Assembly (NCBI GenBank): GCA_016288855.1 | Contig: JAEELJ010000013.1 | Span: 1-64,000 of the forward strand | Length of the DNA stretch: 64,000 nt | Direction of reading: 5' to 3' | Source of the DNA: Acholeplasmatales bacterium | Lineage (GTDB): Bacteria > Bacillota_I > Bacilli_A > Acholeplasmatales > Anaeroplasmataceae | Shown: positions 1 through 64,000 of the stretch, piece after piece | Layout: each line of letters opens with the position of its first letter | Numbering within the stretch: the stretch's first letter is position 1 | Notes under the pieces: model-generated | Told to the model about the DNA's origin: nothing | Databases searched by the model: none | The model's input: the letters and a program-made list of their open reading frames with translations, nothing else | Translations under genes and position numbers: made by a program

Positions 1-1
1 A

Positions 2-334
2 ACAGACTTCTATGGTGTTGGCAAAAAGATATATTTTAAATTTGAAGACAGTATTATTAATCACGATAATATAGAAAGTATTTTAGATAAAATAAGTGAT
101 GGTGTAAATACGTCAGATTTTACAAAATATAAATCTGTAATTGTTATAGGTAAATCTGATGAATTATTCAAATCTAAAGAATTACTTTATTTTGATAATA
201 AGAATTGTTTTGTTGTGTTTTACTTAATAAATGAGAAAAATAATACAATTTATTATAATGATTCTTGGATTTTTGCTTTAGGACTAAATTATAGAAAATA
301 CATAAAGAAACTCAACAAAGTTATCAAATTATAA
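2..334 (+). CDS. C-terminal part of an unknown protein, truncated by window start
   Basis: Open frame from base 2 to TAA at 332-334 (...DSWIFALGLNYRKYIKKLNKVIKL*); not in ORF track because the start is outside the window. Confidence 0.55.
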   Translation, partial: TDFYGVGKKIYFKFEDSIINHDNIESILDKISDGVNTSDFTKYKSVIVIGKSDELFKSKELLYFDNKNCFVVFYLINEKNNTIYYNDSWIFALGLNYRKYIKKLNKVIKL

Positions 335-446
335 AAAAGTTTGATTTATTAATATGTTAGGTAGATATAATGTGTCTTTTAGACAGGATTTAGGCAACTT
401 TATCAGCATTATATCTATGCCGTTATAGTCTCTATAACGATATTAG

Positions 447-806
447 AAGTTAGAATCTTATGATTTTAATCATGAGAGGTTCAAAAAGGATCATGCGTAT
501 GGTACATATTTGATACTAAGTCAAATAGAAGGCTTAGAAGATATATGCAAGTGGTCATCTAGACACCATGAAAAAATAAATGGTACAGGATATCCATTTA
601 ATCTTAAAGCACATGAATTATCATTTGAGGATCGTCTTTTAGCAGTAATAGATATATTCCAAGCTTTAATTGAAAAAAGAAGTTATAAGAGGGAATTTAG
701 ATTATATGATACATTTGCAATATTAAGGCAAATGGCTACTGATAATTTATTAGATTATAATATTGTAAATGATGTTATAAAGGTATTTAATAATAACATG
801 AACTAG
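447..806 (+). pseudogene. HD-GYP domain relic (N-terminal HD half missing)
   Basis: Frame KLESYDFNHERFKKDHAYGTYLILSQIEGLEDICKWSSRHHEKINGTGYPF... carries HHEKxNGTGYP of HD-GYP proteins, but an in-frame TAG (444-446) sits just upstream and no HD metal-binding half precedes it. Confidence 0.65.
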
Positions 807-896
807 ATTAATTTTAAAAATAATAATTTTATTTTAATACCACTAATAATTTGTGATATAATAGGTATAGAAATTTTATTGGAGGAAATTATAAAT

Positions 897-1775
897 ATGA
901 AATTAGATGTTAGATATGCAAATCATCCAGATGATTCTAAGAATTATGATACAAAATTATTAAGACATCATTACCTAATTGAAAAGGTATTTGAAGCTGA
1001 TGATATTTTATTAACATATTCTCATCAGGATAGAATTATTGCTGGTGGTATTATGCCAGTTACAAAGGCTTTAAAGCTTGAAGGTTCTTCTGAAATGAGA
1101 GCAAAATACTTCTTAGAAAGAAGAGAATTAGGATTCATCAACATTGGTGGAGATGGCTCTGTTACATTAGATGGTAAGACTTATGATATTATGCATAAGG
1201 ATGGTATGTATGTTGGTTTAGGTGTTAAGGAAATTGAATTTAGATCAAATGATCCAAAGAACCCTGCAAAGTTCTATATGACATCATCTCCTGCACACAA
1301 GACTTATCCAACAGTATATATTGCATATACAAAGGAAAATTTAGCAAAGTTCAAGGGCGATATTAAGGCTGTTGAATGTGTTCACCAAGAATTAGGTGAT
1401 GTTGAACATATGAATAAGAGAACAATTAATAAGTATATCAATACTGCAATCATTGACTCTTGTCAGTTAGCAATGGGTATGACTGCACTTGATAGAGGTT
1501 CTTGCTGGAATACAATGCCTTGTCATACACATGAAAGAAGAATGGAAGTTTATTTCTATTTTGATTTCCCAGAAACAGATAGAGTATTCCATTTAATGGG
1601 AAAGCCAGATGAAACTCGTCATATCGTTATGGCTCCTGAACAGGCTGTTATTTCACCAGCATGGTCAATTCATGCAGCATCTGCAACAATGAATTATACA
1701 TTCATTTGGGGTATGTGTGGTGAAAACCAGGATTATGATGATATGGATCATATCCAAACAAAGGATTTAAAATAA
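897..1775 (+). CDS. kduI: 5-dehydro-4-deoxy-D-glucuronate isomerase
   Basis: MKLDVRYANHPDD...; KduI-like along its length, including GSCWNTMPCHTHERRMEVYFYFD; start corrected to ATG after ggagg. Confidence 0.9.
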   Translation: MKLDVRYANHPDDSKNYDTKLLRHHYLIEKVFEADDILLTYSHQDRIIAGGIMPVTKALKLEGSSEMRAKYFLERRELGFINIGGDGSVTLDGKTYDIMHKDGMYVGLGVKEIEFRSNDPKNPAKFYMTSSPAHKTYPTVYIAYTKENLAKFKGDIKAVECVHQELGDVEHMNKRTINKYINTAIIDSCQLAMGMTALDRGSCWNTMPCHTHERRMEVYFYFDFPETDRVFHLMGKPDETRHIVMAPEQAVISPAWSIHAASATMNYTFIWGMCGENQDYDDMDHIQTKDLK

Positions 1776-1787
1776 TTTTATGATTTT

Positions 1788-1818
1788 AAAGGCTATGATT
1801 ATTTTCATAGCCTTTTTT
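1788..1818 (+). terminator. intrinsic terminator after kduI
   Basis: AAAGGCTATGA/TCATAGCCTTT stem then T-run. Confidence 0.85.
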
Positions 1819-1872
1819 CCTTGCTAACAAATAGTAATTATTATAAAATATTTATAATAATTGAGGTGTATT

Positions 1873-2436
1873 ATGAAATTATTAGAAATTGAAAAGAAAT
1901 ATGAAGGTAAATTCCTTACATATTATATTGCTAAATATGAGAATGCAGTAGGTGGAATAAAACTATATGAGTTTGTTTCAAGAGATAAGAATTTAACAAT
2001 AGAAACTTTTTGTCATCATGAGCCTCAAGGCGTTGGAATGGTATGTGTAAGTGTAGATAGAACTAAAATTCTTATTCAAGAAGAATTTAGAATGGCTACT
2101 AATGAATGGGTTTATAATTTTCCTGCAGGTTTAATTGATGAAGGTGAAGATGCATTCACTGCTTGTAAAAGAGAATTAAAAGAAGAAACAGGCGTTGATG
2201 TAGTTGAGCTTATTGCAATGCTTCCTCCTTCATATGCGTCTCAAGGAACAAGTGATGAAGAAATGGTAATTTGTTATGTCACTTGTGAAGGTGAAATTAG
2301 ACCTAGTGATAATCCTATGGAAGAAATTAGAGCTAACTGGTTTACTAAGGATGAAGTAAAGAAATTATTAGAAGATAAGGCATTAATGTCTGTTAGAACT
2401 CAAATGTTTTGTTATCAATGGATAAATGAAAAGTAA
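1873..2436 (+). CDS. NUDIX hydrolase (ADP-ribose pyrophosphatase-like)
   Basis: Nudix box-like AFTACKRELKEETGVDV; start moved to ATG 1873 after SD. Confidence 0.85.
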   Translation: MKLLEIEKKYEGKFLTYYIAKYENAVGGIKLYEFVSRDKNLTIETFCHHEPQGVGMVCVSVDRTKILIQEEFRMATNEWVYNFPAGLIDEGEDAFTACKRELKEETGVDVVELIAMLPPSYASQGTSDEEMVICYVTCEGEIRPSDNPMEEIRANWFTKDEVKKLLEDKALMSVRTQMFCYQWINEK

Positions 2437-2439
2437 AAA

Positions 2440-2478
2440 AATACCTTAGGCAAGAAAAAATCCTAAGGTAATTTTTTT
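2440..2478. terminator. bidirectional terminator between convergent genes
   Basis: taccttagg ... cctaaggta flanked by A-run and T-run. Confidence 0.85.
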
Positions 2479-2487
2479 GAAATTTGA

Positions 2488-3423
2488 TTAAGCTCTATTA
2501 GAAGAACCTAATACATTACGAATCTTATGTTGTACAGATTTAGTGATATTATCTCTTGCAACACCTAATGGCTTTCTTGGGTCGAAGCAAGAATTATTGT
2601 CTAGTATATATTTTCTCATTGAAGCATAAGATGCTAAACGGATATCTGAGTCAATATTTATCTTACATACAGCCATCTTAGCGGCTTTAGAAAGTAATTC
2701 TTCAGGAACACCAATTGCGTCCTTCATTTCTCCGCCAGATTCCTTAAACATAGATACATATTCCTGTAAAACAGAAGATGCACCATGTAATACGATTGGG
2801 AAACCAGGTAATCTCTTTGAAACTTCTTCTAGAATATCAAATCTAAGCATTGGCTTTGTGCCTGGCTTGAATTTAAATGCACCATGAGAAGTACCGATTG
2901 CGATTGCAAGTGAATCAACACCTGTTCTCTTAACAAAATCTTCAACCATATTTGGATCTGTGTATGAAGAATGTTCAACACTCACTTCATCTTCAACACC
3001 AGCTAAAGTTCCAAGTTCACCTTCAACTGTAACATATGGAACATGATTATGAGCATATTCACATACTCTTCTTGTTAATTCAACATTTTCTTCGTATGGA
3101 AGAGAAGAACCATCAATCATAACTGATGTGAAACCAGAATCAATACAATCTTTACATGTTTCAAATGAGTCACCGTGATCTAGGTGTAGGGCAATAGGTA
3201 AACCAGAATCTAAAACTGCAGCTTCAACCATTGCTTTTAAATAAAGAGGATTAGCATAATTTCTTGCACCTCTTGAAACTTGAAGAATAATTGGAGAACG
3301 TTCTAATTTAGCTGCTTCAACAATACCTTGGATTGTTTCCATGTTGCAAATGTTGAATGCACCTACAGCGTAGCCTTCATCATAGGCCTTTTTTAACATG
3401 TCTAATTCATTTACTAGTGGCAT
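2488..3423 (-). CDS. fba: class II fructose-bisphosphate aldolase family
   Basis: MPLVNELDMLKKAYDEGYAVGAFNICNMETIQGIVEAA...LHLDHGDSFE... Confidence 0.88.
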   Translation of the reverse strand: MPLVNELDMLKKAYDEGYAVGAFNICNMETIQGIVEAAKLERSPIILQVSRGARNYANPLYLKAMVEAAVLDSGLPIALHLDHGDSFETCKDCIDSGFTSVMIDGSSLPYEENVELTRRVCEYAHNHVPYVTVEGELGTLAGVEDEVSVEHSSYTDPNMVEDFVKRTGVDSLAIAIGTSHGAFKFKPGTKPMLRFDILEEVSKRLPGFPIVLHGASSVLQEYVSMFKESGGEMKDAIGVPEELLSKAAKMAVCKINIDSDIRLASYASMRKYILDNNSCFDPRKPLGVARDNITKSVQHKIRNVLGSSNRA

Positions 3424-3614
3424 AATAATACCTGACCTTTCTATAATTGCTAAATCATTATATATCAAAAGTTTGAAAATATAAAGAACAATTTTTAATA
3501 ATTATTAATGTAATTAATAATGTTAAATGTTATAATATAAAAAAGAGATTAATTTGTAAAAACTTGATACTTTTATATAAATTTAGTATAATTTAAAAAA
3601 AAGTGGTGATGCTT

Positions 3615-4658
3615 ATGGAAAAAGAATTCCTAAAAAGATTTGAAAAGAACAAGGATGAGTTGACTGGTCTTTATAGAAGAGATGCAATATCATCATATAT
3701 GGATAAATTAATTAGAGACGAAACTCCTTTTTCTTTTGTAATTGTAGATATTGATAATTTTAAAATAATTAATGATTCATATGGCCATGCTGTAGGGGAT
3801 GAAGCATTAAGGCTTGTTGCGCAGTCATTAAAGAAAGCTGTTCAAGATAGTGGGGTAGTAGGTAGATTCGGTGGAGACGAATTTGTTTTTGTGTTCCCTA
3901 ATATTGTTGAATATGACGATATATGGCATGTTTTATTAAACCTTTTACAGTCTGCATATGATATTAAAATACCTGATACAGATGTTTCAATTACATATAC
4001 AGCAGGTTGCTCAAGATATCCTTTAGATACAACAAATATTGATGTAATATTTAATTTAGCAGATAAGGCCTTATATAGAGGTAAAGTAAAAGGAAGAAAT
4101 TGCTTTATCATTTATCTTGCTGAAAAGCATGGAAATATCAATTTACAAACAATAAGAGAAAAGGTTTATGACCCAATTATCTTACATTCAAAAATATTTA
4201 ATATGCTAACAAATGATGATGATACATCTAATAATATTAAAAATGTATTAGATTTTATTGGTGCATACCTTTTAATTGATCATATATGTATGCAAGAGAA
4301 TGGTAGATTATATTTAGATTATTTCCAACCTATTTCTAAGAAAAGAGATTATGAACCATATGCAGAAGAAGCTATAACAGAATTATTTAACAATTGTTCT
4401 GTTTTCTATGAGAATGCCACATTATCATCAAGAGAAAAATTAAAAATCATTGATGAATTAAAAAAGCAAAACATTTATGCATGTTGTTTAGTTGAAATAA
4501 AATGTTATGGTAAATCATTTGGTTTCCTAAGATGTGATATGACAAGTGTTAATACAGGTCGTGTTTGGCAAAATGATGATTTAGTATTAATTGAGACTGT
4601 TGCAAACCAGATTGGATTAGCTTTATATATCGATGGATTAAGAAAGTTAATAGATTAA
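3615..4658 (+). CDS. GGDEF domain protein with C-terminal GAF-like domain
   Basis: LTGLYRRD...DIDNFKIINDSYGH...GRFGGDEF; C-terminal half GAF-like; no N-terminal sensor. Confidence 0.8.
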   Translation: MEKEFLKRFEKNKDELTGLYRRDAISSYMDKLIRDETPFSFVIVDIDNFKIINDSYGHAVGDEALRLVAQSLKKAVQDSGVVGRFGGDEFVFVFPNIVEYDDIWHVLLNLLQSAYDIKIPDTDVSITYTAGCSRYPLDTTNIDVIFNLADKALYRGKVKGRNCFIIYLAEKHGNINLQTIREKVYDPIILHSKIFNMLTNDDDTSNNIKNVLDFIGAYLLIDHICMQENGRLYLDYFQPISKKRDYEPYAEEAITELFNNCSVFYENATLSSREKLKIIDELKKQNIYACCLVEIKCYGKSFGFLRCDMTSVNTGRVWQNDDLVLIETVANQIGLALYIDGLRKLID

Positions 4659-4665
4659 TATGATT

Positions 4666-4698
4666 AAGCTTTTAAGAGTTATTCTTAGAAGCTTTTTT
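4666..4698 (+). terminator. intrinsic terminator
   Basis: AAGCTTTTAAGA/TCTTAGAAGCTT then T-run. Confidence 0.8.
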
Positions 4699-4808
4699 AA
4701 TTTTAATAATATAATTCAAATATATCCCTCCTTTTTTACTATAATATATTTAATTTTATAATTAAATATTATAACAATTTGGTATAATATATTTTGGATG
4801 GTGGTACT

Positions 4809-5558
4809 ATGCTTGAATATTTATTTGGTGGACTTACAACAATAGGTATAGTCGCACAAATATTATCACTTGTTGGTAATATATTATTTACAGGTTCAAG
4901 CTTCTTTAAAAACAAAAAACTTATATTGATATTACAAAGTATCAATCATGTTTTATCTAGTATTGCAGAAATAATTCAAAAACTATATTCAGGTGTTGTT
5001 CAAGAGGCTACATCATTAACAAGAAATATAATTTTGATGTTTGTTAAAGAAGAAAAGAAGATTTTAAAGTTAATAATTATAATTGTTATTACTACACTTG
5101 CGGTAGTAATAGGTGTAATAGTTAATATATTAGGCTCAGGAAATAAATGGCAAGGATATTTGCCTATTAGCGCAACTATAATTTATACAATATTTTTAAT
5201 ATTAGCATTTACAATTAAAGTTGGACCTTTACAAAGTGAAATGCTATTAAAGCTTGGTTTATTCTTATCTTCAATTTGTTGGGCAGTATATGGTGTTGCA
5301 GATGAAGGAAAGCTTTATGCAATAACAGTATTTAATGGTATAACTATAATTTCATGCTTTATCTCATTTATGAGAATTTCAAAAATTCATTATAGAATAA
5401 GAAAGCATGAATTAACATATACTGAAGCAAATGAAATTGAGATTCAAAAGGAAAATGAAAAAAGAGAAAAGATAAAAGAAAAATATCGTAAGAGAAAAGC
5501 TAAAAAAATGAATATTAATAAACAAGATAATCAAGAAATTATCAAAAAAATAGAATAA
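4809..5558 (+). CDS. YgjV-family multi-TM membrane protein
   Basis: Several hydrophobic segments (MLEYLFGGLTTIGIVAQILSLVGNILF...); YgjV-like pattern, charged C-terminal tail. Confidence 0.5.
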   Translation: MLEYLFGGLTTIGIVAQILSLVGNILFTGSSFFKNKKLILILQSINHVLSSIAEIIQKLYSGVVQEATSLTRNIILMFVKEEKKILKLIIIIVITTLAVVIGVIVNILGSGNKWQGYLPISATIIYTIFLILAFTIKVGPLQSEMLLKLGLFLSSICWAVYGVADEGKLYAITVFNGITIISCFISFMRISKIHYRIRKHELTYTEANEIEIQKENEKREKIKEKYRKRKAKKMNINKQDNQEIIKKIE

Positions 5559-5573
5559 TTAGTATTAAAAATT

Positions 5574-5601
5574 GGATTTCTTCTAAAGAAATCCTTTTTT
5601 T
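5574..5601 (+). terminator. intrinsic terminator
   Basis: ggatttctt/aagaaatcc stem then T-run. Confidence 0.8.
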
Positions 5602-5680
5602 TAGATTAAAATTGAAATTTTAACTATTAATTTTCAATTAAATAATTTATAATATTGTACAATGAGAGGTATTTATAGTT

Positions 5681-6748
5681 ATGAAAGTTAGAGATGAATT
5701 TAGTAAAAATATGGTGTCAACTCAGGAACTTCCTACTCCTGAAGAAATCAGAAAAATGTATCCATTATCTGATGAATTAAAAGCCATTAAAGAAAATAAT
5801 GATAAAGAAATAAGAGATATTTTTACAGGTAAGAGTGATAAGTTTATTCTTATCATTGGACCATGTAGCGCAGATAGAGAAGATGCAGTATTAGATTATA
5901 TTAAAAGACTAAAGAAAGTAGCTTTAGAAGTTAATGATGTAATTACTATTATCCCAAGAGTTTATACTGGTAAGCCAAGAACAACAGGTGCTGGATATAA
6001 GGGATTAGTTCACCAACCAGATCCAACTGGTCAACCTGATATGCTAAAAGGAATTATTGCAGTAAGAAAGCTACATATGGATGTTTTAAAGGAAACTGGT
6101 TTTTCTGGTGCTGATGAAATGTTATATGCAGAAAATTATGCATATGTTTCAGATTTACTATCATATATTGCAGTAGGTGCAAGATCTGTTGAAGATCAAT
6201 CTCATAGATTACTTGCATCAGGTATGGATGTACCTGTTGGTATGAAAAATCCAACATCAGGTGACCTATCAGTTTTAATGAATTCTATTCAGGCTGGTCA
6301 AAGCGGAACTACATTCATTTATCGTGGATGGGAAGTTGAAACAACTGGTAATGATTTGACTCATGCAGTATTAAGAGGATATGTTGATAAGCGTGGTGTA
6401 AGTCATCCAAATTACCATTATGAGGATTTAGCTACTCTTGCAAAATTATATTTAGAAAAGGGATATAAGAATCCTGCATGTATCGTTGATTGTAACCATT
6501 CAAACTCAGGAAAGCAATATATTGAACAAATTCGTATTGCAAAAGAAGTATTACATGCAACACGCCATAACCCTGAAATATTTAAACTTGTTAAGGGCTT
6601 AATGATTGAATCTTATATTGAAGATGGCAATCAAAAGGTTGATGGTGGATGCTATGGTAAGTCAATTACTGACCCTTGCTTAGGTTGGGAAAAGACTGAA
6701 AAGTTAATTCATGATATTGCTGAATTAAGAAGAGGACATATTTCTTAA
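5681..6748 (+). CDS. aroF: 3-deoxy-7-phosphoheptulonate (DAHP) synthase, class I
   Basis: LIIGPCSADREDAVLDY...IPRVYTGKPRTTGAGYKG...CNHSNSGKQYIEQ. Confidence 0.92.
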   Translation: MKVRDEFSKNMVSTQELPTPEEIRKMYPLSDELKAIKENNDKEIRDIFTGKSDKFILIIGPCSADREDAVLDYIKRLKKVALEVNDVITIIPRVYTGKPRTTGAGYKGLVHQPDPTGQPDMLKGIIAVRKLHMDVLKETGFSGADEMLYAENYAYVSDLLSYIAVGARSVEDQSHRLLASGMDVPVGMKNPTSGDLSVLMNSIQAGQSGTTFIYRGWEVETTGNDLTHAVLRGYVDKRGVSHPNYHYEDLATLAKLYLEKGYKNPACIVDCNHSNSGKQYIEQIRIAKEVLHATRHNPEIFKLVKGLMIESYIEDGNQKVDGGCYGKSITDPCLGWEKTEKLIHDIAELRRGHIS

Positions 6749-6759
6749 TTAAATAGATT

Positions 6760-6797
6760 AAAAAAGACTATGAAAAATTGAATTCATAGTCTTTTTT
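6760..6797. terminator. bidirectional terminator
   Basis: aaaaaagactatga...tcatagtctttttt. Confidence 0.85.
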
Positions 6798-6798
6798 G

Positions 6799-7575
6799 TT
6801 AGTTATATAATTTTTCATCTATAGGCTTTAGGTCATCAAATATATGTAAATCTTGTTCTAATAATTTACATGTAAGCTCATAGCATTTTTTTGAATCAAT
6901 AATTATAGAATTTGCATTGCCAAATTTAAAATATTTTGCAATCCCTAAATCAATCATAGGTTTTTCTAACTTTATATAATGCTCAGATAGGTGAGGATTT
7001 AAAGTAGAGTAATGCTTTTTTATATTATATTCTTTTATAATATCACCTTTTTTTGAATAGAATTTATAAGTATGAATTGTAAATCTATTAGGAACATTAT
7101 ATTTTTCTTCAATAGAATGAATAAATGTATTCTTTATTAATGAAGCCCCTAAAAATAAAATTTTAGCATCAATTGTATGAAGCATTCCAAAGCACCCATC
7201 ATAAGGGACTGGTGTCTTAGCATTATCATCATATTTTATATAAGAAGATGCATTTTTACCATATGCAACAATAGAATGAGTTGGATGAAAGCTCCTTATA
7301 AATCCACTTCTTAACGCAAGGTTAGGTAATATTCCTACACATGAATTTTCTTTTGATAAATCTAAGATATCTAAATCATTATTCATAAAGCTCCAGGTGT
7401 GCATAGGAAGCATTATTAGGCCTTCATTAAAATATTCTTTTAAGCATTCTATTAAGCCTAAACCATTTCCTTCAATTTCTCCTATGGATTTAAGTGAGGA
7501 ATGAATCATAATATTATCTGTATTTTTTAATCCTAATTCTTTTAAGGTATCATAAATCATTTTTCTTGTTAACAT
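6799..7575 (-). CDS. AAC(3)-family N-acetyltransferase (YokD-like)
   Basis: IMIHSSLKSIGEIEGNG...LPMHTW...FHPTHSIVAYGK. Confidence 0.8.
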   Translation of the reverse strand: MLTRKMIYDTLKELGLKNTDNIMIHSSLKSIGEIEGNGLGLIECLKEYFNEGLIMLPMHTWSFMNNDLDILDLSKENSCVGILPNLALRSGFIRSFHPTHSIVAYGKNASSYIKYDDNAKTPVPYDGCFGMLHTIDAKILFLGASLIKNTFIHSIEEKYNVPNRFTIHTYKFYSKKGDIIKEYNIKKHYSTLNPHLSEHYIKLEKPMIDLGIAKYFKFGNANSIIIDSKKCYELTCKLLEQDLHIFDDLKPIDEKLYN

Positions 7576-7604
7576 ATAATCACCAATAAAATTATAACAA
7601 AAAA

Positions 7605-7635
7605 ATACTTTAAATAAAGTATTTAATATACTTTA
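7605..7635. promoter_or_regulatory. candidate operator: ATACTTTA-AA-TAAAGTAT palindrome plus a third ATACTTTA half-site
   Basis: 8-bp inverted repeat 7605-7622; repeat ATACTTTA at 7628-7635, in a divergent intergenic region. Confidence 0.4.
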
Positions 7636-7700
7636 AAATAATTATATTTTTGTGCTAAAATATAGTCACTATATTTTATAAAGAAAGAAGTTGATTATTT

Positions 7701-9170
7701 ATGCCATGTACAACAATTTTAGTTGGTAAAAAAGCGAGCTATGATGGTTCAACAATGATTGCAAGAAATGATGATAATCCATCTGGGCAATTTGCAGAAA
7801 AGGATTTAATAGTTGTAACACCTTCTATGCAACCTCGTAAATATAAATCAAAAATATCTCATGTTGAAATAGATTTAGAGGATAATCCATTAACTTATAC
7901 TTGCTTCCCTAATGTTAAACCTGATGGTGGCATTTGGCCTGCATCAGGTATCAATTCTTATAATGTAGGTATGTCTGCTACTGAAACTATTACGACAAAC
8001 CCAAGAGTTTTAGGTGCTGATCCATATGTAACTTATGTTAAAGAAACTCTAGGACAAAAGGAAGTAATGGGTGGTATTGGTGAAGAGGATTTAGTAGTTT
8101 TAGTTTTACCTTATATTAAAACCGCAAGAGAAGGTGTCCTAAGATTAGGTATGCTTCTTGAAAAGTATGGTACATATGAACCAAATGGTATTGCTTTTAA
8201 TGATGAAAATGAGGTTTGGTTCTTAGAAACTATTGGAGGACACCATTATATTGCTAAACGTGTTCCAGATGATAGATATGTATCAATGCCAAATCAGCTA
8301 GGAATTGATGAATTTGATCTTTTAGATGCATTTGGTGAAAAGAAAAATCATTTATGCTCATCTGATTTAAAAGAATTTATTAAAGATAACCATTTAGATA
8401 TAAATAATAATGGAAAATTTAATCCAAGATTAGTTTTTGGCTCTCATGATGATTCTGATCATATTTATAACACTCCTAGAAGCTGGGCTATTGAGCGTTT
8501 CTTAAACCCAAGAACTTATAAATGGGATGGATGTAATGCTGATTTTACCCCTGAGTCTGATGATATTCCTTGGTCATTAGTACCTGAAAGAAAAATAACT
8601 ATAGAAGATGTTAAATGGTGCTTATCTAATCATTTCCAAGGTACACCTTATGATCCATATTCTAAAGAAAATACTACTTTAAGAAACAAATATCGTTCAA
8701 TTGGTGTAAATAGAACATCTTTATTAGCTTTATGTCAAATTAGAGGATATGAAGAAGATAAATTAAAAGGAATTGTTTGGTTTAGCTTTGCATCTAATGT
8801 ATTTAATCAGCTTGTTCCTTTTTATGCATCTTCTACTAATGTACCAGAATATTTTAGATGTAAGACTACAAGAGTTAATACCGAAAGCTTTTATTGGGCA
8901 AATAGATTATTATCAGCCTTAGCTGATTCTCAGTTTAATAAAACAGCAATATTTATTGAACGTTATCAAAATAAGCTAATGTCTAAATCTCATGAGCTTA
9001 TTAAGAAGTATGATTTATTGTATAAAGAATCAAAGAATATTGATGTTTTAAATAAGGCAATGGATGAAATATCTAAGGTCGCAAAGGATTTAACTGATGA
9101 AGTTTTGGACAAAGTTTTATATATTGTTTCATCTTGTATGAAGAACGCTTACTCTAGAAGTGACAATTAA
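7701..9170 (+). CDS. C69-family dipeptidase
   Basis: N-terminal MPCTTILVGKKASYDGSTMIARNDDNP typical of PepD/C69 peptidases. Confidence 0.88.
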   Translation: MPCTTILVGKKASYDGSTMIARNDDNPSGQFAEKDLIVVTPSMQPRKYKSKISHVEIDLEDNPLTYTCFPNVKPDGGIWPASGINSYNVGMSATETITTNPRVLGADPYVTYVKETLGQKEVMGGIGEEDLVVLVLPYIKTAREGVLRLGMLLEKYGTYEPNGIAFNDENEVWFLETIGGHHYIAKRVPDDRYVSMPNQLGIDEFDLLDAFGEKKNHLCSSDLKEFIKDNHLDINNNGKFNPRLVFGSHDDSDHIYNTPRSWAIERFLNPRTYKWDGCNADFTPESDDIPWSLVPERKITIEDVKWCLSNHFQGTPYDPYSKENTTLRNKYRSIGVNRTSLLALCQIRGYEEDKLKGIVWFSFASNVFNQLVPFYASSTNVPEYFRCKTTRVNTESFYWANRLLSALADSQFNKTAIFIERYQNKLMSKSHELIKKYDLLYKESKNIDVLNKAMDEISKVAKDLTDEVLDKVLYIVSSCMKNAYSRSDN

Positions 9171-9239
9171 AACCTTTTATATTTATAAAAAGTGTAGTAT
9201 AATTAAAATATAACAAATCTGTTCTCGGGGGGTTTTTAT

Positions 9240-10274
9240 ATGCAAGATAATAACATGACGAAAGAACAAGAAGAAAAATTAGCTAAGAAAAAAGAGGCTA
9301 AAGAAAAAAGAGATAAGTTCATAAAGGACTATAAAAGATATATTGTAGTAGGTGCAGTGTATATTGTATTTGTTGCAATTATTCTTATATTAATAATTTC
9401 ATCAATGGTTACAGGTCCAAAAAGAATAAAGGATTCTAGAGGTTGGATAAAGTATTCTTATGATGGCAAAAAAGGTGATGAAGTTGTTGTATGGGTAGAT
9501 GAAGGAACAAATCAATGTAGCTTCGAATTTGGTTCTACTGATGGTAATAAAGAAACAATTTATTATTATACTTTAGAAAAAAAGACATCTTTAACTGTTT
9601 ATACTGATGAAGCAAAATCTGATTTCTATGCTTATTTTACAATTGGTAGATTATATGATTTAACACCAGTTGCATATAAGTATTTTACTGAAGAGGTTGC
9701 TGATGTATTAGGATATGAATATAATGCTAATCATCAATTCCATGCAATTGAAGATGAAATTTCAAAAGATTATACTACAAATACAATCACTAAAACTGGC
9801 GAATTAGAAGAAGAAACTGAAGTTGAAATAGAAGTAGATGGTAATGATTACATCATTGAAACACATGACTTATCATCAAGTGAATCTTCTATTACAAATG
9901 AACAATATGTTTTCAATGAAGGCGAAACTGGTATTCCTTATTCTATGCTAAGAAATAAGAATGGTCTACATTCAGCTTATGAATATGTTGATTACAAGAG
10001 CTATAATGATATTATTACTGGTTCTAAGTATAATACAGGCGATGAATACTTCTATAATGTATGTAATGGTTATTTAGTACTATATAGCGCAAATAAGATT
10101 GACAAGAGTGAAACTTATATTGAACAAGATGGTAGTAAGACTATTGAAACAACAATTTATCGTTATTATTTAACTGATGTAACATTCTATAAGATTTTTA
10201 AATTAGAATCAGTTTCAAGTAATTATGATATCCAAAAAGTAGATTTTGTACAATTAACTACTGATGTAGCATAA
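9240..10274 (+). CDS. hypothetical membrane-anchored protein
   Basis: Charged N-terminus then one TM (YIVVGAVYIVFVAIILILIISSMV), hydrophilic exterior domain. Confidence 0.6.
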   Translation: MQDNNMTKEQEEKLAKKKEAKEKRDKFIKDYKRYIVVGAVYIVFVAIILILIISSMVTGPKRIKDSRGWIKYSYDGKKGDEVVVWVDEGTNQCSFEFGSTDGNKETIYYYTLEKKTSLTVYTDEAKSDFYAYFTIGRLYDLTPVAYKYFTEEVADVLGYEYNANHQFHAIEDEISKDYTTNTITKTGELEEETEVEIEVDGNDYIIETHDLSSSESSITNEQYVFNEGETGIPYSMLRNKNGLHSAYEYVDYKSYNDIITGSKYNTGDEYFYNVCNGYLVLYSANKIDKSETYIEQDGSKTIETTIYRYYLTDVTFYKIFKLESVSSNYDIQKVDFVQLTTDVA

Positions 10275-10284
10275 CAATAACATT

Positions 10285-10313
10285 AAAGAGTTCCATTAGG
10301 AACTCTTTTTTTA
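10285..10313 (+). terminator. intrinsic terminator
   Basis: aaagagttcc/ggaactcttt then T-run. Confidence 0.85.
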
Positions 10314-10382
10314 TTAAAAAAAGTATGTTATAATGAACATAAAGAAGACAAATGTTTAAATTTGAATAGGAGGAGAATAGTT

Positions 10383-11399
10383 ATGGATAATGAAGTTATT
10401 AATAAATTGAGTTGTTTTATAGATTTACATATTCATCTAGATGGTTCATTACCAATGGAGACTGTAAAAAAATTATTGGTTTTAAATAAAATAGAAAAGA
10501 ATTATACAGATGATGATTTAAAAAACATTTTATCAGTTCCAAGAGTCGGTGGAAATTTAAATGATTATTTAAAGAAATTTGATTTTCCTGTTAGCTTACT
10601 TCAAACACCAAAGGCAATTGAAATGGCTGTATATGATTTGAAAGAAAAGCTAAAAGAAGATGGCTTAATTTATGCTGAAATTAGATTTGCTCCTCAAAAG
10701 CATATGCAACGTGGTATGACAATTGAGCAATGTGTTAGAGCAGCAATAAGAGGACAAGAAAAATCAAGTTTAAAATCAGGATTAATACTATGTATGATGC
10801 GTGGTGATGATAACCATGACTTAAATTTAGAAACAATTGAGATTGCAAAAAAATATTTAGGACATGGTGTTTGTGGAATAGATTTAGCTGGCGCAGAAGC
10901 ACAATATCCAACTGAGAATTTTAAAGACTTATTTGATTTAGTTAAGTCTTATGTTATTCCAACAACAATTCATGCAGGGGAGGCAGCAGGACCTAGATCT
11001 GTTGATACAGCAATTTCCTTTGGTGCGAGAAGAATTGGACATGGTGTTAGATCTTTAGAGTCTACACAAACAATTAAAAGTATTAAAGATAATAATATTG
11101 CATTAGAATTATGTCCAACTTCAAATTTAAATACTGGTTTATTTGAAAATATTGAAGAATATCCATTTAAAGGATTATTAAATTACGGATTTAAAATTAC
11201 AATTAATACTGATAATACAACAGTATCTAATACAAGTATTAGAAGAGAATTTAGAATTCTTAATAATGCATTTAATCTAAATACTATTATGGTTAAGAAT
11301 TTAATAATGAATTCAGTACGTGCATCATTTGCTCAACCAAATATTAGAGTATTTTGTGAATCTGAAATAGAAAGACAATTTAAAGAATTGAATTTATAA
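10383..11399 (+). CDS. add: adenosine deaminase
   Basis: DLHIHLDGSLPMETV...TTIHAGEAAGP...RIGHGVRS...NTDNTTVS. Confidence 0.93.
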   Translation: MDNEVINKLSCFIDLHIHLDGSLPMETVKKLLVLNKIEKNYTDDDLKNILSVPRVGGNLNDYLKKFDFPVSLLQTPKAIEMAVYDLKEKLKEDGLIYAEIRFAPQKHMQRGMTIEQCVRAAIRGQEKSSLKSGLILCMMRGDDNHDLNLETIEIAKKYLGHGVCGIDLAGAEAQYPTENFKDLFDLVKSYVIPTTIHAGEAAGPRSVDTAISFGARRIGHGVRSLESTQTIKSIKDNNIALELCPTSNLNTGLFENIEEYPFKGLLNYGFKITINTDNTTVSNTSIRREFRILNNAFNLNTIMVKNLIMNSVRASFAQPNIRVFCESEIERQFKELNL

Positions 11400-11405
11400 T
11401 AAAAT

Positions 11406-11433
11406 ATGACCCTAAAGTTTAGGGTCATTTTTG
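11406..11433 (+). terminator. hairpin/terminator directly upstream of the next gene
   Basis: atgaccctaaa/tttagggtcat then ttttt. Confidence 0.65.
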
Positions 11434-11447
11434 TAAAAGGAGTATAT

Positions 11448-12236
11448 ATGGTTACTATAAGGAATATTTCAATTGATGATACTAATATTAGATATATTAG
11501 ATTTGGTACTGGTTTAAAAAATTTAATAATAATACCTGGACTATATATATTTGATATAATGAATTCAAAAGATTTTATTGAAGCAGCATTTAGAAGCTTT
11601 GAGGATGAATATACAATATATTTATTTGAAAGAAGAGTAAATATTCCAAATAATTTCTCAATATTAGATTATGCGGATGATTTATATAAATGCATTAATT
11701 ATTTTAGTTTAGATAATATATATCTTTTTGGTGCATCATTAGGTGGTATAATATCAGAAATTATAGGATATAAATATCCTAAAAATATAAAAAAGATTAT
11801 ACTTGCAGGAACTACATCATATGTAGATGATAATGCAAAGGATTTCTTTAATAAATTAATAGACCTTGCAACAAATAATAAAATTGAAGATTTATTAAAT
11901 TTATTCTTAGATAAGCTTTATACAAAAGAATATGCTGATAGTATAAGAACCTCAATTTTAAATCTTAAAAATACAATTACAAGCATTGAATTAACTCATT
12001 TCATTAAAACAGCAAATATGCTATTATCTATTGATATTAGAGAATATATTTCTAATATAAAACCAGAACTTTTCATCTTTGGTGCAAAGGGAGATGAAAT
12101 ATTTGGTGAAAATGCAATTAATGAGATACTAAAATATATAAAGTGTGATACATTTATATACGAGGGTTCTTGTCATGCATTTTATGATGTGGAATCTGAT
12201 TTTAGAACTAGATTAAGGAAAGAGCTTAATAAATAA
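11448..12236 (+). CDS. alpha/beta hydrolase
   Basis: IYLFGASLGGIISEIIGYKYP nucleophile-elbow-like; SD ggag before ATG 11448. Confidence 0.75.
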   Translation: MVTIRNISIDDTNIRYIRFGTGLKNLIIIPGLYIFDIMNSKDFIEAAFRSFEDEYTIYLFERRVNIPNNFSILDYADDLYKCINYFSLDNIYLFGASLGGIISEIIGYKYPKNIKKIILAGTTSYVDDNAKDFFNKLIDLATNNKIEDLLNLFLDKLYTKEYADSIRTSILNLKNTITSIELTHFIKTANMLLSIDIREYISNIKPELFIFGAKGDEIFGENAINEILKYIKCDTFIYEGSCHAFYDVESDFRTRLRKELNK

Positions 12237-12238
12237 TT

Positions 12239-12910
12239 ATGATTAGAAAAGATTTCTTACCACACCATGAAGAATTACAAGTTATACAAGATGATGATAT
12301 GTTTTTAATAAATTCTGATACTATGGTATTAGGTGAATTTATTGATTTAAAGCATAAGGATAATGTATGTGACTTTGGTACTAACCAAGGCGCATTACTA
12401 TTATATGCATCTTTATTTAAACCTAAAATGATGACTGGTATTGATATTAATGAAAAAGCATTAGAGCTTGCCAAAAAGAATATGGAATTAAATAATATTA
12501 GTAATGTTAGATTACTAAAAAGAGATATTAAAACATATAAAGAAGAAATTCCTTATGATGTTATAATATGTAATCCTCCATATTTTAAAACAAAAGAAGA
12601 TAATATGGCAGATAATTCATATAAGAATTTAGCTAAGCATGAGCAATCATTAACATTAGATATATTAGTTAAATCAATTTCTAGGAATCTAAGAGATTCA
12701 GGGGTATTATATTTCCTACATATCTCTCCAAGATTAGATGAAGTATTAGAGGAATTAAAAAAGAATAATTTAATACCTAAGGTAATACAATTCGTTTTTG
12801 ATAAGAATAAAGAAAACTCTAATGTTTTTATGGTTAAATGTGTTAAGAATGCTAAAGAAGGAATGAATGTTATAAAACCAATAATTTTAGATAGAGAATC
12901 AAGGGTTTAA
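12239..12910 (+). CDS. tRNA1(Val) A37 N6-methyltransferase-like protein
   Basis: Rossmann methyltransferase with CNPPYFK motif. Confidence 0.75.
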   Translation: MIRKDFLPHHEELQVIQDDDMFLINSDTMVLGEFIDLKHKDNVCDFGTNQGALLLYASLFKPKMMTGIDINEKALELAKKNMELNNISNVRLLKRDIKTYKEEIPYDVIICNPPYFKTKEDNMADNSYKNLAKHEQSLTLDILVKSISRNLRDSGVLYFLHISPRLDEVLEELKKNNLIPKVIQFVFDKNKENSNVFMVKCVKNAKEGMNVIKPIILDRESRV

Positions 12911-12926
12911 TATCCTTGATTTTTTT
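12897..12926 (+). terminator. intrinsic terminator
   Basis: aatcaagg/ccttgatt then T7. Confidence 0.8.
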
Positions 12927-12966
12927 ATCTTTTTTTATGTTATAATAATCTTAAGGGAGATAAATT

Positions 12967-13131
12967 ATGCCTAATTCGAAGAAGAAATCATTACTGATAA
13001 GTTTTTTAATAATTTCAATAATTTTATTAAGTGTTTTTACACTTGAAATGTTATTTGGTTTAATTTGGGCTTTTATAGGTCTAATGGTTATGTTATTTTC
13101 TATATTTTTATTTGTTTTCTTTAAGAAATAG
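12967..13131 (+). CDS. 54-aa small membrane protein (absent from supplied ORF track)
   Basis: MPNSKKKSLLISFLIISIILLSVFTLEMLFGLIWAFIGLMVMLFSIFLFVFFKK*; SD aaggga, own promoter-like TATAAT upstream. Confidence 0.6.
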   Translation: MPNSKKKSLLISFLIISIILLSVFTLEMLFGLIWAFIGLMVMLFSIFLFVFFKK

Positions 13132-13133
13132 TA

Positions 13134-13162
13134 TTGCTTTTGATTTCATTAAGTGTTAAAAT
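13134..13162 (+). promoter_or_regulatory. promoter for que operon (TTGCTT-17-TAAAAT)
   Basis: Hexamers 13134-13139 and 13157-13162 just upstream of the riboswitch. Confidence 0.55.
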
Positions 13163-13181
13163 AGGCAAGAATTTTTAATAA

Positions 13182-13222
13182 GACAGTTCGTTTGTACCAT
13201 CCTGTCTTTAAACAAAACCAGG
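13182..13222 (+). ncRNA. class I preQ1 riboswitch aptamer
   Basis: GACAG ttcgtttgtaccatc CTGTC tttaaacaaaaccagg: P1 hairpin with C-rich loop and A-rich tail, upstream of the queD operon. Confidence 0.85.
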
Positions 13223-13249
13223 GCTATTAATTATAAAAAGCTTTTTGAT

Positions 13250-13273
13250 GGGACAAAATTGTCCCGTTTTTTT
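13250..13273 (+). terminator. riboswitch expression-platform terminator
   Basis: GGGACAA/TTGTCCC hairpin then G + T7. Confidence 0.85.
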
Positions 13274-13304
13274 ATTTAATAGTCCTAAAAATGGAGGAAT
13301 TATT

Positions 13305-13703
13305 ATGTATATTGTTTCATCTGAATCAGCATTTGATGCAGCACATTTTTTAACAAATTATGAAGGTAAGTGCAAGAATATCCATGGACATAGATGGAGA
13401 ATTGTTGCCGAAGTAAAAGGTGAATTAAATAATGGAATGCTTATAGATTTTGGTATTTTAAAGAAGGATTTAAAGGATTTATGTGATTATTTTGATCACT
13501 CATTTATTGTAGAAAAGAATTCTTTAAAGGATGAATTATTAAATATGCTAAAAGAGCAATTCCTAATTCGTGAGGTTTCATTCCGTACAACTGCAGAAAA
13601 TTTCTCTAAGTATTTTTTTGAATCATTACAAAAGAAAGGATATGATGTTGTTTCAGTTTCAGTATATGAAACTCCAACAAATAAGGCTGAATATAGAATA
13701 TGA
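13305..13703 (+). CDS. queD: 6-carboxytetrahydropterin synthase
   Basis: AFDAAHFLTNYEGKCKNIHGHRWRI; start corrected to ATG 13305 (upstream ORF start lies in the terminator). Confidence 0.9.
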   Translation: MYIVSSESAFDAAHFLTNYEGKCKNIHGHRWRIVAEVKGELNNGMLIDFGILKKDLKDLCDYFDHSFIVEKNSLKDELLNMLKEQFLIREVSFRTTAENFSKYFFESLQKKGYDVVSVSVYETPTNKAEYRI

Positions 13704-14350
13704 AAGTAATAGAAAAGTTTTTATCAATAAATGGTGAAGGACTTAGGAGTGGTGAGCTTGCAGTATTTATTAGATTTCAAGGCTGTAACCTACGTTGCCC
13801 ATATTGTGATACAAAATATTCATATATTAACCCTAAATATCAAGAATTAGAAGTAGAAGAAATTATTGATTATATAAAATCCACTAATGTATACAATGTT
13901 ACTTTAACTGGTGGTGAGCCTTTAATTCAGCCAGACGTTGATAAATTAATTAATGAATTATCTAATCTTGGTTATAGAGTTGAGCTTGAAACAAATGGTT
14001 CAGTAGATATTTCTAAATATGTTGGATTAAATGGTGTTTCTTTTACTCTTGATTACAAAGGACCTTCATCTTTAATGGAAGATAAAATGAATTTAGAAAA
14101 CTATAAATATTTAGGAAAAAATGATGTAGTTAAATTCGTATGTGGTTCTGATCTTGATTTATTAAAAGCAAAAGAAATCATTTTAAAATATCATTTAAAT
14201 GAATATACAAATCCATTCATTTCTCCTATGTTTGGTGAAATTGAATTAGAAAAAATAGTGGATTTTATGAAGGATAATAATCTTAATGGTGTAAGATTAC
14301 AGCTACAAATTCATAAGATTATTTGGGATAAGGATAAAAGAGGTGTATAA
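13700..14350 (+). CDS. queE: 7-carboxy-7-deazaguanine synthase (radical SAM)
   Basis: [29 protein letters not shown]. Confidence 0.93.
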
Positions 14351-14351
14351 G

Positions 14352-14900
14352 ATGGTTGATAAGAATAAACTAGAGCACGCTTTTAAAGAAATTTTAGAGG
14401 CTTTGGGTGATAATCCAGAAAGAGAAGGATTAATTGATACTCCAAAGCGTGCTGCAGCTATGTATATGGAAATGTTTATAGGAATGAATTATACAAATGA
14501 TGAAATAATAGATATGTATAATAAAACATTTGATGAGGATTATCTAACTGATTCAAAGAATTTAGTTATCATTAAGGATATAGATATATTCTCTTTTTGT
14601 GAGCATCATATTGCGTTAATGTATGATATGACATGTGATATTGCATATATTCCAAATGGTAAGGTTATTGGATTATCAAAGCTTGCAAGAATTGCTGACA
14701 TGGTTTCTAGAAGATTACAGCTTCAGGAACGTATTACAAATGATGTCTTATATGTTGTAAAGGGCATTACTGGTTCTAATGATGTTGCAGTAAGAATCAG
14801 AGGATCACATTCTTGTGTTACTGCAAGAGGTATTAAAAAGAAGAGTAGAACAGAAACTTTTTCTACAACTGGTTCTTTAACTAGGGAGGTATTTAACTAA
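14352..14900 (+). CDS. folE: GTP cyclohydrolase I
   Basis: [15 protein letters not shown]...RLQLQERIT...[12 protein letters not shown]. Confidence 0.95.
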
Positions 14901-15589
14901 TGAAATGCTTAGTTTTATCATCAGGTGGATTAGATTCAACAGTTGCATTAGCACTTGCTGTATCTAAATATGGTAAGGAAAATGTTGTTGCATTATCCAT
15001 ATCTTATGGTCAAAAACATGATAAGGAAATTAAAGCATCAATAGATGTTTGTAATTATTATGGTGTTGAACATTTATTCTTAGATTTAGCAAAAATATTC
15101 CAATATTCAAATTGCTCATTATTAAAGGGGAGTACAGAGGATGTACCAATGGAATCATATGAAGAGCAATTAAAAGAAACTAATGGTAGTCCTGTATCGA
15201 CATATGTACCATTTAGAAATGGTCTATTTTTATCAAGTGCTGCATCAATTGCATTATCTAAGGGATGTAATATTATTTATTACGGAGCACATAAGGATGA
15301 TGCTGCAGGTAACGCATATCCAGATTGCTCTAAGGATTTTACTGATTCTATGGCAAAGGCTATTTATCTAGGTTCTGGTAATGAGCTTAAGGTTGAAGGA
15401 CCTTTTGTTGAAATGAATAAGGCTGGAATTGTAAAATTAGGTCATGAGCTTAATGTACCATTTGAATTAACATGGAGCTGCTATAATGGTAGTGAATGTG
15501 CATGTGGTAAGTGTGGTACATGTATTGATAGAATAAATGCATTTAAATTAAATGGATTAAAAGATCCAATTAAGTATGAGGTGGAATAA
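14900..15589 (+). CDS. queC: 7-cyano-7-deazaguanine synthase
   Basis: [17 protein letters not shown]; CysX9CxxCxxC-type C-terminus ([15 protein letters not shown]). Confidence 0.95.
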
Positions 15590-16071
15590 TGAGAGAAGAG
15601 GAAAATTTAACATTACTTGGAAATAAAAATGTAAAATATGATTTCGATTATAATCCAAATCTTTTAGAAACATTTATTAATAAGCATCAGGATAATGATT
15701 ATTTTGTTAAATTCAACTGTCCTGAATTTACATCATTATGTCCAATTACAGGACAACCTGATTTTGCAACAATATATATTTCATATGTACCTGATGTTAA
15801 AATGGTTGAATCTAAATCATTAAAATTATATTTATTCTCTTTTAGAAATCATGGTGATTTCCATGAGGATTGCGTTAATATCATAATGAAGGATTTAATT
15901 AAGCTTATGGATCCAAGATATATTGAAGTATGGGGCAAATTCTTACCAAGAGGTGGTATTTCTATTGACCCATATTGCAACTATGGTCGTAAGGGCACTA
16001 AGTTTGAAAAAATGGCAGAACAAAGATTATTAATGCATGATTTATATCCTGAAAAAGTAGATAATAGATAA
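15589..16071 (+). CDS. queF: NADPH-dependent 7-cyano-7-deazaguanine reductase
   Basis: [19 protein letters not shown]...[24 protein letters not shown]. Confidence 0.95.
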
Positions 16072-16090
16072 TTTATTTAATTATATAATT

Positions 16091-16148
16091 AAAAAATCCC
16101 TTAAATATGTTATAATAAATCTAGTTTGTTATGTTAAGGGGTTTTTTT
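16091..16148 (+). promoter_or_regulatory. composite terminator hairpin / promoter -10 in loop / SD in 3' arm
   Basis: AAAAAATCCCTTAA (16091-16104) pairs with TTAAGGGGTTTTTT (16134-16147); TATAAT 16111-16116 in loop; ATG at 16149. Confidence 0.65.
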
Positions 16149-18314
16149 ATGCAATCTTGTTTAGTAAATACAAATGAATTCACAAATGCCAAGGTATCTA
16201 AGATTCTTTGGAAAATATTTCCGTATTTTATAATACTTATTGCATCATGTATTGCAGGAGTATTATTATTCTATGAAGGAACACCTTCAGGAGATGATAT
16301 TGGTTTCCATTATGCTAATATTTATTATATGTTTATAGCTATAAAAAATAAGGAATCATTATTAATCCTAAGCGAAACATTTGGTGGAATAGGCTATGCC
16401 AAGGGAATGTTTTATTCACCTTTATCACACACAAGTGTTGCCCTAACAGGTGTATTATTAGAACCATTTGGCATTTCATTAATGCAATCATTTAAATTAA
16501 TTATTTTCATGACTTTATTCTTATCTGGAGTTTTTATGTATAGATTAAGTATGCATATAACTGAAGGAAAGAAGATGTCATCTATAGTTGTTGCAGTATT
16601 ATTTGTAATAATGCCATATAGATTATTTAACTATTTTGCAAGATTCGCTTTCGCAGAAGGCTTTGCAATATTATTCTTACCATTATTCTTTATGGGCTTA
16701 TATGATTTTACTCATGTTAAGGATGATGAGGATCCAAGTCAATTAATATTCTTAGAGATTATATTTGGCGCAATAGGATTATATCTTTCACATAATATCA
16801 CAGGCTTATTTGGATTCTTATTTGGTATTTTATTTGTTTTATGCTATATTGATAAAATTATTAAAAAATTCTTTAAAGATAAGAGATATTTAATTGCAAC
16901 TATAATAACTATATGTTTAATATTTGGTTTATTATCTTTATCCTTAGTAAGAACATTAACTGCCTTAAATACAGGTATATATAATGTATCTAATACTGAT
17001 AGAATGTGGACTAATTATTCACATGTTGCAAATGATACATCAAGAAGTGCTATATATACTGGATTTGTTAATATGGATTGGTTAAGAAGCAATAATATAT
17101 CTATTTCTGATGTGTTAATTTCTTTTGTTTCTTATTTAATCTCTGTAACCTTATATATTTTAGCAAATTTTTTATTATCTAAGGTTGATTATAAAAAGTT
17201 CAAATGGTTTGCACCATTAATTGCTTTAGTATTCTATGTATTAATATCTTTCGCATTTAATCAAAGAATTGAATTTATTTATTCAATGGTTATAACTGCA
17301 TCACTTGTAACATTTATTTCTTACGCAAGATTATTTATGAAAGAAGATAATCATCCTGGTGCTATTTATAAGGATAGATTCTTATATGTTTCTATTGGAT
17401 TATTAGTATTTGCATTATTACTATTAACTCAAGCTCAAGCTTGGAAAATTATGCCAGAAATATTCTATACAGCACAATTTGCTTGGAGAATTAATTCTAT
17501 TATTTCTATATTAGTTCCTATGCTTTTAGCTTTTGTTTTAAAATATTATGCAAAAGAATTATTAGTTTTATCTGCATGTGTAATTGGTATTATTCCTTTA
17601 TATACTCAAGTTACAATTGAAAAGAGAATCACATATGAATATGTAAAAAATCAAGAAAAACAAAATGGTTCATATGATTACAATAGTAAAAATTCATCAT
17701 GGAGAATGAATATTGATGGCGAATTAAATGATTGGTATTATTACCAAGTAGGATTCAACATGGAATATTTCCCATACCTATATGGATATTTCAATGATGG
17801 ATATTCACCTAAATATAGTAATTCATTATATGATTTTGTATGGTGGAGTGTTGGTACACACTATACTGGATATATCGGTAATTATTCAAAGGCAGAAGGA
17901 AGAAGTGCTGTATTAACTGGTAGTGCAACAGTTGATACGGATACATTAGTTTATAATGCACCAACAACTTCATTTGATGTAACAGTTACTGAGGTTGATC
18001 CTGAAACTAATACAGCAATTATTCAGGTTGCAGTTATTTATTATCCTGGTTATTATGTAACAATTACTAATAAGGATACAGGAGAAGTTACTAAAACTAA
18101 GCCTTATAATCCTGAAGAGGTTGATTATTTATTAGCAGTAGAATTAACTGAAGGAAATTATTCAGTAGTATTTAATTATGAAGGTACTCCTTTAATGAAA
18201 TTATCTACAGTAGTATATTATTTATCTATTGTTAGTGTATTTGGATGCTTATTAATTGATACAATGTATATGATGAATAAGAAGAAAAAAGAAGGAATTA
18301 TTTTAAAATATTAA
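16149..18314 (+). CDS. large polytopic membrane protein (YfhO / PTPS_related-like, GT-C-like)
   Basis: Many TM segments, C-terminal extracellular beta-rich domain and last TM. Confidence 0.5.
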   Translation: MQSCLVNTNEFTNAKVSKILWKIFPYFIILIASCIAGVLLFYEGTPSGDDIGFHYANIYYMFIAIKNKESLLILSETFGGIGYAKGMFYSPLSHTSVALTGVLLEPFGISLMQSFKLIIFMTLFLSGVFMYRLSMHITEGKKMSSIVVAVLFVIMPYRLFNYFARFAFAEGFAILFLPLFFMGLYDFTHVKDDEDPSQLIFLEIIFGAIGLYLSHNITGLFGFLFGILFVLCYIDKIIKKFFKDKRYLIATIITICLIFGLLSLSLVRTLTALNTGIYNVSNTDRMWTNYSHVANDTSRSAIYTGFVNMDWLRSNNISISDVLISFVSYLISVTLYILANFLLSKVDYKKFKWFAPLIALVFYVLISFAFNQRIEFIYSMVITASLVTFISYARLFMKEDNHPGAIYKDRFLYVSIGLLVFALLLLTQAQAWKIMPEIFYTAQFAWRINSIISILVPMLLAFVLKYYAKELLVLSACVIGIIPLYTQVTIEKRITYEYVKNQEKQNGSYDYNSKNSSWRMNIDGELNDWYYYQVGFNMEYFPYLYGYFNDGYSPKYSNSLYDFVWWSVGTHYTGYIGNYSKAEGRSAVLTGSATVDTDTLVYNAPTTSFDVTVTEVDPETNTAIIQVAVIYYPGYYVTITNKDTGEVTKTKPYNPEEVDYLLAVELTEGNYSVVFNYEGTPLMKLSTVVYYLSIVSVFGCLLIDTMYMMNKKKKEGIILKY

Positions 18315-18321
18315 TTTAAAA

Positions 18322-18355
18322 GTGTTAGAGGCAATTATGCTTCTAACATTTTTTT
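18322..18355 (+). terminator. intrinsic terminator
   Basis: gtgttagaggc...gcttctaacatt + T7. Confidence 0.8.
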
Positions 18356-18416
18356 ATATATCAAAATATATAAAATGTGATATAATCATATTAAAATTTG
18401 TATATGGGGTATTAAT

Positions 18417-20999
18417 ATGAAAGAAGAAAAGAAAGAAGTTTTAAGACTAGACCCAGATATTGATAAAGGCTTATCAACTGATGAAGTTAATGAAAGAATT
18501 ACAACAGGTAATATTAATAAAACTAATAAAAAAGTTGGAAAAAGCTATGCTCAAATAATTAAAGATAATACATTATCTGTATTTAATATAGTATTTTTTA
18601 TAATCGCAATAGTATTTATTGTTTTCATGGTGCTTCTTCATCACTTTGGTTTTGATAAGGAAGCAAGGAATTATTTTGGTATTTCTAAATTTGTATTTTT
18701 AATACCAGTAATTTTAAATATGATTATAGGAATTGTCCAAGAAATCAGATGTAAAAAAGCTTTAGAAAAGATGAAGCTTGTTACTGAATCACATTCTTTA
18801 GTAATTAGAAATTCAAAGGAAGAAACAATACTATCTAGAAATTTAGTATTAGATGATATTGTAAGAATTAATGCTGGTGAACAGGCTCAAGCTGATTTAA
18901 TAGTAAAAAAAGGAAAGATGAGTGTAGATGAATCTTTCCTAACAGGTGAATCTGATCTTGTTGAAAAAGAGGTTGGAGATACTATTTACCAAGGATCTAT
19001 GATTATTGTTGGTGGTGGTTATGCAAGATGTATTCATGTTGGAGATGAGACATATACATCAAAGCTTCAATCAAATGTTAAATCTATAGAGCAGCACAAG
19101 AGCGAATTATTAACAGATATAAATAAGATAATACATTGGTTATCAATTCTTTTATGTGTAATAATTGTCGTTTGTATTTCAACATTATGCTATAAGATTA
19201 TGAGATGGGGTAATGATGGTACTATTTGGGGTAACGCAAATGGTGAAATGACATTATCGTTAGATAACCCTGTAACATGGGGAAGAATAATTGTTGCAAC
19301 ATCCGCATTTGCAGTAGGAGTAATTCCTTCTGGTTTGGTTCTTATGACATCTATTACACTTGCAATATCAATTATTAAATTATCTAAAGAAAATACTTTA
19401 ATACAGGAATTATATTCTTTAGAAAATTTATCAAGAGTAGATACTATTTGCTTAGATAAAACTGGTACATTAACAGATGGAACAATGAGAGTTGTTGATG
19501 TTAAATATTTTAAGGACAATGGAGAGGTTACAGAGCATATAAGAAATCTTTTAGGCTCTCAGGAATCTATTAATCAAACATCAAAGGCTTTAATTGAAAA
19601 ATTTGATAAGAATAGTAATGTTCATTTTAAGGAGCTTATTCCATTCTCATCTAAGATTAAATCATCAGGTCTTATATATCAAAATGGTGAAAAGCTATTA
19701 TTAGGTGCACCAGAATATATTTCTAAGGGTGTAGAAGAAGACTACATTAATGAAATGACTTCAAAAGGCTATAGAATTCTTTCTTTAGTCTTAGATAATG
19801 AGCTTTTAGCATTATATGTTTTAGAGGATGTAATAAGACCTACTGCAAAATCAACAATTGAATTCTTTTATGAAAATCATGTAGATGTAAGAATTATATC
19901 TGGAGATAATATTAAAACTGTTTCTAAAATAAGTGAGTTATGTGGTGTTAAAGATACTAATAAAGCAATTTCTTTAGAAGGTGTAGCGCTAGATGAATTA
20001 GAAGAAATTGTACCAAATTATACAATATTTGGTCGTGTATCACCTGAGCAAAAACAAAAAATAATAGAAGTACTACAAAAAAGTGGTAGAAAGGTTGCGA
20101 TGACAGGAGATGGTGTTAATGATATATTAGCATTAAGAACAGCAAATGCATCAATAACATTTGAAAAAGCAACTGATGCAGCTAAGAGCTGTAGTGATGT
20201 TATTTTATTAGATAATGATTTTTCTCATTTAAAGGAAGTTGTTAAGCAAGGAAGAAGAGTTGTTAATAATATAACTAGATCATCAGTATTATTCTTAATG
20301 AAAACAATCGCGATAGCATTATTATCATTCTTCTTAATATTTACTAAAAAAGGTCAAATGTGGTATTCATTAGAAAACATATACTTACTTGAAACAGCAG
20401 TAATTGCATTAGGTGGCCTATTACTATCACTTGAAATGAGCCATGAGCCTATAAAAGGTAAATTTAGAATAAATGTTTTATCTAAAGCATTACCATCAGG
20501 ACTTTTGATACTTATTGCAGCAATACTTCCTGTTGCTTTAAATGCAATACCAAAATTCTTTGGATTTAATCCAATTGTTTCAAATGATAATGTAGGTGCT
20601 CTAATATCTGTTTTAACTGTTACTGCAGGGCTTGCAGTTACTGCATCCATGTGTAGACCATTTAATAAATATCGTTTAATAGTATTTATTACAGTATTAT
20701 TATTTGTAATATTCTTGGCATTAGCATTCCCAACATCATTCATTGGAGGTAAGCCAACATCAGTACAAATGATATCTGATGGAACATTCTTTAAAGAGTT
20801 CTTTAAGCCTTGGAAGGCAGAAGCATTTTTAACTTTTAATAATGAAAAGCAATGCTATTTAATATTTGGAATATTTATGGTTGTATCAATTCCACTATAT
20901 TTCTTATTAATTAGATTTGTTAATAAAGCATTATTAAAATATGCTTTAAAGCTAGATTCCAAGCTAGAAGAGCAAGAAAAAAAGCTTAATATTAAATAA
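18417..20999 (+). CDS. P-type cation-transporting ATPase (CtpE-like HAD-IC)
   Basis: CLDKTGTLTDGTM; MTGDGVNDILALRTANASITF; TGES motif. Confidence 0.88.
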   Translation: MKEEKKEVLRLDPDIDKGLSTDEVNERITTGNINKTNKKVGKSYAQIIKDNTLSVFNIVFFIIAIVFIVFMVLLHHFGFDKEARNYFGISKFVFLIPVILNMIIGIVQEIRCKKALEKMKLVTESHSLVIRNSKEETILSRNLVLDDIVRINAGEQAQADLIVKKGKMSVDESFLTGESDLVEKEVGDTIYQGSMIIVGGGYARCIHVGDETYTSKLQSNVKSIEQHKSELLTDINKIIHWLSILLCVIIVVCISTLCYKIMRWGNDGTIWGNANGEMTLSLDNPVTWGRIIVATSAFAVGVIPSGLVLMTSITLAISIIKLSKENTLIQELYSLENLSRVDTICLDKTGTLTDGTMRVVDVKYFKDNGEVTEHIRNLLGSQESINQTSKALIEKFDKNSNVHFKELIPFSSKIKSSGLIYQNGEKLLLGAPEYISKGVEEDYINEMTSKGYRILSLVLDNELLALYVLEDVIRPTAKSTIEFFYENHVDVRIISGDNIKTVSKISELCGVKDTNKAISLEGVALDELEEIVPNYTIFGRVSPEQKQKIIEVLQKSGRKVAMTGDGVNDILALRTANASITFEKATDAAKSCSDVILLDNDFSHLKEVVKQGRRVVNNITRSSVLFLMKTIAIALLSFFLIFTKKGQMWYSLENIYLLETAVIALGGLLLSLEMSHEPIKGKFRINVLSKALPSGLLILIAAILPVALNAIPKFFGFNPIVSNDNVGALISVLTVTAGLAVTASMCRPFNKYRLIVFITVLLFVIFLALAFPTSFIGGKPTSVQMISDGTFFKEFFKPWKAEAFLTFNNEKQCYLIFGIFMVVSIPLYFLLIRFVNKALLKYALKLDSKLEEQEKKLNIK

Positions 21000-21003
21000 T
21001 GTA

Positions 21004-21051
21004 TTGAAATAAATCCCCAAAGCGTTATAATTTATACAGCTTTGGGGGTTT
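21004..21051 (+). promoter_or_regulatory. composite terminator hairpin / promoter -10 in loop / SD in 3' arm
   Basis: TTGAAA 21004-21009, 16-nt spacer, TATAAT 21026-21031 inside the loop of AAATCCCCAAAGC (21011-21023) / GCTTTGGGGGTTT (21039-21051); ATG at 21056. Confidence 0.7.
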
Positions 21052-21055
21052 TCTT

Positions 21056-22360
21056 ATGGCTATTTATATTATTTCAATTATTGCAATATTACTAATGCTT
21101 ATATGTATAATTTTTAAGCCTATTTTAAAAATAGGTGATAAATCATTCTCTACATTTTATCTACCAGTATTATTTGCAGCATTATTATTAATAATATTAC
21201 CTTTATTTGATAAGAAGATATTAATAGATTCTTTTACATCAAATAGTTCAATTAATCCTATTAAAATATTGGTTTTATTTATATCAATATCTATGATATC
21301 AATAACTCTTGATGAATCTGGATTCTTTTCATTTCTTGCATCTAAATTTATTACAAGATTTAAGAGTTCACAAATCAAATTATTTTTCTCATTATATTTA
21401 TTGATATCACTTATTACTATATTTACATCAAATGATATTGTAATATTAACATTTACACCATTTATCCTATATCTTGCAAGAAGAGGTAATATTTCTGCAA
21501 TTCCATATTTAGTATTAGAATTTATTGCAGGAAATACCTACTCAATATTACTAGAAATAGGTAATCCAACAAATATATATTTATCACAAGCCTTTGAGAT
21601 TCCTTTCTTTAATTATTTATGTGTAATGATAATACCTACAATCCTAATTGGATTATCATCAGTATTAGTATTATATTTAATGTTTAGAAAAGAATTAAAA
21701 AAAGAAATAAGTGATTTTGAATTCTATGGTACTGAAATAAAGGATAAGATATTATTATATGTATCATTATCACATTTAATTTTAGTAATTATTCTTATGG
21801 CTTTATCAAATATTATTGGTTTTGAAATGTGGCTTATAACATTAATATTTGCAGGAAGCTTAACTATATTCTTAATAGCTTATAGTATTATAAAAAGAAA
21901 AGATTTTATATTAGTAACATATAAAAGATTACCTTATAATTTAATACCATTTATTTTATCAATGTTTGTTATAATAATGGCACTTACAACAACTCCTTTA
22001 TTTACTAATATTTCATCATCAATAGATAAAGTAGGTAATAGCTATTTAGAAGGTGTAATTTATTTCTTTAGTGCATTTATTTCATGCAATGTAATAAATA
22101 ATATCCCAATGACTATTGCATATTCTAATATTTTAGATGGTAGTAGCTTATTAAATATTTATTCAGTAATAATAGCATCTAACCTAGGTGCAATACTTTT
22201 ACCTGTAGGCGCACTTGCTGGTATTATGTGGATGAAAATATTAAAGGATAATGAAATAAAATATAGCTTTTTAGATTTTTTTAAGAATGGTGTTAAGATT
22301 ACTTTAGCTTTAATTCCATCTGTATTATTATCACTATTAATTATTTCTTTAATTTTGTAA
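21056..22360 (+). CDS. ArsB/SLC13-like (ion transporter superfamily) permease
   Basis: Polytopic; ITIFTSNDIVILTFTPFILYLA and EIGNPTNIYL motifs typical of IT superfamily. Confidence 0.75.
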   Translation: MAIYIISIIAILLMLICIIFKPILKIGDKSFSTFYLPVLFAALLLIILPLFDKKILIDSFTSNSSINPIKILVLFISISMISITLDESGFFSFLASKFITRFKSSQIKLFFSLYLLISLITIFTSNDIVILTFTPFILYLARRGNISAIPYLVLEFIAGNTYSILLEIGNPTNIYLSQAFEIPFFNYLCVMIIPTILIGLSSVLVLYLMFRKELKKEISDFEFYGTEIKDKILLYVSLSHLILVIILMALSNIIGFEMWLITLIFAGSLTIFLIAYSIIKRKDFILVTYKRLPYNLIPFILSMFVIIMALTTTPLFTNISSSIDKVGNSYLEGVIYFFSAFISCNVINNIPMTIAYSNILDGSSLLNIYSVIIASNLGAILLPVGALAGIMWMKILKDNEIKYSFLDFFKNGVKITLALIPSVLLSLLIISLIL

Positions 22361-22428
22361 ATAAACTATGGAAAAAGTATAGATTTTTTAGTATAATAAT
22401 CCGTGTGTTTTGTGTTAAGAGGATTACT

Positions 22429-22719
22429 ATGAAGACTAAGAGATTGATGACTTTATTATCCGGACTTTGTGTACTTACAATGGTTGTTGGATGTTTATTA
22501 TTGACAATAGAAGGAAATGTTTATTTTATTGCGGCAACAATAGATATTTTATTATATATAATCATCATGATTGCATCTATTATCATCATGATAAAAGATA
22601 GCAATTTATATATACCTAAACAAAATGAAACTTTATCATCTGCAAGAATGGTTTTACTTGTAACAACACTTGCAATCGTAGTTTTAATTGTTACAGTTTT
22701 TGTAAGTATTTTTAGATAG
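22429..22719 (+). CDS. small hypothetical membrane protein (3 TM)
   Basis: MKTKRLMTLLSGLCVLTMVV...; SD aagagg before ATG 22429. Confidence 0.6.
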   Translation: MKTKRLMTLLSGLCVLTMVVGCLLLTIEGNVYFIAATIDILLYIIIMIASIIIMIKDSNLYIPKQNETLSSARMVLLVTTLAIVVLIVTVFVSIFR

Positions 22720-22720
22720 T

Positions 22721-22747
22721 AAAAAGGGCTAATTTTTAGCCCTTTTT
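22721..22747. terminator. bidirectional terminator
   Basis: aaaaagggct aattttt agccctttttg. Confidence 0.85.
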
Positions 22748-23815
22748 GTTTTCTTCAATATAATATGTTTCTGCAATTAATCTTGCTAATGAAACTAGAA
22801 TAGCTTTATGCTGTGATTCCCAAATTCTATGTTCTCTAGTTTCTGCAAACATTATTGCTCCATATGATGTGTCAAATATATCTATTCTTATCATCAATAA
22901 TGACTTTAAAGAATTTTTAGCAGTAATATCACCAAGTGATGGTGCAACCCTTGTTATATCATTATTTACACCTGTAATAAATATTTGATCCTTATCGAGA
23001 ATCTTTAATAACTTTTTATCAGTTTCTTTATTTAAAAAGCCTAATAATTTATCTCCAGTTACATCAAATATTCTATCAGTTTTTGAATCAATAAATAGCA
23101 TCTTAGTAACTCTTAAATTTTTAATTAAAAATTCTGATGATTGCATAATTTTAGTTTTAAGACTTTCTTTTGAATCAAATATATTTTTTAATGTTATTGA
23201 TAATTCAAATAAATCAATTGGTCTAATATTAGAAACATCAAGATTTTGATGCTTTTCTTTTACATAAATGATAAAGCAATTTCTACCCTTTTGCTTACCA
23301 CGATATAATGTTTTGTCACTCATTTTAAATAAATCAGTATAATTATCAGCATCCTTTGGGAAGGAAGCAGAACCAATTGTACCAGTTATAAAAGGAGATA
23401 CCGTAGATGTTTTAATAATTCGTCTTAAAACAATACTACCATGATATAATCCATTATAAAATTCATGTAAATTAGCATAATCAGAAGAACCAAAATATAA
23501 GAAAATAAATTCATCTCCACCATATCTACCCGCAATACCTAAATCGCCTAGATATGTTTTTAATGATTCAGCTACTGATTTTATTACTATATCTCCAACA
23601 TCATGACCATAGTTATCATTTATTTGCTTAAAAAAATCTAGGTCTAATATTGCCATAGTAAATTCTTTTTTATCCTTGATTAATTCAGCAATGAAATCAA
23701 TAATATATTGACGTTGTACAAGACCAGTTAATGAATCTAATAAGTATTCAATTTTATTAATCTTTAAAAGTTCTTTAAAGTAATCGTATTTTTCTAATTC
23801 TTCAATACTGTACAT
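22736..23815 (-). CDS. GGDEF domain protein with C-terminal GAF-like domain (paralogue of 3615..4658)
   Basis: LTGLVQRQYIIDF...DLDFFKQINDNYGHDVGD...GRYGGDEF; SD aggagg before MYSIEEL. Confidence 0.8.
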   Translation of the reverse strand: MYSIEELEKYDYFKELLKINKIEYLLDSLTGLVQRQYIIDFIAELIKDKKEFTMAILDLDFFKQINDNYGHDVGDIVIKSVAESLKTYLGDLGIAGRYGGDEFIFLYFGSSDYANLHEFYNGLYHGSIVLRRIIKTSTVSPFITGTIGSASFPKDADNYTDLFKMSDKTLYRGKQKGRNCFIIYVKEKHQNLDVSNIRPIDLFELSITLKNIFDSKESLKTKIMQSSEFLIKNLRVTKMLFIDSKTDRIFDVTGDKLLGFLNKETDKKLLKILDKDQIFITGVNNDITRVAPSLGDITAKNSLKSLLMIRIDIFDTSYGAIMFAETREHRIWESQHKAILVSLARLIAETYYIEENKKG

Positions 23816-23910
23816 ATAAAGCACCTCCTATTACATTTAATAATCATTATATTAATATTATTTTACTATAAAATATTAAATTATTCAAATTAATGGTTTT
23901 ATTTATATAA

Positions 23911-23935
23911 AAATGCTGGATTAAAATCCAGCATA
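23911..23935 (-). terminator. intrinsic terminator of ABC operon
   Basis: atgctggattttaatccagcat + T-run on minus strand. Confidence 0.8.
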
Positions 23936-23938
23936 GTC

Positions 23939-25738
23939 TTATCTATCATATTGAGATATAAATAGATTATAATATCTTCCTTTTTTATCCATTAGCTCCT
24001 TATGAGTTCCTGTTTCAATAACATCACCATTGTCTAAAAGAAGAATGATATCAGCATTTTTAATTGTTGATAATCTATGTGCTATTATAAATGAGGTTTT
24101 ACCTTCCATAAGTTTATTCATAGCATCCTGAATATCCATTTCTGTTTTAGTATCAACATTGGATGTTGCTTCATCTAAAATTAATATACTAGATTTTAAT
24201 AGCATAGCTCTTGCGATAGTCAAAAGCTGTTTTTGACCTTTTGAAATATTGCCACCATTTTCCTTCAATATAGTAGAATAACCATTAGGTAATTGCATAA
24301 TAAATGAATGAATATGTGCCTTTTTACAAGCATCTATTACATCATCTTGTGTTACTAAAGGATTACCATATGATAGGTTTTCAAAAACAGAGCCCTCAAA
24401 TAACCAAGTGTCTTGTAATACCATTGCAAATTGATGACGAAGGGATGATCTTGTTATTTCCTTTGTGTTAATACCATCTAAGCTTATAGTACCATTTTTA
24501 ATATCATAGAATCTCATTAAGATATTAATGATTGTAGTTTTACCTGCGCCAGTCTTACCAACTATTGCAACCTTTTTACCACTTTTAACATCTAAAGAGA
24601 AGTCCTTTAATACAATATTATCAGTATAACCAAATTTAACATGATCAAAATTAATCTCACCTGAAGAAGTATCAATTTCTTTGGCATCCTTGTTATCATT
24701 AATATCTTCAGGATTTTCATCAATTAAATAGAAGACTCTTTCAGCTGCAGCAAGTGCACTTCCTATGTCTGTTGCAATATTTGCCATTTCGTTTATAGGA
24801 CCTGCAAATTTTCTTGAGTATTGTGTGAATGCTGAAATATATCCATAAGAGAATCCCTCATAAATACATAAAAGAGCACCAACAACACAAATAAGTGCCA
24901 AAGTGAACTGGTTAATAAAGTTCATAGATGGTCCCATAACGCATCCATGGTAATCAGCTTCATACATTGCATCTGCAGCCTCTTTATTAACAACCATATA
25001 TTTTTCTAATGTATATTTCTCTTTAGAATAAGATTTTATTGTTTTAATACCAGTTATCATTTCTTCACTATATCCGTTCATAACACCTAATTTAATAGAA
25101 CGCTTGCGGAATAGTGGGTGTAATCTTTTTAGCATAATTCTAGAAAATAAGATAGTAATTGGTAATGTGAACGCAAATACTAAGCATAATTTCCATGATA
25201 TTGATATCATTAGAATTAATGAACCAACTATTTGAATGAATGAAGAGAATAAGGTTACAACATCATTAGATAATGATGTAGATACTGTATCAATGTCATA
25301 AGACATTACTGATATAATATCTCCAATTTGATTATGATCAAAATAAGATACACTCATTTTAGATAATGAATCAAATGAGTCATGTCTTAGTGTTGTAACT
25401 ATTTTTTTAGATACTCTAGTAATAATTAAATTTCCAATATATGTTAGAACAAATGATAATGTGAATATAATTATCATATTAATTATATATCCTAATACAA
25501 TATCATAATTGATAGAAGAATCAGTATCTAATTGCTCTTTAATATAATCTAATAAGTATCCTTGCATAATAGGAGTAAGTAGATTTAAGACATTATATAT
25601 AATTGTTATTAGAATCGCAAATATAATTAATCCCTTATATTTTCCAAGATATTTAAATAATCTTAATAAGGTTTTTTTCTTATCCTTTGCGTGTTCAACT
25701 TTACCAGATGGTTTACGCATTCCACCGACCTTAGCCAT
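23939..25738 (-). CDS. ABC transporter, permease-ATPase fusion (exporter half 2)
   Basis: TM domain, GKTGAGKTTI Walker A, SKGQKQLLTIARA signature, ILDEATSNVD. Confidence 0.92.
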   Translation of the reverse strand: MAKVGGMRKPSGKVEHAKDKKKTLLRLFKYLGKYKGLIIFAILITIIYNVLNLLTPIMQGYLLDYIKEQLDTDSSINYDIVLGYIINMIIIFTLSFVLTYIGNLIITRVSKKIVTTLRHDSFDSLSKMSVSYFDHNQIGDIISVMSYDIDTVSTSLSNDVVTLFSSFIQIVGSLILMISISWKLCLVFAFTLPITILFSRIMLKRLHPLFRKRSIKLGVMNGYSEEMITGIKTIKSYSKEKYTLEKYMVVNKEAADAMYEADYHGCVMGPSMNFINQFTLALICVVGALLCIYEGFSYGYISAFTQYSRKFAGPINEMANIATDIGSALAAAERVFYLIDENPEDINDNKDAKEIDTSSGEINFDHVKFGYTDNIVLKDFSLDVKSGKKVAIVGKTGAGKTTIINILMRFYDIKNGTISLDGINTKEITRSSLRHQFAMVLQDTWLFEGSVFENLSYGNPLVTQDDVIDACKKAHIHSFIMQLPNGYSTILKENGGNISKGQKQLLTIARAMLLKSSILILDEATSNVDTKTEMDIQDAMNKLMEGKTSFIIAHRLSTIKNADIILLLDNGDVIETGTHKELMDKKGRYYNLFISQYDR

Positions 25739-27467
25739 TTGAATCATCTCCCATCTGTACATCATATATTAATTTATATTCCTTACATGTTTCTAATAAT
25801 TTTTCATGTGTACCATATCCAATTTCTATACCATCATCCATAACTATAATCTTTGATTGATTCATTACAGATGATACTCTTTGTGCAACAATAATAGTAG
25901 TAACATCATATTTTTTAATGTTTTTTCTGATTATTGCATCAGTCTTATAATCTAATGCACTTGAAGAGTCGTCTAGAATTAAAATTTTAGATTTTTGTAA
26001 TATCGCACGAGCTATTAATAATCTTTGCTTCTGACCACCAGAAAGGTCATTTCCCTTAGATGCAATAATATGATTTAATCCATCAGGGAATCTACTTATA
26101 AATTCATAAGCGTCAGTGTCCTTTAATACCTCAATTATTTCATCATCACTAATATCTCTATCAAATACTAAATTTTCTCTTATAGATTGATTGAATAAGA
26201 TATCTGATTGTAATACTGATGAGGATGATTCAGCAATATCCTTTAAAGAAAGTGATTTAATATCTTGATTTAATATATAAACCTCACCACTATAATAGTC
26301 ATAAAAGCCCATAATTAAATTTAGAATTGTTGATTTACCACTACCTGTAGAACCAATAATACCTAATGTTTCACCCTTATTTATTTTGAAATTAATGTCA
26401 TTAATTGCATTTTCTCCATTCTTATTGTATGAGAATGTAACATTTTTAAATTCAATAAAAGCATCTGAATATTTGGGCTCAATAGTTTCTCTTTCGATTT
26501 TTATATCTAATACATATCTCATTCTAATTGATGAAGTATATCCCTTTGATAATTGTTCAAATATTCTAGAAATAGAAACAATTGAATTAGATATTATAGT
26601 GAAATAGGAAATAAATGCGATTAGTGTTGCAACATCAAGATTTGTTTTATTGATTTCATATGCACCAATAAGTAATACACTACACATTGCAAGATTTAGA
26701 ATATAATTTATTATTGGATTTAATAATGTCATGGCATAAGAGGATTTGATTTCCAAATCAAATACCTCTTTATTTAATTTATTATATCTTCCTCTTTCAT
26801 AATCCTCTTTAGATAGTGCTTTAATTACTCTTGCACCACTAATATTTTCTCTTACAACTCTAACTAAGGAGTCACCTTTATTTTGTATTTTTGTAAAAAA
26901 TTTAATACCAATTTTTGAAATAATAAATATTAAAAGAAGTATTATTGGAGCTAAAACATAGAATACTAAAGTAAGCTTAATATTTAGGAATGAACAAACA
27001 ATTATTCCACCTATAAATAAGAAAGTAGATCTTATACCTAATCTTTGTAATGTGTTTAATGAATTATAAAGATGATATGTATCAGTAGATAATCTAGATA
27101 CTAGGGATGGTATTGTAATATCATCAATATCCTTAAGCTTTAATGACATTATTTTTTTATATAATTTATTTCTTTCACATTCTACAATTAAAGTAGAGGT
27201 TTTAGAAGCCATTCTATTCGCAATAACGTTAAATAATACGAACATTAAAGCGCTCAATACCATTAAAGATCCATAAAGTATTACAGGTGTAATATTATAA
27301 TTACCATTAATATCTGGATTATTCATTACATCTGGAATAACTGTTTTTAAAATATATGCTAAAATTAAGGGTATTACTAATTCTGTTAATGTACCTATTA
27401 TTTTGATTATTGTTGTGAAAAATAGTCTAAGCTTGTAATTTTTAAAATAAGATAACAATATAAACAT
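25731..27467 (-). CDS. ABC transporter, permease-ATPase fusion (exporter half 1)
   Basis: GSTGSGKSTI, LSGGQKQRLLIARA, ILDDSSSALD (non-consensus catalytic Asp/Ser: likely degenerate site). Confidence 0.92.
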   Translation of the reverse strand: MFILLSYFKNYKLRLFFTTIIKIIGTLTELVIPLILAYILKTVIPDVMNNPDINGNYNITPVILYGSLMVLSALMFVLFNVIANRMASKTSTLIVECERNKLYKKIMSLKLKDIDDITIPSLVSRLSTDTYHLYNSLNTLQRLGIRSTFLFIGGIIVCSFLNIKLTLVFYVLAPIILLLIFIISKIGIKFFTKIQNKGDSLVRVVRENISGARVIKALSKEDYERGRYNKLNKEVFDLEIKSSYAMTLLNPIINYILNLAMCSVLLIGAYEINKTNLDVATLIAFISYFTIISNSIVSISRIFEQLSKGYTSSIRMRYVLDIKIERETIEPKYSDAFIEFKNVTFSYNKNGENAINDINFKINKGETLGIIGSTGSGKSTILNLIMGFYDYYSGEVYILNQDIKSLSLKDIAESSSSVLQSDILFNQSIRENLVFDRDISDDEIIEVLKDTDAYEFISRFPDGLNHIIASKGNDLSGGQKQRLLIARAILQKSKILILDDSSSALDYKTDAIIRKNIKKYDVTTIIVAQRVSSVMNQSKIIVMDDGIEIGYGTHEKLLETCKEYKLIYDVQMGDDSNG

Positions 27468-27680
27468 ATAATCACTTAATCAAAATAAATCATTTAATAT
27501 CTTTTTGATTTTATCCTTTCTATTCATATCAAAGATAAATGATGTGAATTTATACTTAAATTATATAATAGATTTATTAAATTTTTTAGGAAAAATTATA
27601 ACAAATAGTTAGTAATACTATTAATTTAGATATATTTGAGTTATAATAATATTATATTTTAAGTTGGAGGAGAATTTATT

Positions 27681-28031
27681 ATGAAATGTGTTAGTTGCGG
27701 TAAACAAGACTTCTTTAAGGCTCAAATGAAGTCAAAGGAATTTGATATGCTAATTTGCTTAAATTGTGGTTATGTAAATTTTTATCTACCAGAGGATAAG
27801 CTAAAGGCACAGCAAAAATATTTTAAGGAATTAAGAGAAAAGGAAGAAAAAATTGCAGATTTAGAAAAGCAGCAAAAGACTGTTTTATCTTTAATTGAAT
27901 CTCAAGAAATTATTGCCGAAAATTCAAATAATTCTAATAAGGCTATCAAGGAAGCAGAAGAAAAGATTGAAAAGCTAAATGATCAATTAGATCAAATTGT
28001 TCAACAATTAAAGGAATTAAAAGAAAACTAA
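27681..28031 (+). CDS. zinc-ribbon + coiled-coil protein
   Basis: MKCVSCGKQDF...MLICLNCGYVNF then long helical EK-rich segment. Confidence 0.7.
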   Translation: MKCVSCGKQDFFKAQMKSKEFDMLICLNCGYVNFYLPEDKLKAQQKYFKELREKEEKIADLEKQQKTVLSLIESQEIIAENSNNSNKAIKEAEEKIEKLNDQLDQIVQQLKELKEN

Positions 28032-28034
28032 TTT

Positions 28035-28058
28035 TAAGGGGAGGAAATCCCCTTAAAT
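28035..28058 (+). repeat. perfect intergenic stem-loop without T-run (TTTAAGGGG/CCCCTTAAA)
   Basis: 9-bp stem, loop AGGAAAT. Confidence 0.6.
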
Positions 28059-28080
28059 TATTTATATAAAGGAGTTTTTT

Positions 28081-29070
28081 ATGATAAAGGTTGTTTGTGA
28101 TTTAATGGGCGCAGATAATAAGCCTATAGATTTAATTTCAGGTGTTATTGATGCAATAAATAATAATCCTGATGTATTTTGTTATGTTTTAGCACCATTA
28201 AATGATATTAAAGAAAAGCTAGATTCTATGTCTTACAATAAGAATCAATTGGAAGTTATAGATTGTAATGTAGAAATTACAAATTATGATATACCTACTA
28301 AAGCATTCCGTGAAAAGAAGGATTCGAGCTTAGTTAAGGGACTTAATTTATGTCGAGATAATGATGATATAAGTGCATTTTTATCTTGTGGATCTACAGG
28401 TGCGGTTTTAGTTTCATCAGTATTCATTTTAAAAACAGTTACACATATTCGTCCTGCCTTATCTCCAATTATTGCAGGTAAGAAGGAATTTTGTATTGTG
28501 GATTGTGGTGCAAACGTTGATTGTAGAGTAGATCAATTATTAGATTTTGCAAAAATGGGTGTAGCTTATATGGAAGCTAGAGGTGTTTTAACGCCTAAGG
28601 TTGGATTGCTTTCAAATGGAGCTGAAGAAAAGAAAGGTAATGATGTTATAAAAGAAGCTCACCAGGAACTTAAAAAAATCATGCCTAATAATTTTATTGG
28701 CAATGTTGAAGGCAAAAATATTTTATATAGTGATTCAGATGTAATTGTTTGCGATGGCTTAATGGGAAATATCGCATTAAAGACAATTGAGGGTACTGCA
28801 GGAGTTGTTGCAAAAGAAATTTTAGAAATGTCTAAGAATGAATCCTTAGAGGTTCAAAAATCTATTTCAAAAATGCTACTTAACTTAAGAAGTAAATTCG
28901 ATTATAATACTCAAGGTGGCGCAGTATTATTAGGCGTTAATAAAATAGTTATTAAGGCTCATGGTGCTGGAGTTGCAGAAACTTTTACATCAATTATCAA
29001 TCAAGCATATACCTTAGCTAAGGGTGACCTTGTTGGTAAAATAAAAAAGAATTTAGGAGTAGAGGAATAA
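28081..29070 (+). CDS. plsX: phosphate acyltransferase PlsX
   Basis: VVCDLMGADNKPIDLISGV...CGSTGAVL...VCDGLMGNIALKTIEG. Confidence 0.9.
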   Translation: MIKVVCDLMGADNKPIDLISGVIDAINNNPDVFCYVLAPLNDIKEKLDSMSYNKNQLEVIDCNVEITNYDIPTKAFREKKDSSLVKGLNLCRDNDDISAFLSCGSTGAVLVSSVFILKTVTHIRPALSPIIAGKKEFCIVDCGANVDCRVDQLLDFAKMGVAYMEARGVLTPKVGLLSNGAEEKKGNDVIKEAHQELKKIMPNNFIGNVEGKNILYSDSDVIVCDGLMGNIALKTIEGTAGVVAKEILEMSKNESLEVQKSISKMLLNLRSKFDYNTQGGAVLLGVNKIVIKAHGAGVAETFTSIINQAYTLAKGDLVGKIKKNLGVEE

Positions 29071-29074
29071 GACT

Positions 29075-29488
29075 ATGGTAAAAGATATAATTAAAGGTGA
29101 ACATATATTCTTAAAGGCAGAGGATATGACTGCAATGGATATGAATGTTATTACAGATTTAGAAGATACTTTTAAGGCTAATAGAAAAGATTGCGTTGGC
29201 CTTGCAGCTAATATGATTGGTTATAACAAAAGAGCAATCATTTTAGAAGACCAAGAAGAAAAGAAGACTATTGTAATGATTAACCCAGTTATTACTAAGG
29301 CTGAATTCCCATATAATGTTGCAGAAGGCTGCCTTTCTTTAGATGAGATGCATCCTATAAAACGTTATAGAAGAATTAAGGTTGAATACTATGATAAGAA
29401 CTTCAAATTAAAGAAGAAAAGCTTCTCTGGATTTACTGCAGAAGTTATTCAGCATGAAATTGATCATACTAATGGTATTATTATTTAA
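29075..29488 (+). CDS. def: peptide deformylase
   Basis: GLAANMIG, EGCLSL, QHEIDHTNG motifs. Confidence 0.92.
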   Translation: MVKDIIKGEHIFLKAEDMTAMDMNVITDLEDTFKANRKDCVGLAANMIGYNKRAIILEDQEEKKTIVMINPVITKAEFPYNVAEGCLSLDEMHPIKRYRRIKVEYYDKNFKLKKKSFSGFTAEVIQHEIDHTNGIII

Positions 29489-29495
29489 TTGTACG

Positions 29496-29526
29496 AAAAA
29501 GATTCAGGTTTCCTGGGTCTTTTTTA
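29496..29526 (+). terminator. intrinsic terminator
   Basis: AAAAAGATTCAGG/CCTGGGTCTTTTTT. Confidence 0.75.
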
Positions 29527-29594
29527 TTTTGGAACTAAAATGCTCTTAAAATTTAAATTTTAATGTGATATAATATCATTAGAGGTGATACTAT

Positions 29595-30248
29595 ATGAAA
29601 TTTATTATAACAATCGGTAGAGAATATGGATCTGGAGGAAGATTCATCGCAAAAAAAGTTGCTGAGAAAATGGGGATTAAATTTTATGATAATGAATTAT
29701 TAACAGAAGCTGCAAAGAAATCAGGCTTAAGTGAAGCTGTATTCAAGGCTTATGATGAAAAGAAAGATTCATTCTTTGGTTCAGCTGTAGGAATGTATTC
29801 ATATGATATGTCTTTAGGCCAAAAGGTTTTCTTAGCACAATTTGATGCAATTAAGAAAATTGCTGATGAACCAGAATCATGCGTAATCGTTGGTAGATGT
29901 GCAGATTATGTTTTAAGAGATAGAAAGGATTTAGTAAATATCTTTATTTGTGCACCATTCGATGAAAGATGCTATAGAGCTATTACTTATTATCATATTC
30001 CATCTAATAAGGTTAATGCACATGTAAGAAAGATGGATAAGAAGAGAAAGGCTTATTATAATTTCTATACAGATGAAAGAGAATGGGGTAAGGCTGATAA
30101 CTACGATTTATGTATTAATTCTAAGGTTGGCGTAGATCAGTGTGTTGATGCTATTATTCGTTATACTAAGGCTAGATTTGCAATTGATGAATATGCATTA
30201 CCTGAAAATGCATGTAATGTATGTACAAGATCTGATGAAGATAAATAA
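29595..30248 (+). CDS. cytidylate kinase-like family protein
   Basis: ITIGREYGSGGRFIAKKVAEKMGIKFYDNELL. Confidence 0.85.
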   Translation: MKFIITIGREYGSGGRFIAKKVAEKMGIKFYDNELLTEAAKKSGLSEAVFKAYDEKKDSFFGSAVGMYSYDMSLGQKVFLAQFDAIKKIADEPESCVIVGRCADYVLRDRKDLVNIFICAPFDERCYRAITYYHIPSNKVNAHVRKMDKKRKAYYNFYTDEREWGKADNYDLCINSKVGVDQCVDAIIRYTKARFAIDEYALPENACNVCTRSDEDK

Positions 30249-31320
30249 TCAAATAAAGGATTATTTCAAATACTGCATAGAAAAAGGAATTAACATTGAA
30301 AAGGATGATTATGTTGAGGTTGTTGCCTCAACATCAATCATCTCTTTTATTTCAATTTTAATTGAAGTATTAAAGGAATATACAAATAATATTTATATTT
30401 CTTATAATGACGGGGAAGATTTGGAATTAGAAATAAATCATGATTGGGAATATTATCTAAATAATAAAATTAAAAATTATAAAACATTAATTTTAAAGAA
30501 ATTTAAAAGAATAAGAATAATATCTCCATTTACAATGCCAATTACTAGAACAGATGCAGTTGAAAGATATTTATCTAATACATATAGATTAAGATTTTTA
30601 CAGGATTATTTCTTATATAATCCTCATACTACAATTGCAGTGCCAAATCAAATATGGGCTTTAAAACTTAACTTATCTATGGATGAGTTATGGGAAAAGA
30701 TATTTGAATTATCTTATAAGGAGTCACCAATATTTAAATATAAAAATTTATTAAATTCACTTAATATTAAATACTTAAATTTTAAAACATCCTTAGGAAC
30801 TAATATTACCTTTGGTATGAATAAGAATTTTAAGTTTTTAGATAGATATTTAGATGGTAAGCCATATCAAGCAAATATACCTTGCCTTGAATTATTTACA
30901 TCGCCTAATAAATATGATGTTAATGGAACTATTATATCCTCAAAGCCACTTTATTATAAAGGAAGTAAAATAGATAGCTACATGCTTATTTTTAAGGATG
31001 GTAGGATTGTTTATAACGAAGGATTAGAAAATATAGTAGGTATTGATAAAACATTACAATATATAGGTGAGGTTTCTATTGTTGATGGATTTAATCCATT
31101 TATATTTTATTCAACATTATTAGATGAGAATGCAGGATGTCATATAGCGTTAGGTGAAGGCTTTAAAAACACTAGTAATGATACTGAAAATATTAATGAG
31201 TCATTAAACCATATTGATTTAGTATTTGGTTATTATGATACTGAATGTAGTGCATTACTAGAAGATGGTAGAGAAATAGAAATAATGAAGAATGGTAATT
31301 TTGTTTTTAAAGGATTATAA
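30235..31320 (+). CDS. M29-family (thermophilic type) aminopeptidase
   Basis: CLELFTSPNKYDVNG, GEVSIVD, GCHIALGEGF, HIDLVFG resemble M29 metal-ligand blocks; start within end of upstream CDS. Confidence 0.75.
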   Translation: MKINNQIKDYFKYCIEKGINIEKDDYVEVVASTSIISFISILIEVLKEYTNNIYISYNDGEDLELEINHDWEYYLNNKIKNYKTLILKKFKRIRIISPFTMPITRTDAVERYLSNTYRLRFLQDYFLYNPHTTIAVPNQIWALKLNLSMDELWEKIFELSYKESPIFKYKNLLNSLNIKYLNFKTSLGTNITFGMNKNFKFLDRYLDGKPYQANIPCLELFTSPNKYDVNGTIISSKPLYYKGSKIDSYMLIFKDGRIVYNEGLENIVGIDKTLQYIGEVSIVDGFNPFIFYSTLLDENAGCHIALGEGFKNTSNDTENINESLNHIDLVFGYYDTECSALLEDGREIEIMKNGNFVFKGL

Positions 31321-31322
31321 TA

Positions 31323-31652
31323 ATGTATATAATTGATATTCATTCAAATAAAGAAACTATAGAAATTGCAAAATATGAGCTTGATCAAGGTATTATAATA
31401 GCAAGAAAAGATAAAGATAAATTACTATGTGCCATAGTAGGGTATGGTTCATCATCAAATAAGCATAGAATTAAAACAGCTATATTAGAATACCTTAGTG
31501 AATTAAAAGATAAGAATTATATTAAAGATTATATCCTAGGGTCTGATTTAGATATTTTTTCTTCTAAGTATCAATCATTTAAATATGGTTTTAGGATACC
31601 AGAAGAAGAAAAAAAGACTAAAAATCCTGGTGCAATTTATGTGATTTTATAA
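31323..31652 (+). CDS. Smr-like domain protein
   Basis: CAIVGYGSSSNKHRIKTAILEYLSEL. Confidence 0.55.
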   Translation: MYIIDIHSNKETIEIAKYELDQGIIIARKDKDKLLCAIVGYGSSSNKHRIKTAILEYLSELKDKNYIKDYILGSDLDIFSSKYQSFKYGFRIPEEEKKTKNPGAIYVIL

Positions 31653-31815
31653 CAGAAAAAAATAAAACGTTTTCACGGAATTGAATTATATTTTAATTAT
31701 TTGTGAAAAAAAGATTTTCATTGAATAAAATTAGAAGTATAAAAATAGAAACTAAATTTTATTTCAATAATATAAAAAATGTAAAAATTCTATACGAAAA
31801 CAGGTCATAATTTCG

Positions 31816-31844
31816 TTGACATAAAATTTTAAATCATTTATAAT
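31816..31844 (+). promoter_or_regulatory. consensus sigma-A promoter for ilv-leu operon (TTGACA-17-TATAAT)
   Basis: TTGACA 31816-31821; TATAAT 31839-31844. Confidence 0.85.
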
Positions 31845-31864
31845 TACAAACGTATATTAAAAAA

Positions 31865-31924
31865 ATGCCTAGAAATTATAAGCTATTTTTATACTTTATA
31901 ACTTATAAGAGTATATACATTTGA
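31865..31924 (+). other. possible ilv leader peptide uORF
   Basis: ATG CCT AGA AAT TAT AAG CTA TTT TTA TAC TTT ATA ACT TAT AAG AGT ATA TAC ATT TGA = MPRNYKLFLYFITYKSIYI*, stop 14 nt before ilvN GTG; no clear SD. Confidence 0.35.
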
Positions 31925-31938
31925 AAGGGGGCTATATA

Positions 31939-32448
31939 GTGGCAAGACACACATTATCAGTATTAGTAAATAATCATATGGGCGTTTTATCTAGAGTATC
32001 TGGATTGTTCTCAAGACGTGGTTTCTCTATTGAAAGTATTGTATCAGGTACTACTGAGGATAGAGAACTAGCAAGAATGACTATCGTAGTTGAATGCGAT
32101 GATGTTGAATTTGAACAAATTAAGCATCAGTTAGCAAAACTTATGGATGTACAAGCCATTTCTGAGTGCTTTGAAGATAATTCAGTACAACGCGAGCTTG
32201 CTCTTGTAAAGGTTGATTGCCCAGCTAAAAAGAGAACTGAAGTATTAGAAATTGCTAATATATTTAGAGCTCACGTCATAGATGTTACTAGTAGCACAGT
32301 TATTTTTGAAGTAACAGGTGACAGAGGCAAAATCACTGCTATGATTAAGATGCTAGATGAATTTGGTATCAAAGAAGTCATTAGAACAGGTACAGTTGCC
32401 TTAGACCGTGGTTTAGGTCAACTTAAAAAGTATAATTTAGAAAACTAA
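31939..32448 (+). CDS. ilvN: acetolactate synthase small (regulatory) subunit
   Basis: (V/M)ARHTLSVLVNNHMGVLSRVSGLFSRRGFSIESI; GTG start after aaaggggg. Confidence 0.95.
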   Translation: MARHTLSVLVNNHMGVLSRVSGLFSRRGFSIESIVSGTTEDRELARMTIVVECDDVEFEQIKHQLAKLMDVQAISECFEDNSVQRELALVKVDCPAKKRTEVLEIANIFRAHVIDVTSSTVIFEVTGDRGKITAMIKMLDEFGIKEVIRTGTVALDRGLGQLKKYNLEN

Positions 32449-32469
32449 TAAAAAATTTAAGGAGAATGA

Positions 32470-33531
<1,062 letters not shown>

Positions 33532-33558
33532 TCTATAATTATTAATTTAACTAATAGT

Positions 33559-33599
33559 GAGAAAGTGGAAGCCATATAAAAAGGCTTGCCACTTTTCTT
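33559..33599 (+). promoter_or_regulatory. intergenic hairpin (possible attenuator/processing site) between ilvC and cimA
   Basis: gagaaagtggaagcc...ggcttgccacttttc. Confidence 0.5.
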
Positions 33600-33621
33600 G
33601 CATAAAAAAGGGGTGTATTTC

Positions 33622-35193
33622 ATGAAGGAAATCAGTATATTTGATTCGACTTTAAGAGATGGTGCCCAAGCAGAAGGAATAAGCTTTTCGGTTACTGATA
33701 AAATTAAAATTGCAAAAGCTTTAGATGAATTAGGTATATCATTTATTGAAGCTGGTAACCCTGGTTCTAATAAAAAGGACCTTGAATTTTTTAAAGAAGC
33801 TAAAAGCATTAATTTTAAAAATTCAAAGCTTGTTGCATTTGGTAGTACTAGAAGAGCAGGACAGGATGTAAGTAAGGATGCTAATTTATTAGCTTTACTT
33901 GAGGCTGATACTGAATATGTTTGTATATTTGGTAAATCTAGCGATTTCCATGTTACTGAGATTATTAATACAACCAAAGAAGAAAATTTAAATATGATTT
34001 TTGATACCATTACCTTTTTGAAGTCAAAGGGTAAGAAAGTATTTTATGACGCAGAGCATTTCTTTGATGGTTATAAGTCAAATAGAGAATATGCTTTAGA
34101 AACATTAAAGACAGCTTGTAAAGCAGGAGCTTTATGCTTAATTTTGTGTGATACAAATGGTGGAACTTTCCCAACAGAATTATTAGAAATTATTAATGAT
34201 GTAAAGGAAAATGTTTCATGTCCAATTGGAATTCATGCACATAATGATGGTGGTATGGCAGTTGCCTTATCTCTTCTTGCTATAGAGGCTGGATGTATTC
34301 AGGTTCAGGGTACCTTACTCGGATATGGTGAAAGATGTGGTAATGCGAATCTTTCCACAATTATAGCCAATTTAGAGTTAAAGCGTGGTTATAAATGTTT
34401 ACCAGAAGGTAATATAAAGGAATTAACATCAATTTCAAGAGAAGTTGCAGAAATATCTAATTTCTCACTTGATGGTGGTATGCCTTTTGTTGGTGCACAT
34501 TCATTTGCTCACAAGGCTGGTATGCATGTGGATGGAGTTTATAAAAATCCGAAATCATTTGAACATATTAATCCTGAAGCTGTTGGCAACGAAAGAAGAT
34601 TTTTAATTAGTGAGGTTGCAGGTAAGTCAACTGTCCTTGCTAAGATTAATAAAATATATCCTGATATTACAAAGGATGATCCTAGACTTACTGAAATAAT
34701 TAAAACTATAAAGGATTTAGAATATGGTGGATATCAGTTTGAAGGTGCAGATGCATCATTTGCTTTAATTGTGCATAAAGCATTTGGTGATTTTAGTCCA
34801 TATTTTAAAGTAAATAACTTTAAAACAATTGGAGAAGGACCTTTAATTAATGACAAATTATCTGCTTCTGCAATTATCAATGTAACAGTTGGTGATAAAG
34901 AAGAGGTAACTGGAGCAAACGGTAATGGTCCAGTAGATGCCTTAAATAAGGCATTAAGAAAAGCTATTGGTACATTCTATCCTGTCTTAAATGATGTACA
35001 TCTATCAGATTACAAGGTTAGAATTTTAGATGGAAAAGAATCAGCTACAGCTGCAAAGACTAGAGTTATTATTGAATTTACAGATGGTAAAATGACTTGG
35101 TCTACAGTTGGTGTATCAAGAGATATTATTGAAGCATCATTTAAGGCTTTAACTGATGCTATTGAGTATAAATTATATAAGGAGAATAAATAA
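33622..35193 (+). CDS. cimA: (R)-citramalate synthase
   Basis: [50 protein letters not shown]; regulatory C-terminal domain; ~524 aa. Confidence 0.88.
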
Positions 35194-35195
35194 CT

Positions 35196-36470
35196 ATGGG
35201 AATGACAATGACACAGAAGATTCTAGCAGCACATGCTGGCTTAGATTCTGTAAAAGCTGGTCAGTTAATTATTTGTGACCTTGATTTAGTTCATGGTAAC
35301 GATATTACTACACCAGTTGCAGTAAAAGTATTTAACAATATTGGTAAAGAAGAAGTATTCGATAAGGAAAAGATTTCAATTGTTCCTGACCACTTTGTTC
35401 CAAACAAGGATATTAAGTCTGCTGAACAATGCAAATTTATTAGAGAATTTGCTCGTGAAAAGGGAGTTGTTAACTTCTTTGAAGTTGGTCAAATGGGTAT
35501 CGAACATGCATTATTACCTGAAAAGGGCTTAGTAGTTGCAGGTGATGTCGTTATCGGTGCGGATTCTCATACTTGTACATATGGTGCATTAGGTGCATTC
35601 TCAACAGGTGTAGGTTCTACAGATATGGCTGCTGGTATGGCAACAGGTAAGGCTTGGTTTAAAGTACCTTCAGCATTAAAGTTTAATTTAACAGGTAAGT
35701 TAAATAAGGATGTTTCAGGTAAGGATGTAATTTTACACATCATTGGTATGATTGGTGTAGATGGTGCCTTATATAAGTCAATGGAATTCTCAGGACCTGG
35801 TCTTAAGAATTTATCTATGGACTCTCGTTTATCAATGGCAAATATGGCAATTGAAGCAGGTGCTAAAAATGGTATTTTTGCAGTTGATGAATTAACATTA
35901 GATTATATTAAGAATCATTCAAAGAAGACTCCAGTAGTATATGAAGCAGATGCTGATGCAGAATATGATGAAGTTTATGATATTGATTTATCAAAGATTC
36001 GTCCAACTGTTGCATTCCCTCATCTACCTGAAAATACTCGTACAGTTGATGAAATTGGTGAAAAAGAAGTAAAGATTGACCAAGTAGTTATCGGTTCATG
36101 TACAAATGGTCGTATGGAAGATTTAAGAATTGCACATTCTATTATTAAAGGTAAGAAAGTTTCAAAGGATATAAGAGTTATTATTATTCCTGGTACACAA
36201 AAGATTTATTTACAAGCAATTGCAGAAGGAATCATCCAGGATTTAGTAGAAGCAGGTTGTGCAATTTCAACTCCAACATGTGGACCATGCTTAGGTGGTT
36301 ATATGGGTATCTTAGCTGCAGGCGAAAGATGTGTATCAACAACTAACCGTAACTTCGTAGGTCGTATGGGTCATGTTGATTCAGAGGTTTATCTTGCATC
36401 TCCTTCTACAGCAGCTGCAAGTGCATTAACAGGTTATATTACTAACCCTGACAAGTATATGGAGGATTAA
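35196..36470 (+). CDS. leuC: 3-isopropylmalate dehydratase large subunit
   Basis: [37 protein letters not shown]. Confidence 0.93.
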
Positions 36471-36472
36471 TC

Positions 36473-36991
36473 ATGGAAAAGGCAAAAGGAAAAGTAATTT
36501 GCTATGGTGCTGACATCGATACAGATGTTATCATTCCAGCAAGATATTTAAATACATCAGATCCATTAGAGCTTGCAAAGCACTGTATGGAAGATTCAAA
36601 AGAAGATATTAACGCAGGTAAGAAGCCTTTCGCTCAAAGAGTTGAAAAAGGTAATATCATGGTTGCAGATAAGAATTTCGGTTGTGGTTCATCAAGAGAA
36701 CATGCACCTGTCGCTATTAAGGCATCTGGTATTTCTTGCGTAATTGCAAAGACATTTGCTCGTATTTTCTATAGAAATTCAATTAATATCGGACTTCCAA
36801 TTTTGGAATGTCCTGATGCAGTTGAGGATATTAAGGATGGAGATATTGTTGAAGTAGATTTTGATAATGGTGTTATTATCAATGAATCAACTGGACATAA
36901 GTTCCAGGCAGCTCCATTCCCACCATTTATGCAAAAGATTATTGCAAATGGCGGATTAGTTAACACAATTAAAAAAGGAGAATTTAAGTAA
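36473..36991 (+). CDS. leuD: 3-isopropylmalate dehydratase small subunit
   Basis: [28 protein letters not shown]. Confidence 0.94.
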
Positions 36992-36992
36992 A

Positions 36993-38099
36993 ATGAGTAA
37001 GAAGACTTTTAATATTGTTACATTACCTGGTGATGGTATCGGTCCAGATATCGTTGGTGAAGCTGTTAAGGTAATGAAGAGAATTGGTGAAATCTATGGA
37101 TATGAATTCAATATCATCGAAAAGAGAATGGGTGGTATTGCAATTGATGTTGATGGAACTTCACTTCCTCAAGATACAATTGATGCTGCATTAGCATCTG
37201 ATGCAGTTTTATTAGGAGCAGTTGGTGGTCCTAAGTGGGATCATTTAACTAATGGTGACCGTCCTGAAAAGGGATTATTAGGAATCCGTGGTGCATTAAA
37301 GCTATATGCTAACTTAAGACCAGCTGTATTATATCCACAGCTAAAGCATACTTCTCCATTAAAAGAAGAAATCATTGGTGATGGCTTAGATATCTTAGTT
37401 GTAAGAGAATTAACTGGTGGTATGTACTTTGGTGAAAAGGCTAATTCACCTGCATATGATACTACAAAGCCTGATACTTGGGCTTCAGATTTAGAAAAGT
37501 ATTCTGTATTTGAAGTAGAAAGAATCTTAAGAAAGGGCTTTGAAGCTGCAAGAAAGCGTAATAAGAAGCTTTGCTGCGTACATAAGGCAAACGTACTTGA
37601 ATCTTCTAGATTATGGAGATCAGTATTTGAAAGAGTTAAATTAGAATATACTGATGTTGAAACATCTGAATTATATGTAGATAATGCTGCAATGCAGTTA
37701 GTTAGAAATCCTCGTCAATTTGATGTAATCGTTACATCTAACATTTTCGGTGATATTTTAACTGATGAAGCATCTCAGGTTGCAGGTTCAATTGGTATGT
37801 TAGCATCTGCATCACTTGGTGATGGTACATTAGGTTTATATGAACCTATTCATGGCTCTGCACCAGATATTGCTGGTAAGAATCTTGCTAACCCACTTGC
37901 AACTATCTTATCAGTACCAATGTTATTTAGATATTCATTAGGTCTAGATAAGGAAGCTAAGGCTATTGAAGATGCAGTTAATGAAGTATTAAATGCCGGA
38001 TATAGAACTGGTGACATTTTCAATAAGGAAAAGGATGATCCATCTAAGAAGGTTGGAACTAAGGAAATGGGCGCATTAGTTGTTGCTGCTTTAAAGTAA
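36993..38099 (+). CDS. leuB: 3-isopropylmalate dehydrogenase
   Basis: LPGDGIGPDIVGEAVKVM; GGPKWDHL; GLYEPIHGSAPDIAGK. Confidence 0.95.
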   Translation: MSKKTFNIVTLPGDGIGPDIVGEAVKVMKRIGEIYGYEFNIIEKRMGGIAIDVDGTSLPQDTIDAALASDAVLLGAVGGPKWDHLTNGDRPEKGLLGIRGALKLYANLRPAVLYPQLKHTSPLKEEIIGDGLDILVVRELTGGMYFGEKANSPAYDTTKPDTWASDLEKYSVFEVERILRKGFEAARKRNKKLCCVHKANVLESSRLWRSVFERVKLEYTDVETSELYVDNAAMQLVRNPRQFDVIVTSNIFGDILTDEASQVAGSIGMLASASLGDGTLGLYEPIHGSAPDIAGKNLANPLATILSVPMLFRYSLGLDKEAKAIEDAVNEVLNAGYRTGDIFNKEKDDPSKKVGTKEMGALVVAALK

Positions 38100-38151
38100 T
38101 TTAAAGAAAGCTTAGTTATTAAATAAGATTAAATTTTGGAGGTACAAATAA

Positions 38152-39819
38152 ATGAAGAGTGATATTGTAAAAAAGAGACCAGAAATGGTTCCAAACCGTT
38201 CTCTTTTTAAAGCATTAGGATTTACAGATGAAGAAATCGAAAGACCACTAATCGGAGTTGTCTGCGCTAAGTCAGATATTGTCCCAGGTCATCAGCAGCT
38301 AGATAGAATTGCAGAAGCTGTTAAAACTGGTATTCTTATGAATGGTGGTACTCCAATTGTTGTACCTGCAATCGGTGTTTGTGACGGTATCGCAATGGGC
38401 CACGAAGGTATGAAATATTCTTTAGTAACTCGTGAGCTTATTGCTGATTCAGTTGAATGTATGGCTAAGGCTCATGCATTTGATGGTTTAGTTTTAATCC
38501 CTAACTGTGACAAAATTGTTCCAGGTATGTTAATGGGCGCATGTAGATTAAATCTTCCTACAATTGTTTGCTCAGGCGGACCTATGCTTGCTGGTCATGT
38601 TAATGGTAAGAAAACAAGCTTATCATCAACATTTGAAGCAGTAGGTAAGTATTTATCTGGACAAATCACTGAAGAAGAATTAAGAGAATATGAAGATCAT
38701 TCATGTCCAGGATGTGGTTCATGCTCTGGTATGTATACAGCAAATTCAATGAACTGTATGTGTGAATCATTAGGTATTGCATTACCTGGTCATGGTACTA
38801 TACCTGCAGTTTATGCGGATAGAACACGTCTTGCTAAGAAATCCGGAATGAAAATTATGGATTTAGTAAGAGACAATGTTAGAATTAGAGACATCATTAA
38901 TGAAAAGTCATTTAGAAATGCATTAGCAATGGATATGGCTTTAGGATGCTCTACTAATACAATGCTTCATTTACCAGCAATTGCTCATGAAGCAGGTGTT
39001 AAGATTAATTTAGAAATGGCAAATGAAATTTCTTATAAGACACCAAATTTATGTCATTTAGCTCCAGCTGGACATACTTATATGGAAGAGTTAAATGAAG
39101 CAGGTGGTATTTCTGCAGTAATGAAGGAATTATCAAATATTCCTGGTGCACTAAATCTAGATTTACCAACTGTTACAGGAAAAACTATTAGAGAAAATAT
39201 AAAACTTTCTAGAAATAAGAATCCTGAAATTATCCGTCCAATAGATAATCCATTCTCAAAGACAGGTGGAATTGCAGTATTAAAGGGTAATTTAGCACCA
39301 GATGGATGCGTTGTTAAGCGTGGTGCTGTTGATCCTAATATGTTAGTTCACACTTGTACAGCTAAATGCTTTAATTCAGAAGAAGAAGCAATTGCTGCAA
39401 TTGATGGTGGTAAGATTTCTAAGGGAGATATTGTTGTTATTCGTTATGAAGGCCCTAAGGGTGGACCTGGTATGAGAGAAATGCTTGCTCCTACATCTCG
39501 TCTTGCTGGTATGGGACTTGATAAGGATGTTGCATTAATTACAGATGGTCGTTTCTCAGGTGCAACACGTGGTGCATCAATTGGCCACGTATCTCCAGAA
39601 GCTGCTGAAGGTGGATTAATTGGTTTAGTTGAAGACGGAGACCAAATTCATATTGATATGATAAAATGTACAATTGAATTATTAGTTTCAGATGAAGTAA
39701 TTAATGAAAGACGTAAGAACTTTAAAATGGTATTAAAGCCAGTAACTGGTTATCTAAAGCGTTATAGAAAGCTTGTAACATCAGCTGCTAGCGGCGCAAT
39801 CTTCTCAGATGAAGATTAA
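38152..39819 (+). CDS. ilvD: dihydroxy-acid dehydratase
   Basis: [37 protein letters not shown]. Confidence 0.96.
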
Positions 39820-39843
39820 TAATGAATTAAAGAGGTGAAAGTT

Positions 39844-41511
39844 ATGAAGCTTAATGGTTCACAGATTCTTATTGAGTGTCTTGTTGAACAGGGTGTAGAT
39901 ACTATATTTGGTTACCCAGGTGGAGCTATATTAAATATCTATGATGAGTTATACAAGAATCAAGATAGAATTACTCATATATTAACAAGCCATGAGCAGG
40001 GTGCATCTCACGCTGCAGATGGTTACGCAAGATCTACAGGTAAGACTGGTGTATGCCTTGCAACTTCAGGACCTGGTGCAACAAATCTTGTTACTGGTAT
40101 TGCAACAGCATATATGGATTCAGTTCCTATGGTTGCAATCACAGGAAATGTAGGTACAAGTTCTTTAGGTAAGGATTCATTTCAGGAAGTAGATATTGCA
40201 GGCATTACAATGCCTATTACAAAGCATAATTACATTGTAAAAGATGTAAAGAAGCTTGCTGATACTATCCGTGAAGCATTCGAAATTGCTAGATCTGGTC
40301 GTCCAGGTCCAGTATTAATCGATATTCCAAAGGATATTACAGCAGCAGTTACTGAATTTACTCCAAAGAAGATAGATTTTGAAAAGCAAGTAAAGCCAGT
40401 AAAGGAAGTCTCAGAAGATAAGATTAAGGAAGTAGCAGAGCTTATTAATAACGCAAAGAAGCCATTCATTTATGCAGGTGGAGGAGTTATTAGAAGTAAT
40501 GCAGCAAAAGAATTAACAGAATTTGCAGAAATGATGGATATCCCAACATCTACATCATTAATGGGTATTGGTGCATTTGACCAAACAAGCCCATTATCAA
40601 CAGGGCTAATTGGTATGCACGGTACAGTTGCATCTAATAAGAGTGTTGTTGAATGTGATTTATTATTAGCATTTGGTGTTAGATTTAGTGATCGTGTATT
40701 ATCAAATCATAGACATTTTGCAGAAAATGCAAAAATTGTACATGTTGATATTGATTTAGCAGAAATTGATAAGAATATTAAGGATGATTATCCATTAGTT
40801 ATGGATATGAAGGAATTCTTAGTTAGAGTTAAAAAATATTTATTACCAAAGAAGAATCCTCAATGGTTAGCTTTAGTTGGTACATGGAAGAATATTTTTA
40901 AGGATAACCAAGTATCTGATCAATTAAAGCCTAGATATTTCATGGAAGCTATTTATGAAGTTACTAAGGGTGATTGCTTTATTGCAACAGAAGTAGGACA
41001 ACATCAATTATGGGCTTGTCAATATTTCACTTATACTAAGCCACATCGTTTAATTACATCCGGTGGTCTTGGTACAATGGGATATGGCTTAGGTGCTGCA
41101 ATTGGTACACAAATTGGTAACCCTGATGCAATTGTATTTAATATTGCTGGTGATGGTTCATTCCGTATGAATTGTAATGAATTATTAACTGTTTCAAGAA
41201 ACAACCTACCTATTATTGAAGTTATTGCAAACAATAATGTTTTAGGTATGGTTAGACAATGGCAAACTGCATTCTATGGAAAGAGATATTCTCAAACAAC
41301 ATTAGATAACAATCTTGATTATGAAGCATTATGTAAGGCATTTAAGATTGATTATTATGAAGCAAAAACAAAAGAAGAATATAAGCATGCAGTAGAATTA
41401 GCTGTTAAGAACAGACGTCCTGCACTTATCAATGCATATGTTTTAACAGATGAAAAGGTATTACCAATGGTTGCTCCTGGCAAGCCAATTGATGACATTA
41501 TGTTAAAGTAA
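39844..41511 (+). CDS. ilvB: acetolactate synthase large (catalytic) subunit
   Basis: DTIFGYPGGAILNIYDEL...HEQGASHAADGYAR...GDGSFRMNCNELLTVSRNNLP. Confidence 0.96.
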   Translation: MKLNGSQILIECLVEQGVDTIFGYPGGAILNIYDELYKNQDRITHILTSHEQGASHAADGYARSTGKTGVCLATSGPGATNLVTGIATAYMDSVPMVAITGNVGTSSLGKDSFQEVDIAGITMPITKHNYIVKDVKKLADTIREAFEIARSGRPGPVLIDIPKDITAAVTEFTPKKIDFEKQVKPVKEVSEDKIKEVAELINNAKKPFIYAGGGVIRSNAAKELTEFAEMMDIPTSTSLMGIGAFDQTSPLSTGLIGMHGTVASNKSVVECDLLLAFGVRFSDRVLSNHRHFAENAKIVHVDIDLAEIDKNIKDDYPLVMDMKEFLVRVKKYLLPKKNPQWLALVGTWKNIFKDNQVSDQLKPRYFMEAIYEVTKGDCFIATEVGQHQLWACQYFTYTKPHRLITSGGLGTMGYGLGAAIGTQIGNPDAIVFNIAGDGSFRMNCNELLTVSRNNLPIIEVIANNNVLGMVRQWQTAFYGKRYSQTTLDNNLDYEALCKAFKIDYYEAKTKEEYKHAVELAVKNRRPALINAYVLTDEKVLPMVAPGKPIDDIMLK

Positions 41512-41516
41512 ATTTA

Positions 41517-41543
41517 TGGTGGATTAATTCCACCATTTTTTTA
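41517..41543 (+). terminator. terminator of ilv-leu operon
   Basis: atggtgg...ccaccat + T7. Confidence 0.85.
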
Positions 41544-41554
41544 TTTTATTTACC

Positions 41555-41582
41555 TTGACATAATAGAAAAAAGTATTATAAT
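41555..41582 (+). promoter_or_regulatory. promoter TTGACA-16-TATAAT for DUF3793/flavodoxin
   Basis: TTGACA 41555-41560; TATAAT 41577-41582. Confidence 0.8.
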
Positions 41583-41591
41583 TTAATTAGG

Positions 41592-41643
41592 TTAGTTAAT
41601 ACTAACTTATTATTTTTAAAAAAAGTAGTTAGCTATAACTAAT
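41592..41643. promoter_or_regulatory. two copies of inverted repeat AGTTA-N4-TAACT (candidate operators)
   Basis: TTAGTTA ATAC TAACTTA (41592-41609) and GTAGTTA GCTA TAACTAA (41625-41642), centres 33 bp apart, just downstream of -10. Confidence 0.65.
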
Positions 41644-41658
41644 TAAGGAGTTGTAATA

Positions 41659-42210
41659 ATGAGTAAAAATCTTGAGCGTGAATTTGCATTACATTGTTCA
41701 CCAGCATTATGTGGAATTAAACCTTCCAATTTAGTTAGTCTTTCTATAAGAGATTTTGATATTGAAAAAGAAGTTTTAGAATTAAATAAGAAGTTTGGTC
41801 CAAGAATATGTTTTAGAATTATGAAAAAAGAAGAAGATAGGTGTTTAATACTAATTTATAGAACAAAGCTCTTGGAGAAAACACTATTTAATGAAGACAC
41901 TATGATGTTTTTAAAGAAAGAAGGGTATCCTTACATTAAGGATATAGACACATTGCTAGATTGTTTGGAAATAAGAATGATAACTAAACAAGAGTTTCCA
42001 CATGAAATTGGTGTATTTTTAGGATATGATTTATCTGATGTACTACATTTCATTAATAAAGATAAGAGATGCATTCATACAGGATATTGGAAGGTGTATT
42101 CTAATTTAGAACTTAAGCTTGAGATTTTTAATCGTTATACAAAATGCCGTGATTGCGTTATTAGGCTTCTAAATAGAGGCTACTCAATTGAGAATTTTAT
42201 GAGGGTATAG
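41659..42210 (+). CDS. DUF3793 family protein
   Basis: FALHCSPALCGIKPSNLVSL...HEIGVFLGYDLSDVLHFI typical of DUF3793. Confidence 0.85.
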   Translation: MSKNLEREFALHCSPALCGIKPSNLVSLSIRDFDIEKEVLELNKKFGPRICFRIMKKEEDRCLILIYRTKLLEKTLFNEDTMMFLKKEGYPYIKDIDTLLDCLEIRMITKQEFPHEIGVFLGYDLSDVLHFINKDKRCIHTGYWKVYSNLELKLEIFNRYTKCRDCVIRLLNRGYSIENFMRV

Positions 42211-42219
42211 AGGAGGATT

Positions 42220-42624
42220 ATGATGAACGCAGTAGTTATTTATTGGTCAGCTACAGGTAATACTGAAGCAATTGCAGAAAAAATTTCTAATACATTAGGT
42301 GTTGAAGCAAAAAAGGTATCTGATGTAACTGTTGATGAGGCTTTAAAGTATGATACTTTAATTCTAGGTTGTCCTGCGATGGGAGCTGAAGAATTAGAAG
42401 ATACAGAATTTAGACCTTTCTATGATGAATTAGTGTCTAAGGGTCAAGATAAGAAATATGCATTCTTCGGTGCATACGGCTGGGGCGGCGGAGAATGGAT
42501 GAACAATTGGTTAAGTGAAGCATCAAGCCAAGGCTTAAATGTTTTAGGTTCTATTATTTCATCTGGTGGTGCTGATGAAATTGAAGGAGATTTCGACAGC
42601 TTTATTAGTGCAATTAAAGCATAA
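42220..42624 (+). CDS. flavodoxin
   Basis: VVIYWSATGNTEAIAEKIS FMN-binding motif; GAYGWGGGEWM. Confidence 0.93.
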   Translation: MMNAVVIYWSATGNTEAIAEKISNTLGVEAKKVSDVTVDEALKYDTLILGCPAMGAEELEDTEFRPFYDELVSKGQDKKYAFFGAYGWGGGEWMNNWLSEASSQGLNVLGSIISSGGADEIEGDFDSFISAIKA

Positions 42625-42635
42625 AAAAATTAATG

Positions 42636-42660
42636 TAGGATGAGTTAAACTCATCCTTTA
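42636..42660 (+). terminator. weak terminator/hairpin
   Basis: aggatgagttaaactcatcct + ttta. Confidence 0.5.
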
Positions 42661-42724
42661 AAATAAGCAATAATTCAATAATTGATAAACTATTCAATTA
42701 ATAAATGATGAAAGGAGTGATAAT

Positions 42725-43519
42725 ATGTTTTTTGAATTTATATTATCTTGGAAATTAGTATTGGCTTTAGTAATTCCATTTTTAGGAACTATGCTAGGTT
42801 CAGCAATGGTATTTTTATTAAAAAAAGAATTAAATACTAAATTATTAAAAGTTTTATTGGGATTTGCATCAGGAGTTATGATTGCTGCATCAATATGGAG
42901 TCTTTTAGAACCAGCTATTAATTCATTTGGTGATAACGACTACTTAAAGTGGCTAGCACCATCAATTGGATTTATTGTTGGAATCTTATTCTTATTATTC
43001 TTAGATGTAGTAACTCCACATACACATTTAGATGCTACAGAAGAAGGACCTAATAAAGCAAAATTAAGTAAAACTTCAAAAATGCTACTTGCGGTAACTA
43101 TTCATAATATTCCAGAAGGCTTAGCAGTAGGTGTATTACTTGCTGGTGTAATCTCAGGTACTATTTCAGAAGGTGCAGCACTAACTTTAGCAATTGGTAT
43201 TGCAATTCAAAATTTCCCTGAGGGTGCTATTATTTCAATGCCTTTAAAGGAAACTGGCGTATCAAAATTAAAAGCGTTCGCTTTAGGAACATTATCAGGA
43301 GCAGTAGAACCTGTTGCATCATTACTTGCAATTCTTTTAACATCATTCACTCAATTCATTCTTCCTTATACATTATCTTTTGCCGCAGGTGCTATGATTT
43401 ATGTTGTATCAGAAGAATTAATACCTGAATATAATGAAGGAGAACATTCAAACTTAGGTACAATAGGCTTAGCAATAGGATTTGTTGTTATGATGTCACT
43501 AGATATTGCTTTAGGATAA
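42725..43519 (+). CDS. ZIP family metal transporter (ZupT-like)
   Basis: HNIPEGLAVGVLLAGVISG; QNFPEGAIISMPL. Confidence 0.93.
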   Translation: MFFEFILSWKLVLALVIPFLGTMLGSAMVFLLKKELNTKLLKVLLGFASGVMIAASIWSLLEPAINSFGDNDYLKWLAPSIGFIVGILFLLFLDVVTPHTHLDATEEGPNKAKLSKTSKMLLAVTIHNIPEGLAVGVLLAGVISGTISEGAALTLAIGIAIQNFPEGAIISMPLKETGVSKLKAFALGTLSGAVEPVASLLAILLTSFTQFILPYTLSFAAGAMIYVVSEELIPEYNEGEHSNLGTIGLAIGFVVMMSLDIALG

Positions 43520-43556
43520 AAAAAGACTAAAATCTTTTGATTTTAGCCTTTTGATT

Positions 43557-44093
43557 CTATAAGCTGAAATTTGGTGCAGCCTTTAAAGAATTACATAATG
43601 CTTTAATAATATCGTCGATTGAATCTTTACAATCGTCTTTAATCCACATTATTGCAAGACTATATAATGCACCTGCATAGATATGTGCCATAATCTTATA
43701 TTCTTGATTAGATTTATCTTCAATAGAATCTAAGAAAGTAGTAGTTATAATATCAAGATATAATTGTTCCATATGATTATTTATTAAAGCTTGCATCTTT
43801 TCTTTATTAGATCTTAAATTTTCTAATGTTCTTGTAGTAACTGTTCTAAAAATGTTAACATCATTTAAATCTAATTCATTAAACTGAGCTTTAAAGAATT
43901 CTTCATTAGCTTTAAAATATCCATTAATAATATCAGTTTTTGTTTTAAAATATTTATAAAAAGTTACTCTTGAAACACCAGCCTTTGCGCAAACCTCAAG
44001 AATTGTAATTTTATCAACTGATTTGGTTTTTAGAATAATAAAGAATGCTTCTATAATATATTCTTTAGAAGAGTGTAATGTTTTTGTTTCCAT
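43557..44093 (-). CDS. TetR family transcriptional regulator
   Basis: ITILEVCAKAGVSRVTFYKYFKTKTDIINGYF HTH. Confidence 0.9.
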   Translation of the reverse strand: METKTLHSSKEYIIEAFFIILKTKSVDKITILEVCAKAGVSRVTFYKYFKTKTDIINGYFKANEEFFKAQFNELDLNDVNIFRTVTTRTLENLRSNKEKMQALINNHMEQLYLDIITTTFLDSIEDKSNQEYKIMAHIYAGALYSLAIMWIKDDCKDSIDDIIKALCNSLKAAPNFSL

Positions 44094-44122
44094 AAATTTG
44101 ACCTCCTTATTTAATTAACAAT

Positions 44123-44157
44123 TGTAAACTTACATCTATTATTATAGTGTAAATACA
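44123..44157. promoter_or_regulatory. candidate TetR operators TGTAA-AC-TTACA and TGTA-AA-TACA
   Basis: Palindromes at 44123-44134 and 44148-44157, centres 24 bp apart, in the divergent tetR/AKR intergenic region. Confidence 0.6.
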
Positions 44158-44248
44158 AAATTATGTCAATATTTTTTGACTATATTAATAATAACATCTT
44201 TTTTAATAAATTAAATAATATTATAATAATAAATAGAGGTGAACGATT

Positions 44249-45100
44249 TTGGAATTCAAATTAAATAATGGAGTTATTATACCTGAGATTGGCTTTGGAA
44301 CATGGATGATTGATGACAAAGAAGTCAAAGATATTGTTAAAAATGCAATAGATTTAGGATATAATTTAATAGATACTGCAGAAGCCTATGGAAATGAAAA
44401 AGGTGTTGGTGCAGCAATAAGAGATTCTGGATACCCTAGAAATTATATTTTTGTTACAACAAAATTAGATGGTAATGTAAAAAATATTAAAGATGCTAAA
44501 AAATGTTTCCAGGATTCTTATAAAAAGCTAGATATTGGTGCAATAGACCTAATGCTTATACATTCTCCACAACCTTGGGGTGAATGGAAGGATAAGAATA
44601 AGAGATATTTTAAAGAAAATCTTGAAATATGGGGTATGCTTGAAGAAGAATACCTATATGGACGCGTTAGAGCAATAGGAGTTTCTAATTTCATGATTGA
44701 TGATTTAGAAAATATCTTAAATAATTGTAATGTTAAACCAATGGTTAATCAAATATTAGCTCATATTGGTAATATGCCTTTTGATTTAATTAATTATTGC
44801 AAGAAGAATGGAATTATTGTTGAAGCATATTCTCCATTTGGACATGGGCCAATTTTAAATAATAAAGAAATAATTAAAATGGCAGATTGGTATGGTGTTA
44901 AGCCTACAAATATTTGTATAAAATATCTAATGCAGCACGGATTAATTCCACTACCTAAGGCTACAAGCAATGAACATATAAAAGATAATTTAAATCTAGA
45001 TTTTACAATATCAGATGATGATATGAAAAAATTAGATAATATTAAAGATAATGATTATAAGGAATATTCTAAATTCCCAGTATTTTCAAATAAGGAGTAA
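44249..45100 (+). CDS. aldo/keto reductase (TTG start)
   Basis: NGVIIPEIGFGTWMIDD...DTAEAYGNEKGVG; SD gaggtga before TTG. Confidence 0.92.
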   Translation: MEFKLNNGVIIPEIGFGTWMIDDKEVKDIVKNAIDLGYNLIDTAEAYGNEKGVGAAIRDSGYPRNYIFVTTKLDGNVKNIKDAKKCFQDSYKKLDIGAIDLMLIHSPQPWGEWKDKNKRYFKENLEIWGMLEEEYLYGRVRAIGVSNFMIDDLENILNNCNVKPMVNQILAHIGNMPFDLINYCKKNGIIVEAYSPFGHGPILNNKEIIKMADWYGVKPTNICIKYLMQHGLIPLPKATSNEHIKDNLNLDFTISDDDMKKLDNIKDNDYKEYSKFPVFSNKE

Positions 45101-45105
45101 ATAAA

Positions 45106-45660
45106 ATGAAAGAATTTAAAAAGAACACATGGTTTTATCCATTACCTGTAACAATAATTGGAACATATGATGAAAATATGAACGCTAACGCAATGAATGC
45201 TGCTTGGGCAACGATTTATGATTATAATACAGTAATATTAAACTTAGGCCATCATAAAACAACAGATAATTTAGAATTAAATAAAGCATTCACTTTAGCT
45301 TTCGCAACTAAAGATACATTAGAAGCATCAGATTATGTTGGCTTAGTATCTTTTGAAAAAGAACCTAATAAAATAAAGAATGCAGGACTTACACCAATGA
45401 AAGCTCCTAATGTAAATGCACCTTTATTTAAGGAATATCCATTAACATTAGAATGTAAGGTAAGAAGTATTGATGAGGATTACCATGTCATTGGTGATAT
45501 AGTTGCAATACAAGCAGATGAAAAAATTTTAACAGATGGAAATGTTGATCCAAAGAAGTTAAATGCGATATCTTTTGACCCAATCAACCATAATTATCTA
45601 CTATTAAGTGGTGAAATTGCAGGAGAAGCATTCAAAGCTGGATTAAAGTACAAAAAATAA
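45106..45660 (+). CDS. flavin reductase family protein
   Basis: PLPVTIIGTYDENMNANAMNAAWATIYDYNTVILNL. Confidence 0.85.
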   Translation: MKEFKKNTWFYPLPVTIIGTYDENMNANAMNAAWATIYDYNTVILNLGHHKTTDNLELNKAFTLAFATKDTLEASDYVGLVSFEKEPNKIKNAGLTPMKAPNVNAPLFKEYPLTLECKVRSIDEDYHVIGDIVAIQADEKILTDGNVDPKKLNAISFDPINHNYLLLSGEIAGEAFKAGLKYKK

Positions 45661-45718
45661 TTTAAAAAAGCGTAAATTTGTCCTACATTTGTCTACATTT
45701 TTGTGATATAATAATTGA

Positions 45719-45870
45719 TGAATTAGATAGGTAATGTAAATATTTAGATTATGTATTCCCCCAAATTTCATAAGTACTAAAATACATTATTCTACCTAAT
45801 TTAAAACAAACAATCTCTTAATGAAGTCCTCGTTTCTGTCCCCCAATAGGAACGAGGATTTCACTTTTTT
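45719..45870 (+). ncRNA. candidate structured sRNA (or leader) with two UCCCCC hairpin loops
   Basis: Extended -10 TGATATAAT (45704-45712); long hairpin AATTAGATAGGTAATGTA...TTTAG.TTATG[TATTCCCCCAAATTT]CATAA.CTAAA...TACATTATTCTACCTAATT (45721-45801); terminator GAAGTCCTCGTTTC[tgtcccccaata]GGAACGAGGATTTC + T6 (45823-45870). Confidence 0.65.
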
Positions 45871-45947
45871 ATAAGCTTTTTTATGTATTTACTTTTAATT
45901 TTATTAAAAAATTTATATAATTAATTTGTATGGAGGAATAATTAATT

Positions 45948-46979
45948 ATGGAATTAGTTTCTGCAATAATTTTAATATTAGGTGTATTCTTAATATATTT
46001 GATAGCAATGGAATTATATACAATATTATTTAGAATGACTGGATTAACAAAAGAAAAAGCTAAGTTTCAAGTTATTTCTATGATCACAACAGCCGGATTT
46101 ACTACAAGTGAGTCCGAAATAATTACATCTTCAAGAATAAGAAGAAGAATTGCTTCTGCAGCAATGATTACTGGTACATTATTCTCAGTTGTAATTATCT
46201 CATTAATAATTAACCTATTTACTAAATTACAAAATACAGATGCTAATTACTTAGAGCATGCAAAGTGGATTGGAGTTTCATTCGCAGCATTCTTTTTAAT
46301 TTTAATATTATTTAAATTACCTATAACAACAAAATTATTTGAAAAGTTTGTTGAATGGGTTGCAAACACATTCTTCCATGTTAATTCAACTAATAATGTT
46401 ATTACACAATTAGATGCATATGGTTCTGATGCAATTGAAGAAGTAACAATTAATATTGTTCCTGAAGAATTAGTAGGTAAAACATTAGCTCAATCAAACC
46501 TAAAAGCAAGATATCATTTAAATATAATGATGCTACAAAGAAATAAAAGAACAATAATTATTACTAAAGATACTGTTATTCAAAAGAAGGATGTTATATT
46601 AGTTTTTGGACCTAAAAAATTAATTGAAGATTTCTTTGATGTTACAAAGAATGTAAGTGAAGAAGATGACCTATCAATTAAGAATTCAATTACTGTAATT
46701 GATAATTATGGTGATGATGCAATTACTGAAATTGAGGTTAATATTGTACCAAATGAATTAGTAAATACACCACTTATTAAATCTGGTATTAAAAATGTTT
46801 ATGATTTAAATGTATTAACAATTAAACGTGGCGATACTTCAATTAAGGTTGATAAGGATACAGTAATTTTAGAAAATGATATTGTAGTCGTATTTGGTGC
46901 CTATAAAAACATGGAAAAATTATTTATTGAAAGTGTTATAACAACTAAAGATGAAAAAGAAGAAGCACATATCGGCTGA
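45948..46979 (+). CDS. membrane protein with two RCK_C/TrkA-C domains
   Basis: N-terminal TMs; two repeats IEEVTINIVPEELVGKTLAQSNLKARYHLNIMMLQR and ITEIEVNIVPNELVNTPLIKSGIKNVYDLNVLTIKR. Confidence 0.8.
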   Translation: MELVSAIILILGVFLIYLIAMELYTILFRMTGLTKEKAKFQVISMITTAGFTTSESEIITSSRIRRRIASAAMITGTLFSVVIISLIINLFTKLQNTDANYLEHAKWIGVSFAAFFLILILFKLPITTKLFEKFVEWVANTFFHVNSTNNVITQLDAYGSDAIEEVTINIVPEELVGKTLAQSNLKARYHLNIMMLQRNKRTIIITKDTVIQKKDVILVFGPKKLIEDFFDVTKNVSEEDDLSIKNSITVIDNYGDDAITEIEVNIVPNELVNTPLIKSGIKNVYDLNVLTIKRGDTSIKVDKDTVILENDIVVVFGAYKNMEKLFIESVITTKDEKEEAHIG

Positions 46980-46993
46980 TATGTGCTATTTTT
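46964..46993 (+). terminator. terminator overlapping stop codon
   Basis: AGCACATATC ggct GATATGTGCT + T-run. Confidence 0.8.
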
Positions 46994-47020
46994 TATAAAA
47001 AAAAATAACTAACCATAAGG

Positions 47021-48691
47021 TTAGTCATTTTTATGATTGAAATAATTATTAATTGCAGAAATTAATGCAAGAATAGATGCTGCAATAATATCATCTTGAA
47101 TACCAGTACCCCAATATTCCTTATCTCCAAATTTAACTGAAACATAAGCTGCAGCTTCACTCTTAGAAGTTGATTCTAATGAATGCTCTGAATAATTAGT
47201 TAGTACATAATCTAGGTTATAGCATGCTTTTATTGCGTTAGATACAGCATCTAATCTACCATTACCTTCAGCTAATGTATTATCTTGCTTACCATTCATT
47301 AATGTTGAAAGCATTACTTTAAATGTCTTATCTTCACGAATGAAATGATATTCATTTAATGCAAGTGGAGCTTTTAGGTTAACGAAGTTATCTAAGAATA
47401 TAGAATTTACATCGTTAGGTGTTAATTCAGTGTGATTCTTATCAGATACATCTTTTACTAAATAACCAACAGTTTCTCTCATCTTTGTAGGGATTTCAAG
47501 ACCAAAGTTAGTTTCTAGTATATAGCAAATACCACCTTTACCTGATTGAGAATTAATTCTAATTACATCAGCACTATATTCTCTTGAAATATCAGATGGA
47601 TCAAGTGGAAGATATGGAACATTCCATTCATTAATCTTATTTGCTTTACGATACTTCATACCCTTAGAAATAGCATCTTGGTGTGAACCAGAGAAAGCAG
47701 CAAATACGAACTTTCCAGAATATGGTTGTCTTTCATAAACCTTCATTTCAGTAACTGATTCATATAATTTAACAATTGCAGGCATATCATGGAAATCTAG
47801 GATCGGATCAACACCATGAGTATACATATTTAATGCAAGAGTAATAATATCTACATTACCAGTTCTTTCACCATTACCAAATAATGTACCTTCAATTCTA
47901 TCTCCACCAGCAAGAAGACCTAGTTCAGCATCTGCAACACCAGTTCCGCGGTCATTATGTGGGTGAAGTGAGATTAATACATTTTCTCTTTCATGTAAAT
48001 TCTTAGAGAAGAATTCAATTTGTTGAGCATATACATGAGGTAAAGACATTTCAACAGTAGCAGGAAGATTGATTATAACCTTTTTATCCTTTGTTGGTTT
48101 AAATACATCAATTACTGCATTACATACTTCTAAAGCATAATCAACTTCAGTACCTGTAAATGATTCAGGTGAATATTCATATAAGAAATTACCATTTGTT
48201 TCAGCAGCAAGCTCAACTAGCATTTTAGCTCCTTCAACAGCTAATTCCTTAATTTCTTCCTTAGATTTTTTAAATACCTGTTCTCTTTGAGCAACTGAAG
48301 TAGAATTGTATAAATGTACAATTGCTTGCTTGCAACCTTCAAGAGCCTTAAATGTTTTCTTAATGATATGAGGTCTTGCCTGTGTTAAAACTTGAATTGT
48401 AACATCATCTGGAATCATATCACCATCAATTAATGTTCTTAAGAATTCATATTCAGTTTCAGAAGCAGCAGGGAAGCCAACTTCAATTTGCTTGAAACCA
48501 ATTTTAACTAACAGTTTAAAAAATTCTACCTTTTGATCTAATGACATTGGCTTTACTAATGCCTGATTGCCATCTCTTAAATCAACACTACACCAAATAG
48601 GTGCATGATCAATATAATCCTTTTTTACCCAATCATTACATGAAACGGGTGGAAGGAAATAACCTTTAGAATATTTTTCAAAACCTTTCAT
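47021..48691 (-). CDS. leuA: 2-isopropylmalate synthase (LeuA, long type)
   Basis: APIWCSVDLRDGNQALVKPMSLDQKVEFFKLLVKIGFKQIEVGFPAAS. Confidence 0.94.
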   Translation of the reverse strand: MKGFEKYSKGYFLPPVSCNDWVKKDYIDHAPIWCSVDLRDGNQALVKPMSLDQKVEFFKLLVKIGFKQIEVGFPAASETEYEFLRTLIDGDMIPDDVTIQVLTQARPHIIKKTFKALEGCKQAIVHLYNSTSVAQREQVFKKSKEEIKELAVEGAKMLVELAAETNGNFLYEYSPESFTGTEVDYALEVCNAVIDVFKPTKDKKVIINLPATVEMSLPHVYAQQIEFFSKNLHERENVLISLHPHNDRGTGVADAELGLLAGGDRIEGTLFGNGERTGNVDIITLALNMYTHGVDPILDFHDMPAIVKLYESVTEMKVYERQPYSGKFVFAAFSGSHQDAISKGMKYRKANKINEWNVPYLPLDPSDISREYSADVIRINSQSGKGGICYILETNFGLEIPTKMRETVGYLVKDVSDKNHTELTPNDVNSIFLDNFVNLKAPLALNEYHFIREDKTFKVMLSTLMNGKQDNTLAEGNGRLDAVSNAIKACYNLDYVLTNYSEHSLESTSKSEAAAYVSVKFGDKEYWGTGIQDDIIAASILALISAINNYFNHKND

Positions 48692-48932
48692 AATTTTGTA
48701 CCTCCATTTATTGGTTGTTATTCGTACAAAGCCAATAGATATTGTTATTATATCACATAAATAAAAAACTAGTCAAATAATATATGTATATATTATAGTT
48801 TTATTGAATAATATATTTAAAATAGAATATATAGTAAGCGTTATAATATTATTTAACCTTTATTAATTGGGCATTTTATGATATATTAAATAGGGTGTTT
48901 TTTTTAAAAATGAACTAGATGGAGGTCTTTAT

Positions 48933-50618
48933 ATGGAAAATAATATCAATATAAAAAATCCTAAATATGACTTACAAAGAGTTTCATATGTTAAAAAGAT
49001 AATAATGCTTTTTGCTTTATTTTTTAAGCTTGGTGTAGTTAATTTTGGTGGTGGCTATGCTTTATTACCATTATTAACAAGAGAATTATGTGATAAAAGA
49101 GGTTGGGCAACTGAAGAAGAGCTAGCAAATTATTATGCAGTAGGACAGTGTACACCTGGTGCAATCGCAGTAAATGTTTCTACTTTTATTGGCTATAAGA
49201 TTGCAGGAATGCTAGGTGGTATTGTTGCTACATTAGGTTTCGTGTTCCCAGCTTTTATAATAATTTTTATTATTGCTTCACTTTTAACAAATTTTAGTGA
49301 AAATCCTTTTGTAAAAAATGCAATTGCTGGTGTTAATGTCGTAGTTGTTGTATTAATTTTATCTGCGATAATTAAATTATCTAAGAAATCAATTGTTGAT
49401 AAATGGGGCGTTTTAATTGCAACATTTGTAGCTTTAATGTCAATTATTTTTAATATAATTCCTTTATATGTATATGTTATTTTAGCTGCTTTTTATGGAA
49501 TTTTAGTTTCATTTTTAAAGGAAAAAAATGAAAAGAAGAAAGTAGAAAATATAAAACCTATTGATGATGGAAAGACTATTAATCCTGAAGAAAAAGAATA
49601 TTATGAAAATAATAAAATTGAAGAAGATATAGTTAAGGACTATCAAGAAGAAACTAAAACTACTAATTTAGTTAAGGATGATACAGTAATTTTTTCTTCA
49701 AAAGAAGAAAAAAAGAAAAATATTCTTTCTTTTATATCTGGTTTTGTTGTTGGTGCATTAGTTGGTGTATTAGGATATATTTCATTTATATTTGTTAAAA
49801 ATAAGAAATATAGAGAAGGTATGTTTGCAACATCATTCTTATGGTTAATAATGTTTGCATGTACATTTGTTTTAATAACTACATCATCTCCAGTATTCTT
49901 TGATATTTATTTTAATTTCTTTAGAATTGGCTTCTGTGCATTCGGTGGTGGACTTGCAACATTCCCATTCCTACAAGAGCTTGGTGTATCAACTGGTTGG
50001 TTTACTCAAACTGAGCTTTCAACAATGCTTGCAGTTTCAGAATCAACTCCAGGTGCAATGGGAATTAATATGTCTACATATGTTGGATATAATGTTTGTA
50101 TTGACCTTGAAACATTTGATAATATGAATATAGTTTTAAAATACATATTATCATTCTTTGGTTCAATGATTTCTACATTAGGTCTTGTTACTCCATCAAT
50201 TATTGTTATTATCATTATTTCATTATTCTTAGAAAAGTTTAATAACAATAAGTATGTTAAATGGATATTCTATGGACTTCGTGCTGCATCAATTGGCTTA
50301 ATTATAAAAGCTGGTTATTCAGTATTAGAAGAAGCTATATTTACTAACGCATTAGAAGGTACATCTAAGACTATTTGTAATGGTGTATTTAATAATTTAA
50401 GAATTATACAGGTATTTAATCAGGTAAAGGATATTGAGGGATTAAATTTCTTTAATGCATTAGCAAGCTATTTTGAAATATTAATTGATTATAAGTGCTT
50501 GGCTTTTGGGGCAGTTATGACAATTTTAGTATTTAAATTTAAAAAGCATCCAGTATTATACATTGCGATTGGTGCTTTAGCAGGTATCATTTTCCAAATG
50601 GGAAATGTTTCATTATAA
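48933..50618 (+). CDS. chrA: chromate transporter (fused two-domain ChrA)
   Basis: Two CHR domains: LGVVNFGGGYALLPLL...QCTPGAIAVNVSTFIGYK and IGFCAFGGGLATFPFLQ...ESTPGAMGINMSTYVGYN. Confidence 0.88.
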   Translation: MENNINIKNPKYDLQRVSYVKKIIMLFALFFKLGVVNFGGGYALLPLLTRELCDKRGWATEEELANYYAVGQCTPGAIAVNVSTFIGYKIAGMLGGIVATLGFVFPAFIIIFIIASLLTNFSENPFVKNAIAGVNVVVVVLILSAIIKLSKKSIVDKWGVLIATFVALMSIIFNIIPLYVYVILAAFYGILVSFLKEKNEKKKVENIKPIDDGKTINPEEKEYYENNKIEEDIVKDYQEETKTTNLVKDDTVIFSSKEEKKKNILSFISGFVVGALVGVLGYISFIFVKNKKYREGMFATSFLWLIMFACTFVLITTSSPVFFDIYFNFFRIGFCAFGGGLATFPFLQELGVSTGWFTQTELSTMLAVSESTPGAMGINMSTYVGYNVCIDLETFDNMNIVLKYILSFFGSMISTLGLVTPSIIVIIIISLFLEKFNNNKYVKWIFYGLRAASIGLIIKAGYSVLEEAIFTNALEGTSKTICNGVFNNLRIIQVFNQVKDIEGLNFFNALASYFEILIDYKCLAFGAVMTILVFKFKKHPVLYIAIGALAGIIFQMGNVSL

Positions 50619-50643
50619 AAATATTAATTAATATAGGTGAATT

Positions 50644-52200
50644 ATGAGTGTTTTAAAATGCGAACATGTCTCATTTTCGTTTGGAAATAGAGATATATTA
50701 GAAGATGCTTCATTTGTTATGAATAAGGGTGAGCATATTGGTTTAATAGGTTTAAATGGTGAAGGTAAATCTACATTCATTAAAATGATTACTGGTGAAT
50801 TAACACCAGATGATGGAAAGATTGAATGGCAAAAGAATATTACTACAGGCTATTTAGATCAGTATACTACTTTATCTAAAGGTAAAACTATAAGAGAAGT
50901 TTTAAGAGAAGCATTCGAGCATGATTTCGAGCTTGAAAGACAAATGAACGAAATGTATGAAAAAATGGCTACTGCATCTGATGAAGAGATGAATGATTTA
51001 ATGGAACAAACAGGTGAAATTCAATCTACATTAGAAGCATCTGGATTCTATGATTTAGATACAAGAATTGAAGATACAGCAAATGGTTTAGGTTTAGGTG
51101 AGGTTGGTCTTGATAAGGATGTTACTATGTTATCAGGAGGACAAAGAAGTAAGGTTTTATTAACTAAATTAATCTTACAGCAACCAACTATTTTAATCCT
51201 AGATGAACCTACTAACTTCTTGGATGTAGAACAAATTGAATGGTTAAAGAATTTCTTAATTAATTATGAAAATGCATTCTTACTTGTATCACATGATGTT
51301 CCTTTCTTAAATTCAGTTGTTAATGTTATTTATCATATGGAAGATGCATCTTTTACAAGATATACAGGTAATTATGATGATTACATGAGAATGTATGAAA
51401 TTGAAAAGAGAAATCAAAATGTTGCATATGAACGTCAACAAAAAGAAATTAAAGCAATGAAGGAATTCATTAATAAAAATAAGGCAAGAGTTGCAACAAC
51501 AGACTTAGCTAAATCAAGACAAAGAAGACTTGATAAAATGGAAATTATTGATAAGGCAAAGGAAGTTATTAAGCCTACATTTAAATTCCAGGAATGTGGC
51601 GCATCAGGTAAATTCGTTGTTTCATGCGACAATTTAGTTGTTGGCTATAATGAAGCTTTATGTAAGCCAATTAACTTAGTTATTGAAAGAGGAGAAAGAG
51701 TTGCTATTCGTGGTGCGAATGGTATAGGTAAATCAACTCTTTTAAAGACAATGCTAGGCTTATTAAAGCCAATTAGTGGTAAGGTTGATTTAGATTACAA
51801 TATCCACTATGGATATTTCCAACAGGAAGAAGAAGCTTCATCTAAAAATACTGCATTAGAAGAGGTTTGGAATATGTATCCTTCTATGACTAACGCAGAA
51901 GTTAGAGCTGCACTTGCATCTTGTGGACTTACAAAAGAAAAAATAGAATCTAAAATGGTAGTTTTATCAGGTGGTGAAGCTGCAAAGGTTAGATTATGTA
52001 AAATAATGCTTCAAAAGTGTAATACACTAATTCTAGATGAACCTACAAACCACTTAGATGTATATGCTAAAGAATCATTACATGATGCTATTAAGAACTT
52101 TAAAGGAACAGTTATTTTAGTTTCACATGAGCCTGATTTCTATTCTGATTTAATTACAAGAGAAATAAACGCAGAAGAGTGGACACTAAAGATTTTATAA
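50644..52200 (+). CDS. ABC-F family ATPase
   Basis: Two ATPase domains, no TM; GLNGEGKST, GANGIGKST, LSGGQRSK, LDEPTNFLD/LDEPTNHLD. Confidence 0.93.
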   Translation: MSVLKCEHVSFSFGNRDILEDASFVMNKGEHIGLIGLNGEGKSTFIKMITGELTPDDGKIEWQKNITTGYLDQYTTLSKGKTIREVLREAFEHDFELERQMNEMYEKMATASDEEMNDLMEQTGEIQSTLEASGFYDLDTRIEDTANGLGLGEVGLDKDVTMLSGGQRSKVLLTKLILQQPTILILDEPTNFLDVEQIEWLKNFLINYENAFLLVSHDVPFLNSVVNVIYHMEDASFTRYTGNYDDYMRMYEIEKRNQNVAYERQQKEIKAMKEFINKNKARVATTDLAKSRQRRLDKMEIIDKAKEVIKPTFKFQECGASGKFVVSCDNLVVGYNEALCKPINLVIERGERVAIRGANGIGKSTLLKTMLGLLKPISGKVDLDYNIHYGYFQQEEEASSKNTALEEVWNMYPSMTNAEVRAALASCGLTKEKIESKMVVLSGGEAAKVRLCKIMLQKCNTLILDEPTNHLDVYAKESLHDAIKNFKGTVILVSHEPDFYSDLITREINAEEWTLKIL

Positions 52201-52213
52201 TCAGGAGGTCTTT

Positions 52214-53653
52214 ATGAAAGATCCAATTTTTAAGGATATTAGGGTATCTTATATCCCTGATACAAAAGTAGAAATTAATAAAAAAACTTATTTAATTCAT
52301 AATGTAATTGATGGAGAGGATATAACAGTTGATACAACTAAAAAATATCCTGAATTAAAAGAGGTTATAAAACCTAGTCCATATAGAATTCCATACCATA
52401 TGGAAGAATGTGGTGGATGTAATTTTCAGCATGTAACTTATGAATATGAGCAAAAGCTTAAAAGAGATTATTTAAATGAATTATTTAAGCCTTTTAAAAT
52501 AAAAGGTGGAATTAATCTTACTCCAATGGAAGATTATATGAATTATAGAAATAAGTCTATCATGACTTATAAGCTATCTAAGCAAAAGAAGATTACATGT
52601 GGTCTTTATGAAGAATATTCGCATAATATTGTTGCTGCAAACAATAATATATTACAAGCTAAGAAAACTAATGAGGTAATATTACAATTAAATAAGATTT
52701 TAACAAAGCATAAAATCCAAATTTATGATGAAAAAACAAGAACAGGTGTATTAAGACATGTCTATATTAGATATGGATTTAATTCGAATGAATTAATGAT
52801 TACATTTGTTACAAATGGTGAAAATTTCCCTGGAAGAAATAATGTAATTACTGATATTAAAAAAGCAAATTTAGGTATTACAACAATTGTTCAAAATATT
52901 AACCAAAGAGATACATCAATTGTATTAGGTGATAAAGAAAGAATCTTATATGGCCCAGGATTTATTTATGAAAATGTAGGTGAATATAAATTTAAAATTT
53001 CACCTAAATCATTCTTCCAAGTAAATACAAAGGGAATGGAAATATTATATAAGAAAGCCTTAGAAAACTCAGGAATCACTAAAAATGACCTTGTAATTGA
53101 TGCATATTGTGGTGTTGGTACAATATCAATTTATGCATCAAAATATGCAAAGCATGTTTATGGTGTTGAATTAAATAAAAATGCAATAATGGATGCAAAT
53201 ATTAATAAAAAGATAAATAATATTGAAAATATTACATTTATTGCAGATGATGCAACAAATTACATGACTCACCTTGCAAAAGATAGAAAACATGTAGATG
53301 TTGTAATTATGGACCCACCAAGAGAAGGCTCAACAAAGGCCTTCATTAATGCAATAAAGTATCTTGGCGCAAGAAAGGTAATATACATATCTTGTGGACC
53401 TGAAACTTTAAAAAGAGACTTATATCAATTCAGTGAAAATGGATACCAAATTAAGTCTATTGAAGGTGTTGATATGTTCCCAAGAACTATCCATTGTGAG
53501 GTCATTGCGGTTTTAGAACTTGCTGAACAAAAGAAAACATCAAAACCTAAAACTAAGATTATTTATGAAGATGATGACGATGATGAAATTAAGGAGTTAG
53601 AAGAGCTTGTAAGAAAGTATGGAACTCCAGATCCAAAACCTCATAAAAAATAA
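52214..53653 (+). CDS. 23S rRNA (uracil-5-)-methyltransferase RumA/RlmD-like
   Basis: ECGGCNFQHVTYEYEQKLK; LVIDAYCGVGTISIYAS; MDPPREGS; YISCGPETLKRDL. Confidence 0.92.
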   Translation: MKDPIFKDIRVSYIPDTKVEINKKTYLIHNVIDGEDITVDTTKKYPELKEVIKPSPYRIPYHMEECGGCNFQHVTYEYEQKLKRDYLNELFKPFKIKGGINLTPMEDYMNYRNKSIMTYKLSKQKKITCGLYEEYSHNIVAANNNILQAKKTNEVILQLNKILTKHKIQIYDEKTRTGVLRHVYIRYGFNSNELMITFVTNGENFPGRNNVITDIKKANLGITTIVQNINQRDTSIVLGDKERILYGPGFIYENVGEYKFKISPKSFFQVNTKGMEILYKKALENSGITKNDLVIDAYCGVGTISIYASKYAKHVYGVELNKNAIMDANINKKINNIENITFIADDATNYMTHLAKDRKHVDVVIMDPPREGSTKAFINAIKYLGARKVIYISCGPETLKRDLYQFSENGYQIKSIEGVDMFPRTIHCEVIAVLELAEQKKTSKPKTKIIYEDDDDDEIKELEELVRKYGTPDPKPHKK

Positions 53654-53660
53654 TATTTAA

Positions 53661-53691
53661 GGCTACTCATAATTTTTTGAGTAGCTTTTTT
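53661..53691 (+). terminator. intrinsic terminator
   Basis: aggctactcataattttttgagtagctttttt. Confidence 0.85.
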
Positions 53692-53702
53692 AACATTTTT
53701 TT

Positions 53703-53888
53703 GCAAGAATGATTTGTGTTGCAGATTCATTTGATGCAATGAATTCGAGCCGTGTTTATAGAAAGAAGCTTTCTAAAGAATATATTTTACAAGAATTAGT
53801 TGATAATAAGGGTAAGCAATTTGATCCAAAGATTGTAGATATAATGCTTAAGCTTATTAAAAAAGGTAAAATTAAATTAGAAGATTAA
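53703..53888 (+). pseudogene. HD-GYP C-terminal relic
   Basis: ARMICVADSFDAMNSSRVYRKKLSKEYILQELVDNKGKQFDPKIVDIMLKLIKKGKIKLED* begins directly after the upstream terminator T-run; not in ORF track. Confidence 0.7.
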
Positions 53889-54005
53889 AATAAGAAGTAA
53901 TCACTGTGAATTTTTAATGGTGATTACTTTTTTCTATTTATAAAATGTGCTAAAATAATAACGTATAATTAACAAATATAAATTAAATACTTACTGGAGA
54001 GAAAT

Positions 54006-54074
54006 ATGGAAGTAATGAGATGCCACAAAGGACATATTTTGAGTGAAACAAAATCTGTTTTTCTATGTAAATAA
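54006..54074 (+). other. 22-codon Cys/His micro-ORF or zinc-ribbon gene remnant
   Basis: SD ggagag then MEVMRCHKGHILSETKSVFLCK*; in-frame continuation GVYKKYKCECRG after TAA. Confidence 0.3.
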
Positions 54075-54118
54075 GGTGTTTATAAAAAATATAAGTGTGA
54101 ATGTAGGGGGATGATAAT

Positions 54119-54931
54119 ATGTCATGTGTTGTTATTACAGGTTCTGCAAGAGGCTTTGGATTTTGCCAAGCTAAAAAATTTAAAGAATTAGGATATAACG
54201 TAGTTATATCAGATATTAATGAATCTAATTTAGAAAAAGCATTATTAGAATTAAATAATATTAATGGTAATAATACTAAAGCAATTAGTGTTTTATGTAA
54301 TGTTACTAAAAAGGACGATTTAGAAAAATTATATTTTAAAGCTAAAGAAGAATTTGGTGGAGTTGAAATTTGGATTAATAACGCAGGTGTTAATTCACCA
54401 GATAAGCCAGTGTATGAGATTACTGAAAAAGAAGTAGAATTTATTATATCAGTTGATCTACTTGGTACAATTTATGGTTCTCAGGTTGCATTTAAGCATA
54501 TGCTAGAACAAGGATATGGAAAAATATATAATGTTGAAGGATACGGCTCAAATGATGCAATGATGATGGGATTAACTATGTATGGTACCTCAAAAAGAGC
54601 GGTAACTTATTTTACTCGCTCACTTGCGAAGGAATCTAATGAATTATCAGGTGGTAAGGTTAATGTTTGTAGACTTGCTCCTGGTATTATGATTACAGAT
54701 TTTATTACTCATGCAAATGGTGATAAAACTAAAATTGAATTACCTGAAAAAACTAAAAAAATCTACAATATTTTAGGAGATTATCCTGAAACAATTGTAG
54801 ATTATGTTGTTCCTAAAATGATTAAAAATAATAAGAATGATAAACAAATTATATGGTTAACAAATAGAAGAGCGTTCACTAGATTTTTAACATTTGGTTT
54901 TAAAAAAAGAGATTTTTTCAAAGAAAAGTAA
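54119..54931 (+). CDS. short-chain dehydrogenase/reductase
   Basis: VVITGSARGFGFCQAKKF; NNAGVN; YGTSKRAVTYFT. Confidence 0.92.
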   Translation: MSCVVITGSARGFGFCQAKKFKELGYNVVISDINESNLEKALLELNNINGNNTKAISVLCNVTKKDDLEKLYFKAKEEFGGVEIWINNAGVNSPDKPVYEITEKEVEFIISVDLLGTIYGSQVAFKHMLEQGYGKIYNVEGYGSNDAMMMGLTMYGTSKRAVTYFTRSLAKESNELSGGKVNVCRLAPGIMITDFITHANGDKTKIELPEKTKKIYNILGDYPETIVDYVVPKMIKNNKNDKQIIWLTNRRAFTRFLTFGFKKRDFFKEK

Positions 54932-54934
54932 TGG

Positions 54935-54962
54935 AATACCCTAGATTGGTCTAGGGTATTTT
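54935..54962. terminator. terminator
   Basis: ataccctagattggtctagggtat + T5. Confidence 0.8.
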
Positions 54963-54968
54963 TAATCT

Positions 54969-56429
54969 TTATTTACTTACTTTTTTATCACTAGGTGTAA
55001 TTGATGATGTAGGACATACTAATACACATAAGTGACATCCTACACATTTATTAGGATTTAATTTTGGTTTTCTATCTATAAATTCTAAAGCCTGATGTCC
55101 ACCATCTCTACAAGATATATAACATCTACCACATGAAACACAAGTACTTCGATTGATTTTAGGATAGATAATAAAATCTCTTTTTAAAGCCTTTGTTTCT
55201 ACTACATATTTATTATTAATTTTATATAAATCTTTCATTTGAAGATTATTTTTAGATAGATATAATGATAATCCTTCTAATAGATCATCAATAATTCTAT
55301 AGCCATATTCCATAACAGCAGTAGTAATTTGTAATGATTTTGCACCAAGTGATAAGAACATTAAAGCATCCTTGTAATTATAAATACCACCCATTGCTGA
55401 AATATGCATATTATCTAATTTTTCATTATGTGATAATTCTGATATAAATCTTAACGCAATTGGTTTAACCGAAGCACCACTTAAACCACCTACTGAGATA
55501 TATTTAGGATCATCTTTATTAGTAATGTTTTCTAAGATTCGATCTTCAGTAATAGACTTTATGGTATTTATTGCTGCTATACCTAAAGCACCACCTCTTA
55601 ATGCAGCCTCTGCAGCCTCAGACATTGTTTTGACATTAGGTGTTAATTTTGCAATAACTGGAATAGAAACAGAAGATGTAACTACCTTTGTATATCTTTC
55701 AACTAGCGCTGGTACTTGACCTATATCACTTCCTGTTTCTTCGGCAGTCATATTTGGACAACTGAAGTTTAATTCTAATGCATCAGCTCCAGCATCCATA
55801 CATCTTTTAGCTATATATGCCCATTCATTATCATCTCTACCCATGATTGATGCTAGAATGAATTTATTAGGAAATTCATGCTTAAGCTTAGTTATTATTT
55901 CCATATTTTCATCGACTGATTTTTCGCTTAATTGTTCAATGTTTTTAAAAGCAGTAAAGGTATTATTACCTTTAATTGCATTATATCTTGGTGAAGCCTC
56001 TTCCATATCAATCATAGATATAGTTTTTAAAGAACATCCTGCCCATCCCATTTCAAATGCTCTTTTAATCATTTCATAGTTAGATGAAACAACAGAAGAA
56101 GATAATAGGAATGGATTTTCTAATTCTATACCACATATGTCAGTTTTAAGTGAAGAATTATTATATTTTTCATTACTTTTATTCTTTAATAAATCTGTAA
56201 TAATATTTTTAATTTCAACACTGCCTTTAATAACACAATTATCAATACATGGTGCATTACAATCTATACAGCATTCACTTGCTCTTAAAGCTGCACCTAA
56301 GTTGTTTTCAAATCTTAATGCTCTAATAATTCTTGCTGGATCAACACCATTTTTACATGCCTTAGTACATAATGCATCATGACATAAAAGACAGCTATTT
56401 AATCCTTGCTTTAATGTATTAAATTCCAT
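54969..56429 (-). CDS. PreA-like dihydroorotate dehydrogenase-family protein with N-terminal DPD-type Fe-S domain and C-terminal 2x[4Fe-4S] ferredoxin domain
   Basis: N-term CLLCHDALCTKACKNGVDP...CCIDCNAPCIDNC; FMN barrel ICGIELENPFLLSSSVVSSNYEMI...ELNFSCPN; C-term CVSCGRCYISC...CVGCHLCVLVCP. Confidence 0.85.
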   Translation of the reverse strand: MEFNTLKQGLNSCLLCHDALCTKACKNGVDPARIIRALRFENNLGAALRASECCIDCNAPCIDNCVIKGSVEIKNIITDLLKNKSNEKYNNSSLKTDICGIELENPFLLSSSVVSSNYEMIKRAFEMGWAGCSLKTISMIDMEEASPRYNAIKGNNTFTAFKNIEQLSEKSVDENMEIITKLKHEFPNKFILASIMGRDDNEWAYIAKRCMDAGADALELNFSCPNMTAEETGSDIGQVPALVERYTKVVTSSVSIPVIAKLTPNVKTMSEAAEAALRGGALGIAAINTIKSITEDRILENITNKDDPKYISVGGLSGASVKPIALRFISELSHNEKLDNMHISAMGGIYNYKDALMFLSLGAKSLQITTAVMEYGYRIIDDLLEGLSLYLSKNNLQMKDLYKINNKYVVETKALKRDFIIYPKINRSTCVSCGRCYISCRDGGHQALEFIDRKPKLNPNKCVGCHLCVLVCPTSSITPSDKKVSK

Positions 56430-56596
56430 ATCGAATACCCCCTTTATAGGTTTTATCTAATTTAATTATAACATGAACTTTTATTATATAAGAAAATTTT
56501 GTACTATATTTAATAAAATATTTATATTAATTGAAAATTAATCTAAATAAAAGTATAATTAATTTGGTATTTAAATTTGTATAGATTGGGGTTGAA

Positions 56597-57916
56597 ATGG
56601 TGAATAATGATTCTTTATTTAGTAATGCTGAAAAGAAAGCAAATAAATTTAATCTTTACTGTTTAGTTGTTATAACTATACTTTCATTTTTTGCTATTGT
56701 TTTACATTTCATTGGCATATTTAACCTTGAAAGAGAAACATTTGTGCCAGCAATGCTACAATTAGCCATTTATAGTGCAATACCAGTTATTATATATTTA
56801 TTTATCTATTATGTGAAAAAGAATAAGAATGTTTTAGAAGAAAAATATTTTAAATTTATCATTTTATTATTTGCATATGTTAGTGTCCTAGATTTATGTA
56901 TTTCACTATCATATCACTCTGTCTTACTTTTTGCAGTACCACCATTGATGGTTGCACAGTATAAAAATAATAAATTATTATCAATTGTTACTTTTATTGC
57001 ATCTATATTGTTAGTTATTATTGCAACATATGGTTCATATATTTTTGGTCAATATGATGCTAATTTATTAAAACCATTAACTAGTGAAGAAGCAAGTGAT
57101 ATTAGAAATAGATTAAATGTTTTAACTTTTAATAGAGCAATAGCTGTTTTTTCACATTATATTTTGCCAAGAACATTAGCTATTTCAGTTGTTGATGTTA
57201 TTGCTTTAACAATTTCAAAAAGAAATAGTGAAATGATTGATGAGCAAATTAAATTAAGTAATAAGATTCAAGAAGAGATTATTGCAAAATCTAATATGCA
57301 AAATGGTGTAATTGAACACTTAGCAGATATTATTGAATCAAGAGATATTGAGACAGGAGAGCATATTAAAAGAACTAAAAAATATGTGACTATCTTAGTA
57401 GAAAAAATGAAAGAAAAGGATCAATATAAGGACTATCTTACTCCTCAAATGTGTGAATATATCATTCACGCAGCTCCATTACATGATATTGGTAAAATTG
57501 CAGTAAGTGATTTGATTTTATGTAAGCCTGGAAAACTAACTGATGAAGAATTTGATAAAATGAAAATTCATACTGTTAAGGGTGGAGAAATCATTACTAA
57601 CATATTAAATGATTTAGGAGATAAAGAATTCTTAAATGTTGCATATGATGTTGCAATCTCTCACCATGAGAAATGGAATGGTAAGGGATATCCTTATGGA
57701 ATTAAGGAAGAAGAAATTCCATTTCCAGGAAGAATAATGGCAATTGCTGATGTATTTGATGCATTAGTTGCTAAAAGAGTTTATAAGGATCCTATGCCAG
57801 TAGATAAGGCAATTGATATTATTATTAATGATGCAGGATCACATTTTGATCCAAATATTGTTGAAGTATTTAAAGAAGTTATAGATGATTTCAAAAAGAC
57901 TGCAACAGAAGAATAA
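56597..57916 (+). CDS. membrane-anchored HD-GYP phosphodiesterase
   Basis: ~6 TM then HDIGKIAVSD and HHEKWNGKGYPYG...IADVFDALVAKRVYK. Confidence 0.9.
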   Translation: MVNNDSLFSNAEKKANKFNLYCLVVITILSFFAIVLHFIGIFNLERETFVPAMLQLAIYSAIPVIIYLFIYYVKKNKNVLEEKYFKFIILLFAYVSVLDLCISLSYHSVLLFAVPPLMVAQYKNNKLLSIVTFIASILLVIIATYGSYIFGQYDANLLKPLTSEEASDIRNRLNVLTFNRAIAVFSHYILPRTLAISVVDVIALTISKRNSEMIDEQIKLSNKIQEEIIAKSNMQNGVIEHLADIIESRDIETGEHIKRTKKYVTILVEKMKEKDQYKDYLTPQMCEYIIHAAPLHDIGKIAVSDLILCKPGKLTDEEFDKMKIHTVKGGEIITNILNDLGDKEFLNVAYDVAISHHEKWNGKGYPYGIKEEEIPFPGRIMAIADVFDALVAKRVYKDPMPVDKAIDIIINDAGSHFDPNIVEVFKEVIDDFKKTATEE

Positions 57917-57962
57917 TTGAAAAATATTTTATGTTTTCAATTTGTAGTATTAGGTGGTAAAA

Positions 57963-59492
57963 ATGTTTAAGGAAATATTAATAGAGATTAAGAAGTCTTC
58001 ATTTTCAGTGCTTCCAATCTATTTTTTAATTTTATTATTACTATTATTAAAAGTAATTGATTTATCTGGATACGAGATACTTTCATTCTCTTTAGCTACT
58101 ATTTTATTAATAGTAGGTATTGCACTATTTAATTATGGTGCAGATAATGCGATGACCCCTATTGGTAAAAAAATAGGTAGAGGTCTTACTAAGCAAGGTA
58201 AAATATGGGTTTTATTCTTAGCTGTATTTGTATTTGGATTTTTAATTACAATTGCTGAACCTGATCTATCAGTTTTAGCTCAGCAAACTAAATCAGTTTT
58301 TGAAAAGCCTCTTTTAGTTATATCTATTTCAGTATCAGTTGGTTTCTTTATGTTACTAGCGATATTAAAAATAATAAAGAAAGTAAATTTAATAAGAATA
58401 TTAAGCTTACTTTATATGATTTCATTTGCCCTTGTTGCAATGATAGCATATCAAGGAAAAGAACAAATGGTTGCTTTAGCATTTGATTCAGGTGGAGTTA
58501 CAACAGGACCTATGACAGTACCATTTTTGATGGCTTTAGGTGCCGGCGTTGCATCAATTCTAGCTCAAAAGAGTGAAAAGGATGCATCATTTGGATTTAT
58601 AGCATTCTCATCAATTGGACCAGTTATCATAATGCTTTTATTATCACTTATGTCTAGTGGTAATATGACATATGAGCTTGCAGATTATTCATTATCAGAT
58701 AATTTCTTTATGAATTATATGCATTACATTTTAGAAAAATTAAAGGATGTAGGATTATCAATTGGTTTGATATTGATTTCATTCTTAGTAGTTAATTTCA
58801 TATTCTTACATTCAACTAAAAAACAATTATTATATTTAGTAAGAGGATTATTATTTGCATATATTGGTTTAGTAATATTCCTTGCAGCAGTTGATGCAAC
58901 ATATATGGGAATTGGTTATAAGATTGGTACTTTACTTGCAGATGCAGATAATTCATTAATATTATTAATTGCATTTATTATTGGTGCTTTAACAGTACTT
59001 GCAGAACCTGCGATTAAGATATTAGTTATCCAAGTAGAAGATATTACAAATGGTTTAATTAAAAGAAGAAATATGCTAATTGCTTTAGCAATTGGTGTTG
59101 GTAGTGCAATTGTATTAGCATTTACTAGAATCATTTTTAAATATTCTATCCTATATATTATTATTCCAGGATATATAACATGCTTTATCCTAGCTTTCTT
59201 TGTTCCAAAAATCTATACGGCTATCGCATTTGATGCAGGTGGAGTTGCATCAGGACCTTTAACATCAAGCTTTATTTTACCAATGGCATTAGGCTTATGC
59301 GCAGGCTTAAATGGACCTGATTCAATTCTTGCATATGGATTTGGTATTGTTTCACTTGTTGCCTTAAGTCCTCTATTATCAATTGAAATACTAGGTGTAT
59401 TCAGTGTTTTCAGTAATAGATATAAGATGAATAAAGCAATTAAAAATGTTTTAAAGGAAGACGATAAGATAATTATCTCTTTTGGTGAATAA
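57963..59492 (+). CDS. DUF1538 family membrane protein, internally duplicated
   Basis: Repeats AFDSGGVTTGPMTVPF / AFDAGGVASGPLTSSF and ITIAEPDL / TVLAEPAI. Confidence 0.85.
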   Translation: MFKEILIEIKKSSFSVLPIYFLILLLLLLKVIDLSGYEILSFSLATILLIVGIALFNYGADNAMTPIGKKIGRGLTKQGKIWVLFLAVFVFGFLITIAEPDLSVLAQQTKSVFEKPLLVISISVSVGFFMLLAILKIIKKVNLIRILSLLYMISFALVAMIAYQGKEQMVALAFDSGGVTTGPMTVPFLMALGAGVASILAQKSEKDASFGFIAFSSIGPVIIMLLLSLMSSGNMTYELADYSLSDNFFMNYMHYILEKLKDVGLSIGLILISFLVVNFIFLHSTKKQLLYLVRGLLFAYIGLVIFLAAVDATYMGIGYKIGTLLADADNSLILLIAFIIGALTVLAEPAIKILVIQVEDITNGLIKRRNMLIALAIGVGSAIVLAFTRIIFKYSILYIIIPGYITCFILAFFVPKIYTAIAFDAGGVASGPLTSSFILPMALGLCAGLNGPDSILAYGFGIVSLVALSPLLSIEILGVFSVFSNRYKMNKAIKNVLKEDDKIIISFGE

Positions 59493-59493
59493 T

Positions 59494-59814
59494 ATGAAAA
59501 ATAAAAATCTATCTAAATTATTTTTAATGGTTATAACTTTACCAAAGGGTAAAAAAGAAATTATTGGAGATATGCTTGAACGTTTTGATGTTACAGCATA
59601 TATCTCAACCTACGCAAAGGGTTCTTTAGGTAATGGTACCTCAAAGGAATTAATGTTTTGTGTAATAAAAGAGGAATTTGTTAAGGATGCTATTTTAAAG
59701 ATAGAAGATAAGTTCAATACATTTAGAAACAATGTTTCTATGATATATACAATTCCTTTATCATCAGTAATTGGTGTATCTAATTATATGATGCTATCTA
59801 ATGGAGGTAAGTAA
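59494..59814 (+). CDS. PII-like protein (divergent)
   Basis: LFLMVITLPKGKKEIIGDMLERFDVTAYISTYAKGS...KELMFCVIKEEFVKDAILKIEDKF; same size and beta-alpha-beta pattern as the next gene. Confidence 0.55.
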   Translation: MKNKNLSKLFLMVITLPKGKKEIIGDMLERFDVTAYISTYAKGSLGNGTSKELMFCVIKEEFVKDAILKIEDKFNTFRNNVSMIYTIPLSSVIGVSNYMMLSNGGK

Positions 59815-59816
59815 TA

Positions 59817-60152
59817 ATGGATATTAAATTATATAATATTGTTGCTATAGTAAATGAAGGCTATAGTGATATAGTTATATCAGTTGCTAAAGATAATGGT
59901 GCAAGAGGCGCAACAATTATTCCTGGTAACTCTAGTGTAACTGGAGATGCAATGAAACTATATGGAATTGGTGTTAAACCAGAAAAAGAAATAATATTAA
60001 TTCTTGTAAATGAAGATATTGTTGAAAATATTCTAAGTAGCTTATATGATAAGGCAGGAAGTAACACTGATGCTATGGGTGTATTCTTCACATTACCTGT
60101 AGCTCATGCATCTGAAAATATATTAAATCAATATAAGCAAAAGAAGAATTAA
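59817..60152 (+). CDS. PII-like protein
   Basis: YNIVAIVNEGYSDIVISVAKDNGARGATIIPG...KPEKEIILILVNEDIVENILSSLYDKAG...GVFFTLPV. Confidence 0.75.
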   Translation: MDIKLYNIVAIVNEGYSDIVISVAKDNGARGATIIPGNSSVTGDAMKLYGIGVKPEKEIILILVNEDIVENILSSLYDKAGSNTDAMGVFFTLPVAHASENILNQYKQKKN

Positions 60153-60158
60153 AATATA

Positions 60159-60323
60159 ATGGATGAAAAGAATAAAGATATATCTAAAGATAAAATAAAA
60201 AATAATACAAAAACTTACTTAAATAATAAAATCAGATATATACCAAAAGCGGATATTGAAATGATGAGAGAAGATAATTATGAAGTAAGTGGTATAAAAA
60301 CAAAAAAGAAATATAAATATTGA
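60159..60323 (+). CDS. 54-aa basic small protein (not in ORF track)
   Basis: MDEKNKDISKDKIKNNTKTYLNNKIRYIPKADIEMMREDNYEVSGIKTKKKYKY*; 6 nt after PII-like gene; weak SD. Confidence 0.4.
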   Translation: MDEKNKDISKDKIKNNTKTYLNNKIRYIPKADIEMMREDNYEVSGIKTKKKYKY

Positions 60324-60350
60324 TACCAAGTCTTTGACTTGGTATTTATT
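60323..60350 (+). terminator. terminator of DUF1538-PII operon
   Basis: ATACCAAG tctttga CTTGGTAT then T-rich. Confidence 0.7.
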
Positions 60351-60368
60351 ATATGTGATAAAATAAAT

Positions 60369-61190
60369 ATGAAGGTGATTTCTTTGAATAACGAGCTTTT
60401 ATCAAGGTTAAGTAAATATTTAAATGATAATCCAAATGCTATTACAATAAACCAGGTCAATAAAGTTATTAAGGCAGGAGTAGATGAAAAATACGCATTA
60501 AAGGTATTACTTGATGAATACTTAGAATATAGATATGACTATACAAGTATTTTATTTAAAGAGGATATAAATAAATATTTATCTAATCCATATTATAAAA
60601 ATATTAGTTTTAATAATAAAAGAAAAGGTAATTGGCAATTAAAAATAAGTGAATATAAGCCTTATGAATTATTTGTTTCTGATAATTTCTTTATTAAGGA
60701 TGAAGAAGTATTACCACATATAGGCTATTTTAATAAACCATTTAAATATCAAAGTGTTTATCAAAACAATAGATTATGGATGTCTATTACTCCTAATGAA
60801 ATAAATACAATGGAAAAGGATATTAATGATGCTAAAGGAAATATATTAGTTGTTGGCTTAGGCTTAGGATATTTCCAATATATGACTAGTTTAAAAAGTG
60901 ATGTTTTATCTATAGATGTCGTTGAAGTTGATAAAGATATCATCAAATTATTTAAAAATCAAATATTACCTCAATTTGATAACAAATATAAGGTAAATAT
61001 TATTAATGATGATGTTTATAATTATTTTAATAATAATGATTTATCTAAATATGATTATATTTATATAGATATATGGCATGATGTATCTGATGGATTAACG
61101 CACTATTTAAAATTGAAGAAGTTTGAAGAAAAATATCAAAATACTATATTTAGATATTGGATATATGATTCAATAAAATATTATTTATAG
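60369..61190 (+). CDS. SAM-dependent methyltransferase-fold protein, unknown substrate
   Basis: NILVVGLGLGYFQYMTS...SIDVVEVDKDIIKLFKN...YDYIYIDIWHD; alternative TTG start at 60384. Confidence 0.65.
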   Translation: MKVISLNNELLSRLSKYLNDNPNAITINQVNKVIKAGVDEKYALKVLLDEYLEYRYDYTSILFKEDINKYLSNPYYKNISFNNKRKGNWQLKISEYKPYELFVSDNFFIKDEEVLPHIGYFNKPFKYQSVYQNNRLWMSITPNEINTMEKDINDAKGNILVVGLGLGYFQYMTSLKSDVLSIDVVEVDKDIIKLFKNQILPQFDNKYKVNIINDDVYNYFNNNDLSKYDYIYIDIWHDVSDGLTHYLKLKKFEEKYQNTIFRYWIYDSIKYYL

Positions 61191-61192
61191 AA

Positions 61193-61232
61193 AAAGAACC
61201 AGAATTTGCATAAGCATTTTCTGGTTCTTTTT
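61193..61232. terminator. bidirectional terminator
   Basis: aaaaagaaccaga...tctggttctttttatt. Confidence 0.85.
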
Positions 61233-61233
61233 A

Positions 61234-62781
61234 TTAATAAATATCGTCTGGATATTCATCATAGTATGAGGATGTTTCTGATATGCTTGGCGCATTATCA
61301 TAATCACCTTCACTATAATCCATTAAGTTTTCTATTGACTCTTCTCTATCTTGATATGACATTTGTAAATTCTTAGTAGAAGTAATACCATCGATATTTA
61401 CAATATGAGAAGATTTTTCTTCTTCAATTTCCTTTTTATAAGAAGCCTTTAAGATTAAAGGTACAGTAAATGATGTAACAATAATCAAAATAATTAAGAA
61501 TATTTGAATTTTTGAATCAACTAATCCAGCATCAATACCCTTAGATGCTGAAACTAAGCATACCTCAGCACGTACAGTCATCGCGGCACCACATCTAAGT
61601 GAATCCTTAGTTGTATTACCTGTAATCCTTGATCCGACTGATGCACCAATAAACTTACCTAATATTGCAGCAACAACTAAGCACATACCTACACCAAAGA
61701 ATTGTAGGAAGCCTTTAGCATATTCAGCTGTGAATTCAATATCCTCTAGAGTAGTTAAGCCTATCTTTGCAAAGAACACTGGTGTGAATAGGATATAAGA
61801 AATAATATCTGTTCTACGTCCTATATATTGAGTTGATGACATATTAGCTAAAATTAAACCAGCGAAATATGCACCAGTAATATCAGCGATTCCAAACATC
61901 CACTCACTGAAATATGCAATCAAGAAGCAAAATGCTAAAGAATAAATTGGAATTCTTCTATGATGAGGATTCTTTCTTTCAATCTTCTTAAAAATTCTTT
62001 TAACAACGAATCCTAATCCAAGGATGAATACGAAGAATAATAATGTAGATAATATTACTCCAAATACACCCATAAATGAGAATGCGTTAACTAAAATACC
62101 ATTGCCGTTGAATAAGTCTATTGTAGAAGAAGTACCATCACCCTTTTTAGCAAGAGATAATACTATTGATAAAATAATAACACCAATAACATCATCTAGG
62201 ATAGCAGCAGATACAATAGTTGTACCAATTTTAGAATTAAGCTTGCCTAATTCTTTCATTGTTTGTACAGTAACTGATACTGATGTTGCAGTAAGAATAG
62301 TACCATAGAAAATCCAGCTCCAGTAATTCTTTATATATAAAGGATTACCATTTGCATCATCTATGAATGCAACCTCACCCTGCCATTCGAATTTATTGAA
62401 TGCAGCAACAACAAATACTCCTAACACCAAAACTAATAAAACATCTAAAACTGTTATAACAAGTGCGGATATACCAGTTCTTTTAACTTGATTTAAATCA
62501 GTTCCTAAGCCTGCACTAAATAGTATTAAAACAACACCAATTTCAGCAACGAATTTAACTCCAGAAACACCAGAATTTGTTAAGAAATTATCTGATACTT
62601 GAGGTATAAATCTAAGTCCACCTAAAATTAATCCTGTTAATAATAATGCAACTACCTGGGGTAAGCCTATTTTTTTAGCACCTAGCCCCATAAGTTTTGA
62701 CATACCTAGTATTAAAGCTAAGAAGATTAAAATGTCTACAACCTTAAAAGAAGAGGTTTCTAAGAAAGTCAAAAAAGACAT
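61234..62781 (-). CDS. CPA2-type cation:proton antiporter (Kef/NapA-like)
   Basis: 12-ish TM, GLPQVVALLLTGLILG..., ASVGSRITGNTTKDSLRCGAAMTVRAEVCLV; acidic C-terminal tail. Confidence 0.88.
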   Translation of the reverse strand: MSFLTFLETSSFKVVDILIFLALILGMSKLMGLGAKKIGLPQVVALLLTGLILGGLRFIPQVSDNFLTNSGVSGVKFVAEIGVVLILFSAGLGTDLNQVKRTGISALVITVLDVLLVLVLGVFVVAAFNKFEWQGEVAFIDDANGNPLYIKNYWSWIFYGTILTATSVSVTVQTMKELGKLNSKIGTTIVSAAILDDVIGVIILSIVLSLAKKGDGTSSTIDLFNGNGILVNAFSFMGVFGVILSTLLFFVFILGLGFVVKRIFKKIERKNPHHRRIPIYSLAFCFLIAYFSEWMFGIADITGAYFAGLILANMSSTQYIGRRTDIISYILFTPVFFAKIGLTTLEDIEFTAEYAKGFLQFFGVGMCLVVAAILGKFIGASVGSRITGNTTKDSLRCGAAMTVRAEVCLVSASKGIDAGLVDSKIQIFLIILIIVTSFTVPLILKASYKKEIEEEKSSHIVNIDGITSTKNLQMSYQDREESIENLMDYSEGDYDNAPSISETSSYYDEYPDDIY

Positions 62782-62883
62782 ATTTTTTCATCTCCAAATA
62801 TAAAATTTACAAATATTGTTATATCACTTATAAGTCATATCTTCAAGAAAAAAGCGCTTTAAAATTAATAAAACTAAAATATT

Positions 62884-62905
62884 TATAATTTAAGTATAAT
62901 TTAAG
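62884..62905. promoter_or_regulatory. perfect 11-bp tandem repeat TATAATTTAAG x2, candidate OmpR/PhoB-type binding site
   Basis: 62884-62894 and 62895-62905 identical. Confidence 0.5.
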
Positions 62906-63015
62906 TTTGTATATTATTCTACTAATGCAATTAACTTTAATTTATATTAAATAAATGATATAATTAAATAAATGTACGAACGGGTATGTATTGCTAAAAA
63001 TAGGAGGTTTTATAT

Positions 63016-63681
63016 ATGAAACTTTTATTAGTTGAAGATGATTTAGAATTATCACAGGTTGTAACAAAAATATTAAAGCATGATAATTATGATGTTGATA
63101 ATGCTTATGATGGTTCTGAGGCATTAGATTATGTAAAAAATTATAAATATGATGCAATCATAATGGATGTAATGATGCCTAAAATGAATGGATTTGATGC
63201 AACAAAGAAAATGAGAGCATTAGGTATTCCAACTCCTATTTTGCTACTTACTGCAAAATCACTAACAGACGATAAGGTATCAGGCCTTGATGCAGGTGCT
63301 GATGATTATTTAACAAAGCCATTCCAAATGAAGGAATTACTTGCAAGAATTAGAGCTTTATTAAGAAGAGGTAATTTAGTTAAAAGTGAAGGATTTGGTG
63401 ATTTTAAATTAGATCCAAACACTTTTGAAATATCACATGAAGATAAAAGCTATCGTTTAACAGGTAAAGAATATAAGTTAATGGAATTATTCATTAGAAA
63501 TGCTAATATATTTTTATCTACAGAAAGAATATTAGAAACTATTTGGGAATATGATAGTGATGTTGATGTATCTGTAGTTTGGGTATTTATTTCATCATTA
63601 AGAAAGCATCTTGAAAAGATTGGTTCTAATGTAACAATTAAGGTTTCAAGAGGCGTTGGATATAGACTAGAGGAAAAATAA
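63016..63681 (+). CDS. OmpR/PhoB-family response regulator
   Basis: LLVEDDLELSQVV...DAIIMDVMMPKMNGFDA...LTKPFQMKELLARIRALLRRG; winged-helix C-terminus. Confidence 0.95.
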   Translation: MKLLLVEDDLELSQVVTKILKHDNYDVDNAYDGSEALDYVKNYKYDAIIMDVMMPKMNGFDATKKMRALGIPTPILLLTAKSLTDDKVSGLDAGADDYLTKPFQMKELLARIRALLRRGNLVKSEGFGDFKLDPNTFEISHEDKSYRLTGKEYKLMELFIRNANIFLSTERILETIWEYDSDVDVSVVWVFISSLRKHLEKIGSNVTIKVSRGVGYRLEEK

Positions 63682-63682
63682 T

Positions 63683-64000
63683 ATGATTAAAAGGTTACGA
63701 ATTAAGTTCATAATAATAGCTTTTTCAGCTGTATTATTAATATTAGGCTTGATTGTAACAATTATGAATGTATCAAATTATTCTAGAGTTAGAGATGATG
63801 CTGATTCTAAGCTTCAAGAATTATATAACGCTGGTGGTTCTTATTTTCTAAAGAATCGTTGGAGTGTTATTAATGAAGATACTGGACTAGCTAATGGACA
63901 AGAAATTAACAATAGAATGATGAAAACCTTAATTAATTATCAAGGTGATGATTCAATGGATCAAAGACCAGGTGATGATTTCCCAGATCCATTTGCTGAC
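63683..64000 (+). CDS. sensor histidine kinase N-terminus, truncated by window end
   Basis: MIKRLRIKFIIIAFSAVLLILGLIVTIMNVSNYSRVRDD...; open to window end, directly downstream of RR. Confidence 0.75.
   Translation, partial: MIKRLRIKFIIIAFSAVLLILGLIVTIMNVSNYSRVRDDADSKLQELYNAGGSYFLKNRWSVINEDTGLANGQEINNRMMKTLINYQGDDSMDQRPGDDFPDPFAD

Follow-up and report, generated by a model that had tools for sequence, protein, structure and literature searches.

Introduction

Several small RNAs (sRNAs) of low-GC Gram-positive bacteria, RsaE/RoxS among them, use UCCC motifs as target-binding sites (PMC4132741). In LhrC of Listeria, which is under the control of LisRK, the motif occurs in both hairpin loops and in the linker, and pairs with the G-rich region that precedes the start codon (PMC4132741). 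The CiaRH system offers a second pattern: its csRNAs, dissimilar in sequence, 51 to 202 nt long and often built of two stem-loops, share a direct-repeat promoter box and a terminator, and they make up a good share of the CiaR regulon (PMC3091779, PMC8186281).

An intergenic RNA element of an uncultured Acholeplasmatales bacterium, probably an inhabitant of the rumen, is closest to LhrC in mode and to the CiaR csRNAs in genomic logic, and belongs to neither family. It lies in a stretch of 64,000 nucleotides of contig JAEELJ010000013.1 (the window), where a sequence-only reading had singled it out as a candidate sRNA. Like LhrC1-5 of Listeria monocytogenes, it would be an sRNA of similar size under two-component control, in a regulon with several sRNA genes, and it has UCCC in both hairpin loops, that of the terminator included (PMC4132741). 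Unlike LhrC, it has no UCCC in its linker, its promoter element is a different one, and none of its sister sRNAs is a copy of it; LhrC (RF00616) is its best match in Rfam, at 19.4 bits (E = 1.5) against a gathering cut-off of 110. With the csRNAs of streptococci the element has in common the arrangement of dissimilar sRNAs under one direct-repeat box, but the box is TTTGTCCTACATTTGTCTACA rather than the TTTAAG-N5-TTTAAG of CiaR, which keeps the element out of the csRNA family. Its C-rich motifs are displayed in loops and not in an unpaired stretch between two stems, and the candidate kinase is LytS-like. The C-rich UCCC motif is shared with RsaE/RoxS as well. No Rfam family, riboswitches and 6S RNA included, reached its gathering score anywhere in the window. 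We regard the element as probably a stand-alone, trans-acting sRNA of about 150 nt with twin C-rich loops, activated by a two-component system.

Structure of the RNA element

The element spans positions 45677 to 45870, between two genes on the same strand:

45106 to 45660, forward strand: upstream neighbour, a flavin-reductase-like protein (Pfam Flavin_Reduct); same neighbour in the related genome G004
45677 to 45697, forward strand: regulator box, direct repeat TTTGTCCTACATTTGTCTACA in which TGTC recurs at an interval of 11 bp; the box lies 9 nt 5' of the -10 element
45707 to 45712, forward strand: -10 element TATAAT, in the extended TG form TGATATAAT, read directly from the sequence
45719 to 45803, forward strand: hairpin 1, apical loop with UUCCCCCAAAUU, from folding
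45757 to 45764, forward strand: C-rich loop motif 1, UCCCCCAA, from the sequence and the G004 alignment
45804 to 45821, forward strand: single-stranded linker of 18 nt, beginning ACAAUCUCUUAA, nearly identical in G004
45822 to 45870, forward strand: intrinsic terminator, hairpin 2 (45822 to 45863) and T6 (45865 to 45870), from folding, the sequence and comparison with G004
45839 to 45846, forward strand: terminator loop motif UCCCCCAA, inside hairpin 2
45948 to 46979, forward strand: downstream neighbour, a membrane protein with TrkA-C (RCK_C) domains (Pfam TrkA_C)

The twin-loop hairpins and the terminator described in the earlier reading are borne out by direct reading and by folding. In hairpin 1 the outer arms form 8 and 11 base pairs, broken by small interruptions; inside them come two 5-bp helices and a loop of 15 nt. 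The same 8-mer, UCCCCCAA, is found in this loop and in that of hairpin 2. The minimum free energy of the element is -41.5 kcal/mol, against a mean of -22.6 for shuffled sequences (z = -5.2), and none of 200 shuffles was equally stable. The terminator stem, previously given as 14 bp, can be lengthened to 18 bp, in which case the loop shrinks to the 6 nt CCCCCA; its closing U-A and G-U pairs are therefore optional. The predicted transcript would start near 45719, seven bases past the -10 element, and end near 45870, for a length of about 150 nt.

Conservation in relatives

In a BLAST search of 60 relatives, a near-full-length match to the element (76% identity) was found in one genome of the same genus, G004, where it lies between the same two neighbour genes. 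Short matches in G010, G029, G038, G052 and G057 came only near the E-value limit, and the two loci in G038 lack the box even when 5 mismatches are allowed. When a covariance model built on the 3' half was run against 55 genomes of the family, it found no further true members; its one additional match, in G021, proved on inspection to be an ordinary long terminator with neither box nor second hairpin.

The alignment with G004 shows the 21-bp box to be identical and loop 1 (TTCCCCCAAATTT), the linker and the terminator with its loop (CTGTCCCCCAATAG) to be nearly so. Of the relatives searched, G004 is the only one with the RNA, and it keeps the C-runs. Most of the hairpin 1 stem has changed in G004, yet the RNA there still folds (z = -10), and the conservation of loops on top of a changed stem points to selection acting on the loops. 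Between the two terminators there is one double change, G-C to A-U, and one change from U-G to U-A, with no broken pair; with two orthologs in the genomes searched, one double change is minimal covariation and falls short of statistical proof.

A promoter box shared with predicted sister transcripts

The strongest evidence about function is the regulator box, a 21-bp sequence upstream of the -10 element that was absent from the sequence-only reading. A search of the genome, here G000, returned eight matches to TTTGTCCTACATTTGTCTACA at three or fewer mismatches, against none for the reversed control, and a ninth match at two mismatches to a shorter, 19-base form. The boxes on contigs C45 and C49 were counted once because they appear to lie in overlapping ends of two contigs and have the same sequence, which leaves eight promoters that are independent of one another. 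In each, a -10 element resembling TATAAT follows the box at an identical spacing of 9 nt. The extended -10 noted previously is present in the window as TGATATAAT, but sister promoters lack it, and the feature they have in common is the upstream box instead.

Five of the eight boxes head predicted intergenic non-coding transcripts that terminate before the next gene, and three head protein genes. Besides the RNA in the window, these are:

Contig C7: box RNA of about 218 nt, before an SDR gene
Contig C23: box RNA of about 103 nt, before a pyrB-like gene (aspartate carbamoyltransferase, by sequence)
Contig C70: box RNA of about 139 nt
Contigs C45/49: box RNA of about 92 nt
Contig C29: two box-headed protein genes
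Contig C75: one box-headed gene for a predicted secreted protein

The unpaired region of the C23 RNA reads UUUUUCCUCUUU here and UUUUCCCCCCCC in its G004 counterpart. This box-driven sRNA, ahead of the pyrB-like gene, lies upstream of a pyrimidine operon (L014, 1501-1650; L030). The secreted-type protein on C75 has 357 aa and matches no Pfam or NCBIfam family (L019, 1560-2633; in G004, L022 on contig C1); its gene and box are present in both genomes. All six boxes of G004 lie at loci that match boxes of G000.

A two-component regulator linked to the box

Contig C29 carries a two-component operon encoding a LytS-like membrane kinase of 477 aa, with the kinase domain His_kinase (PF06580), and a response regulator of 261 aa. 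The receiver domain of the regulator matches Pfam Response_reg (E = 3e-18), and its output domain matches nothing in Pfam. The predicted fold, however, aligns with those of DrrB, VanR and KdpE at a probability of 1.0 across some 230 columns, which places the regulator, by modelling, in the OmpR/PhoB type with a receiver and a winged-helix output domain; a low whole-chain TM-score of about 0.4 probably reflects the orientation of the domains. Direct repeats spaced by about 11 bp, as in the box described here, are the usual binding sites of OmpR-type regulators. Behind the operon are genes for proteins of about 420 aa, each with its own box and no clear Pfam family (L018, 141-1457, and L037, 196-1461, both on C29; L034, 220-1461, in G004).

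Box and regulator occur together. Among 55 genomes of the family, close orthologs of the regulator (84% and 73%) were found only in G004 and G010, with paralogs of at most 45% or none elsewhere; the box is present in 3 of 27 genomes of the genus, exactly those with the close ortholog, and in each of these (G000, G004 and G010) a copy lies 23 to 37 nt behind the regulator gene. The same arrangement extends to more distant members. Searching the 220 nt that follow the regulator gene for the pattern TGT-N8-TGT-N14-TAnnnT, we found a direct-repeat promoter at 17 of 26 regulator-family loci, where shuffled sequences led us to expect 0.12. Behind many of the paralogs the geometry is the same but the sequence differs, one clade having the TTTGTCACATGTTTGTCACA type and a second clade TTTGTTGCANNTTTGTTGCA, and the class of box (TGTCCTACA, TGTCACA/TGTCCCA or TGTTGCA) follows the regulator tree. 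Linkage, co-occurrence and the match of box class to the tree are together strong evidence, at the level of sequence, that the regulators of this family read these boxes, and from linkage and co-variation we infer that the binding is direct.

Directly upstream of the operon on C29 are a gene for an ECF-type sigma factor (L085, 6135-6674) and one for a possible membrane anti-sigma protein (L085, 5390-6151). We weighed this sigma factor as the protein that reads the box and dismissed it, because no ECF gene was seen at the G010 locus or at the five inspected paralog loci, all of which carry boxes; the possible anti-sigma gene was not seen there either.

Proposed function and alternatives

In the mechanism we propose, the kinase and regulator encoded on C29 would activate the promoter in the window, the phosphorylated regulator binding the 11-bp direct repeat that replaces a -35 element and recruiting RNA polymerase to the sRNA gene. 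The same regulator would control four other sRNA genes, the secreted protein gene and the pair of genes that follow its operon. Most likely acting in trans, the sRNA would present both of its identical loops, each with UCCCCCAA, to ribosome-binding sites rich in G and, by pairing there, block translation as LhrC does.

The target search, however, allows no target to be named: GGGGGA sites are common, show no enrichment and form no coherent conserved set. Sites of the form GGGGGA-N2-9-ATG number 25 in G000 and 11 in G004, against 16 to 31 in three other genomes searched, all of which lack this RNA. The sequence-only reading had offered such Shine-Dalgarno sequences, that of an SDR gene for example, as perfect matches to the loops; that site is one of many, and its kind is equally frequent where the RNA is absent. 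Only two orthologous pairs of G000 and G004 share a site, one an acetyltransferase-like (GNAT-like) gene and the other a gene that we take to be JetA-like, and they have no common theme. The longer match TTGGGGG before ATG occurs at eight sites in G000, none of them conserved as a target in G004, where the only occurrence is the antisense of the sRNA itself.

This outcome would also be expected of a two-component-activated sRNA whose twin C-rich loops sequester a protein or sponge another RNA in place of pairing with Shine-Dalgarno sequences, and two identical UCCCCCAA loops joined by a conserved linker would suit a bivalent binding site. The UCCC loops of other Firmicutes sRNAs, on the other hand, pair with mRNAs (PMC4132741), and we judge sequestration unlikely.

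Less probable still is a cis-acting leader or attenuator of the RCK_C gene, in which the terminator would be read through conditionally and the C-rich loops would sense something; this had been named as the main alternative at the outset. The gene order is identical in G004, and just 78 nt separate the terminator from the gene. Yet the RCK_C gene has its own Shine-Dalgarno sequence, GGAGG, no alternative antiterminator fold was seen, and the element matches no riboswitch family. A role in cis is unlikely chiefly because, in 14 other genomes of the genus, the leader of the RCK_C ortholog is short and lacks these hairpins, because the independent terminator is intact in both species that have the RNA, and because the four sister RNAs headed by the same box precede unrelated genes; the choice of an sRNA over a leader is, in our view, well supported. 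Six-frame translation reveals no convincing small gene, and translation of the 17-codon reading frame MKSSFLSPNRNEDFTFL (45821-45874) is highly improbable: its three differences from G004 in the first 14 codons are all third-position and synonymous, but they also keep base pairs of the terminator stem within which the frame sits, no Shine-Dalgarno sequence precedes its ATG, and the ends of the two peptides differ.

Candidate regulons of paralogous regulators

Returning to the two-component-activated sRNA as the preferred reading, we give about equal weight to accepting and to doubting a broader proposal: that a family of LytS-like kinases and OmpR-like regulators particular to this lineage of uncultured, rumen-type Bacilli, each clade with its own direct-repeat code (TGTCCTACA, TGTCACA or TGTTGCA), controls surface proteins together with rapidly replaced, unrelated C-loop sRNAs, independently of LisRK-LhrC and CiaRH-csRNA, the RNA in the window being a bivalent member with two UCCCCCAA loops. 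If correct, this would add an independent example of the circuit logic known from Listeria and streptococci, in which a membrane sensor acts on protein genes directly and on other mRNAs through C-rich sRNAs. For a lineage that this analysis knows only through metagenome assemblies, it would also supply a candidate regulon of five sRNAs together with their regulator and its binding code. The matched changes in regulator clade and box would, moreover, be a ready data set for reading the DNA-recognition codes of OmpR-type regulators.

The cognate boxes of the paralogs mostly head genes, many with apparent signal peptides as judged by eye, and some sRNAs. Unpaired UCCC or CCC runs occur in sister sRNAs under cognate boxes in G009 (AAUCCCUCCAAAG and the terminator loop UAUCCCCAAAA), G023 (UUUCCUUCCCUU), G025 (terminator loop CCCUCCCUACUCUCUCCC) and G010. 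Counting all box RNAs, 8 of 13 have unpaired C-runs, where shuffles give about 2.8 if base composition is kept and about 5.9 if dinucleotides are kept, the latter figure being higher because CC pairs are preserved; the enrichment is moderate and the theme of C-rich loops suggestive. In G010, the third genome with the box of the window RNA, the box stands before an sRNA of about 60 nt that is present in three tandem copies, each with UCUCCC and each consisting of GUAAGACAAAUCUCCCAAGAUGG and a terminator (L021, 1500-1900, contig C88).
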